Below, piece by piece: positions 1-38,170 of a stretch of 38,170 bases of DNA. A program made the translations under genes and the position numbers. Within the stretch, counting starts at the first letter, position 1. Each line of letters begins with the position of its first letter. Below the pieces are notes generated by a model, which saw only the letters and a program-made list of their open reading frames with translations, was not told where the DNA came from and did no database searches. This DNA comes from Treponema denticola. Lineage in GTDB: Bacteria > Spirochaetota > Spirochaetia > Treponematales > Breznakiellaceae. The stretch covers positions 1,221 through 39,390 of the forward strand of contig DYPP01000017.1 in NCBI GenBank assembly GCA_020719845.1, written 5' to 3'.

Positions 1-126
1 CGCCGGGTGGACCGGGTGGACCAAGTGGCTTTGGACCGGCACGTGATCGGGAAAGATATACTTGGCCAGGATGATGGAACCGATGCAGTCCAGGTCCATG
101 CTGCCGTGGCCGACGATGATCTTCAT
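1..126 (-). CDS. DHH-family phosphoesterase, N-terminal fragment (runs off the window)
   Basis: The minus strand opens with ATG at 124-126 and stays open to the window edge, giving 42 residues. The start reads MKIIVGHGSMDLDCIGS and is followed by a predicted helix and SHLVHPVHP. The pattern GH-x2-MDLDCIGS matches the first metal-binding motif of DHH phosphoesterases (H, then D-x-D near the N-terminus), the superfamily of RecJ, NrnA and cyclic-dinucleotide phosphodiesterases. Only the first motif is visible, so substrate and subfamily cannot be given. It lies downstream of the Rsm22-like gene with a 56-bp gap and may belong to the same minus-strand transcription unit. The family call is moderately secure; the function is not known from this fragment. 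Confidence 0.55.
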   Translation of the reverse strand, partial: MKIIVGHGSMDLDCIGSIILAKYIFPDHVPVQSHLVHPVHPA

Positions 127-182
127 GGTGAAGCAAAGTCCAAGCCCCGCCGGACCAAAAGAAAAGGGCACCGGAAAAGAAT

Positions 183-1346
183 CTACACCCGGATCAGCGC
201 GGCGCCGCTCTTGGCGTCCCGCCCGGACGCGGTGGTCCCCGGCGGCAACCGCAGCAGGGTCCCGGATTCCAGTTCCTCCATCCGCCGCCCCGTGCCGACG
301 GCCAGGGTCAAACCCAGCGCCGAACAGGCGTAGCGGCCGAACTGGCCGCCGTCCAGAGGAAAGGAGTCCGAGACCATCCGCAGGTCCAGGGAGCCTGCGG
401 CCGTGGCGTCGGCGGCTTGTGGACCTGCGGCTTGATGCCCGGCGGCCAACGGACCGGCGGCCAGAAAGCTCAGGGTGGCCCGCTCCTTGGGAATGCCCGC
501 CGCCGCCGACAGGGCCAGCAGCCGGGGCGGGGCGTCGTCGGTGTCAAAGGCAAAATGGCACCACTTGGCGCCCCGCCGGCCGCCGCTCAGGGGACAGGCA
601 CCCTGGTGGGGACAAGGCGCCAGCGGCGGGCGGCCCTGGCGCAGGAATGCGTCCCGCAGGGCGGAAACGAACTCCCCCGACCGGGGGATGCCGGGTTCCA
701 CCACCAGGATGGCCGCGTCGTCCCGGGCCGACGCCGACAGCAGCCGGACGCTGCGGTCCGCCAGCTCCGCCGCCGGCGTCCGCTGATCCTGATATAGTTC
801 GTTGAACAGGTTGGCGGCGCTGACCAGCGCCGCTTTTTCGCCCCGGATGCGCGTGCCCAGCGCGCCCCGGATGGTCGTTATCCGCCAGGGGCTCTCCCCG
901 TCGGCGGCCAGGGCGCCGAAGAGCCGCTTGCCCGCTTCCAGCGCCTTGCCGGTCCGGTCCAGGCAGCGGATTTCCAGACGACGGGTGCGCAGGTCCGGCC
1001 GGGACAGCCAGAGGGCGATGGGCACCGTCAGCGGGCCCGAGCCCAGATCGTCCAGGATGTCGCCTTCCTTCAGGCTCAGGGACAGGCCGGTAAAAAGCCG
1101 GGACAGGCGGTAGACGTTCCAGGGCAGAAAATAGTGCAGGTACGCCGAAAGTTCCGCGGGTTTGCCCAGATAGCCGTCGTCCCGGGCGCCCCGTTCGCTG
1201 GTCAGCAGCCGGGACAACGCGGCCACGTCCCGGCCCAGGCCGTTGCGGAATCGGCCGGGGATGGGGAAGGTCCGGTCGATCAAGCCGAGCAGGCGATCCA
1301 GGCCGGCCCGGAGCGCCGGATCAGGGCGGGGAAAGAGGGTTGGCAT
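183..1346 (-). CDS. Rsm22-like small-subunit rRNA methyltransferase family protein
   Basis: This 387-residue protein has a SAM-binding motif I (DLGSGP, residues 100-105) and, around residues 240-262, a cysteine cluster of the form CPH-x4-CP-x9-WCHF. That cluster is the signature of the Rsm22 family (COG5459), predicted methyltransferases linked to small ribosomal subunit assembly; in mitochondrial homologues it binds an iron-sulfur cluster. The start ATG at 1344-1346 lies inside the end of the MerR gene, giving a 26-bp overlap and probable translational coupling. An upstream in-frame ATG at 1415 would add 23 residues unlike the family and overlap more of merR, so it was not used. A stretch near the C-terminus is Ala/Gly-rich and low complexity (AAGHQAAGPQAADATAAG). 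The family call is good; the methylated target is unproven. Confidence 0.75.
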   Translation of the reverse strand: MPTLFPRPDPALRAGLDRLLGLIDRTFPIPGRFRNGLGRDVAALSRLLTSERGARDDGYLGKPAELSAYLHYFLPWNVYRLSRLFTGLSLSLKEGDILDDLGSGPLTVPIALWLSRPDLRTRRLEIRCLDRTGKALEAGKRLFGALAADGESPWRITTIRGALGTRIRGEKAALVSAANLFNELYQDQRTPAAELADRSVRLLSASARDDAAILVVEPGIPRSGEFVSALRDAFLRQGRPPLAPCPHQGACPLSGGRRGAKWCHFAFDTDDAPPRLLALSAAAGIPKERATLSFLAAGPLAAGHQAAGPQAADATAAGSLDLRMVSDSFPLDGGQFGRYACSALGLTLAVGTGRRMEELESGTLLRLPPGTTASGRDAKSGAALIRV

Positions 1347-1671
1347 CGTCGGCCTCCGGGGCGTATTTTCTGACCAGGGCGTAGACCCGCAGCAGCTCGG
1401 TCCGGATTTCCTCAATTAGGGCCCGGGCATTCTGGTCCGCGCCGGTCCGTTCCCGGAGCAACTGTTCCCGGGCGCCCTCCAGGGTAAAGCGCCGCGTGTG
1501 CAGCAGATAGCGCAGGCGCAGCAACAGTCCCAGGTCGGCTTCGGAATAGAGCCGCCGTCCGCCCTGATCTTTCTTCGGCTGCAGCAGGGGAATTTCTTTT
1601 TCCCAGTAGCGCAGGACGTGGGCCTTGACGCCAAGCAGACGTTCCACGTCCCCGATGTTGCAGGCGGCCAC
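1321..1671 (-). CDS. MerR-family transcriptional regulator
   Basis: This is a 116-residue protein starting at GTG (1669-1671), 10 bp after the der stop. It opens with a winged-helix MerR DNA-binding domain: helix-turn-helix IGDVERLLGVKAHVLRYWEKE, followed by QGGRRLYSEADL. The LRYWE and GRRxYS/T motifs are diagnostic. The second half is a helical segment, as in MerR dimerisation helices, and no effector domain follows. No metal-binding cysteine pattern is present, so a classical metal sensor is unlikely; the pattern is closer to the HspR/CarA-like minimal MerR group. The open frame continues upstream to 1788, but that part lies inside der and does not resemble MerR. It sits between der and the Rsm22-like gene in a tight minus-strand operon. 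The regulated promoter is unknown. Confidence 0.75.
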   Translation of the reverse strand: MAACNIGDVERLLGVKAHVLRYWEKEIPLLQPKKDQGGRRLYSEADLGLLLRLRYLLHTRRFTLEGAREQLLRERTGADQNARALIEEIRTELLRVYALVRKYAPEADDANPLSPP

Positions 1672-1681
1672 GCCGGGTTCC

Positions 1682-3103
1682 CTAGCCGCGCCGGTCCGGC
1701 GACTTGCCGTTTTCCACGGTCCGGCGGGCTTCCCGCTCCTTCCGCGCCGTAGCCGGATCCTTGCGGGAGGCCCGCAGTTCGATCTCAACGGGAATCAGGG
1801 AATAGCCCAGGTCCTTGCGGATCATGTTGCGCAGGTAGGCCACGTAGGGTTCGCGCACCGCGTCCAGCCGGGAAACGAAAAAGATGAATTTGACCGGGTT
1901 GGCCGAAACCTGGGTGGCGTACTTGACCTTGAAGCGGGTCTTGGGACCCACCGGCGGCGGATGCTCGGTCAGCCAGCGCTCCAGCGCCTGATTGAGGGGT
2001 CCGGTTTCCACTTTTTTGGTCAATTGGGCGTACATGCGCAGCGCCGTATCCAGCAGTTTGTCCACCCCTTCCCCGTCCCGGGCGGAGATGGGCACGATCG
2101 GCGCGTATTCCATCTGGCCGAAATGGAAGTGGATGCGGTCCGCCGCGGCTTCAAAGGTATTCTTTACCTTGGGCATCCGGTCCCACTTGTTCAGCACCAG
2201 GATGATGCCCCGCCCCTTTTCGTGCGCCAGGGCGGTGATTTTTTTGTCCTGGTCGGTCAGGCCTTCCTGGGCGTCGATCATCAGAAAGACGATGTCCGCG
2301 TCTTCCAGGGACTTGATGGCCCGGTTGACCGAATAGTACTCCACGTTCTCCGTCACCTTGCCCTTGCGCCGGATGCCCGCCGTATCCAACACCGCGAAGC
2401 GCCGGTTCTTGTAGGCGAACCGGCCTTCCACCACGTCCCGGGTGGTGCCCGGAATCGCGCTGACGATGGACGCGTCGCTGGCGGTCAGACGGTTGGACAG
2501 GGTGGACTTGCCCGTGTTGGGCTTGCCGACCAAGGCGATGCGGATGTCCCGGTGCTCATCGTCCTCGACGGCTTCGACCTTGGAAAAATCCAGCTTGGCG
2601 ACGATCGATTCTTCCAGTTCCAGGATATTGTCCCCGTGTTCGGCGGAGACCATGGCCACCGCGTCGAAGCCGTAGGCCAGCAGGTTCCAGCCGTAGCTTT
2701 CCCGCCGGCCGCCCTCGGTCTTGTTGACCACCACCAGCAGATGATCCCGGTAGGGACGCAGGTATTCGATGAACTCCAGATCCTCGCTGGTCGGATCCCC
2801 GGGTTCCATGACCAGCAGGATCAGGTCCGCCCGGCGCAGGCTGTCCTGGGTTTTTTCGATCACCTGGTCGTCCAGGCCCTCCCGTTCCAGCTTGAACCCG
2901 CCGGTATCCACCAGGCGCACCGGATGCCCGGCCAGGAAGGCGTCGGCTTCCACCGGGTCCCGGGTAACCCCCGGGGTGGGGTCGGTGATGGCCCGCCGCT
3001 GCCGGAGCAGGCGGTTGAACAGGGTGGACTTGCCGACGTTGGGGCGTCCGGCCAGGATGACCAGGGGCAGGTGGCGGTATCTTGAATCAGGGTTGAATTC
3101 CAT
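1682..3103 (-). CDS. der: Ribosome biogenesis GTPase Der (EngA)
   Basis: This 473-residue protein has two tandem GTPase domains followed by a KH-like RNA-binding domain, the unique architecture of Der, which is needed for 50S subunit maturation. Domain 1 has P-loop GRPNVGKST (19-27) and DTGG (65-68). Domain 2 has GKPNTGKST (192-200), DTAG (239-242) and NKWD (304-307). The domain 1 G4 motif reads NKTE (126-129) rather than NKxD, a conservative change at the guanine-specificity residue. The C-terminus is basic. The ATG start is preceded by GGAG with about 10 bp spacing. It lies 21 bp downstream of ptsI and 10 bp upstream of the MerR gene, so the four minus-strand genes from ptsI to the Rsm22-like gene look co-transcribed. 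Confidence 0.97.
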   Translation of the reverse strand: MEFNPDSRYRHLPLVILAGRPNVGKSTLFNRLLRQRRAITDPTPGVTRDPVEADAFLAGHPVRLVDTGGFKLEREGLDDQVIEKTQDSLRRADLILLVMEPGDPTSEDLEFIEYLRPYRDHLLVVVNKTEGGRRESYGWNLLAYGFDAVAMVSAEHGDNILELEESIVAKLDFSKVEAVEDDEHRDIRIALVGKPNTGKSTLSNRLTASDASIVSAIPGTTRDVVEGRFAYKNRRFAVLDTAGIRRKGKVTENVEYYSVNRAIKSLEDADIVFLMIDAQEGLTDQDKKITALAHEKGRGIILVLNKWDRMPKVKNTFEAAADRIHFHFGQMEYAPIVPISARDGEGVDKLLDTALRMYAQLTKKVETGPLNQALERWLTEHPPPVGPKTRFKVKYATQVSANPVKFIFFVSRLDAVREPYVAYLRNMIRKDLGYSLIPVEIELRASRKDPATARKEREARRTVENGKSPDRRG

Positions 3104-3124
3104 AGGGGCACAAACTCCAGCGGG

Positions 3125-4864
3125 CTATTCGGTGGGGAATCGTTCGGCCATCCACGCTTTGACCAGCGCGTCGACTTGGCGATACGAAGAACAGGAAAGG
3201 GCGGCCTGGGCCAGGGCGCGGCAATCGGCGGCCCTGGATTGGCGGATGATGCGCTTGACTACGGGAATGGATGAAGCGGACATGCTGAATTCGTCCAGCC
3301 CCAGGCCGAGCAGGATGGCGGTGGCCGCGGGATCCCCGGCCAGCTCGCCGCACATGGCCGCGGGAATCCCCGCGGCGTGGGCGGCGTCGATGGTCATTTT
3401 TATGAACCGCAGCACCCCGGGATGAAAGGGCTGGGCCAGGTAGGCGGTGCGCTCGTTGCCCCGGTCCACGGCGATGGAATACTGCACCAGGTCGTTGGTG
3501 CCGATGGAAAAGAAGTCCGACTTCCGGGCCAGGATGTCCGCGGTCATGGCGGCGGAGGGAATTTCGATCATCGATCCGACCCGCAGGTCCGGCGCGTAGG
3601 CCTGGCCTTTTTTCCGGCACTCCGCCTTGGCTAGTTCCAGTTCCGACAGGGCGTCTTCCAGCTCTTCCAGGCCGGAAATCATGGGGAACATGATGCGCAC
3701 GTCCCCCTCCACGCTGGCCCGCAGCAGCGCCCGCAGCTGGGTCCGGAATAGTTCCCGATGGGAAAGGCAGAACCGGATCGCCCGCCAGCCCAGCAGGGGG
3801 TTCTTCTCTTCCGTGGACTGCAGATCCGGGATCAACTTGTCGCCGCCCACGTCCAGGGTGCGGATGGTGACCGGCTTGCCCTGCATGTCCACCACCACCC
3901 GGCGGTACGCCTGGTACTGGCGCTCCTCATCCGCCGACTGGCCCTGGGTCAGGAACAGGAATTCCGACCGGTACAGGCCGATTCCCTCGGCGCCGTGCTC
4001 CAGGGCGTGGGCCAATTCCTCGGGGATCTCGATGTTCGCCTTGAGCGTCACCCGGACCCCGTCGGTGGTTTCCGCGGGCAGCTCCCGCAGCAGGGACAGA
4101 TCGTCGGTCAACTGGCGCAGCCGCCGGTCCCGTTCTTCGTAGTCCCGCAAGGCCGGTGCGTCGGGGTTGATCAGGATCAGCCCCGCGGTACCGTCCACGA
4201 TGACCGTATCGCCGTCCTGGATGGCCAGGGTGGCCTGGGTCAGCCCCAGGACGGCGGGGATTTCAAAGGCCCGGGCCAGGATGGCGGTATGCGAGGTCTT
4301 GCCGCCCATGTCCATCACGATGCCCTTGACCCGGGCCTTGTTCATGGTCAGCGCGTCGGAGGGCAGCAGGTTGTGGGTGACCAGGATCACGTCTTCCGCC
4401 AGGTCCGCCAGGGAGACCTTTTTGATGGCCAGCAGGTTGTTGAGCAGCCGCCGGGAGACGTCGTAGATGTCCACCGCCCGCTCACGCAGGTACTGGTCCG
4501 GGGCGGCCATCATTTTTTGGGTCAGGTCCCGGGAGATTTCCCAGACCACCCACTCGATGTTCTGGATGCTTTTTTCCAGGTGGCCCCGGATCTGATCCCG
4601 CAGTTCTTCATCCGAAAGCATCAGCAGATGGGCTTCAAAAATCTTGGCGTGCTCGTCGCCCATTTCCCGGGACGCCCGGTCGCGGAGTTCCTGGACTTCC
4701 CGTTCCGCGTCTCCGGCGGCGGCGACAAAGCGGCTCCATTCCCGTTCGACATCCCCGTCCTGGATGGCGTAGCGTGGTATGTTGGCTAATAGATCATCCA
4801 AAAAGAGAAAAGCCGAGCCGATAGCGATACCCGAGGAAGCGGATATGCCGCTTAATTCTTTCAT
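3125..4864 (-). CDS. ptsI: PTS phosphoenolpyruvate-protein phosphotransferase (Enzyme I)
   Basis: This 579-residue Enzyme I transfers phosphate from PEP to HPr in the cytoplasm. The swivelling phosphohistidine domain carries GGKTSHTAILAR with the active histidine at residue 192. The C-terminal PEP-binding TIM barrel has GSMIEIPSA, SIGTNDLVQY and the catalytic MCGELAGD with Cys505. The N-terminal helical region matches the HPr-binding domain. Length and motif positions are those of a complete enzyme. No HPr or sugar-specific Enzyme II gene lies in the window, so it could serve either sugar uptake or a regulatory PTS. There is no Shine-Dalgarno sequence before the ATG; a TTGACA-18-TATGCT promoter ends only 8 bp upstream of it, suggesting a very short or absent leader. 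Confidence 0.96.
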   Translation of the reverse strand: MKELSGISASSGIAIGSAFLFLDDLLANIPRYAIQDGDVEREWSRFVAAAGDAEREVQELRDRASREMGDEHAKIFEAHLLMLSDEELRDQIRGHLEKSIQNIEWVVWEISRDLTQKMMAAPDQYLRERAVDIYDVSRRLLNNLLAIKKVSLADLAEDVILVTHNLLPSDALTMNKARVKGIVMDMGGKTSHTAILARAFEIPAVLGLTQATLAIQDGDTVIVDGTAGLILINPDAPALRDYEERDRRLRQLTDDLSLLRELPAETTDGVRVTLKANIEIPEELAHALEHGAEGIGLYRSEFLFLTQGQSADEERQYQAYRRVVVDMQGKPVTIRTLDVGGDKLIPDLQSTEEKNPLLGWRAIRFCLSHRELFRTQLRALLRASVEGDVRIMFPMISGLEELEDALSELELAKAECRKKGQAYAPDLRVGSMIEIPSAAMTADILARKSDFFSIGTNDLVQYSIAVDRGNERTAYLAQPFHPGVLRFIKMTIDAAHAAGIPAAMCGELAGDPAATAILLGLGLDEFSMSASSIPVVKRIIRQSRAADCRALAQAALSCSSYRQVDALVKAWMAERFPTE

Positions 4865-4868
4865 TATA

Positions 4869-4897
4869 TTGTAGCATACCCCAAAGCGGAGTAAACT
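4869..4897 (+). promoter_or_regulatory. Possible divergent promoter for the 63-residue gene and radical SAM gene
   Basis: TTGTAG (4869-4874), a 17-bp spacer and TAAACT (4892-4897) precede the ATG at 4909. This overlaps the ptsI promoter on the opposite strand almost completely, so RNA polymerase could not use both at once. Both hexamers deviate from consensus. Confidence 0.35.
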
Positions 4898-4902
4898 GTC
4901 AA
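4873..4902 (-). promoter_or_regulatory. Sigma-70-type promoter of ptsI
   Basis: On the minus strand, TTGACA (4897-4902) is separated by 18 bp from TATGCT (4873-4878). The ptsI ATG begins 8 bp after the -10 box, so the transcript would start within a few bases of the start codon. No ribosome site is visible in the gap. The call rests on sequence only. Confidence 0.6.
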
Positions 4903-4908
4903 ACCACT

Positions 4909-5100
4909 ATGGAATCGGTCAAGCCGGGGCGGGCGCCGGACTGCCTCAAATGCGTACATTTCAAGGTCTCCTGGGACCCAGCCTTCCCGCGTACCTGCAC
5001 GGTTTTCGGCATCAAGAGCCGCAATCTGCCGTCCGTCGAAGTTTACCGCGCCACCGGCCGGCATTGCCCCGCCTTTGTCCGCAAAGAAGGTCTTTTGTGA
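4909..5100 (+). CDS. Small four-cysteine protein, function unknown
   Basis: A 63-residue protein with the pattern CLKCVHF, then CTVFGIKS, then ATGRHCPAF. The spacing (a CxxC pair, a central Cys and a late C-P) looks like a small zinc- or iron-sulfur-binding fold. I recall similar short proteins in spirochaetes and deltaproteobacteria, often mislabelled as uracil-DNA glycosylase, but it lacks any glycosylase domain. Its stop overlaps the start of the radical SAM gene (GTGA at 5097-5100), which argues that both are translated together and act in one process. No Shine-Dalgarno sequence is seen before the ATG. Reality as a gene is likely; function is unknown. Confidence 0.7.
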   Translation: MESVKPGRAPDCLKCVHFKVSWDPAFPRTCTVFGIKSRNLPSVEVYRATGRHCPAFVRKEGLL

Positions 5101-7439
5101 TCACCATCGTCCAGCCGCCTTTCGTGCAGCCCAACGCGCCCTACCCTTCGCCCTACTACCTGAAGTCATTTTTATGCGCCCGGGGCCGGCGGACGCGCGT
5201 CCGGGATCATTCCATCGCCCTTTTTGAACGTATTTTCTGCCGCTCCGGGCTGACCCGCGTCTTTGCGGACGCGGGAGCAGTCCTGACTGGGCCCCCGGAT
5301 TTCGCTCCCGCCGCGCTGCGGGACAAGCGGGTGCGCATCGCGGCGGAACGCTTTCTGTCCCAGAAAGAACTCTGGCTGAACGCCGTCGACCGGCTGATCG
5401 CCTACCTGCGCGGCCGGGACCGGGAATTCGCCCACCTGTTGACCCTGGTCAACGGCGTGCTCCCCGACAGTCCCCGGCTGGACGCCTATCTGGAGTCCCT
5501 GCCGGACCGGCTGGACCCGGACAAGGCGCCGCTGGTGGCGTCCAAGCTGCTGGCCGACCTGGCGGAATTCATCCGGGTCACCCTGGACGGAGATTTTTCA
5601 TTGATCCGCTACGCCGAATCCATGGCCGTGGGGATTGCCCGCTATTCGGACGTGGAAAAAGCCCTGGACGGCTATATCCTGCGCACCTTCTACGGCCCCC
5701 TGCTGGAAGAAGAATGGACGGCGCTGGAAGCCGAACCCCCGGAACCCGGCCCTCCCGAGCGCCGCCTGCTCCTGCTCACCATTCCCTTTCCCGGCTGTCT
5801 GGCGGGCGCCCTGTACTGCGCCCGGTCAGCCCGGGAACGCTACGGCGACCGGGTCGTCACCCTGGCCGGGGGCGGCTACGTCAATACCGAGCTGCGGTCC
5901 ATCGGCGCGCCCCGGTTCTTCGACCATATCGATTACCTGGTCTTTGACCGGGGCTACGGGGCGCTGGAGGCCATTCTGGAGCGCCTGGACGCGCCGCAGG
6001 TTCAGGACGGCACAGCGGCGGACGAAGAGATCTACAAGACCATCTACCGTTCCCGCCGGGACGGCTTGCTGGTCGGCTCCCCGGACCCGACCAGCGTGAA
6101 GTCCGGGTGGGAAGCCCACGCCGTCGTCGATGCCCAAGGCCCTTCCTGGGTATTTCCCGACTACGCGGGGGTGGATTTTTCCCGCTACCTGTGTCCGGTG
6201 GACGACGAGAATCCCATGCACCGCCTCTGGACCGACGGTCGCTGGCTCAAGGCCTACCTGGCCCACGGCTGCTACTGGCACGCCTGCGCCTTCTGCGACG
6301 TGCACCTGGACTATATCCGCGGCTATCTGCCGGTAGACCCGGGAGCCCTCTTTGCCCATTTAGTCGAACAAGCCCGGCAGACCGGCGTACGGGGCGTACA
6401 CCTGGTGGACGAGGCGGCGCCGCCGGCTCCCCTGCTGCGCCTGGCCGAGCTCAACCGGGCGGCGGGGCTGCCCCTGTCGTTCTGGGGCAACATCCGCTGG
6501 GAACGGGCCTTTACGCCGGATGCCGCCGCCCTGCTGGCCGCCGGCGGGCTGCTGGGGGTTTCGGCGGGCATCGAGGTGGCTTCGGAGCAGGGCTTCAAGC
6601 GCCTGGGCAAGGGCATCGGCCTGGAAGACGTGGTCCGGGCCTGCGCGGCTTTTAAGGAAGCCGGCGTCCTGACCCACGCCTACCTGATCTACGGCTACTG
6701 GGACCAGGACGAACAGGAAATCATGGATGCGGCGGAAACGATGCGCCAGCTCTTCGACGCCGGCCTGGTGGATTCCGCCTTCTGGCATAAGTTCGTGTTG
6801 ACCCGCCATTCCCGGGTCTACGGCGAATGGAAGCAGGGACGCCACCCGGGATTTGCCGTCCAGGACCCCGCTCCGCCCAGGCCGGAAGCCGGGGGCGATT
6901 TTTTTGCCGACAACGACCTGCGCTTCACGGGCGAAGCCCGCTTTGAGCGCTGGACCGCCCCGCTGGACCGGCTGCTGGCGGCCTGGATGGCCGGGGACAG
7001 CACGGCGCCCCTGCCCGCCGCCTTTCCCTTTGCCGTGCCCCGGCCGACCATCCCCGCCGGTCGCGTCGCCGGCCTGCTGGACGCCTACGCCCGGGACCGG
7101 GACCGGGACCGGGCGGCGGCTCCGGCAACGGACGACCGGGGACGGGCGGCGTTTATCGGCTCCCGCCCCCTGGTCCAGGGCAGCCGCGCCGGCCAGGGGA
7201 CGACGCTGCGCTGGTGGTGGCGGACCGAGGAACACACGCTGCAGCTCGGCGGCGGACCGGCGTCCGCGCCGGTTCCGGAGGGCGGCGCGGAAAGCCTGAC
7301 GACGCTGTTGGCGGAATTGAGCGCCGGTCCGGGAAAGCGGACCACGGCGATCCATCAGGAAATTTCAGCCCTCTTTGGACCCGAGCGCACCCCCGCCGTC
7401 TGGGGGGCGCTGCGCAAGGGCGGCCTGGTTTCGGTATAG
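5097..7439 (+). CDS. Radical SAM protein with B12-binding-like domain and CX4CX2C cluster motif
   Basis: Starting at GTG 5097-5099, overlapping the previous stop by 2 bp, this gives 780 residues beginning MITIVQPPFVQPNAPYPS. A longer in-frame opening from 4950 was rejected because it overlaps the small gene in another frame. Residues about 224-300 look like a cobalamin-binding Rossmann domain (DRVVTLAGGGYVNTELR). The SAM/Fe-S site is GCYWHACAFCD with Cys392, Cys397 and Cys400: CX4CX2C rather than the classical CX3CX2C. A radical SAM barrel follows (SFWGNIRWER, GVSAGIEVAS, LTHAYLIYGYW). The last 250 residues are family-specific, contain an RDRDRDR stretch from a hexamer repeat, and end in a possible winged-helix-like segment. 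The general class resembles COG1032 proteins; the substrate is unknown. It converges with pbpC. Confidence 0.85.
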   Translation: MITIVQPPFVQPNAPYPSPYYLKSFLCARGRRTRVRDHSIALFERIFCRSGLTRVFADAGAVLTGPPDFAPAALRDKRVRIAAERFLSQKELWLNAVDRLIAYLRGRDREFAHLLTLVNGVLPDSPRLDAYLESLPDRLDPDKAPLVASKLLADLAEFIRVTLDGDFSLIRYAESMAVGIARYSDVEKALDGYILRTFYGPLLEEEWTALEAEPPEPGPPERRLLLLTIPFPGCLAGALYCARSARERYGDRVVTLAGGGYVNTELRSIGAPRFFDHIDYLVFDRGYGALEAILERLDAPQVQDGTAADEEIYKTIYRSRRDGLLVGSPDPTSVKSGWEAHAVVDAQGPSWVFPDYAGVDFSRYLCPVDDENPMHRLWTDGRWLKAYLAHGCYWHACAFCDVHLDYIRGYLPVDPGALFAHLVEQARQTGVRGVHLVDEAAPPAPLLRLAELNRAAGLPLSFWGNIRWERAFTPDAAALLAAGGLLGVSAGIEVASEQGFKRLGKGIGLEDVVRACAAFKEAGVLTHAYLIYGYWDQDEQEIMDAAETMRQLFDAGLVDSAFWHKFVLTRHSRVYGEWKQGRHPGFAVQDPAPPRPEAGGDFFADNDLRFTGEARFERWTAPLDRLLAAWMAGDSTAPLPAAFPFAVPRPTIPAGRVAGLLDAYARDRDRDRAAAPATDDRGRAAFIGSRPLVQGSRAGQGTTLRWWWRTEEHTLQLGGGPASAPVPEGGAESLTTLLAELSAGPGKRTTAIHQEISALFGPERTPAVWGALRKGGLVSV
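7091..7114 (+). repeat. Hexanucleotide tandem repeat CCGGGA inside the radical SAM gene
   Basis: Three perfect CCGGGA units and a fourth ending in C (7091-7114) encode an alternating Arg-Asp stretch. Unit length is a multiple of three, so copy-number change would keep the frame. Confidence 0.8.
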
Positions 7440-7450
7440 CCGCCGGAACC

Positions 7451-9754
7451 TCAGCGCACTTCGTACCGGGTTTCCGCCGTCCGGCCGCCCTCGCTTACCA
7501 GAAGCCGGTGTTGTCCCCGAAGCAGGGGCAGGCCGCGCCCGCCTGCCGCGTCCAGGACGCCGACGGGTTCGCCGTTCATGAAAACCAGCGCCTCCGGACC
7601 AAAGCCGACGGTGTCCAGCCGCAGGGACTGGGCGGACGGGGGCAGCGACGGGTCCAGGTAGAACACGGCGCCGTCCACGGGCCGTCTGATGTAGCTTTCC
7701 GGATCCGAGGGCGCGGTCTCGGTGGCGCCGAAGCGCCGCCGCTCGGCCAGCCAGGCCCGGTACTCCGGGGGATAGACCAGCGCGGCGGCGCCATCACCCG
7801 GACGGTGCCAGGTGCAGGTGGGCGGAATCCGGTCGGCGGGGAGCCGTTCCCGGATGGTGCCCGTACAGTAGGCGCCGGCGGCCTGGCCCGAAAGGGGACA
7901 GAGCTCGACTTCCACCGTGCCCGGGGGAACCGGGCCGCCCACCGCTCCGCCTGCGGTCTGCTCCCGGGGGTCGTCGGCTGCCTCCAGCCGGTCGAGCAGT
8001 TCCGCGGTAATTCGGGCGGGGACAGAGCTGCCCGTCTTGCCGACCACGGTCTCGCCGGAAAAATTGCCCATCCACACGCCGACGGTAAAGCGCCGGGTCG
8101 CCCCCAGAGCCCAGATATGCTGGAACTGGTTGGCCGTGCCGGTCTTGAACATCGCCGGAAAGGGCGTGCGCAGCGCCGCCGCCGGGCCAAAGCCGACAAA
8201 GCGGCTGGCCGAGTCGGAAAGGATGTCGGCGATCGTCCAGGCGGCGTAGGGCGACATGCCCGGTCCGGGAGCAAGCGCCGCAGGCGGCTCCGGAGCCGGC
8301 GCTTCTTCTTCCAGAAAGCGCCGCTCCGGCAGCGAGCCGCCCCGGGGAAAGGCGGCAAAGGCGCGCACCAGTTCTTCCAGTCCCACTTCCGCGTTGCCCA
8401 GGGCCAGGCCCGTGCCGTGGGTCCCGGCCTTCTGGGCTACCGAATCGAAGCCCAGGGAAATCAGGTAATCCTCAAAGGCACCCACCCCCAGCCGTTCCAG
8501 CAGGTAGACCGCCGGGACGTTGAGGGACGAAGCCAGCGCCAGGCGCAGCCGGACCGGTCCGTTGAAGCGGCGGTTGAAGTTGGCGGGAATGTACGCCTGG
8601 GCACCACCGAAGACGCTGGGCAGGTCGGGCAGGATGTCGTTGGGTAAAAACCCCCGGTCCAGCGCCAGGGCGTAGAGGAAGGGTTTGAGGCAGGACCCGG
8701 GCTGGTTGGTCACCCGCACCCCGTCGATCTGCCCGGCGTGCTCGGAATCGAACCAGTCCGCGCTGCCCACGTAGACCCGCACCGCGCCGCTTGCGTTGTC
8801 GATGGCCAGAACGGCGCCGTTGGTCAGGCGGTTGGCGGCCAGGGTTTGCAGTTCCGACCGCAGCCGGTCTTCGGCGTAGGCCTGCAGTTCTCCGTCCAGC
8901 GTGGTTCTGACCGGGGCGCGGCGCCCCGGCGGCAGTTCCAGCGCTACCCGGTCCACAAAATGGGGCGCCCGGAAAGGCGCCCGGTCTCCATCCCGGCCGT
9001 CGGGTTCGGCCGCCGCCGCTGCGGCCCGGACCAGGTCTTCCCGGTCCAGGTTCAGCCGCCCCCGGCGGGCTAGGTCCAGCGCCGCGGCCACGGCGGCGAC
9101 GGCGTGGCGGGCGGGATCGTAGGCGGCGGGACGACGGGGCACCACGGCCAGCAGGGCTGCCTCGGCGTCGTCCAGCTCGGCCACGGACCGGCCAAAGCGC
9201 GCCCGGGCCATGGCCGGCAGGCCTTCGATGTTGCCGCCGAAGGGTATGCCGTTGAGCCAGAGTTCCAGGATGTCGTCTTTGGACAGCCGCGCCTCCAGCC
9301 GCAGCGCGTCCAGGGCTTCCGCCAGCTTGCCCCGCCAGCCCGCAGCCCGGGGGCGCACCAGCCGGGCCAGCTGCATGCTGATCGTGGACGCCCCGGAGAC
9401 GACGCGCCGGGCGCGCAGGTTGCGGACCGCGCTGCCGAGCACCGCCGGCGGATCGATGCCGGGGTGCAGACGGAAACGGCGGTCCTCGGCGCGTATAAAA
9501 ATCCGCTGGGCGCCCTTCGGAATAGTCTCGAGGTCCGCCCATTCCCTTTTTACACCATCCCGCGCCACCGTGACCCGCAGGGGCAGACCGTGCCGGTCGG
9601 TGACGACGACCCCGTAGGGCCGTTGCCGGTACGCGTCCAGCTCCGGGTAGGGTATCAGGATCAAAACAAGCAGCAGCACGCCCGCCGAGCCCGCCAGAAG
9701 TCCCAGCGTTCCCAGGACTCTGCGGAGCGACTTGCGCTGCGGGGCGCCCCTCAT
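7451..9754 (-). CDS. pbpC: Penicillin-binding protein 1C (bifunctional peptidoglycan synthase)
   Basis: This 767-residue membrane-anchored protein has one transmembrane helix at residues 14-35. Its glycosyltransferase domain carries the catalytic EDRRFRLHPGID motif (Glu90) and GASTISMQLARL. Its transpeptidase domain has SCLK (354-357), SLN (410-412) and KTGT (537-540). A C-terminal BiPBP_C-type beta domain follows. This is the PBP1C architecture, building and cross-linking peptidoglycan on the periplasmic face. The ATG at 9752-9754 overlaps the alpha-2-macroglobulin stop by 1 bp (TGATG). The long upstream extension to 9916 is a shadow of that gene. PBP1C and alpha-2-macroglobulin are a conserved pair in many diderms, thought to link wall repair to protease trapping. 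Confidence 0.95.
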   Translation of the reverse strand: MRGAPQRKSLRRVLGTLGLLAGSAGVLLLVLILIPYPELDAYRQRPYGVVVTDRHGLPLRVTVARDGVKREWADLETIPKGAQRIFIRAEDRRFRLHPGIDPPAVLGSAVRNLRARRVVSGASTISMQLARLVRPRAAGWRGKLAEALDALRLEARLSKDDILELWLNGIPFGGNIEGLPAMARARFGRSVAELDDAEAALLAVVPRRPAAYDPARHAVAAVAAALDLARRGRLNLDREDLVRAAAAAAEPDGRDGDRAPFRAPHFVDRVALELPPGRRAPVRTTLDGELQAYAEDRLRSELQTLAANRLTNGAVLAIDNASGAVRVYVGSADWFDSEHAGQIDGVRVTNQPGSCLKPFLYALALDRGFLPNDILPDLPSVFGGAQAYIPANFNRRFNGPVRLRLALASSLNVPAVYLLERLGVGAFEDYLISLGFDSVAQKAGTHGTGLALGNAEVGLEELVRAFAAFPRGGSLPERRFLEEEAPAPEPPAALAPGPGMSPYAAWTIADILSDSASRFVGFGPAAALRTPFPAMFKTGTANQFQHIWALGATRRFTVGVWMGNFSGETVVGKTGSSVPARITAELLDRLEAADDPREQTAGGAVGGPVPPGTVEVELCPLSGQAAGAYCTGTIRERLPADRIPPTCTWHRPGDGAAALVYPPEYRAWLAERRRFGATETAPSDPESYIRRPVDGAVFYLDPSLPPSAQSLRLDTVGFGPEALVFMNGEPVGVLDAAGGRGLPLLRGQHRLLVSEGGRTAETRYEVR

Positions 9755-12700
9755 CAAGGCCGGATGGCGATCCGGATCAGCTCGCCCCCGGACCGGCCGA
9801 AGATTTCGCCCTCGTACATGCACTCCGCCGCCGCCGGCGGCGTGGGATACACCCCCGGCATGACCGCCCGGAAACGAAAGCTCACTTCCTGCCGGCCGGC
9901 GGACATGCTGTCCCAATAAAAGCGGACCTCGTCGTCCATGATCTCCCGGCGGGCGGCTTCTTCGACATAATCATCGCCGACGTACTCGTCGCCGTACGCG
10001 GCGTCAACCTCCGCAGCGGCCGGCCGTTCCCGGGCGGTGGCCGCAAAGCCGGCGTCCAGGATTTCCGCCCCCGAGGGAACCGGCGCCCGCAGGGCGACGA
10101 AGGTCCGGTCCCGGGAACTGGACAGCACGATCCGGCGGGTATAGGTCCGGCCGGCGACTAGAATACCGTCGGCGATGACCCGGCCGTCGGAGTCCCGGGT
10201 TTCGGCAAAGACGCCCAGTCCCTCGTCCCGGGGGCCCGCCAATTCCGCCGGCAGCCCGTAGCGCAGGCCGGCGGTGTAGAACAGCGTGCCCGGCCCGTTC
10301 CGCTCGAGCCGCAGGGGGAACAGGACGTTTCGGTCCAGGGCGGCCAGGGGTGCTTCGGTCAGGGCGGCGGTCCGGGAGACGGGCACCCCGCCGTAGGAAT
10401 GGAATTCGCCCTCTAAAAAGGAATGGCCGCCGACCAGAGCCTGGGCGGTAAAATCCGCGCCCCGCCGGGCTTCGGCGTCGGCCACGGCGCCGAAGGCCAG
10501 CACCGCCCAGTAGGTGGCGTTGGTGTTCGCCCAGTACCCCCGGCGCTGCCGTTCCAGCAGGGACGCCGCCAGCCGGGTGGTCATATCGTCTTCGGGAGCC
10601 AGGGCGTGGAAGAGCATCAGCGCCAGGGCGTAGCGTTCGGTCTCGGAACCCCAGAATCCGGCGCCGCCTTCCCGGGTATCCCCCAGATCCACCGTGCGGG
10701 TTCCGGGCCGGATGAAGCGCTTGATGCGGTCCCGGGCCGACCGGGCGACGTCGCGCATGCCCAGCGCTTCGGCGGCCAACCCGGCAAAGGCCCAGCCCGA
10801 AACGCCCGCCTGATCCCCCAGGTCCAGAAAGCGGACGACGTCCGTTCCGACCCGCTCCCGGTGCAGGGCCCGGACCCAGAGGGCGTAGCCCCGCAGATAG
10901 GGATCCCCCGCGGTCCAGCGTCCGGCGTCCTTGGACGAAGCCAGGTAGGAGAGCAGCGCCCGGCGGTTGAAGGCTGCGGGCAGCGGCAAGTCCTTGGCGT
11001 CCGCCAGGGCCAGCAGGTGGGCCACCCGCAGGCTGACGTAGTAGTTGCCGTAGCCGCCGCCGGGCCAGTAGGGGAAGGAACCGTCGGCCAGCTGGTTTTC
11101 GGCGATCTTCGCCAGCCCTTCGGCCAGCGTCGCCGCCGGATCCGCCACCGGGCTTTCCAGGCCGAAGGCGTCCAGGTGCTCCCCGAAGGCCAGCAGGGGC
11201 AGCAGGGCGGCGGTGCGTTGCTCCAGGCAGCCGTAGGGGTAATCGAAGAGGTAGCCCACCGCCTCCTTGAGCAGGCCCAGCCGGGAGCCGGCCAGCGAAA
11301 CCGACAGGCTGCCCGTGCCTTCGGCGATGGCCGACGGCAGGATCAGGCCTTCTTCCACAAAGGTCCGGTCCGCGCCCAGGTTGCCGATGGTGGTCACCGT
11401 CTCGGCCAGCGAAGGCCGGTCCACCGCCAGTTCCTTGATGATCCGCTCGTTGACCGAGGGCGACTGCAGCGAGAACACCAGCCGGGACCGGCCGGGTTCG
11501 ACCGCGGCTACCCGGAAGGGCACCTCCACGCTGCCCCCGGCGGGCACGGTCACCCGCGCCTCCGCCGGGCCGTCGACGACCACCGCGGAGGCGCAGACCG
11601 CGTCGGTGGTGGCGTTGGCGGCGCTGCCGCTTGCCGCCGCGCCGGCTTCCAGCTTGACCGTCGCTTCCCGGTCCACGCTCTCCAGGTTGGTCAGCAGCAG
11701 GGAGACCGTGCCCGTATCCCGCCAGCGCAGCTTGCGGGGCAGCACGGCGGTGGCCGTCAGCGGGGCGCTCACCCGCAGGTCCTTTTCCGCCAGGCCGAAG
11801 CGCTCCCGATCCACGGCCACCGCCGTACAGCGGTAGGTGGTCAGGGAATCGGGCAGCTTGAAGCGCACCGTCACCGTGCCGTCGGCGCCGGTGACCAGGA
11901 AGGGCTCAAAAACTGCGGTGGGCCGGAAATCCTTGCGTTCGTTCGTCTTGGTGCCGTCTTCCGCCCCGCCGCCCTGCAGGTCCGCCAGGGCGTAGGTTAC
12001 CGGATCGATGAGCAGGGAACGGCTGTCCGCGCCGCGCACGCCCAGGGGAAAGCGGGCGGGATCGTAGAAAAAGTCCACCGGGTCGGGGACACGATAGTCG
12101 ATCAGGTCGACCACGCCCCGGTCCACGGCCATAAAACTCAATTCCACCCCGGCCAGGGGCGTGCCCGCCGCGGAGGCGCGCAGGCGCACCGCCGCTTCTT
12201 CCCCGGGGCCGTAGACTTCGGCCAGGGGTTCCAGGTCCACGTCCAGGCGCAGACCCGCCGTGTCCACCCGCAGCGCGGCCACGCCGAAGATGCCCTTGGG
12301 CTTGTCCAGGTCCGGGTCGAAGTAGGAATGCGTCGGCGGGCCGGAGCGGACAGAATGGGAACTGAGGGCCACGTAGACGATGGGCACGTGGCCGGCTTCG
12401 ATCGGGACCTCGATGGTCCGGGCCGAACCGTCCAGCTCGATGATCTTCTGCGAAAGGATGCCTTCCCGTTCCAGGGTCAAAAGGTACTTGCCCCGGGGCA
12501 GCGGCGAGCGGACCATGATCCGGGCGGTCTCGCCGGGAGCGTAGAGCGGCTTGTCGGCGTTCAGGGAAATGGTGTCCACGTCGTCCGAACCCCAGCGGAT
12601 CCAGCCGGCGCCGCTGACGTAGAAGCCCAGCCGCGTCACCACCGGGCGGTTCCGGCTGTCGACGGTCCGCAGGCGGATTTCCCACTGGCCGCTTTCCCGG

Positions 12701-15699
12701 GGGGTAAAAATGAAGGTCCCCTCCCCGGCCGCCTTGGCGCCGGAAAGGTTGACGCTCCGGGTTTCCACGATTTCTTCCACCAGCTCCCAGACCAGGTTTA
12801 CCCGGCCGCCGACGCCGGCCTGCCGGGCGGTCTTCCACTCGGAACGGACGAACTCCACCGTCAGGGGCGCCGTGCGCTCCGCCGGCGCAACCCCTGCCGC
12901 ACCGGCGGCGTCCGCCGCGTAAGCGGCGTCCACCAGCGCCCAGCTGACCACCGCCTTTTCGCCTGCGGACAAAAACCGCGCCGAGCCTTGGGCGGGGTCG
13001 GACCGCAGGGCGGCCGCGTCGGTCCCGGCGGGAACGGCGTCCAGCCGGGCGGCGACGTAGAACGAAGCGGGATGCACCAGCGCCGCCCCGCGGCTGCCCA
13101 CTTCCTGCCGGGCGGCGTCCTGGGCGGCGACTTCCAGGCGGTAGCGGTAGGGCGCGCCTTCGGTGCCCTCGACCGCCGTAGTCTGTTCGATCGCCGCCCG
13201 GCCGTCGCCGCCCAGCTCGCCCTGCCCCTCGCCCAGGTAGGACCGGCCGTCGCCCAGTTCGGGCCCGAAGCGCCAGTTGAGCCAGGGGCCGCCGGGATTG
13301 AAGGCTGCGGGCTCCCGGGTCCAGAACCAGGTATACGGCGCCCCGGCCAGCGCGCCCCCCGCCAGGTAGGAGGCGGAGAATTCGGCCCGCAGGGTGTCGC
13401 CGGCGGAAAAAAGCCGGTCCTCAAAGGCCAGGCCGGCCTGGAAGCGGAGCCGCTCGAAGTTGGCCACCTGGAAGTATTCCCGCCGGGTGGCGCCGTCCCG
13501 GCTGTAGGACAGGGCGTAGGTGCCCGGCGCCAGGTCCGGCGGCAGCGTAAAGGAGCCGAAACTGCCCCCGGTCGCCGTGGTGGCGCCCTCCAGCCGGAGC
13601 AGGTCCGGGCTGCGGTAGCCGCCGGTGCCGACGCTGACCGCGTAGGGTCCGCGGTAGGCGGTATAGGTCCCGGTCCGCCAGTCCCGGTCGATGCCCCGGA
13701 AGCTCAGCGTCTCGCCGGGTCGGTACAGGCCGCGGTCGGTGAACAGGAAGACCGTCGGCCGCAGGTCTTCGATGGTCAGCGGGCTTTCTTCGGCGGCGAC
13801 GTCGAAGCGCCACAGGTTGTGGCTGTCGTTGGGGATGAACTCCGCCTCGTCGCCCCCCGCCGCCGCGCCGCCTGAGACGGTCACCCGGAGGCGCAGGCCC
13901 GTTCCGAAGGGTCCGCCGGCGCCGGCAGTGGCCCGGGGTGCGGTAAAGCGGGTGCGGAAAAAGCCCGGGGGAAAGTCGAAGACCGCCAGCCCCTGGGCGT
14001 CGGTGCGGCCTTCCAGCACCAGACGCCGGCCTTCCAGCAGTTCCACCCGGGCATCCGCCGCGGGCTCGCCGGTGGACAGCCGGGTAGCCCAGGCCAGGAG
14101 CCGATTGTAGCCGTAGCGGGTGGTCAGGCCCAGGTCGGTAACCTGGACGGTCAGCCAATCGGTGTCGGTTTCCACCCGGCCTTCTTCCCAGGAGGACCGG
14201 GTCTTCGTTTCCCATCCCAGGGCGACGGAGCCTTTGCCGCCGGACCCCAGGAAGGGCAGCAGGTCATCGACCTGAAAGTGGCGCAGGTTTTCCGGAAAGG
14301 CGCCCAGGCCCATCGGGGACAGAGCCGCATCGGGGATCCGCTCATAGGGCCCCGCCGCCTTGCGGATGGCCCGGCGGACAGCCAGCGGATTCTGGGCTTC
14401 CCAGGCTATTTTGGGCGGAAAAGCCGCTTCCAGCATGCGCGAACCCCGGTTGGGGAGGTCCACGTAGCTGGCCGCCGGCCCGATTTCCACCGTCGTCTCC
14501 AGCGCCGCACCGAGCTTCCGGCCCCAGAGGTCCTTGAGTTCCGGCGACACCCGCAGGGTATATTCGGTTTCGTACTTGACCGGCAGCCCGTTGAGCACCA
14601 GCGTGGACCCGTAGACGGCTACATTTTCCGCGGCTACGGTCAGACCGGCGACGCGCACCATTTTCTCCACCCCCACGGGGTCCAGGGGATGGGTGAATTC
14701 CAGGTAGATGGGATTGGAATCGCCCTCCGGGTCCCGGGGCGCCGCCCAGGAGTAGGTCGTGGCCTCCCGGAAGGCAAAGGGCCGCAACGTATGGAAGGAA
14801 TGGCGCGCTTCTTCCCGGGTGCCCAGCCGGCCGGGTTCGGAACGCGCGCCCGCCAGAATGACCAGTTCCGCCGCCGCATCCATGGGCAGGGCCTGCTGCA
14901 GCGTCAGGTCCACCGCCTGCTCGACGCCTTCGTCCCGGTTCTTCCATTCCTTGGGCCGGGCGGCGGTGAAGGGCCAGGCGCGTCCGTCCGCTTGCACTTC
15001 GATCCATTTGACTATTTCGTTCAGCGCCACGGGATACGAAAAAACCAGGCGCAGCCGGCGCGCCTGTTCGGGATGCACGTCCTCGGTGTCCAGTTCTTCC
15101 GGCTTTTCGCCGATGCTCCAGGACAAGAGCGACAGCCGCTCGGTCTCAAAGCTGAAGGTCCGTTCGCCGGTCAGCTTCTTGCCCCCCAGAGATCGCAGCT
15201 TGTCCGAAACCGTCACCGTGTAGACGCGTTGGGGCAGGCTCTCGGCGTCGCTCTCAAAGGCCAGCAGCCGGGATCCGTACCAGCGGTACACCCCGGACAG
15301 GGGCGGTTCGATCTTCAACAGGCCCGTGTCCCGCACCGGGGCGCCGAGCTGGGCCAGGGGCACGACGGGTTGGGAAAAAACCACGTACAGCCCGGGGCGG
15401 CGCATTTCCGACGGCAGTTCGCCCCGGGGACCGGAGTCCACCACGGTGAAGGGTTCGTCGCTTTCCTGCAGGGCCGCCACGGCGTTGCCCGCTCCGGCGG
15501 CGGCTTCGACCGCCTCCCCGGGGGTAAAGTAGGCGATCCGGTAGCCCTTGAGTGCCGGCAGCGCCGCGGCGCTTGCAGAGCCCGGGCCGGAAAGGGGCGC
15601 TTTGCCGCCCGAAGCCGTTCCGTCCCCGGCGCCGCAGGAAAAAAAGAGTCCCATCGCCGCCACCAGTCCCAGAGCCGAAATACTTAGGATCAAACGCAT
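9754..15699 (-). CDS. Bacterial alpha-2-macroglobulin lipoprotein (thioester type)
   Basis: This 1981-residue protein begins with a lipoprotein-like signal: basic start, hydrophobic stretch and LFFSC, with Cys22 as the likely lipidated residue. AGGAG lies 7 bp before the ATG. The order is MG/bait-type beta domains (PTVFLFTDRGLYRPGE is the MG-repeat hallmark), the ANATO-less alpha-2-macroglobulin core, then the thioester domain with GCLEQ (Cys1491, Gln1494), and a C-terminal receptor-like domain. An intact CxEQ thioester means it should be able to bond covalently to attacking proteases after bait cleavage, as in E. coli YfhM/ECAM. It sits in the periplasm and is co-transcribed with pbpC. It is longer than the approximately 1650-residue E. 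coli protein; the extra length is mostly before the bait region. Confidence 0.95.
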   Translation of the reverse strand: MRLILSISALGLVAAMGLFFSCGAGDGTASGGKAPLSGPGSASAAALPALKGYRIAYFTPGEAVEAAAGAGNAVAALQESDEPFTVVDSGPRGELPSEMRRPGLYVVFSQPVVPLAQLGAPVRDTGLLKIEPPLSGVYRWYGSRLLAFESDAESLPQRVYTVTVSDKLRSLGGKKLTGERTFSFETERLSLLSWSIGEKPEELDTEDVHPEQARRLRLVFSYPVALNEIVKWIEVQADGRAWPFTAARPKEWKNRDEGVEQAVDLTLQQALPMDAAAELVILAGARSEPGRLGTREEARHSFHTLRPFAFREATTYSWAAPRDPEGDSNPIYLEFTHPLDPVGVEKMVRVAGLTVAAENVAVYGSTLVLNGLPVKYETEYTLRVSPELKDLWGRKLGAALETTVEIGPAASYVDLPNRGSRMLEAAFPPKIAWEAQNPLAVRRAIRKAAGPYERIPDAALSPMGLGAFPENLRHFQVDDLLPFLGSGGKGSVALGWETKTRSSWEEGRVETDTDWLTVQVTDLGLTTRYGYNRLLAWATRLSTGEPAADARVELLEGRRLVLEGRTDAQGLAVFDFPPGFFRTRFTAPRATAGAGGPFGTGLRLRVTVSGGAAAGGDEAEFIPNDSHNLWRFDVAAEESPLTIEDLRPTVFLFTDRGLYRPGETLSFRGIDRDWRTGTYTAYRGPYAVSVGTGGYRSPDLLRLEGATTATGGSFGSFTLPPDLAPGTYALSYSRDGATRREYFQVANFERLRFQAGLAFEDRLFSAGDTLRAEFSASYLAGGALAGAPYTWFWTREPAAFNPGGPWLNWRFGPELGDGRSYLGEGQGELGGDGRAAIEQTTAVEGTEGAPYRYRLEVAAQDAARQEVGSRGAALVHPASFYVAARLDAVPAGTDAAALRSDPAQGSARFLSAGEKAVVSWALVDAAYAADAAGAAGVAPAERTAPLTVEFVRSEWKTARQAGVGGRVNLVWELVEEIVETRSVNLSGAKAAGEGTFIFTPRESGQWEIRLRTVDSRNRPVVTRLGFYVSGAGWIRWGSDDVDTISLNADKPLYAPGETARIMVRSPLPRGKYLLTLEREGILSQKIIELDGSARTIEVPIEAGHVPIVYVALSSHSVRSGPPTHSYFDPDLDKPKGIFGVAALRVDTAGLRLDVDLEPLAEVYGPGEEAAVRLRASAAGTPLAGVELSFMAVDRGVVDLIDYRVPDPVDFFYDPARFPLGVRGADSRSLLIDPVTYALADLQGGGAEDGTKTNERKDFRPTAVFEPFLVTGADGTVTVRFKLPDSLTTYRCTAVAVDRERFGLAEKDLRVSAPLTATAVLPRKLRWRDTGTVSLLLTNLESVDREATVKLEAGAAASGSAANATTDAVCASAVVVDGPAEARVTVPAGGSVEVPFRVAAVEPGRSRLVFSLQSPSVNERIIKELAVDRPSLAETVTTIGNLGADRTFVEEGLILPSAIAEGTGSLSVSLAGSRLGLLKEAVGYLFDYPYGCLEQRTAALLPLLAFGEHLDAFGLESPVADPAATLAEGLAKIAENQLADGSFPYWPGGGYGNYYVSLRVAHLLALADAKDLPLPAAFNRRALLSYLASSKDAGRWTAGDPYLRGYALWVRALHRERVGTDVVRFLDLGDQAGVSGWAFAGLAAEALGMRDVARSARDRIKRFIRPGTRTVDLGDTREGGAGFWGSETERYALALMLFHALAPEDDMTTRLAASLLERQRRGYWANTNATYWAVLAFGAVADAEARRGADFTAQALVGGHSFLEGEFHSYGGVPVSRTAALTEAPLAALDRNVLFPLRLERNGPGTLFYTAGLRYGLPAELAGPRDEGLGVFAETRDSDGRVIADGILVAGRTYTRRIVLSSSRDRTFVALRAPVPSGAEILDAGFAATARERPAAAEVDAAYGDEYVGDDYVEEAARREIMDDEVRFYWDSMSAGRQEVSFRFRAVMPGVYPTPPAAAECMYEGEIFGRSGGELIRIAIRP

Positions 15700-15798
15700 C
15701 GGGATACTCCTGCAGGTCAAGATGACGGCCGGGATTGCCTGGTCCATTTCCGGGCGCCAACGTCGGCCATCAGCCCTTGCCGGCGCCCGGGTGGTCTT

Positions 15799-16431
15799 CT
15801 ATTCCGGTTTCCGGGCGCCGATGACCACAAAGCCGCCCCGGCCGGAACCGTCTTCGGCGGCCTGAACGGTACGGATCGCGTCCAGCTCCCCGAACACGGT
15901 TTGCCTGACCGTGGCGACCGTCAGGCCTGCGGCGGTCAACACCTGGCGGATGTCCGCCACCGAGTAGAAGACCGCGTCCCGGTAAAAGACGTTTTCCGCC
16001 TTGAATTCCTCATATTTGGCGCCCAGGGGCGACGCCCGGTCCACAAAGGCCAGCACCAGCGTTCCCCCGGGGCGAAGGATGCGCTTCATCTCCCCCACCG
16101 CCTGCTGCGGGCTGTCCACAAAGCAGATGGCCGTCACCATCAGGGCAAAGTCGAAGGACGCGTCGTGGTAGGGCAATTCTTCGGCTACGCCGCGGCAGAC
16201 GTGGATGCCCCGGCGGCCGGCCAGCGCGGCCATGGCCGCGGAGGGCTCCACGCCGTCGGCGATGCCCAGTTTTTCGGCGAACAGGCCGGTTCCGACGCCG
16301 ATTTCGATCCCCTTGCCCGACGGCAAGGCGTCCCGGATGGCGGCCAGCTCGGACTCGAATACCCAGCGGTGGTCCACAAACCACTGTTCGTACTGGTCCC
16401 GGTGCCGGTCAAAAGGTTCCGTACGTGCCAT
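15799..16431 (-). CDS. Class I SAM-dependent methyltransferase
   Basis: This 210-residue protein is of the Methyltransf_11 type. Motif I is GIEIGVGTGLF (41-51), followed by VEPSAAM (acidic residue of motif II), FDFALMV (motif IV region) and LRPGGTLVLAFVD (post-motif). The N-terminus (FDRHRDQYEQWF) is typical of the UbiE/small-molecule methyltransferase group. No substrate-binding feature identifies the acceptor. AGGAGG lies 6 bp before the ATG and a good promoter lies upstream. A 99-bp gap separates it from the alpha-2-macroglobulin start, so read-through into that gene is possible, although that gene has its own ribosome site. Confidence 0.88.
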   Translation of the reverse strand: MARTEPFDRHRDQYEQWFVDHRWVFESELAAIRDALPSGKGIEIGVGTGLFAEKLGIADGVEPSAAMAALAGRRGIHVCRGVAEELPYHDASFDFALMVTAICFVDSPQQAVGEMKRILRPGGTLVLAFVDRASPLGAKYEEFKAENVFYRDAVFYSVADIRQVLTAAGLTVATVRQTVFGELDAIRTVQAAEDGSGRGGFVVIGARKPE

Positions 16432-16457
16432 GCGCTGCCTCCTGATTCCTGCCTTAT

Positions 16458-16486
16458 AGAATAGAAGCCTCCCCCGGTCCGGTCAA
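16458..16486 (-). promoter_or_regulatory. Promoter of the methyltransferase gene
   Basis: On the minus strand, TTGACC (16481-16486) is separated by 17 bp from TATTCT (16458-16463). The start codon lies 26 bp further on and is preceded by AGGAGG. A small palindrome, AGCTCC-AGC-GGAGCT (16486-16500), abuts the -35 box and could be an operator. Confidence 0.6.
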
Positions 16487-16510
16487 GCTCCAGCGGAGCT
16501 CATCGATACA

Positions 16511-16539
16511 TTGACTATTTTATATATTGTACTTATTAT
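16511..16539 (+). promoter_or_regulatory. Promoter of the thioredoxin/thioredoxin reductase operon
   Basis: TTGACT (16511-16516), a 17-bp spacer and TATTAT (16534-16539) stand in a short AT-rich island, 61 bp before the thioredoxin start. It is divergent from the methyltransferase promoter. Hexamers and spacing are close to the sigma-70 consensus. Confidence 0.7.
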
Positions 16540-16556
16540 ATAGAAAGAAGACCAAA

Positions 16557-16575
16557 CCTTCCCGTACGGGGAAGG
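16557..16575 (+). other. Stem-loop in the thioredoxin 5' leader
   Basis: CCTTCCC (16557-16563) pairs with GGGAAGG (16569-16575) across a 5-base loop, giving a 7-bp stem. It lies between the predicted transcription start and the AAGGAG ribosome site. It could stabilise the leader; it has no U-run and is not a terminator. Confidence 0.5.
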
Positions 16576-16600
16576 CACTTATACGCGCAAGGAGCCGTCT

Positions 16601-16954
16601 ATGACCCTGGATACCGTTTTAAAGCACCTGGTTACCGAGAAGGAACTCAAGGATCTGATCAATTCCAAAGAAAATGTCATGGTTTGCTGCGGCCGGATGG
16701 GCCCCATGTGCCTGCCGGTGTACGACGTGATGGACGAACTGGAAAAAGGCGGCGACTACGCCCACGTGGAATTCCGGGACATGCTGTTCGACAATCCCGA
16801 AGCCGCCTATATCCGCAAATTGCCCGAATGCGCTACCTTCCGGGGCATTCCCTTCACCATCTACTTCAAGAACGGCAAGGTAGTCAAAGCCACCTCCAGC
16901 ATCCAGTCCAAAGACCAGGTACAGACCATCCTCGACGCCCAGTTCAAGAAATAA
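16601..16954 (+). CDS. Thioredoxin-fold protein with non-canonical redox site
   Basis: This 117-residue protein has a thioredoxin fold. The cis-proline loop (RGIPFTIYFKNGKVV) is clear and the strand before the redox site reads NVMVCCGRMGPMC. There is no W-C-x-x-C: if the site is aligned on GPMC, the first cysteine is replaced by Gly34, leaving Cys37, with Cys29 and Cys30 just before it. Proteins of this kind occur as partners of a thioredoxin reductase in glycine/sarcosine reductase systems of anaerobes such as Treponema denticola and Eubacterium, where the motif also departs from CGPC; that link is recalled, not tested. AAGGAG precedes the ATG. trxB follows after 9 bp, so the two proteins most probably act as a pair. 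No glycine reductase genes lie in this window. Confidence 0.8.
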   Translation: MTLDTVLKHLVTEKELKDLINSKENVMVCCGRMGPMCLPVYDVMDELEKGGDYAHVEFRDMLFDNPEAAYIRKLPECATFRGIPFTIYFKNGKVVKATSSIQSKDQVQTILDAQFKK

Positions 16955-16963
16955 GGAAGAACG

Positions 16964-17893
16964 ATGCAGGAATACGACGTCATCGTCATCGGCGCAGGCC
17001 CCGCGGGGCTGACCGCCGGCATCTATCTGGCCCGGGCCAAACAAAAGGTGCTCATCGTGGACCAGGGCACCGTCGGCGGGCAGGTGGTGCTGACCCACGC
17101 GGTGGCCAACTACCCCGGGGTCGGCGAAGTGTCGGGCTACCAGCTGGTGGCCACCATGCGCAAGCAGGCGGAACAGTTCGGCTGCAAAATTCTGTCCAAC
17201 GCCACGGTTACGGAATTCAAATTCCGGGACAAGGTGAAGCGCCTGACGGCCAAGGGCGAATCCTTCACCGCCAAAGCGGTGGTGCTGGCCGTGGGCGGCG
17301 ACCCCCGCACCCTGGGACTGGCCAGCGAAACCCGTCTGCGGGGCAAGGGCATCTCCTACTGCGCCACCTGCGACGGCGACTTCTTTACCGATCAGGACAT
17401 CATCGTCGTCGGCGGCGGCAATTCGGCGCTGGAAGAAGCGGTTTCGCTGACCAAATACGCCCGCACGGTGACCATCGTGCACCAGTTCGACCACTTTCAG
17501 GCCTATCCCCACGCGGTGGAAGAAGCCCAGGCCAATCCCAAGATCAGCTTTGTCATGGAACACCTGGTGGAAGAATTTGTCGGTGAAGACACCCTGACCG
17601 CGGTGCGGATCAAGAGCAAGAAGGACGGCGCCATCACCGAACTGCCCGCCACGGGAGCCTTCATCTTCATCGGCTACGTGCCCAAGACCGCACCCTTCGC
17701 GGACTGCGTGGAATTGACCAAAGCCGGGGAAATCGTCGTGGACGAAGCCATGGCCAGCACGGTGCCCGGCGTTTTTGCCGCCGGGGACGCGCGCAAAAAG
17801 CGCTTCCGCCAGATCACCACCGCGGTGAGCGACGGCACCATCGCCGCCCTGAGCGCCATGGAATTCCTTGCGGTCTGGAAAAAAGAGGAATAA
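16964..17893 (+). CDS. trxB: Thioredoxin reductase (flavoprotein) lacking the NADPH-phosphate motif
   Basis: This 309-residue protein has FAD-binding GAGPAG (11-15 region), the redox-active CATC (Cys133, Cys136) followed by DGDFF, a second dinucleotide motif GGGNSA (150-155) and the C-terminal FAD motif GVFAAGD. Length and order are those of a low-molecular-weight thioredoxin reductase. The HRRxxxR motif that holds the 2'-phosphate of NADPH in classical enzymes is replaced by HQFDHFQ (174-180), so NADPH is unlikely to be the donor; NADH or ferredoxin are alternatives. AAGGAAG precedes the ATG. It is co-transcribed with the unusual thioredoxin, its probable substrate. The enzyme class is secure, the electron donor is inference. 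Confidence 0.92.
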   Translation: MQEYDVIVIGAGPAGLTAGIYLARAKQKVLIVDQGTVGGQVVLTHAVANYPGVGEVSGYQLVATMRKQAEQFGCKILSNATVTEFKFRDKVKRLTAKGESFTAKAVVLAVGGDPRTLGLASETRLRGKGISYCATCDGDFFTDQDIIVVGGGNSALEEAVSLTKYARTVTIVHQFDHFQAYPHAVEEAQANPKISFVMEHLVEEFVGEDTLTAVRIKSKKDGAITELPATGAFIFIGYVPKTAPFADCVELTKAGEIVVDEAMASTVPGVFAAGDARKKRFRQITTAVSDGTIAALSAMEFLAVWKKEE

Positions 17894-17916
17894 CCCCGCG
17901 ACTTCACCCTTCGATC

Positions 17917-17953
17917 CATGGTATCCTCCCGTCACGGACAGGAGGATGCCATG
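17917..17953 (+). promoter_or_regulatory. Hairpin that encloses the ribosome site and start codon of the YhcH-family gene
   Basis: CATGGTATCCTCC (17917-17929) pairs with GGAGGATGCCATG (17941-17953) over 13 positions, all Watson-Crick except one U-G wobble, with an 11-base loop. The 3' arm contains both the GGAGG Shine-Dalgarno sequence and the AUG of the gene. In RNA this would block initiation until opened. Confidence 0.6.
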
Positions 17954-18406
17954 ATTTTGGACGCCATCAAGAACAAGGATACGTATCGTCAAATTTCGCC
18001 CCGGCTGGCCCGGGCGCTGGACTATTGCGCCGCCGCGAGCGTCCGGGATTTTGCGGAAAAGACCGTCGAACTGGACGGAAAAAACCTGTACGCCCTGTAC
18101 CAGGCCTATACGACCGCCGGGCTTGAAGGCCGGGAATCCGAAAGCCACCGCCGCTACATCGACCTGCAGTACATCCTGGAAGGGGAAGAAACCATCCGGG
18201 TCACCCCTGCGCCGGACATGCAGACCACCAAGGCTTACGACCCCCAGAAGGACATAGAATTCTATGAACCCCGGAACGGCACCGACCTGCTGCTGCGGGC
18301 CGGCGACTTTACCGTCCTTTTTCCCCAGGACGCCCACCTGCCCAAGCTGGCCGCCTCCGCTCCGGCGGCGGTCAAAAAAATCGTGGTCAAAATCAGGATC
18401 GACTGA
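17951..18406 (+). CDS. YhcH/YjgK/YiaL family protein (cupin-like sugar anomerase family)
   Basis: This 151-residue protein is of the DUF386 family, whose members include E. coli NanQ (YhcH, an N-acetylneuraminate anomerase) and EbgC. The family signature is visible: ESHRRYIDLQYILEGEE in the centre and DFTVLFPQDAHLPKLA near the C-terminus, with the His and Glu/Asp residues expected to hold a metal in the beta-barrel. The ATG at 17951 has GGAGG 5 bp upstream; an in-frame ATG at 17918 is possible but poorly placed and lies in the hairpin arm. It follows trxB by 57 bp on the same strand. No sialic-acid or sugar operon is nearby, so the substrate is unknown. Confidence 0.88.
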   Translation: MILDAIKNKDTYRQISPRLARALDYCAAASVRDFAEKTVELDGKNLYALYQAYTTAGLEGRESESHRRYIDLQYILEGEETIRVTPAPDMQTTKAYDPQKDIEFYEPRNGTDLLLRAGDFTVLFPQDAHLPKLAASAPAAVKKIVVKIRID

Positions 18407-18428
18407 AGGGGAAAGAGACCTTTACAGG

Positions 18429-18773
18429 CTAATCAGGTATCTGCGTTTCTTCAACATCCAACGCAATTTGCAGTGCTTTTTTGAGTTCCCTGATTTTTAC
18501 CCAAGGCAAAGTTCCGACATAATCACGCAGCAACTGTTTGGGGATACTGATCAATTCATCACAATGGATAGAGCTGTCGTGTTTTAATCCCACCTCGGGG
18601 CCAACCGGAACCTGGGTTGACAATCCGTCATAGGCCGTATAAATCGGTGCGCAGGTAACGGTAGAATATTTTGAATCGATGAGTACCTGTCGGCTGACGA
18701 CAACAAAGACTCTAAAATCTTCAGGATCGCCCCGTGCGGCACGAAAAACACGGTAGAGTTCCCCCCGTTTCAT
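18429..18773 (-). CDS. MazF/PemK-family toxin (probable endoribonuclease)
   Basis: This 114-residue protein starts [10 protein letters not shown] and has the PemK/MazF features: RGE near the N-terminus, VFVVVSRQ, a central [10 protein letters not shown] strand and [13 protein letters not shown]. These residues form the RNA-binding and catalytic groove in MazF mRNA interferases. Its ATG overlaps the antitoxin stop by 4 bp (ATGA), the usual toxin-antitoxin arrangement with the antitoxin first. Base composition is visibly more AT-rich than the neighbours, which suggests acquisition by transfer. It is convergent with the YhcH-family gene. Activity and target sequence are not known. Confidence 0.85.
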
Positions 18774-19003
18774 AAAGGAGCTTGAAACCCAAGCACATCA
18801 TTTGCTTCATCGTTTAATCTTGAAGCGGATGCATTAATGATATCCAAATCTATTCCATCTCTTGTATCTCTTTTTAATATATCGAGATAAAACCAAATGG
18901 CCTTTTCAATGAATTCAGACCGGGATCTTTCGGACGTAACGCCCTGAACCTTTTCCAGTATCTCGGCAGAGAGAGAGATGGAAGTCTTTACTTTCATAGG
19001 CAT
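18770..19003 (-). CDS. Antitoxin with ribbon-helix-helix domain, partner of the MazF-type toxin
   Basis: This 77-residue protein begins [19 protein letters not shown], a ribbon-helix-helix strand-helix pattern (CopG/MetJ-like) followed by [15 protein letters not shown]. The C-terminal half is acidic and probably wraps the toxin. Start is ATG at 19001-19003; a second in-frame ATG at 18995-18997 is equally possible. No Shine-Dalgarno sequence precedes either start; instead a perfect palindrome lies 3 bp upstream. The gene overlaps the toxin by 4 bp. RHH antitoxins usually repress their own operon, which fits the palindrome. Confidence 0.82.
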
Positions 19004-19006
19004 AGC

Positions 19007-19024
19007 ATACCACTAAGGTGGTAT
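19007..19024. promoter_or_regulatory. Palindromic operator of the MazF-type toxin-antitoxin operon
   Basis: ATACCAC-TAAG-GTGGTAT is a perfect 7-bp inverted repeat with a 4-bp centre, 3 bp before the antitoxin ATG. It is the size expected for ribbon-helix-helix dimer pairs and is well placed for autorepression. Confidence 0.65.
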
Positions 19025-19033
19025 GGAGGCAAT

Positions 19034-19063
19034 ATCATAGTTGCGTTTCAAGATTCCCGGCAA
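19034..19063 (-). promoter_or_regulatory. Possible promoter of the MazF-type operon
   Basis: On the minus strand, TTGCCG (19058-19063), an 18-bp spacer and TATGAT (19034-19039) lie at the 3' end of the diguanylate cyclase gene, directly upstream of the palindrome. The -35 is weak. Confidence 0.35.
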
Positions 19064-20522
19064 CCACGACCCGGTTCTTGCCCTGGGCCTTGGCGGCGTA
19101 CAGGGCGCGGTCCACCCGGGCCACCAGGGTTTCCGGGGTATCGCCTTGGCGGTAGCCGTCCAGGCCGCAGCTGATGGTCACCGGCGTCTGGGCCTGGCCC
19201 GCCGCGTCCGGAACCCCGGCGCCCCCGGCCACGGCGTCGCGGATCCGTTCCATTACCATCTGGGCTTCATCAACGCTGCTGTGGGTCAGGATGCTGAACT
19301 CGTCGCCCCCCCAGCGCACCAGCAGGTCGCTCTTGCGCAGGCAGGACTGGGCGATGTCCGCCACCCGGCGGATCACCGCGTCGCCCTGCAGATGCCCGTA
19401 GCGGTCGTTGACTTCCTTGAAGCCGTCGATGTCGAAGAGGGCGACGCTCAAGGGCACCTGCTGGCGCGCCGCCAGGGAAAGGGCCTGCTCGACGCGCCGG
19501 TCGAACTCCCGGCGGTTGGCGGCGCCGCTCAGTCCGTCGGTCAGCGCCAGGGCTTCCAGCTTTTTCTGAAAATGGTTGACGGTAAAATAGTTGATCAGGA
19601 TGACCAGACAGGAAATGAAGAAGCCGAAGAGCAGATTGCGGAACAGGTTGTACCTGATGCCGGCCATCAGCACGTCTTCGCTCTGCTCCACCAGCAGGAA
19701 CCACTCCAGTTCCGGGATGTACCGCGACTCCAGCAGGACATGTTCCCCGTCACGGATAAACCGGACCGTCTGCGGTTCTTCCCTTTCCGCCAGAATCTGA
19801 TCGGCGACGCCGGCGATGCCCGACAGGCGACGGATGTTCCGGTCTTCCACCCATTCCGGGTCCGGGTACACCTGGATGGTTCCCTCCGGATCGACCAGAT
19901 AGATGTTCCGCTCGAACTGGCGCTTGTAGGAAACCAGCAAGGAACCCAGGTGGTCCATGTTCAGCCCGACCCCGGTTACCCCCAATAGGCCATTCCGGTA
20001 ATCGTTCAGGCGGTGGTTGATGAAGACGGTCAGCGTGTTGGCGGAGACTTCGTCCGTATCCACGTCCAGGTCGTACTCCACCCCGGAAGAACGGAACTGA
20101 TAGTACCAGACGTCGTGTTCGTCCTGGGGCGAAATTCGCTTGTGGATGCCCTTGTACGCATAGTAAAAGCCCGTTTTTTCGGACACAAAAAAGGTGGTGA
20201 AGAACCCGTAGCGGGAACGGATCTCCTCCAGATAGCGGGTGAGCGCGTCCACGTCGGCTTCGCCGGAGATAACCCAGTCCTTCAGAAAGGTGTCGTTGGC
20301 CATCAGGGAGGCGATAAAGATGGGCCGCATCAGATCCTTCTGAATTTCCGAGTAGATGTTGTTGCCCGTGGCGGGCAACGTATTCTGGATGATGGTGCGG
20401 CGGATCGTATCCCGGGAGACGGTATAGTTGAGGATATTGGTCAACAGGAAGGAAAAAAAGAGCACGATCGTCAACGAGACGATCAGTTTGACTTTCAGCG
20501 ACCAGTTGACCAGCCTTCCCAT
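19035..20522 (-). CDS. Membrane-bound diguanylate cyclase with dCache-type sensor
   Basis: This 495-residue protein has an N-terminal transmembrane helix (about 10-32), a large extracytoplasmic region of the double-Cache type (FFTTFFVSEKTGFYYAYKG, LLGVTGVGLNMDHL), a second transmembrane segment (about 290-312) and a C-terminal GGDEF domain. The catalytic motif RWGGDEF (405-409) is intact, as are FDIDGFKEVND and the substrate-binding LTDGLSGAANRREFD. An RxxD product-inhibition site (RKSD, 396-399) lies five residues before GGDEF. It should make cyclic di-GMP from two GTP in response to a periplasmic ligand. No PilZ or EAL gene is nearby. It is followed downstream by the toxin-antitoxin operon on the same strand. 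Confidence 0.93.
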   Translation of the reverse strand: MGRLVNWSLKVKLIVSLTIVLFFSFLLTNILNYTVSRDTIRRTIIQNTLPATGNNIYSEIQKDLMRPIFIASLMANDTFLKDWVISGEADVDALTRYLEEIRSRYGFFTTFFVSEKTGFYYAYKGIHKRISPQDEHDVWYYQFRSSGVEYDLDVDTDEVSANTLTVFINHRLNDYRNGLLGVTGVGLNMDHLGSLLVSYKRQFERNIYLVDPEGTIQVYPDPEWVEDRNIRRLSGIAGVADQILAEREEPQTVRFIRDGEHVLLESRYIPELEWFLLVEQSEDVLMAGIRYNLFRNLLFGFFISCLVILINYFTVNHFQKKLEALALTDGLSGAANRREFDRRVEQALSLAARQQVPLSVALFDIDGFKEVNDRYGHLQGDAVIRRVADIAQSCLRKSDLLVRWGGDEFSILTHSSVDEAQMVMERIRDAVAGGAGVPDAAGQAQTPVTISCGLDGYRQGDTPETLVARVDRALYAAKAQGKNRVVVAGNLETQL

Positions 20523-20557
20523 GGCTACCGTCGGAAAAACGACGCGACCCCGGCGGG

Positions 20558-21667
20558 TCAGAACGGCAACCCGTGGGGCAGGTTCAGGCGTTCCTTCACT
20601 TCCCGGAAGGCCTTCTTGAGCGGCGCGTTGAAGGGCACGCCCTTGTCCTTGCGGAACAGGGAAACGTCGTATTCCTTTTCCCCCGGGGTATAGATGCGGT
20701 CATGGCCGGGAGCCTTCTGCGAAGCCCGGAGGGCCCGGGAAATGTCGCCGGCCTGCTTTCTGAAAAGTTCCAGCTCGACAAAGGCTTCGACCTTGATGGC
20801 CATGAAAAAGTGGCCCAGCTCGATGGGGATCTTCGTTCCCTTCTGGTCGACCCCAATCAGGGCCTTCATGAAGTTGGCCTGGGATAAGGCGGAAGACAGC
20901 AACTCCACCACCATCGAGTAGCCGTAGCCCTTGTAGCCGCCCAGGTCCTCGCCCAGCCCGCCCAGGGGCGTCAGCGCGGCCTTGTCCTGGGTCAGGTCGA
21001 CGAGCACCTGGTGGGTATCGTGGCGGTACTTGCCGTCCTGGCCGATCACCCAGCCGTCGGGCAGCTCCTTGCCCAGCCGGTCGTAGAGTTCCAGCTTGCC
21101 CCGCTGGGTGACCGAGGTGGCGCAGTCCAGCATGAAGGGAAAAGCTTCATCCGTGGGCATGCCCCAGGTCATCGGGTTGGTGCCCAGCATGGGTTCGACG
21201 CCGAAGGTCGGGGCGATGGAAGGCCGGGCGCTGGTGCCGGTCAGGCCGATCATGCCCCGCTCCACGGCCATGTTGGCGTAGTAGAACGCCGCGCCGTAGT
21301 GGGTGGAGTTGCGCACCGCCGTCATGCCCAGGCCGAACTCGTCCGCCTTGTCCACCGCCATCTGCATGGCCCTTTTGGCGATATAGTGGCCCATGCCGTT
21401 GTGGCCGTCGATCACGGCGGTGGTCGGGGTTTCGCGCAGGACTTCAAAATTCGTCTTTGGATTCTGGGTGCCCGCCCAGATGCGGTCCAGGTAGATGGGC
21501 TTGTACCGTCCGACGCCGTGGGAGTCCACCCCCCGCTTGTCCGCCGCCACCAGCACGTCGGCGCAGACCGCCGCCTCTACCTCAGGCACGCCGATGGCTA
21601 CGAAGCCGTCGCGCATGAACTTTTCGACCTCATCGAATGCCCACCAGGTACTGTCGGTATCGCCCAT
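20558..21667 (-). CDS. Ldh2/malate-L-lactate-ureidoglycolate dehydrogenase family oxidoreductase
   Basis: This 369-residue protein belongs to the Ldh2 (COG2055) family of NAD(P)-dependent 2-hydroxyacid dehydrogenases, which are unrelated to classical LDH. Signatures are RGVDSHGVGRY (catalytic His region), AVRNSTHYGAAFYYAN, FGVEPMLGTNPMTWGMPT and GYKGYGYSMVVELL. The substrate among malate, lactate, sulfolactate and ureidoglycolate cannot be told from sequence alone. The ATG at 21665-21667 has GGAGG 6 bp upstream; the in-frame opening up to 21847 would run through the divergent toxin-antitoxin promoter and was rejected. A TTGACA promoter precedes it. It is divergent from the PIN toxin-antitoxin pair. 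Confidence 0.9.
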   Translation of the reverse strand: MGDTDSTWWAFDEVEKFMRDGFVAIGVPEVEAAVCADVLVAADKRGVDSHGVGRYKPIYLDRIWAGTQNPKTNFEVLRETPTTAVIDGHNGMGHYIAKRAMQMAVDKADEFGLGMTAVRNSTHYGAAFYYANMAVERGMIGLTGTSARPSIAPTFGVEPMLGTNPMTWGMPTDEAFPFMLDCATSVTQRGKLELYDRLGKELPDGWVIGQDGKYRHDTHQVLVDLTQDKAALTPLGGLGEDLGGYKGYGYSMVVELLSSALSQANFMKALIGVDQKGTKIPIELGHFFMAIKVEAFVELELFRKQAGDISRALRASQKAPGHDRIYTPGEKEYDVSLFRKDKGVPFNAPLKKAFREVKERLNLPHGLPF

Positions 21668-21699
21668 GTTGTCCTCCGGGATAAAGCTGCCCATGAAAA

Positions 21700-21727
21700 G
21701 TCTTATCCCCCGAACCGGTTTTGTCAA
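21700..21727 (-). promoter_or_regulatory. Promoter of the Ldh2-family gene
   Basis: On the minus strand, consensus TTGACA (21722-21727), a 16-bp spacer and TAAGAC (21700-21705) lie 32 bp before the ATG. The -35 is perfect and the -10 is weak. Confidence 0.5.
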
Positions 21728-21743
21728 CCCGGGGATTTCCCGC

Positions 21744-21772
21744 TTGATGTTGGCGGCTTCGGAAGCTATATT
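21744..21772 (+). promoter_or_regulatory. Promoter and internal operator of the PIN-type toxin-antitoxin pair
   Basis: TTGATG (21744-21749), a 17-bp spacer and TATATT (21767-21772) precede the antitoxin ATG by 18 bp. The spacer contains a perfect palindrome, GCTTC-G-GAAGC (21756-21766), well placed for repression by the antitoxin dimer. Confidence 0.6.
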
Positions 21773-21790
21773 TGAATCAAAGGAGGATTC

Positions 21791-22042
21791 ATGAGTCAGA
21801 TTACGATTCGGGATCTTACTCCCCAAGTTGAGGCTCTCGTGCGGCATAGAGCTATGATGGAGGGGGTCAGCGTGAGCAAGGCCATTTCGGAGATGCTGGC
21901 CGAGCTTGCCGGGCTCAAGCCTCAGGATAAGCGGTACCGGGATCTTTCCGCCTTATCCGGTACCTGGAGCGCCGCGGAAACGGAAAAGTTCGATCGCACC
22001 CAGGAGTATTTTGGGCAGATAGACGAGGAAGTCTGGAAATGA
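21791..22042 (+). CDS. Antitoxin with ribbon-helix-helix domain (FitA/VapB-like)
   Basis: This 83-residue protein begins MSQITIRDLTPQVEALVRHRA, a ribbon-helix-helix fold of the FitA/StbC/VapB type (strand ITIRDL, then two helices through SVSKAISEMLAEL). The acidic C-terminus, with TWSAAETEKFDRTQEYFGQIDEEVW, is expected to bind and block the PIN toxin active site. AAAGGAGG lies 5 bp before the ATG. Its stop overlaps the toxin ATG by 4 bp. It probably represses its own promoter through the palindrome in the promoter spacer. Confidence 0.85.
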   Translation: MSQITIRDLTPQVEALVRHRAMMEGVSVSKAISEMLAELAGLKPQDKRYRDLSALSGTWSAAETEKFDRTQEYFGQIDEEVWK

Positions 22043-22428
22043 CCTATACAATGGACACGAACGCCTATTCGGCTTTCAAAGCGGGTGATGGGGCAGTAAA
22101 GCGCCTGCTCGAAGAAGCCGAACAGATCATTGTCCCGGTAGTGGTGATCGGGGAGCTTATGGCCGGTTTTATGCAAGGGAATCGGCTTTCCGCCAATACG
22201 GCCGAACTGGATGAGTTCCTGAGGCAAGCCGGAATCGTTGTTCATGAGATTTCCACAGCCGACGCCCATCGCTATGCATCCCTCGTCAAAGCTCTTCGGG
22301 TTGCCGGCACACCCGTCCCGGTGAATGACGTATGGATCGCCGCCGTTGCGCTGGCCGAAGGCGCCAGGGTCCTTACCCGGGACGCCCATTTCCAGAAGCT
22401 GCCGGGGATCGTGCCGATTTCCTGGTAG
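22039..22428 (+). CDS. PIN-domain toxin (VapC-type ribonuclease)
   Basis: This 129-residue PIN domain has the acidic residues of the VapC catalytic site in place: Asp6 (MDTNAYSAF), Glu39 (VVIGELMAG), Asp97 (NDVWIAA) and Asp115 (TRDAHFQ). VapC toxins are magnesium-dependent endoribonucleases that often cut tRNA or rRNA. The gene overlaps its antitoxin by 4 bp and is surely translated with it. Length is standard. The RNA target is not predictable here. It converges with the NifX-like operon across a 95-bp gap in which I see no clear terminator. Confidence 0.9.
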   Translation: MTYTMDTNAYSAFKAGDGAVKRLLEEAEQIIVPVVVIGELMAGFMQGNRLSANTAELDEFLRQAGIVVHEISTADAHRYASLVKALRVAGTPVPVNDVWIAAVALAEGARVLTRDAHFQKLPGIVPISW

Positions 22429-22523
22429 CCCATCTCCTTTATCCCGGCTTACGGTTCGGATCCTGAAGACGCGTCCGGGTTGCTAAATGTGACTATTGGC
22501 CGTTTATTTCCGGTATAACCGAT

Positions 22524-22940
22524 TCAATCCCCCCGGTCCTTTTTAATCAAAAGATTCAGGAAGTTCCGGTCTTCGCCTTTTTCCCATTCTTCCCGGGCGC
22601 GCTGATAATGCTTTTGCACTCTCAGGATGGCCTCCGGGATGGTGGGATCGTCCATGCGCAGGCACACGAACTGCTTCTTGATGCGCATGATGTTGGGTCC
22701 GAAGACGCTGGAAACCGCGGTGTTGACCTTTTCCTGCTTTAAGAGGCCCGTGATGCCGCCGGCCTTTTTGGGGTCCGCGTGTTCGGTTTCTTCTTCATCC
22801 ACCGTATTGACGATGCGCTTGACCAGGGTGGCCGCGGCTTCGTCGATATCGTAGATGTCGAAATACTTGGCGTCCCCGAAGTGCCGGGGCATGAAGGTGG
22901 TTCCGTCGTCGGTGGCAAAAGCCGCTCTCATACTCCACAT
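22524..22940 (-). CDS. NifX/NifB-type metal-cluster-binding protein, distal gene of the ORP-like operon
   Basis: This 138-residue protein is of the dinitrogenase iron-molybdenum cofactor biosynthesis superfamily (NifX/NifY/ORP fold). The typical family opening MRAAFATDDGTTFMPRHFGDAKYFDIYDI starts at residue 4, so a start at 22931 is also possible; 22940 was kept because GGAG is only 1 bp from the inner ATG. The middle resembles the family segment where the chain turns into the metal-binding pocket (VSSVFGPNIMRIKKQFV). The C-terminal helix is charged. It is the last gene of the operon, 15 bp after the preceding member. The cofactor is unknown. In Desulfovibrio the related ORP binds a Mo-Cu sulfide cluster. 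Confidence 0.75.
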   Translation of the reverse strand: MWSMRAAFATDDGTTFMPRHFGDAKYFDIYDIDEAAATLVKRIVNTVDEEETEHADPKKAGGITGLLKQEKVNTAVSSVFGPNIMRIKKQFVCLRMDDPTIPEAILRVQKHYQRAREEWEKGEDRNFLNLLIKKDRGD

Positions 22941-22955
22941 ATCGCCGGCCGCCCT

Positions 22956-23297
22956 TTAGACAAAGGCCTTGAGGGCGCCGCTTTTGTAGGCTTCGTAGGC
23001 TTGCTTGACCGTCATGTCGCCGGCGCCGACGAAGATCTTGAGGCTGGTCTTCTGCAGCACCGTCGCGGCGTTGCCGCCGGGTCCGTTGCCGGTGATCAGC
23101 ACGTCCGGCGCCAGGTCAAAGAGCTTCTGCGCGGTCTGGGGTCCAGCGCCGTGGGCGACGCCTTCCACGTCCCGGTTGTCCACGCTGGAAAGCGCGTCGG
23201 CGGCGTCATCGTAGACGACGATGTAGTCGGTACGTCCGAAACGGGCATCGATCTGGGCATCCCAGGCGGTCCCTTTGGCGGTAAATGCAATTTTCAT
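22956..23297 (-). CDS. NifX/NifB-type metal-cluster-binding protein (short)
   Basis: This 113-residue protein starts MKIAFTAKGTAWDAQIDARFGRTDYIVVYD, the N-terminal pattern of NifX/ORP-type proteins, and continues with HGAGPQTAQKLFDLAPDVLITGNGPGGNAATVL, the family loop near the cofactor. There are no cysteines, as in ORP itself. The ATG overlaps the stop of the ferredoxin-ATPase by 4 bp (ATGA) with GAGGAA upstream. The longer open frame to 23966 is a shadow of that ATPase. Its position directly after the two ATPases matches the gene order in ORP-like clusters of anaerobes. Confidence 0.85.
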   Translation of the reverse strand: MKIAFTAKGTAWDAQIDARFGRTDYIVVYDDAADALSSVDNRDVEGVAHGAGPQTAQKLFDLAPDVLITGNGPGGNAATVLQKTSLKIFVGAGDMTVKQAYEAYKSGALKAFV

Positions 23298-24187
23298 CGG
23301 TGTAATTCCTCGTATTCTACCAGCCCGAGCACGTTGCGCCAGGCCGCGGTCAGTGCTGCTTTGAGCACGCCGTTTCCGTATTCGACGATGGTCCGTTCGG
23401 CCACCATTGCCCGGGTAAAGTCTTCGTCGTAGGGCAAGGTAGCCAACAACGCGATGTCCTGTTCCTGTAGATAGGCGGTAATCCGCTGGGTCATGTCGGC
23501 GTTGATGTCCGCCTTGTTGATGATGCACCCCGTAGGAATGTTGAACTTGCGGACCAGTTCGTAGACCCGCTTGAGGTCGTGGATGCCCGAAACCGTCGGT
23601 TCGGTCACCAGCACCACAAAATCCGCCCCGGAAAGGGAAGAAACCACCGGACAGCCGATACCCGGCGATCCGTCCACCAGTACGTAGCGTTTGCCTTCGG
23701 CTTCCGCCCGGAGCTTGGCCTGCTTCTTGACGTGGGCCACCAGCTTGCCCGAATTTTCCGAGCCGATGCCCAGTTTGGCGTGGACCATGGTGAAGCCCGG
23801 CCGGGTACGGGAAACGTACCAGACGCCCGCCTTTTCCGGGTGGTTGGTGATCGCCTGCGTCGGGCAAACCCGGGCGCAGTAGCCGCAGCCTTCGCAATTC
23901 AGGGGATTGACCGTGTACGTACCGTCCCGGACGTCGATGGCCTTGAAGCGGCAGACCTGGGCGCATTTGCCGCAGGCGATGCAGGCGTCGGGATCGATGC
24001 GGGCGGTCTCGCCGGAGTAGAAATCCTCGCCCTGCTGCAGGTCGGGTTTTAAGAGCAGGTGCATGTCCGCGGCGTCCACGTCGCAGTCCGCGGCGATCAG
24101 ATCCGCCGCGCCGAGCACGCCGAAGGAGGCGGTGATGGACGTCTTGCCCGTGCCGCCCTTGCCGGAAATGACGACGATCTCTTTCAT
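23294..24187 (-). CDS. ParA/Mrp-type ATPase with ferredoxin insert (second copy)
   Basis: This 297-residue protein starts with a deviant Walker A, SGKGGTGKTS (residues 8-17), typical of the MinD/ParA/Mrp family. Residues about 60-115 are an inserted 2[4Fe-4S] ferredoxin with CIACGKCAQVC and CEGCGYCARVCP. The switch region DGSPGIGCPV and the LVTEPTVSG segment complete the ATPase. The architecture equals that of the paired MinD-like proteins of the Desulfovibrio ORP complex (DVU2103/DVU2104). It is thought to assemble or move a metal cluster, or to couple ATP hydrolysis to electron transfer. The ATG overlaps the stop of the first ATPase by 4 bp, so the two are made in step, consistent with a heterodimer. 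Confidence 0.93.
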   Translation of the reverse strand: MKEIVVISGKGGTGKTSITASFGVLGAADLIAADCDVDAADMHLLLKPDLQQGEDFYSGETARIDPDACIACGKCAQVCRFKAIDVRDGTYTVNPLNCEGCGYCARVCPTQAITNHPEKAGVWYVSRTRPGFTMVHAKLGIGSENSGKLVAHVKKQAKLRAEAEGKRYVLVDGSPGIGCPVVSSLSGADFVVLVTEPTVSGIHDLKRVYELVRKFNIPTGCIINKADINADMTQRITAYLQEQDIALLATLPYDEDFTRAMVAERTIVEYGNGVLKAALTAAWRNVLGLVEYEELHR

Positions 24188-25053
24188 GCGCGCTTCCTTT
24201 TCGGCAGGGCGCGGAGGTGGGCGGCGATCTTTTCCAGTTCGCGCTTGAATTCCGGCAGGACCGGATAGATCCGTTCCCCCCGGGAATACAGTTCCGCCGC
24301 CCGGCGGTCGTTGGGTATTTTGGCCAGCACGGGGATTTTTTCGGCGGCGCAGTAGTCGGCTACGGCGTCGTTGCCGATGCCGTGCCGGTTGATCACCACG
24401 CCGATGTCCTTGCCCAGTTCCCGCATCGTCTCCACCGCCAGCTTGAGGTCGTTGAGGCCGAAGGGCGTCGGTTCGGTCACCAGGATGACGAAGTCCGCGT
24501 CCTTGGACGCCTCGATGACCGGACAGGAGGTACCCGGCGGCGCGTCGTAGATCCGGTACGGATGGTCGCGGAAATTCTCTTTAATGTATTCCTTGGTCTG
24601 GGCGATGAGCGGAACCGCCTGTTCCTGCCCGATGTCCAGACGGCTTTCGACAAAGGTCATTTTGCCGAGCTCGCTGCGGGTGGAGGTACCCATGCGCAGG
24701 GGCACCATGGGCAGGGCGCCCACGGGACACAGCTCGGAGCAGGCGTAGCAACCGTGGCAGAGTTCGGGAAAGATCATGATTTCTTTGCCCAGCTTGATCA
24801 CAGCGTGAAAATTGCACACCTGGGTGCAGAGGCCGCAGAGGGTGCAGGCGTCGCTTTTCCACTCGGGAATCATCTTGAACTTGACTTCCCGGGCGGTTTC
24901 GGCGCCCTTGATGAAGAGTCCCGAATTGGGCTCTTCCACGTCCAGATCCACCAGTACGACGGGCTCATTTTCGGCCAGCAGGGCGGCAAGGTTGGTGGAT
25001 ACGGTGGTCTTGCCCGTGCCGCCCTTGCCGCTGGCGATGACGATATCCGCCAT
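24184..25053 (-). CDS. ParA/Mrp-type ATPase with ferredoxin insert (first copy)
   Basis: This 289-residue paralogue of the next gene starts MADIVIASGKGGTGKTTVSTNLAALL. The ferredoxin insert has CTLCGLCTQVC and CHGCYACSELCP (about residues 65-110). The switch residues APPGTSCPV and LVTEPTPFGLNDLKLAV are present. The ATG at 25051-25053 overlaps the stop of the zinc-ribbon protein by 1 bp (TGATG). The frame upstream to 25116 belongs to that gene in another frame. In ORP clusters two such ATPases occur side by side. The segment between the ferredoxin and the second Walker motif is longer and differs between the copies, suggesting each has a different partner. Confidence 0.93.
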   Translation of the reverse strand: MADIVIASGKGGTGKTTVSTNLAALLAENEPVVLVDLDVEEPNSGLFIKGAETAREVKFKMIPEWKSDACTLCGLCTQVCNFHAVIKLGKEIMIFPELCHGCYACSELCPVGALPMVPLRMGTSTRSELGKMTFVESRLDIGQEQAVPLIAQTKEYIKENFRDHPYRIYDAPPGTSCPVIEASKDADFVILVTEPTPFGLNDLKLAVETMRELGKDIGVVINRHGIGNDAVADYCAAEKIPVLAKIPNDRRAAELYSRGERIYPVLPEFKRELEKIAAHLRALPKRKRA

Positions 25054-25313
25054 CAGCTCTGTTTCCGGTCGTTGTATAGTTCTTCCCGCACCATGGTCTT
25101 GCCGCAGTTCGGGCATTTCAGGTCCGTGCAGGTTACGCCGGCCTGGTGGGGGACGCGCGTCTTGCAGGCGACGCAGAGACAGTAGCCGCTGGGTCCGTAC
25201 GCCCCGCCGCCCCGGCCCTGGCCGCGTCCACCGCCGCCCATGCCGCGGCCGCCGCCTCTTCCCGTGCCCGGACCGCCGCCGCCGGCGGGGCCCGTACCGT
25301 CTCCTCTGGGCAT
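25053..25313 (-). CDS. Gly-rich small protein with C-terminal zinc ribbon
   Basis: This 86-residue protein opens MPRGDGTGPAGGGGPGTGRGG, the motif that heads DUF5320-type proteins found with NifX/ORP genes. It then has a glycine/arginine-rich stretch to about residue 40 and a cysteine-rich end: CLCVACKTRVPHQ, then CTDLKCPNCGKTM, a likely rubredoxin-like or zinc-ribbon knuckle. AAGGAAG lies 8 bp before the ATG. Its gene is fused by 1 bp to the first ATPase. Such proteins are conserved in these clusters but have no known biochemical role. A small cluster carrier or scaffold is an inference. Confidence 0.75.
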   Translation of the reverse strand: MPRGDGTGPAGGGGPGTGRGGGRGMGGGGRGQGRGGGAYGPSGYCLCVACKTRVPHQAGVTCTDLKCPNCGKTMVREELYNDRKQS

Positions 25314-25340
25314 ACTGCTACTTCCTTGCGTCTATGGCCT

Positions 25341-25379
25341 GCGGGTCAACCCGCCGCCGGAACTTCCCGCGGGAAGTTC
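25341..25379 (-). other. Two tandem RNA hairpins within the ORP-like operon
   Basis: On the transcribed strand, a perfect 20-bp palindrome (25360-25379, GAACTTCCCG arm) overlaps the stop of the upstream NifX-like gene and is followed by GCGGG-TTGA-CCCGC (25341-25354). Neither has a U-run, so RNA processing or stability control is likelier than termination. Confidence 0.55.
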
Positions 25380-25725
25380 AATGGTCGCATTCGTTCTCAC
25401 CGATGCGCAGGGTGTCCGTCAGGTACTGGCGGACCAGCTCCTCGGGAGCCAACGCCGGCGCGCCGGCAAGAACCTCGATACCGAAAGACCGGAACAATTC
25501 CTGGGCGCGATCCCCCATGCCGCCGGCGATGATCAGCCCCACCTTCTGGTCCGCCAGCCACTTGGGCAGCAGGCCGGGCTCGTGGGGGGGCGGCACCAGT
25601 TCTTCCTGGGAAAGAATCTTTTCTTCCGCCGTGTTCGCGGTCAGCACCGCAAAAGTCCGACAGTGCCCAAAATGGGCGGTCAGCCGACCGTCAGCCAGGG
25701 GAATCGCGATCTTCAGAATATTCAT
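25378..25725 (-). CDS. NifX/NifB-type metal-cluster-binding protein (ORP-like)
   Basis: This 115-residue protein has the form of Desulfovibrio ORP and NifX: MNILKIAIPLADGRLTAHFGHCRTFAVL at the start, and VGLIIAGGMGDRAQELFRSFGIEVLAGA as the second half. The HFGHC segment and the GGMG loop are the family landmarks near the cofactor pocket. The C-terminus ends GENECDH, a family feature. CTGGAG lies about 7 bp before the ATG. Among the four paralogues here, this one is the most like ORP by length and motif order. The bound cluster (Fe, Mo or Mo-Cu) cannot be told from sequence. Confidence 0.88.
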   Translation of the reverse strand: MNILKIAIPLADGRLTAHFGHCRTFAVLTANTAEEKILSQEELVPPPHEPGLLPKWLADQKVGLIIAGGMGDRAQELFRSFGIEVLAGAPALAPEELVRQYLTDTLRIGENECDH

Positions 25726-25742
25726 GGGTTGCTCCAGTTGCC

Positions 25743-25757
25743 AATAGGATGCCTATT
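25743..25757 (-). other. Small stem-loop over the stop codon of the DUF5320-like gene
   Basis: AATAGG-CAT-CCTATT on the coding strand, a perfect 6-bp stem with a 3-base loop, covers the TAG stop. It lies between the Gly-rich gene and the ORP-like gene and adds to the hairpins that divide this operon. Confidence 0.4.
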
Positions 25758-26115
25758 TATCCTCGGTTTTCTGAACGTCCGTCAAGCGTTTGCGGATCGC
25801 CTTGAGCTCTTCTTCCAGGTATTCGGCTTGCCGCTCCAGGTTCCACTGCTCCATCTCCGGGGTGGGTTGGGCCACCGCCGGGGGCGCGTAGGGATACGCC
25901 GGTACGCCGGGGGCATAGCCCCGGCCCCAGCCCCGACCCCGACCGAAGCCGCCGCCGAAACCACCAAAACCACCGCCGAAACCCGCGCCGCGGCCCAAGC
26001 CGCGACCGCCGTAGGGATTCATGTATCCCGGACTTCCGCTTCCGGAGCAATAGCCCGCTCCCCGGCCCGTCATCGATCCCCTTCCGTTGGGACCAGTCCT
26101 GTCACCTCTGGGCAT
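25753..26115 (-). CDS. DUF5320-like Gly-rich protein
   Basis: This 120-residue protein starts MPRGDRTGPNGRGSMTGRGAGYC, a well-known opening of DUF5320 proteins from anaerobes. A Gly/Phe/Arg-rich repeat region (GGGFGGFGGGFGRGRGWGRG) covers about residues 35-65. A proline-rich linker follows, then a charged coiled-coil tail (EQWNLERQAEYLEEELKAIRKRL). AAGGAGG lies 6 bp before the ATG. The gene overlaps the end of the first NifX-like gene by 14 bp. DUF5320 genes are consistently linked to NifX/ORP and Mrp-type ATPase genes, but no activity is known. The coiled coil suggests a self-associating scaffold. Confidence 0.82.
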   Translation of the reverse strand: MPRGDRTGPNGRGSMTGRGAGYCSGSGSPGYMNPYGGRGLGRGAGFGGGFGGFGGGFGRGRGWGRGYAPGVPAYPYAPPAVAQPTPEMEQWNLERQAEYLEEELKAIRKRLTDVQKTEDK

Positions 26116-26515
26116 GATTACCTCCTTGCGTCCGCCATGGCCCGCCGGGGCCGCGGCCGTGCCGACGCCGTCGGCCGCCGCACCCGCATCCGGGCATGGA
26201 AAACGCGTCATTGTCCAATCGCCTTCCCATCCAGGCTTGAATCACCGTTTCCAGATCGCCGGCAACAAAGGGCAGCACGCGGATGCCCTGTTCCTGGGCC
26301 CGCGTTTCAACCTGCCGGGTAATCGCCCCGCAGATCAGCTCCCGTACGCCCTCTTGCCGCAGCAGCCGCAGCTTGGCGTCCGGATCGGCCTGATCCAGGT
26401 CCATTTCGTGCCGCTGGATTACCTGGGCGCCCCGGAGCTCCAGAATCAACGCGGTGCCGGCGGAATCGAATACCGGGGCGACGCGCTGGTTCCAGACGGT
26501 TATTGCCAACTTCAT
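26102..26515 (-). CDS. NifX/NifB-type metal-cluster-binding protein, first gene of the ORP-like operon
   Basis: This 137-residue protein begins MKLAITVWNQRVAPVFDSAG, the clear N-terminus of the family, and ends in MPGCGCGGRRRRHGRG, a Cys/Arg-rich tail seen in the long NifX-like proteins of ORP clusters. The middle has VRELICGAITRQVETRAQEQGIRVLPFVAGD. The ATG at 26513-26515 follows AAAAAGGG with only 1 bp spacing, and it stands about 13 bp after the GC of a sigma-54 promoter, so the leader would be only a couple of bases. The frame upstream to 26614 includes that promoter and was rejected. Function is probably binding or delivery of an Fe/Mo-type cluster. Confidence 0.85.
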   Translation of the reverse strand: MKLAITVWNQRVAPVFDSAGTALILELRGAQVIQRHEMDLDQADPDAKLRLLRQEGVRELICGAITRQVETRAQEQGIRVLPFVAGDLETVIQAWMGRRLDNDAFSMPGCGCGGRRRRHGRGPGGPWRTQGGNHAQR

Positions 26516-26527
26516 ACCCTTTTTATA

Positions 26528-26542
26528 GCATAAAGTGTGCCA
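26528..26542 (-). promoter_or_regulatory. Sigma-54 (RpoN) promoter of the ORP-like operon
   Basis: On the minus strand the sequence TGGCAC-ACTTT-ATGC has the GG and GC doublets separated by exactly 10 bp, the defining spacing of -24/-12 promoters, and the -24 box is consensus. It lies directly upstream of the first NifX-like gene, in the same neighbourhood as a sigma-54 activator gene (28187-29548). Confidence 0.75.
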
Positions 26543-26574
26543 ATCATATAAAACGAGGCGAATATTAGAAATTT

Positions 26575-26590
26575 GGCCGTCAAAACGGCC
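26575..26590 (+). other. Short hairpin, terminator-like toward the plus strand
   Basis: GGCCGT-CAAA-ACGGCC is a perfect 6-bp stem with a 4-base loop followed by TTTT on the plus strand. It lies 33 bp upstream of the sigma-54 promoter. No plus-strand gene ends here, so it may instead be a protein-binding palindrome or a block to antisense transcription. Confidence 0.35.
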
Positions 26591-26643
26591 TTTTAAGACG
26601 ATTCCACGCTGCACGAGCCGAAGGAATTAAATAACTGTCGCGG

Positions 26644-26649
26644 TATAAT
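26644..26649 (+). promoter_or_regulatory. Isolated TATAAT box upstream of the decarboxylase beta gene
   Basis: A perfect -10 hexamer on the plus strand without a recognisable -35 at the right distance. If used, it would give a leader of about 180 bases for the gene at 26834. Confidence 0.25.
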
Positions 26650-26668
26650 GTAGCACGCATAGAAATAT

Positions 26669-26710
26669 TGCAACATAAATGCGACAATATGTTGCATCTA
26701 TTTTGCGACA
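26669..26710. promoter_or_regulatory. Cluster of TGCRACA motifs, candidate activator-binding region (UAS)
   Basis: Four copies lie in 42 bp: TGCAACA (26669-26675), TGCGACA (26680-26686), inverted TGTTGCA (26690-26696) and TGCGACA (26704-26710). The first and third form a perfect 9-bp inverted repeat, TGCAACATA/TATGTTGCA, with a 10-bp centre. The cluster is centred about 150-160 bp upstream of the sigma-54 promoter, the usual place for enhancer-binding proteins, and lies between two divergent operons. Confidence 0.55.
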
Positions 26711-26833
26711 TAGTGCTATTCTTTCCGATGGCCCTTGTCGTCAAAGCGGCAGGTATGCGGACCGCCGTAGCCGTTGCGCTTCGACGTAGGCTATAGTAGC
26801 GATATATCCAACCCCTGACAGGAGAACTCCGGG

Positions 26834-27973
26834 ATGTTGCAAGAAATCGGCTATTTTTTCATTGCGGGAATCAGCGCCCTTGGTTGGCAGCAGGCCGTCA
26901 TGTACCTGGTGGGCGCCGTGCTGATCTGGCTGGCGGCGGCCAAAGACTACGAGCCCATGCTGCTGCTGCCCATCGGCTTCGGGGCCATCCTGGTCAACCT
27001 GCCCCTGGAAGTGGTCTGGGAACACGACGGCGTCGCGGGGGCGCTCAAAATTCTTTTTGAAGCCGGCATCCTGACCGAAATATTTCCCCTGCTGATCTTC
27101 ATCGGCGTCGGCGCCATGATCGATTTCAGCCCCCTCTTCCAGCGCCCCTGGCTGATGCTGTTCGGCGCCGCCGCCCACCTGGGCATCTTCATCACCATTT
27201 CCATCGCCGTGCTGCTGGGCTTCGACCTCAAGGAAGCGGCCTGCATCGGCGTCATCGGCGCCGCCGACGGTCCGACCACCATCTACATCACCACCAAGTT
27301 CGCCAAGCACCTGCTGGGTCCGATCATGGTGGTGGCCTACTCCTACATGTCCCTGGTGCCCATCATCCAGCCGCCGGTCATCCTGGCGCTGACCACCAAA
27401 AAGGAACGCCTGATCCACATGACCGCCGTGGACCGGCGGATTCCCAAAATCGTCACCGTTTCTTTTCCGGTCATCGTCACCCTGGTGGCCAGCCTGCTGG
27501 TGCCGATCGCGGCGCCGCTGATCGGCTTTCTGATGTTCGGCAACCTGGTGCGCGAGTCCGGCGTGCTGGCCAAGCTGTCCAGCACCGCCCAGAACGAACT
27601 TTCCAACCTGGTGACCCTGCTGTTGGGCATCACCGTGGGCGCGTCCATGCGGGCGGACAGTTTTCTGACCTTCGATACCCTGCTGATCATGGCGTTGGGC
27701 CTGCTGGCCTTCATCATCAACACCGCCGGGGGCGTGCTTTTTGCCAAGTTCATCAACCTTTTCCTGGTCAGGAAGATCAACCCCATGATCGGCGCCTGCG
27801 GTATTTCCGCCTTCCCGATGGCCAGCCGGGTCATCCAGAAAATGGCCCTCAAGGATGATCCGGGCAACATCATCCTGATGCACGCGGTCAGCGCCAACGT
27901 TTCCGGCCAAATAGGGTCGGTGGTGGCCGGAGGCCTGGTCCTGGCGCTGGTGCCCGTTCTGCTGAACGGCTAA
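26834..27973 (+). CDS. Sodium-pumping decarboxylase, membrane beta subunit
   Basis: This 379-residue, highly hydrophobic protein has about nine to eleven transmembrane segments and belongs to the OadB/MmdB/GcdB family, which moves sodium ions out of the cell as carboxybiotin is decarboxylated. The conserved pore segment GAADGPTTIYITTKFA carries Asp145, equivalent to the essential sodium-site Asp. The C-terminal IGACGISAFPMASRVIQKM and HAVSANVSGQIGSVVAGG match the second conserved region with the Asn/Ser sodium ligands. Length is normal. GGAG lies 10 bp before the ATG. The alpha (carboxyltransferase) and biotin carrier genes are not in this window, so the substrate among oxaloacetate, methylmalonyl-CoA, glutaconyl-CoA or malonate is open. 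Confidence 0.93.
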   Translation: MLQEIGYFFIAGISALGWQQAVMYLVGAVLIWLAAAKDYEPMLLLPIGFGAILVNLPLEVVWEHDGVAGALKILFEAGILTEIFPLLIFIGVGAMIDFSPLFQRPWLMLFGAAAHLGIFITISIAVLLGFDLKEAACIGVIGAADGPTTIYITTKFAKHLLGPIMVVAYSYMSLVPIIQPPVILALTTKKERLIHMTAVDRRIPKIVTVSFPVIVTLVASLLVPIAAPLIGFLMFGNLVRESGVLAKLSSTAQNELSNLVTLLLGITVGASMRADSFLTFDTLLIMALGLLAFIINTAGGVLFAKFINLFLVRKINPMIGACGISAFPMASRVIQKMALKDDPGNIILMHAVSANVSGQIGSVVAGGLVLALVPVLLNG

Positions 27974-27994
27974 AATTTTTATAGGAGCACGCGT

Positions 27995-28129
27995 ATGGAT
28001 ACGATCGCTTTTAACCAAAGTCTGGTGCTGGCCGGCGTCGGCATGGCCGTCCTGTTCGTTTTTATGGGCCTGATGATCCTGATCATCCACTATTTCCAGA
28101 TCATCGCGGGCAAATTCTCCGGCAAGTAG
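27995..28129 (+). CDS. Minimal gamma-like subunit of the decarboxylase (44 residues)
   Basis: The ATG at 27995 has AGGAG 7 bp upstream and starts 21 bp after the beta-subunit stop. The 44-residue product is a short N-terminus (MDTIAFNQSL), one transmembrane helix (about residues 11-36) and a lysine-bearing tail. OadG/MmdD-type gamma subunits have the same single N-terminal helix, but normally add a cytoplasmic, often proline-rich and metal-binding tail, which is missing here. It is too short for most gene finders. Position, ribosome site and helix together make it a real gene. Its role as a membrane anchor of the beta subunit is inference. Confidence 0.75.
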   Translation: MDTIAFNQSLVLAGVGMAVLFVFMGLMILIIHYFQIIAGKFSGK

Positions 28130-28186
28130 GAACCGCGCGCACGCCGCCGGCGCTGCGACCGCCGCCGGCGCGGCCGGACCCGCCCG

Positions 28187-29548
28187 CTAGTCCGTAGCCA
28201 GGTGGTATTTTTCCATTTTCCGGTACAGCGTAGCCCGATGGATGCCCAACAGGGCCGCCGCCCGGGACCGGTTCCAGCCGGTCTGTTCCAGGGCTTCCCG
28301 GATCAGGCGCTCTTCCGCGACGGCCCGGGAGGCGCGGAATTCATCCTGGGCACTGGTCTCCCGGGCACCCGCCGCCGAGGCGCCCTCGGGCGGCAGGCCC
28401 GGGGAGGCAACCCCGGCGGACCGCAGCTCCGGGGGCAGGTAGGATGCGTCGATCCGCGGCCGGGCGCAGAGCACCACTGCCCGTTCCACCACGTTTTCCA
28501 GCTCCCGGATATTCCCCGGCCAGGCGTAGGCGTACAGGGCGGCGTAGAAATCCTCGGTAAAACCCTGGATGGACTTGCCCATGCGCAGCTTGTAGGTCCG
28601 CAAGAAGTGCTCCGCCAGGTCCGGCAGGTCTTCCATGCGCCGCCTGAGGGGCGGCAGGGACAGGGTGATCACGTTGATGCGGTAGAACAGGTCCCGCCGA
28701 AAAGCGCCCTTCTCCACCAGTTCCCGCAGCGGCTGGTTGGTGGCGCAGACGATGCGCGCCGCCGTGCGCTCGGAAACCGTGGCTCCCAAGGGCTCGTAGA
28801 CCCCTTCCTGCAAAACCCGCAGCAGCTTGACCTGCATGGCCGGCGAAATATCGCCGATTTCATCCAGAAACAGGGTGCCCTTGTCGGCCTGCTTGAAGCG
28901 GCCCGGCTTGTCCTTGTCCGCGCCGGTAAAGGCGCCCTTCTTGTAGCCGAACAGCTCGGATTCCAGCAGCGTGTCCGGCAGGGCGCCGCAGTTGACCGCC
29001 ACGAAGGGACCCGCCGCGTGGGCGCTGCGGGCGTGGATGGCCCGGGCGGTGACTTCCTTGCCCGTGCCCGTTTCGCCTTCGATCAGCACCGTAGCCGCGC
29101 TGGCGGCCACCGTCGGCAGCAGGTCGACGACGGAACGCATCGCCGGGCTGCGGCTGGAATAGTCGCCCTCCACCGGACTGAGCCCCAGGTGCTGCTTCAG
29201 TTCTTCAATTTCCCGCAGGTCCCGGAAGGTCTCCGCGCCGCCGATGACCCGGCCGTCGGCGTCGACCAGCAGCGCCGTGGACACGCTGATCGGGATGCGC
29301 TCGCCCCCGGGGCTGATGCAGTACCCAGCGGCGTTGATGATCGGCTTGCCCGACCGCATCGTGCTGCGCAGCGGGCACTCGCGCTCGCACATGTTGGACT
29401 TGAACACCTCGTGGCAGAGCTTGCCCACCGCTTCGGCCCGGGGAATGCCGGTGATGGCTTCCGCCGCCCGGTTGAAGGACGTCACCCGCCACTGGGCGTC
29501 CACGGTGAAGACGCCGTCGGAAATGCTCTCCAGGATAATCTCCGTCAT
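28187..29548 (-). CDS. Sigma-54-dependent transcriptional activator with Cys-bearing PAS domain
   Basis: This 453-residue protein has an N-terminal PAS domain (1-118), an AAA+ central domain with Walker A GETGTGKE (158-165), GAFTGA (205-210, the sigma-54 contact loop) and Walker [11 protein letters not shown] (224-233), and a C-terminal Fis-type helix-turn-helix ([21 protein letters not shown]). The PAS domain holds Cys45, Cys54 and Cys58 in [16 protein letters not shown], an arrangement suited to redox or metal sensing. A homologous type of activator controls the ORP operons in Desulfovibrio (DVU2106), and the ORP-like operon here has a sigma-54 promoter, so it is the natural candidate regulator. 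The metallo-hydrolase gene precedes it by 51 bp on the same strand. Confidence 0.93.
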
Positions 29549-29599
29549 GTCCGTAGTGTACCCCTTGCCCAGTTTTCCGTCAGCGGCAGGAGCCGGGAG

Positions 29600-30439
29600 C
29601 TACCATTCGAACCGGCTCCCGGTGGCCAGCGGGCGGTAGCAGTCCAGGCCCGCCGCCATGGCGGCAACGCCCAGCGGACCGGTGCAGTGGCCCAGGGCGG
29701 CCAAGCGGCAGCGCGTCTGCGCCAGGTAGGAAACCGATTCGTCCAGCCGGACCTGGTCCGCCTCGACCAGGTGGGATCCGCCCACGACGGCCAGCAGGGT
29801 TTTGCCGAAGGCTTGCTGCACCGCGTCCAGCATGTTCATCATCCCCGGATGGGCACAGCCCAGCAGCACCGCCACGCCCTCGGGCAGGTCGAGGGCCAGG
29901 CAGACCTCGTCCCGAAAGTCATCCGGCACGCGGCCTTCCGGCCGATCCACCACAAAACGGGGATTCGGCCGTTCCCGGTCGTGCCGGCGGGGAAAGCCCT
30001 GCACCGCGTACACCCCGGGCAGCAGTTCCCGGACGCTGGTTGTATCCCCGGCGGCGCCGACGACCCGGTGCTCGACGCCCCGCTCCCGCAGGTAGTCCCG
30101 GTCAAAGTCGACGCCGTTGCAGCGCGGCGCCGGCGCTTCGTCCGACCACTTGCGGTCCAAAAATCCCGGTCCGGTGTAGAGGGGTCCACGATAGCCGACC
30201 CCGTCCAACAGGCGACGCAGGCCGCCGGAATGGTCGTAGTGGCCGTGGCTGACCACCAGGGCTTCCGCCCGCCCGACGTCCACGCCCAACAAGCGGGCGT
30301 TGTCCACAAAGGCGCCGCTTTTTCCCGTGTCAAAAAGCAGCGCCCTTCCCTCGCTTTCGATAAAAAAGGACAAGCCGTGTTCCGCGGTTGTGCCCGCCGG
30401 TCCCGGGCTGTTTTCCATTAGAGTCGTAACGCGCAGCAT
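29600..30439 (-). CDS. Metallo-beta-lactamase-fold hydrolase
   Basis: This 279-residue protein has the metal motif SHGHYDHSGG (His65, His67, Asp69, His70), a later metal ligand in GCAHPGMMN and a final LGHCTG. This subset resembles the family often labelled 7,8-dihydropterin-6-methyl-4-(beta-D-ribofuranosyl)-aminobenzene-5'-phosphate synthase, proteins common beside NifX/ORP and sigma-54 activator genes. The ATG at 30437-30439 has GAGG 4 bp upstream; the opening up to 30475 lacks family similarity. A TTGACA (30470-30475) with a 17-bp spacer to TAAGGT lies upstream, but it would put the start codon only 7 bp after the -10. The substrate is unknown; a pterin-linked function in the metal-cluster pathway is speculation. 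Confidence 0.88.
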   Translation of the reverse strand: MLRVTTLMENSPGPAGTTAEHGLSFFIESEGRALLFDTGKSGAFVDNARLLGVDVGRAEALVVSHGHYDHSGGLRRLLDGVGYRGPLYTGPGFLDRKWSDEAPAPRCNGVDFDRDYLRERGVEHRVVGAAGDTTSVRELLPGVYAVQGFPRRHDRERPNPRFVVDRPEGRVPDDFRDEVCLALDLPEGVAVLLGCAHPGMMNMLDAVQQAFGKTLLAVVGGSHLVEADQVRLDESVSYLAQTRCRLAALGHCTGPLGVAAMAAGLDCYRPLATGSRFEW

Positions 30440-30592
30440 GATCCTCACCTTACGGCCCTGCCGCGGCCGTGTCAACCGCGACGTTCCCGAGGTCCGGTTT
30501 CATCATTATCTCATCTCATTCCGGTCAGCGGCGCTGGCAGGCCGGGACTTCTTGGATTACACTTGAGGCACGCATAATAAAGGAAGTGGCGA

Positions 30593-31465
30593 ATGAAAAC
30601 GAAACCGATTTTTCCCCGGGTTTTGTTGCTCATCGGAGCCGGCGTGGTCGGCGGCCTGGTTCCCTTCTCCCTGGAGGCGCAAACCGCGTCCCCGCCTACG
30701 GACCTGGTCATCCTGCTGGACGTATCCGGCAGCATGCGCTCCAGCGGCATCCTGCCGGAGGTCAAAAGGTACCTGGAACAAGACGTCGCGGGCACCCTGC
30801 TCAAGCCCGGCGACCGCTGCACGCTGATCCTGTTCGGCACGACCACCCGGGCCCTGCCCACCCGGACCCTAAGCGCCGAAGCGGACCGGGAGGCGCTCTG
30901 CCGGAATCTGGCGGAGCTTCAGGCCGATGACGACTATACCGATCTGGGGGCCGCCCTGGAAGGGCTGGAAGCGGCCATCGCCGCGCGGCGGGACGGCTCC
31001 TACAAACCGATGGCCCTGTTCATCACCGACGGCAAGAACGCCCCGCCCCCGTCCAGCCCCTACGCGGGCAAAGACCTGTCGGTGGACGCGCATTTTAAGG
31101 AAATCGGCCGCAAGATCAGCATGAAGGGCTGGCAGCTCTACGTCGTCGAGCTGGGCTCGAAAACCGACGCCCCCGCAGTGGCCGCCGCAGTGCCCGGCTC
31201 CACCCTGGTGGCGCCCGCCGAAGCGCTGTCCCCGCAGCCGCTGGCGGCCTACGCTGCGGAGGTGGAGGCGGCGACTCAGGACCGGGCCGCCGCCGCGGGG
31301 CAGAACAGCGGCGTCGCCCCTGCCCCGGCGGGCTCTCCGAGGGGATTGGTTTTCTACCTGATCGGCGCCGGCGCCGCGGCAGCCGCAGCAGTGGTCGCGG
31401 TCGTCCTGCTCGGGCGGCGTAAAAAGAAGCAGGAAGAAGAACCGGCGCCGCAAGCGCCGAAATAG
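30593..31465 (+). CDS. Secreted, membrane-anchored VWA-domain protein
   Basis: This 290-residue protein has a cleavable signal peptide (basic start, hydrophobic 9-27, likely cut near SLEAQ). A von Willebrand factor A domain follows with an intact MIDAS metal site: DVSGSM (43-48), a Thr in the TDLG region and ITDGK. A low-complexity Ala/Pro linker and one transmembrane helix (about 246-272) lead to a short basic-acidic tail, so the domain faces the periplasm. AAAGGAAG lies 7 bp before the ATG. VWA domains bind proteins through divalent metal; the partner is unknown. It is divergent from the metallo-hydrolase gene, and htpG follows after 121 bp. Confidence 0.85.
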   Translation: MKTKPIFPRVLLLIGAGVVGGLVPFSLEAQTASPPTDLVILLDVSGSMRSSGILPEVKRYLEQDVAGTLLKPGDRCTLILFGTTTRALPTRTLSAEADREALCRNLAELQADDDYTDLGAALEGLEAAIAARRDGSYKPMALFITDGKNAPPPSSPYAGKDLSVDAHFKEIGRKISMKGWQLYVVELGSKTDAPAVAAAVPGSTLVAPAEALSPQPLAAYAAEVEAATQDRAAAAGQNSGVAPAPAGSPRGLVFYLIGAGAAAAAAVVAVVLLGRRKKKQEEEPAPQAPK

Positions 31466-31586
31466 GACTTCCCCGGCAAACGGAAAACCGACGGGACGGT
31501 GCGCGCATTTTTATTGCCGCCGCCGCTCCCGTTCAGTATCTTTGAATCAACAACCCTACACACTGGCTTTCAAGGAGTCTCTCCCC

Positions 31587-33443
31587 ATGGCACAGCATCA
31601 ATTTCAGACCGAGGTCAGCCGCCTGCTGCACCTGATCATCCATTCCCTCTATTCCAACCGGGAAATCTTTCTGCGGGAACTCGTTTCCAACAGTTCCGAC
31701 GCCCTGGACAAGCTCAAATACCTCTGCGTCGCCGACGATGCCTACAAAGCCATCAGCTTTGATCCCCGGATCGACCTTGCCTTCGACAAGGAAGCCAGGA
31801 CGCTGACCATCGCCGACACGGGCATCGGCATGAACGAAGCCGACCTGATCGAATCCCTGGGAACCATCGCCCGCTCCGGCACCCGGGCCTTTCTGGAAAA
31901 GCTGGCGGAGGACGCCAAAAAAGATTCCAACCTGATCGGCCAGTTCGGCGTGGGCTTCTACTCCGCCTTCATGGTGGCCGACAAGATCGTGGTCACCTCC
32001 CGCAAGGCCGGGGAAGAAGCCGCCTGGCAGTGGACCAGCGACGGCAAGGAAGGCTACGAGCTGGAGCCGGGCAGCCGGGACGGCCACGGTACCACGGTGG
32101 TGCTGCACCTGACCGAAGAAGGCCTGGAATACGCCAACCGCTGGTCCATCGAAGACATCATCAAGCGCTATTCCAACCACGTCGCCTTCCCCATCTTCCT
32201 GACCTACGAAGACAAGGAATACGACGACAAGGGCAAGGAAAAAGGCTCCACCACCAAGACGGAGCGCATCAACTCGGGCACCGCCATCTGGCGCCGGCCC
32301 AAGGGCGAACTGAAGGAAGAAGACTACGTCGAATTCTACAAGCAGATCGCCCACGACAGCGACGAGCCGCTCTTCTACGTGCACACCAAGGCCGAAGGCA
32401 CCCAGGAATACGCCACCCTCTTCTACGTCCCCAAGAAGGCGCCCTTCGACCTGTACAACGTGGACTACAAGGCGGGGGTCAAGCTCTACGTCAAGCGGGT
32501 GTTCATCACCGACGACGACAAGGAACTGATGCCCACCTGGCTGCGCTTTGTGCGGGGCGTCATCGATTCGGAAGACCTGCCGCTCAACGTCAGCCGGGAG
32601 ATCCTGCAGCAGAACCGCATCCTGACCAACATCAAAAACGGTTCGGTAAAGAAGCTGCTCGGCGAATTCAAGGCCCTGGCGGACAACAACAAGGAAAAAT
32701 GGGACGTCTTCGTGTCCCAGTTCAACCGGCCGCTCAAGGAAGGCCTGTACCAGGACTTCGCCAACCGGGAAGCCCTGCTGGAGCTGGTCCGCTTCAAGAG
32801 CACCGCCGTGGAAGGCTGGACCAGCCTGGCGGACTACGCCTCCCGCATGAAGTCGGACCAGAAGGCGGTCTACTACATCACCGGCGGCGACGAGCGGACC
32901 CTGAAGGCTTCGCCCCTGCTGGAAGCCTACAAGGAAAAGGGCATCGAAGTCCTGGTCATGGACGACGAGATCGACGACATCGTCATCCCCTCGGTGGGCA
33001 AGTTCAGGGAATGGGACCTGAAGGCGGTCAACCGGTCCGGCGCCGACGAAGAGTTGGGCGAAAAGCAGGACAAGGACGCGGCCAAGGAACTGCAGCCGGT
33101 CATCGAAAAGATCAAGAAAGCCCTGGGCGAACGCGTCAAGGACGTCAAGCTGTCCCGGCGCCTGCACGACTCGCCTTCCTGCATCGTGGCCGACGAGAAC
33201 GACCCGTCCATCCAGTTTGCCCAGATGATGCGGGCCATGGGCCAGACCGAACTGCCCGACGTCAAGCCCATCCTGGAAGTGAACGGCGACCACGCCATCC
33301 TGGCGGCGCTCAAGGGCGTCGAGGACGAAGCGCGCATCGCCGACGTGGCCGGGGTGCTGCTGGACCAGGCCCTGCTGGTGGAAGGCATCAAGCTCAAGGA
33401 CCCGGCGGACTTCGTCAAGCGCCTGAACCGCCTGCTGGCCTGA
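31587..33443 (+). CDS. htpG: Chaperone protein HtpG (Hsp90)
   Basis: This 618-residue bacterial Hsp90 has the GHKL ATPase N-terminus with ELVSNSSDALDKL, DTGIGMNEADLI and GQFGVGFYSAFMVAD, the middle domain with NVSREILQQNR, and the C-terminal dimerisation domain. Length is standard. The ATG at 31587 follows AAGGAG with 9-bp spacing; the frame opening 15 residues earlier was rejected because of this ribosome site and the family start. No CIRCE element is seen in the 121 bp upstream. The stop codon lies in a 17-bp palindrome (33442-33458), which may end or stabilise the message. Confidence 0.97.
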   Translation: MAQHQFQTEVSRLLHLIIHSLYSNREIFLRELVSNSSDALDKLKYLCVADDAYKAISFDPRIDLAFDKEARTLTIADTGIGMNEADLIESLGTIARSGTRAFLEKLAEDAKKDSNLIGQFGVGFYSAFMVADKIVVTSRKAGEEAAWQWTSDGKEGYELEPGSRDGHGTTVVLHLTEEGLEYANRWSIEDIIKRYSNHVAFPIFLTYEDKEYDDKGKEKGSTTKTERINSGTAIWRRPKGELKEEDYVEFYKQIAHDSDEPLFYVHTKAEGTQEYATLFYVPKKAPFDLYNVDYKAGVKLYVKRVFITDDDKELMPTWLRFVRGVIDSEDLPLNVSREILQQNRILTNIKNGSVKKLLGEFKALADNNKEKWDVFVSQFNRPLKEGLYQDFANREALLELVRFKSTAVEGWTSLADYASRMKSDQKAVYYITGGDERTLKASPLLEAYKEKGIEVLVMDDEIDDIVIPSVGKFREWDLKAVNRSGADEELGEKQDKDAAKELQPVIEKIKKALGERVKDVKLSRRLHDSPSCIVADENDPSIQFAQMMRAMGQTELPDVKPILEVNGDHAILAALKGVEDEARIADVAGVLLDQALLVEGIKLKDPADFVKRLNRLLA

Positions 33444-33533
33444 AGCCGCCGCGGCTTCGGCCTTCCCGAAGCGCCCGCTTCGTGGTAGCCTGCGTGGTCG
33501 GGCTCCGCCCGTACCGCGCTCCGGGAGGTTCGC

Positions 33534-34919
33534 TTGAAAAAACAGAAAACCGTCGTTTTCCGGTGCAGCTCCTGCGGCCACGAAGAAGCCAAGTGGCTGG
33601 GGCGCTGCCCCGAATGCGGCGAATGGAACACGCTGACCGAAGCGGCGGTTTCCGCCACCTCCCGGCCGGCCCGGGGCGACGACCGCTCAGGCGGCCCGCC
33701 CCAGTCCATCCCCCTGAACGCCGTCGACCCCCAGGAAGGCACGCGCATCGCCAGCGGCATCGGCGAACTGGACCGGGTGCTGGGCGGCGGCATCATGAAG
33801 CGCTCCACCATCCTGGTGGGCGGCGAACCGGGCATCGGCAAGTCCACGCTGCTGCTGCAGGCCGCCGCCGCGGCCCAGACCAAGGGCCGCATCCTCTACG
33901 TCTCGGGGGAAGAATCCGCCGGCCAGGTACGCATGCGCGCCGACCGGCTGGGCATCCGGGGCGACCGGATCGAGATCTTCTGTTCCGGCCGGCTGGAAGA
34001 AATCGACAGCATCCTGCGCACCATCAAGCCGGTCATCGTGATCATCGATTCCGTACAGACCCTGCACAGCCCGGAGCTGGGCCTGGTTCCGGGCACGGTC
34101 AACCAGATGAAGTACTGCGCCCACGAACTGATCGCCTGGGTCAAGGAGCACGACGCCGCGCTGTTCCTGGTAGCCCACGTGACCAAGGACGGCATCATCT
34201 CGGGTCCCAAGACGCTGGAGCACATGGTGGACACGGTGCTCTATTTTGAGCAGAACGACGCGGACAGCCGCTTTCTGCGGGCCGCCAAGAACCGCTTCGG
34301 GTCGGTGGACGAGATCGGCATCTTCATCATGGGCGAAGCGGGCCTGACCGCGGTGGACGATCCTTCTTCCCTCTTTCTGGTCCGCCGGGAGGGGGAGCTG
34401 CCCGCGGGCATCGCCACCGCGGCGGTGCTGGAGGGCTCGCGCACGCTGCTGGTGGAAATCCAGGCCCTGGTCGTGCCCGCCAAGGGCGCCATGAGCCGGG
34501 TCTTTTCGGACCGCATCGACGCGGCCCGGGTTTCCCGGGTGGCGGCCACGCTGGAAAAACACCTCAAGCTGCGCTTGTCCGACCACGACCTGTACGTCAA
34601 CGTCGCCGGCGGCATCCGCATCGCCGAAGTCGGCGTCGAGCTGGCGCTGGCCGCGGCCCTGCACTCCGCCCGCACCGGCCTGCCCCTGCCCGTCCGCACG
34701 GCCATCGCCGGCGAGCTGTCCCTGGCCGGCGAGGTGCGCCCCATCCGTCGCCTCAGCGGCCGCATCCGGGCCGCGCAAGCCCTCGCTTTTGACCGGTTTG
34801 TCGGGCCGCCGTCGGACGCGCGGGAAAAACCCGCCCCCGGGACGCCCGGGCAGGCGCCGGCCGCCGGCTGGACCGCCGTCCGGGACCTGGCCGCGGGCAT
34901 CAAAGCCCTTTTTTCCTGA
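33534..34919 (+). CDS. radA: DNA repair protein RadA
   Basis: This 461-residue protein has an N-terminal four-cysteine zinc finger (CSSC at 11-14, CPEC at 25-28), a RecA-like ATPase with Walker A GGEPGIGKST (96-105), the RadA-specific KNRFG motif (252-256) and a C-terminal Lon-like P domain. RadA is a branch-migration helicase in recombination. The start is TTG at 33534, preceded by GGGAGG 6 bp upstream; no ATG lies nearby in frame. The last codon and TGA stop fall on the edge of a repeat element (34919-35094), and the same bases TTCCTGAATTGAGG recur at another copy at 38113, so the element may have supplied the end of the gene. The terminal residues KALFS look ordinary. Confidence 0.96.
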   Translation: MKKQKTVVFRCSSCGHEEAKWLGRCPECGEWNTLTEAAVSATSRPARGDDRSGGPPQSIPLNAVDPQEGTRIASGIGELDRVLGGGIMKRSTILVGGEPGIGKSTLLLQAAAAAQTKGRILYVSGEESAGQVRMRADRLGIRGDRIEIFCSGRLEEIDSILRTIKPVIVIIDSVQTLHSPELGLVPGTVNQMKYCAHELIAWVKEHDAALFLVAHVTKDGIISGPKTLEHMVDTVLYFEQNDADSRFLRAAKNRFGSVDEIGIFIMGEAGLTAVDDPSSLFLVRREGELPAGIATAAVLEGSRTLLVEIQALVVPAKGAMSRVFSDRIDAARVSRVAATLEKHLKLRLSDHDLYVNVAGGIRIAEVGVELALAAALHSARTGLPLPVRTAIAGELSLAGEVRPIRRLSGRIRAAQALAFDRFVGPPSDAREKPAPGTPGQAPAAGWTAVRDLAAGIKALFS

Positions 34920-35094
34920 ATTGAGGCTGTCCCGTAACTCAGGGAGTTACGGGACAGCTACCTTAATATCGTATTTTCGCAGGATTTTGGCGGTTTTACC
35001 TGGTTCTAGCAAAGCAAACCGTTTAAATCCGCCAAAATCCGAGAAAATACTGAGGCTGTCTGATAACTGACCGAGTTATCAGACAGCCTCAATT
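34919..35094. mobile_element. MITE-like element with terminal hairpins and nested inverted repeats
   Basis: A 176-bp element bounded by inverted ends AATTGAGGCTGTC. Its left hairpin is GCTGTCCCGTAACTC (34926-34940), loop AGG, and the pairing arm 34944-34958. Its right hairpin is TGAGGCTGTCTGATAACT (35051-35068), a 5-base loop, and 35074-35091, an 18-bp perfect stem. Between them, GTATTTTC and GGATTTTGGCGG (34971-34993) face their inverse at 35029-35050. No open frame codes for a transposase. The ends recur at 36176 and 38119. Non-autonomous mobile repeat is the best explanation; a repetitive extragenic palindrome family is the alternative. Confidence 0.7.
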
Positions 35095-35133
35095 GACGAC
35101 CGCGGCACCCCAGCCGCACCAAGGAGCGCCAGC

Positions 35134-35409
35134 ATGGCCAAGAAACTCTACGTCGGCAACCTTTCGTACCGCGTCGACGCCGACCAGCTGCGCCAACTCT
35201 TTGCCGCCTTCGGCGCCGTCGTCTCCGCCCTGGTCGTCACGGACGGCGAAACCGGCGCTTCCAAAGGCTTCGGCTTTGTCGAGATGGGCACCGACCAGGA
35301 CGCGGCAACCGCCATCCGGGGCATCAACGGCCGGGAGTTCGAGGGCCGGCAGCTGCGGGTCAACGACGCGCTGGCAAAACCGCGCATCGACAAGAATGCG
35401 GGCCGCTAA
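35134..35409 (+). CDS. RRM-domain RNA-binding protein
   Basis: This 91-residue protein is a single RNA recognition motif. RNP2 is LYVGNLSY (residues 5-12) and RNP1 is KGFGFVEM (44-51), with the conserved aromatic residues present. Bacterial proteins of this size, as in cyanobacteria and spirochaetes, bind RNA and often respond to cold; no function can be assigned here. AAGGAG lies 9 bp before the ATG. It stands alone between a repeat element and a strong terminator, so it is probably a single-gene transcript. Confidence 0.93.
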   Translation: MAKKLYVGNLSYRVDADQLRQLFAAFGAVVSALVVTDGETGASKGFGFVEMGTDQDAATAIRGINGREFEGRQLRVNDALAKPRIDKNAGR

Positions 35410-35439
35410 AAGGTTGGGGTAAAGGTCGGCGGGCAAAAA

Positions 35440-35463
35440 AAAAGCCGGGTTTAGCCGGCTTTT
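35440..35463 (+). terminator. Rho-independent terminator after the RRM gene
   Basis: AAAAGCCGG (35440-35448), loop GTTTAG, and CCGGCTTTT (35455-35463) form a 9-bp stem flanked by A-tract and T-tract, so it can work in both directions. It lies 30 bp after the RRM stop. Confidence 0.85.
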
Positions 35464-35743
35464 GGAACGCCCTGCCTGTTGCCGACCGGAGAGTCGGGGC
35501 CGCCAGGGGCTCATGTTTCAAAAAATGATCATGGACACTTTCGGGACCGGTCCGCGTACTCGGCGCGGCCGGTCAAGCTACTTCCGGCGGAGTATCCATT
35601 CCAGATCCCTCCTAAAACAACGCGGTGTACTTACCGCAGGCTTGCCCTTCCAGCTCCGCCATCCGGCGGATTGAAATTCCGTTCTGTCTAGAATTTAATG
35701 CATATTTAAAAAAAAACAAGCAATCCATGAAAAATATTTTGGA
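35464..35743. other. Gap without a convincing gene; one GC-rich hairpin
   Basis: I see no supported gene in these 280 bp apart from a doubtful minus-strand micro-ORF. A hairpin, GACCGG-t-CCGCG (35545-35556), a 7-base loop and CGCGGCCGGTC (35564-35574), stands in the middle. The right third (35690-35743) is very AT-rich, including a run of nine A. Confidence 0.5.
35612..35728 (-). CDS. Possible 38-residue micro-ORF, unknown
   Basis: ATG at 35726-35728 on the minus strand opens a 38-residue frame ending in MAELEGQACGKYTALF, with its stop at 35612-35614. It lies 15 bp after the hypothetical gene at 35744 and runs the same way, but has no Shine-Dalgarno sequence and its first codons come from an A/T tract. 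It may be noise or the tail of a decayed gene. Confidence 0.2.
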   Translation of the reverse strand: MDCLFFFKYALNSRQNGISIRRMAELEGQACGKYTALF

Positions 35744-36118
35744 TTACAGCGCACCCCGGGCCATCAAATCGCCCATCAGGCGGGTCAGCGTGTCCAGGTC
35801 CATCGTCTGTGCCCCCAGGCTGACCGCTTCCCGGATGCCCGCCCAGGTATCCGCGTCCAGGGGCATGCTTACCGCTTCGTACTCGTCCAGGATAAAGGCG
35901 GCGATATAGCCCAGGGCGGCAAAATCCGGTATCGGCCCCGCGCCCAGGCGGTCGCTCCAGAGGGCAAACAGATCCTCCGCCACCTCCCGGCCGACCACCG
36001 GGTCCACCAGGCGCGCAAAGGAACGATAAAGATGGTCCTCCGCGGGCCCGACGCTGCCCGAAGCCATATTCCGCCCCAGGGCTTCCAATTCCGATAAAAA
36101 ATGATCCGCCGGTCGCAT
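35744..36118 (-). CDS. Hypothetical protein (124 residues)
   Basis: This is a soluble, mostly helical, acidic protein beginning MRPADHFLSELEALGRNMASG. I do not recognise a family. Visible features are a helical stretch with FARLVDPVVGREVAEDLFALWSDRL, a hydrophobic FAALGYIAAFILDEYEA segment and a C-terminal TLTRLMGDLM. No catalytic motif or membrane segment is present. No Shine-Dalgarno sequence lies before the ATG; an in-frame TTG at 36154 also lacks one. Codon use is like that of the neighbouring core genes. It is followed by the AT-rich gap and preceded by a hairpin repeat, so it is isolated. Confidence 0.6.
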   Translation of the reverse strand: MRPADHFLSELEALGRNMASGSVGPAEDHLYRSFARLVDPVVGREVAEDLFALWSDRLGAGPIPDFAALGYIAAFILDEYEAVSMPLDADTWAGIREAVSLGAQTMDLDTLTRLMGDLMARGAL

Positions 36119-36175
36119 GCAGGCAGGGTACCACGCCGGGGACGCGGAAAGCAAGATTGGGGGGCAATTGCCCGA

Positions 36176-36220
36176 ATTGAGGCTGTCTGATAACTGACCG
36201 AGTTATCAGACAGCCTCAAT
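36176..36220. repeat. Solo hairpin copy of the repeat family
   Basis: ATTGAGGCTGTCTGATAACT (36176-36195), loop GACCG, and the perfect complement at 36201-36220 make a 20-bp stem. It equals the right hairpin of the 176-bp element, with the same loop, but lacks the internal arms. It lies upstream of the hypothetical gene at 35744-36118. Confidence 0.85.
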
Positions 36221-36502
36221 GAGACTGGGTGGAGTTGGAGAGTCCTCACGGTCCCCAATGGTCTCCGCCGCCCAAACAACCAACGTTCACTCTTCTTCCT
36301 TCCCCATCGATGACCGAATCACCTTCGCGTATCCAGCGCTCTTCGTGTCATCGGGGTGCGGTTCGAGGCCGGTTACCCTGCGCGCCGTATCGCAAGGCGA
36401 ACGGGCGCTGAAATATGACTATGGACTCCCCTCGACCGGAAACGAACGTCGAGGGCTGACCCTAGAAGTCCTCCTATTCCGAGCTCTGTCCCCAATGGAG
36501 AT
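36221..36502. other. Non-coding gap with an 11-bp direct repeat
   Basis: No gene is supported in this 282-bp stretch on either strand. GTCCCCAATGG occurs at 36251-36261 and again at 36488-36498, near both ends of the gap. Such a pair could be a target-site or excision scar, or chance. Confidence 0.5.
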
Positions 36503-37696
36503 TCAATCACCTGAGAGCCAGGTCCGAAGGAACTCCAGGTAATGTACCGCCTCCAGCTTGGCTCCCATGGAAACCGTCTCGCCTTGGTACACGAGGATGC
36601 CCCGGGTGTTCATGCGCATGGCACCGTCCAACGCCGACTGTTCGGCAATGATCCTTTTGAGCCCCGCAAACAGTTGGCTTTTAGGCGTCGCGCCTCGTTT
36701 GACTTCGATGAAATCAAGGCGGCCCCGTGCGTGGTCTTCATGGATGAAGTCCACTTCCAGCCCGCCGCCGGAGCGGTACCAGTACAGGTGCCCCTGGCTG
36801 CCCGTGTGGGCGATGGCCTTGCTCATTTCGGAGGCGATGTAGTTTTCAAAAACCGGACCGGCCAGAGGGCCTTTTTCAAGTTGGTCCACGCTCATCACGC
36901 CGGCCAGGCTGTTCACGAGGCCGGTATCCCAGAAATAAAGCTTGGGTCGCTTGATGATGCGTTTGCCATAATTCTGATGATACGACGGGAGCAGGAATAT
37001 GATGTACCCGGCTTCCAGGACCGAGATCCATGCCTGGATCGTTTTCTCGGACACGCCGAGTTCCCGGGCGTAGACGCTCATGTTCAGTTCCTGCGCGCAA
37101 CGGCCCGCCAGAAGCTGGATGAAACGCAGGAAATCACGCTCGTTGCCGATGTTCCGTACCGACCGGACATCCCGCATCAGGTAGGTATCCAGATACGCGG
37201 GGAACCAATCACGTCCGAGCCCGTCGACGCCAAGGACTATTTCCGGATAGTTGCCGTACAGCATGGCATCCAGAGGCGAACCGATGCTTTCCCGTTCCGT
37301 CCACTCGAAGGGCAACAGCCTGACCGGAGCTATCCTGCCGGCAAGGGACTCGCTCATCCCGCGGGTCAGCCCGAACTGGCTGGAGCCGGTCAGGATGAAC
37401 CTTCCGGGAGTCCCGTCGTCGTCGATCTCCATTTTGAGGTACTCGAAGACAGCCGGAACTTTCTGGGCCTCGTCTATCACGGCCCCGTTCCGCATGCGCG
37501 CCATGAAAGCCCGGGGATCGTCCTGGAAATCCCCGCGCAGGGTCGGGTCATCGAAACTGACCCAGAGTCTTCCTTCTGAAAATGATGTTCTGAGCATCGT
37601 GGATTTTCCGGATTGGCGCGGCCCGGTGATGGCGATGGCAGGAAACCTGGAGAGAAGCCCTGAAATTCTGGCTTCAAGTCTTCGTGGTATATACAT
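36503..37696 (-). CDS. AAA-family ATPase with DUF4143 domain
   Basis: This 397-residue protein belongs to the AAA_14/DUF4143 family. Walker A is GPRQSGKST (25-33) and Walker B AVIDEAQ (72-78); ILTGSSQFGL (sensor region) and an LLPFEW segment follow. The second half has a winged-helix segment (YARELGVSEKTIQAWISVLEAGYIIFLLPSY) and a nuclease-like end, KLYFWDTGLVNSLAG ... GLEVDFI ... DFIEVKRG, resembling the PD-(D/E)xK pattern of DUF4143. These genes are scattered, often beside toxin-antitoxin loci, and their role is unsettled. Composition is more AT-rich at the 5' end and it sits among repeats, which suggests transfer. The ATG at 37696 is preceded by AAGG at 12 bp. Confidence 0.9.
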   Translation of the reverse strand: MYIPRRLEARISGLLSRFPAIAITGPRQSGKSTMLRTSFSEGRLWVSFDDPTLRGDFQDDPRAFMARMRNGAVIDEAQKVPAVFEYLKMEIDDDGTPGRFILTGSSQFGLTRGMSESLAGRIAPVRLLPFEWTERESIGSPLDAMLYGNYPEIVLGVDGLGRDWFPAYLDTYLMRDVRSVRNIGNERDFLRFIQLLAGRCAQELNMSVYARELGVSEKTIQAWISVLEAGYIIFLLPSYHQNYGKRIIKRPKLYFWDTGLVNSLAGVMSVDQLEKGPLAGPVFENYIASEMSKAIAHTGSQGHLYWYRSGGGLEVDFIHEDHARGRLDFIEVKRGATPKSQLFAGLKRIIAEQSALDGAMRMNTRGILVYQGETVSMGAKLEAVHYLEFLRTWLSGD

Positions 37697-37967
37697 ATAT
37701 CCATAATACCTTGCATTATTGGATTGTCAATACGAATTTGCAAGGCGCAGCGTTTAGCGAGGTTATGCAAGATTAGCACGATGGAAGAAGATGGACAGAA
37801 TGAAAGGAACCCGGGCAGGCGCATTTTCCGGTGCTCCTTCATCATGCTTCTTCTGTACCCCAAAAAATTATCCATACCGGCGCGTCCGGCTCCGCTGGAC
37901 CAGCGCGGGGCGCGACGTACGTCTTGGGCGGCATGGATGCCGCCAGCGCCAGCCCGGTCAAACGTAC
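37697..37967. other. Gap without a supported gene
   Basis: This stretch upstream of the ATPase holds no frame I can support. GGTAT and ATACC flank the ATPase start as a loose inverted repeat. A minus-strand frame carrying ILHNLAKRCALQIR looks vaguely like a transposase C-terminus but is too short to call. Confidence 0.4.
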
Positions 37968-38117
37968 TGATGGACGCACTAGTCGGAAGCCAAGACTATT
38001 GAACCGGTAGTCGGGAGTGTTGTAGGTACGAATGGCCGAACGCACGCTCGACGCGACGTAGATCCAACTCCCAGCGCGTTCGGTGCTTTGGTAACCACCT
38101 GGTGGGTCTTGCTTCCT
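37968..38117 (-). pseudogene. C-terminal relic of a SUMF1/formylglycine-generating-enzyme-family gene
   Basis: The minus-strand frame reads DPPGGYQSTERAGSW, then VRSAIRTYNTPDYRFNSLGFRLVRP. This is the end of the FGE-sulfatase/SUMF1 domain, whose usual form is RVxRGGSW, then VRSAxR, then GFRLVRP. Only about 50 codons remain. The frame runs on past the normal end to a stop at 37842, and upstream it meets the repeat hairpin at 38119, where the rest of the domain is missing. A broken gene, probably split or truncated at the repeat, is the simplest reading. The rest of the gene may lie beyond the window. Confidence 0.65.
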
Positions 38118-38118
38118 G

Positions 38119-38170
38119 AATTGAGGCTGTCTGATAACTCGGTTAGTTATCAGACAGCCTCAGTATTTTC
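38119..38170. repeat. Hairpin copy at the window edge, probably the end of another 176-bp-type element
   Basis: TGAGGCTGTCTGATAACT (38122-38139; first T shared with AATT), loop CGGTT, and the perfect complement at 38145-38162 form an 18-bp stem followed by GTATTTTC, the start of the internal arm seen at 34971. Relative to the hairpins at 35051 and 36176 it is inverted. The element is cut by the window end. Confidence 0.8.

Follow-up and report, generated by a model that had tools for sequence, protein, structure and literature searches.

Gene content of the locus

ORP clusters occur in many anaerobes. The window, by which we mean the whole stretch of 38,170 nucleotides that was analysed, contains a run of eight minus-strand genes and raises the question whether such a system is encoded here and how its expression is started. 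The best explanation, which we hold to be highly probable, is a sigma-54-controlled ORP-type metal or Fe-S cluster operon of an anaerobic spirochaete with a predicted leaderless start and a probably chimeric make-up. Gene calls, Pfam and motif counts recovered the eight genes, the promoter, the repeats, the activator and the hydrolase gene where the initial annotation had placed them (Table 1). Its four NifX-type proteins and two ATPases with ferredoxin inserts were likewise confirmed, as all four NifX-family proteins match PF02579 above the Pfam cut-off and both ATPases combine CbiA/ParA with two 4Fe-4S motifs. For NifX1 it is this Pfam match that points to the fold, and NifX4 gave no useful PDB match. 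The Gly-rich Cys protein had no match in Pfam; a relative with 71% identity is found in L037. In the activator, Pfam gives the domain order PAS - Sigma54_activat - HTH_8. It lies 1.7 kb from the operon, beyond the oadB-like gene that sits between the two. We did not count the oadB-like gene as part of the system; another copy, which lies about 4 kb away from a related cluster (L061), may be there by chance. Metallo-hydrolase-like genes recur in related clusters.

Table 1. Features of the predicted ORP-type locus in the window.
Feature	Position	Strand	Evidence and remarks
NifX1	26102..26515	minus	first gene; NifX family, ICGA motif, MPGC + Arg/Gly-rich tail; PF02579 7.6e-8
DUF5320 protein (Gly-rich), candidate Orp5-like	25753..26115	minus	PF17253 1.1e-24; Orp5 link weak
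NifX2, free-standing MrpORP C-terminal (Di-Nase) domain	25378..25725	minus	NF041136 positions 264-365 of 365, 4.3e-36
Gly-rich protein, six Cys, Zn-ribbon-like	25053..25313	minus	weak NCBIfam matches below cut-off
MinD1, P-loop ATPase, two inserted 4Fe-4S motifs, Orp3/Orp4-like	24184..25053	minus	Pfam CbiA/ParA
MinD2, second P-loop ATPase, two 4Fe-4S motifs, Orp3/Orp4-like	23294..24187	minus	Pfam CbiA/ParA
NifX3, ORP (Orp8) homologue	22956..23297	minus	2wfb ORP 3.9e-12; 1rdu 9.8e-10
NifX4, divergent NifX-family protein	22524..22940	minus	PF02579 3e-8
Sigma-54 activator	28187..29548	minus	PAS (Cys45, Cys54, Cys58), GAFTGA loop, Fis-type HTH
Metallo-beta-lactamase-fold hydrolase	29600..30439	minus	Pfam Lactamase_B
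oadB-like gene	26834-27973	plus	PF03977 3.3e-148; not in the initial annotation
Sigma-54 -24/-12 promoter TGGCAC-N5-ATGC	26528..26542	minus	-12 GC = 26529-26528
Putative enhancer TGTCGCA-N7-TGCAACA-N3-TGTCGCA-N4-TGTTGCA	26669..26710	minus	repeat pattern

The genome (3.3 Mb, 252 contigs, 99.93% complete) contains rpoN. A fifth NifX-type gene on contig C43 (L045) lies beside a gene that we named by eye as 2-amino-3-ketobutyrate CoA ligase-like; no ORP genes were seen around it, and it was set aside.

Relation to known ORP systems

In Desulfovibrio vulgaris the ORP operons comprise DVU2103-DVU2109 with the activator DVU2106, as described in excerpts of two reports (PMC3897727, PMC6345978). The window shares with the system of these excerpts an ORP homologue, two ferredoxin-type ATPases and the MrpORP C-terminal domain, as well as, by sequence, a sigma-54 promoter, an enhancer-binding activator and palindromic upstream sites (PMC3897727, PMC6345978). 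The ORP link was upheld by profile and structure-sequence comparison of NifX2 and NifX3 (Table 1). However, the window lacks a two-domain MrpORP (Mrp/NBP35 ATPase plus Di-Nase) and holds only the Di-Nase half as NifX2, its genes form a single operon where Desulfovibrio has two divergent ones, and it has four NifX-family genes with NifX1 in first place. Contig C120 encodes the best Mrp-type protein that the genome has. An ATPase pair related to MinD1 and MinD2 (41% and 49%) is present in a named Desulfovibrio (L123), where the gene before MinD1 matches DUF5320 only weakly (0.0076, below the cut-off). Further features of the Desulfovibrio-type system are a Mo-Cu sulfide cluster, a complex of five proteins and a polar localisation. 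The reading as an ORP-type system with more NifX proteins than Desulfovibrio stands for the type and for the four NifX genes. Nevertheless, the locus is not simply the Desulfovibrio set with additional NifX genes, since it is a single operon without two-domain MrpORP and its ATPase core is of a multi-phylum type that mostly occurs without this activator.

Promoter and predicted leaderless start of NifX1

The promoter TGGCACACTTTATGC at 26542-26528 is the sole TGGCAC-N5-ATGC in the window (chance mean 0.10; present in 10 of 100 shuffles). A stricter sigma-54 pattern ending in TTGCW is absent from the window because the -12 element reads ATGC. From sigma-54 geometry, the predicted transcription start falls at about 26516-26515, at the NifX1 ATG. 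We compared 30 NifX1 loci, taken from 34 matches in 392 genomes of the phylum. In 24 of them, the window included, the -12 GC precedes the NifX1 ATG by 11-14 nt, and these loci represent ten family codes. This spacing was seen in only 2 of 22 non-NifX1 intergenic sigma-54-like sites (Fisher p 5.7e-7), or 2 of 18 when four sites without a downstream frame were removed (p 3.6e-6); both p values overstate the difference, as the spacing class was noticed before testing and the rows are related. Two non-ORP genes (L187, L196) have the NifX1-type spacing. Several other sigma-54-like promoters in the same genomes, namely those of peroxiredoxin, Dps-like and ABC genes, have Shine-Dalgarno leaders.

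A distance of 11-14 nt is too short for a working Shine-Dalgarno sequence, and a leaderless sigma-54 mRNA is therefore predicted. In the window, AAAAAGGGT immediately precedes the ATG and is Shine-Dalgarno-like but too close. Promoter and spacing are conserved, unlike the letters that separate GC from ATG. Taken together, the NifX1 mRNA probably starts at its start codon, a layout found in many relatives across the phylum. Six of the 30 loci deviate: three have spacings of 8-9 or 23-24 nt, one has a Shine-Dalgarno leader (23 nt), one only a weak site, and one was not alignable. In named relatives outside the phylum the spacings are mostly longer (24, 25, 34, 34 or 13, 45 or 60), and two of these relatives (L099, L118) have no good sigma-54 site.

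Leaderless mRNAs have been mapped in Leptospira interrogans, Campylobacter jejuni and Sinorhizobium meliloti, where the excerpts place the AUG at or next to the transcription start, whereas that of the window is predicted. These excerpts do not tie the leaderless genes to a conserved sigma-54 operon, and for C. jejuni they connect them with sigma-70 -10 boxes. In contrast to the predicted leaderless start, Shine-Dalgarno sequences are indicated in the promoter figure for Desulfovibrio, according to its legend.

Enhancer-like repeats and the activator

As a single motif, TGTYGCA is not above chance in the window (6 seen, 6.8 expected), but four of the six copies are clustered within 42 bp at 26669-26710. 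The paired forms TGYRACA-N1..8-TGTYGCA and TGTYGCA-N1..8-TGCRACA are each confined to a single place in the 3.3 Mb genome, both of them here, and were not found in backward controls. Related repeats recur upstream of NifX1 in relatives: 14 of 23 upstream regions contain TYGCA-N3/4-TGCRA, with 17 copies in all, while shuffles gave a mean of 0.12 and a maximum of 2 (300 shuffles). The strict palindrome is missing from the other nine regions, including those of the window and L038; six of these nine have half-sites, and the remaining three (L160, L101, L124) have neither but carry other inverted repeats. The window repeats are paired half-sites with spacings unlike the strict palindrome. We consider them a putative enhancer for the activator.

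The three PAS cysteines are common to the ORP-linked activators (23 of 23 readable). A three-Cys activator was present in 6 of 8 named NifX1 loci, while of the 72 others one had an activator (p 6e-7). The activators of L064, the second copy of L038 and the first copy of L119 were regarded as non-cognate because of their long branches and the missing three-Cys PAS domain, a status assigned after tree and PAS domain had been seen. L038 also encodes a NifX1-MinD1 fusion. NifX1, mostly found together with the activator, is the most likely candidate for connecting cluster status with regulation. Sigma-54 control, as initially proposed, is supported at the sequence level by the presence of rpoN and by the recurrence of promoter, activator and enhancer-like repeats beside NifX1 in relatives.

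History of the operon

The nearest named relative of MinD2 is from a spirochaete (73-75% identity), and the activator of G363, of the same class, is very close to that of HGW-Spirochaetae-2, which agrees with the suggested spirochaete origin. Activator-NifX1 clusters were indeed found in other spirochaetes by the proposed synteny search. These clusters (L125, L158, L159, L164) have the order activator - NifX1 - DUF5320 - NifX3 - MinD1 - MinD2 - Mrp-like - NifX2. They share the activator, NifX1 and a 12-nt promoter spacing with the window but differ in a third ATPase before NifX2 and in another MinD2 lineage. A similar core, with the common order DUF5320 - Gly/Cys protein - NifX2 - MinD1 - MinD2 - NifX3 (- NifX4), is present in Bacteroidales, Cloacimonadota, Neomarinimicrobiota and others (among L047-L074). 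Their MinD2 is about 53-67% identical to that of the window, but neither NifX1 nor a three-Cys activator was found within the stretches examined.

In the MinD2 tree, the window and L038 fall into a clade of 32 rows (support 97), whose other 30 rows were scored as activator-less. The AU test rejected a grouping of the window and L038 with L125, L158 and L159 (p 8e-56) as well as the union of 17 of the 20 activator rows in one clade (p 7e-4), the groups having been defined by activator content after the full tree was known. In the activator tree the window joins L038 (support 96) and then L157 (92). In genome G045, head (L157) and core (L037) lie on separate contigs. Elsewhere, this type of ATPase core occurs in Bacteroidota, Cloacimonadota, Campylobacterota and others, in most cases lacking this activator. 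This suggests that the operon is a chimera, in which an inherited regulatory head (activator and NifX1) was combined with an ATPase core of the type seen in several phyla. Judged by adjacency, DUF5320 probably belongs to the head shared with other spirochaetes. The core is present without the activator in L037 and elsewhere and hence does not need the switch.

Discussion

The locus is best read as an ORP-type operon with its own switch. The activator would sense the metal or redox state via its three PAS cysteines, bind the repeats and drive sigma-54 polymerase to start at the NifX1 AUG, and the leaderless mRNA would be translated from its 5'-AUG. The two ATPases may use ATP and their 4Fe-4S clusters to load the NifX-family carriers with a metal-sulfur cluster or to move one onto them, with NifX1 as the likeliest candidate to report cluster status to the regulation.

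Other explanations fit the data less well. A role of the NifX-like genes in assembling the nitrogenase cofactor (FeMo-co), under a NifA-like activator, is suggested by the name of PF02579, which refers to FeMo-co, by a match of NifX4 to TIGR02663 nifX and by the score of the activator on nifA. However, these scores stay below the cut-offs (29.5 bits vs 112 for nifX; 340 vs 529 for nifA). We rejected this role, which is extremely improbable, as the 99.93% complete genome contains no match to the nitrogenase component family PF00148 and no NifB above cut-off; the one NifB match, a weak one (25.3 bits), came from the lone NifX-type gene of contig C43.

Less remote, though still unlikely, is a transcription of the operon mainly from another, sigma-70 promoter with a normal leader, with the sigma-54 site being secondary or decayed. 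DUF5320, NifX2 and the Gly-rich gene each have their own Shine-Dalgarno-like sequence, and the L037 core lacks such a sigma-54 promoter just upstream. Yet the sole sigma-70-like site in 26400-26900 is on the opposite strand and no more than expected by chance, and a properly spaced Shine-Dalgarno sequence precedes the NifX1 ATG neither in the window nor, by eye, in other leaderless-type loci. Moreover, promoter and spacing were kept while the sequence from the GC to the ATG changed. Slightly less likely again is ordinary sigma-54 expression with a leader, where the true start lies further upstream or NifX1 uses another start codon. Sigma-54 starts vary by a few bases, and an excerpt on C. jejuni gives the motif 8-13 nt before the start; besides, L166-L168 have two possible starts, and in-frame starts occur in L129 and L133 at the GC or ahead of it. 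On the other hand, a transcription start shifted by 5 nt still provides no ribosome-binding site, and most leaderless-type loci have no in-frame start other than the ATG at 11-14 nt in the interval from the GC to the first conserved strand. Later starts (e.g. the TTG two codons on; L144, L145) would cut into or next to this strand.

The sigma-54-controlled ORP-type operon with a predicted leaderless start therefore remains our preferred reading. Whether it can be extended to the Spirochaetota as a whole is more doubtful. Tentatively, the ORP operon might be launched throughout the phylum as a sigma-54, enhancer-driven leaderless mRNA with NifX1 as the cluster-status partner of the three-cysteine PAS activator, and this feedback module of activator, enhancer and leaderless NifX1 might have stayed while the core was exchanged for the type of another phylum.

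Among the forms of bacterial transcription, that by sigma-54 is gated most tightly. A promoter of this kind that directly abuts the start codon and is kept in ten family groups would join such tight gating to leaderless translation. A dedicated regulator with a putative enhancer found once in the genome offers a direct handle on the ORP signal, and a regulatory head with an exchanged core would illustrate the modular evolution of such operons.

Results

The eight minus-strand genes, the promoter, the repeats, the activator and the metallo-hydrolase were confirmed at the positions of the initial annotation. The window is a section of contig C36 of its own genome (3.3 Mb, 252 contigs, completeness 99.93%). 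Four proteins of the operon passed the Pfam cut-off for PF02579. The proposed link to orange protein (ORP) cluster proteins was supported, as NifX3 is an ORP homologue with phmmer matches to ORP 2wfb (3.9e-12) and to 1rdu from Thermotoga (9.8e-10), and NifX2 aligned to MrpORP of NCBIfam over model positions 264-365 (125 bits, 4.3e-36). Judged from its sequence, NifX2 is a Di-Nase domain without its ATPase; its closest PDB entries were 1t3v (4e-10) and 1o13 (5e-10), with ORP at 0.04. For NifX1 and NifX4 the PDB search gave nothing below an E-value of 0.05. Pfam placed two 4Fe-4S motifs in each of MinD1 and MinD2. When the MinD2 of the window was aligned with six of its relatives, eight motif cysteines did not vary. 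The own genome contained one match to rpoN. It had no PF00148 match and no NifB above the cut-off, and therefore the system does not resemble an accessory of nitrogenase. Just past the ORP operon end lies a gene pair whose second product is PIN-like by eye and which looks like a VapBC-type toxin-antitoxin.

Coordinates of the features (in the window unless a locus or contig is named)
Feature	Position	Strand	Detail
Sigma-54 promoter	26528-26542		TGGCAC-N5-ATGC
TGTYGCA/TGCRACA half-sites	26669-26710		four, upstream; 127-168 bp from the -24 element
oadB-like gene	26834-27973	+	sodium-pump decarboxylase subunit
Sigma-54 activator	28187-29548		PAS, AAA+ with GAFTGA loop, Fis-type HTH
Metallo-hydrolase	29600-30439
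Gene pair	21791-22428	+	83 and 129 aa
NifX1-MinD1 fusion	L038:9643-10959		one 438-aa open reading frame
Peroxiredoxin locus	L038:12676-15037		genome G026
Sigma-54-like site L187	C178:348-363		own genome

In the window, 12 nt separate the -12 GC from the NifX1 ATG. Sigma-54 transcripts usually start about 12 nt after this GC. Assuming this usual geometry, the operon transcript would begin at the NifX1 AUG. Published start sites of C. jejuni are compatible with such a distance. AAAAAGGGT stands immediately 5' of the ATG, at or before the predicted transcription start, which leaves too little distance for it to act as a Shine-Dalgarno sequence.

NifX1 was matched at 1e-6 in 34 of the 392 genomes of the phylum, and 30 of the 34 matches were used as loci. 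The GC-to-ATG distance was 11 (one locus), 12 (10), 13 (12) or 14 nt (one) in 24 of these 30, window included. Ten family codes were represented among the 24, and the bases between GC and ATG varied between loci. Among the others, L132 had 23 nt with a Shine-Dalgarno sequence and GT at -12, L138 and L139 had 8 or 23 nt, L140 had 9 or 24 nt, L147 showed a weak site only and L153 gave no alignment. Outside the phylum the spacing in named loci was longer or unclear (L076, 24; L107, 25; L101, 34; L124, 34 or 13; L119, 45 or 60 nt), and L099 and L118 had no good site.

As background we took 39 sigma-54-like sites, comprising all nine of the own genome and, from three relatives, 30 of 54. The own genome had more matches to the site pattern than to the backward control (9 vs 2), as did G026 (22 vs 2) and G045 (14 vs 1); the excess was smaller in G270 (18 vs 9). 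Sixteen sites were flagged inside a frame, including the window's own promoter, which an overlapping frame covers; one of the remaining 23 was the NifX1 promoter of G026, leaving 22 non-NifX1 sites. Only L187 and L196 among these had an ATG at 11-14 nt, belonging to a 213-residue membrane-like protein and an aconitase-like gene, respectively (both named by eye). At L188 a GTG follows after 10 nt; for four of the 22, the next 200 nt contained no 80-codon frame. The comparison of 24/30 with 2/22 gave p 5.7e-7, and with 2/18 p 3.6e-6; both values overstate the difference because the rows are related and the spacing class was noticed before the test. The spacing at L187 is 12 nt, as at NifX1. In the own genome (L189, contig C210) and in G026 a peroxiredoxin gene has a sigma-54-like promoter and an adjacent second sigma-54 activator; both loci have Shine-Dalgarno leaders.

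The TGCRACA motifs described earlier upstream of the promoter were recovered as four half-sites. Each of the two paired half-site forms searched occurs at one place in the own genome, both upstream of the operon. Across 23 regions upstream of NifX1-type starts, including the window, from which the motif had been read before it was counted, 41 half-sites occurred in 13 regions (300 shuffles: mean 2.3, maximum 10) and 17 TYGCA-N3/4-TGCRA palindromes in 14 (mean 0.12, maximum 2). The strict palindrome was absent from nine regions, including the window and L038, and six of the nine had half-sites. Neither form was present in L160, L101 and L124, which carry other inverted repeats. Upstream of 6868 in L160 these are AGTAGCA...TGCTACT-like in place of TGTYGCA, suggesting that the DNA specificity of the activator may have drifted there. 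The repeats also lie in the intergenic region of the oadB-like gene, which separates the operon from the activator.

Cys45, Cys54 and Cys58 were present in all 23 readable ORP-linked activators of a 27-member set (L096 masked; L125 and L162 near copies) and in none of its three other activators. Since these three PAS cysteines are kept, and given the kind of system, we infer that the activator may respond to a metal or redox signal.

Searching genome contigs with a seven-row MinD2 alignment yielded at least 442 relatives, and the best 80 were retained. Among these 80, the gene order showed the same core in Bacteroidales, Cloacimonadota, Neomarinimicrobiota, Calditrichota, Campylobacterota and some spirochaetes, and the activator was mostly absent from these loci. 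NifX1 and the three-cysteine activator occurred together in six, NifX1 alone in two, the activator alone in one and neither in 71 (masked L096 scored as without), a co-occurrence with a Fisher p of 6e-7 in related rows on short contigs. The activator gene adjoins the NifX1 relative in L099, L101, L124 and L125. The closest named MinD2 relative among the best 80 was Spirochaetes bacterium RIFOXYC1_FULL_54_7, and the activators of the same-class genome G363 (L162) and of Spirochaetae bacterium HGW-Spirochaetae-2 differed little (end branches 0.022 and 0.015); both findings agree with the spirochaete origin proposed initially.

Among 58 relatives, only nine genomes, own included, had a MinD2-type match over the full length at E 1e-49 or better, and the core is therefore patchy in the order; its surroundings were taken for eight of the nine. 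In 18 NifX1 regions opened in the phylum, the three-cysteine activator was present in 14 and the metallo-hydrolase in 10, in six of which (L165, L169, L171-L174) it sits between NifX1 and MinD1. Of the 80 named loci, 17 also had a metallo-hydrolase match; identity was 22-38% overall. As this superfamily is large, its link to ORP-type clusters is suggestive only.

Discussion

The operon likely has a dedicated activator with a private putative enhancer. The literature used for comparison comprised PMC3897727, PMC6345978, PMC4641369, PMC5243855, PMC3847290 and PMC3616915. In the openly accessible passages compared, from a literature made up mostly of start-site maps, no conserved leaderless sigma-54 operon was described. 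Likewise, the open literature searched gave no relevant joint treatment of orange protein and spirochaetes.

The trees suggest that the operon is a chimera, with a head (activator, NifX1 and, by adjacency, probably DUF5320) and a core of different ancestry. In the MinD2 tree (98 rows) the window formed a clade with L038, L037 and L087 (support 99). This was nested in a multi-phylum clade of 32 rows (97), in which the window and L038 stand with 30 activator-less rows, a status scored by hand, with an unlike activator in L064 and with short contigs, L087 among them, that may end before one. With the MinD2 set reduced to 31 rows, holding the window and L038 with L125, L158 and L159 was rejected (p 8e-56), as was uniting 17 of the 20 activator rows in a single clade (p 7e-4); the groups for both tests were named after the first tree. 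In the activator tree the window joined L038 (96) and then L157 (92), and the NifX1 tree was weaker (89). In G045 the activator, NifX1 and DUF5320 (L157) lie on a separate contig from the core (L037). In L038, NifX1 and MinD1 form a natural fusion, a hint that these proteins may contact each other. The simplest reading of these trees and gene orders is that an inherited regulatory head would have been combined with a foreign or exchanged core, with the steps in either order.
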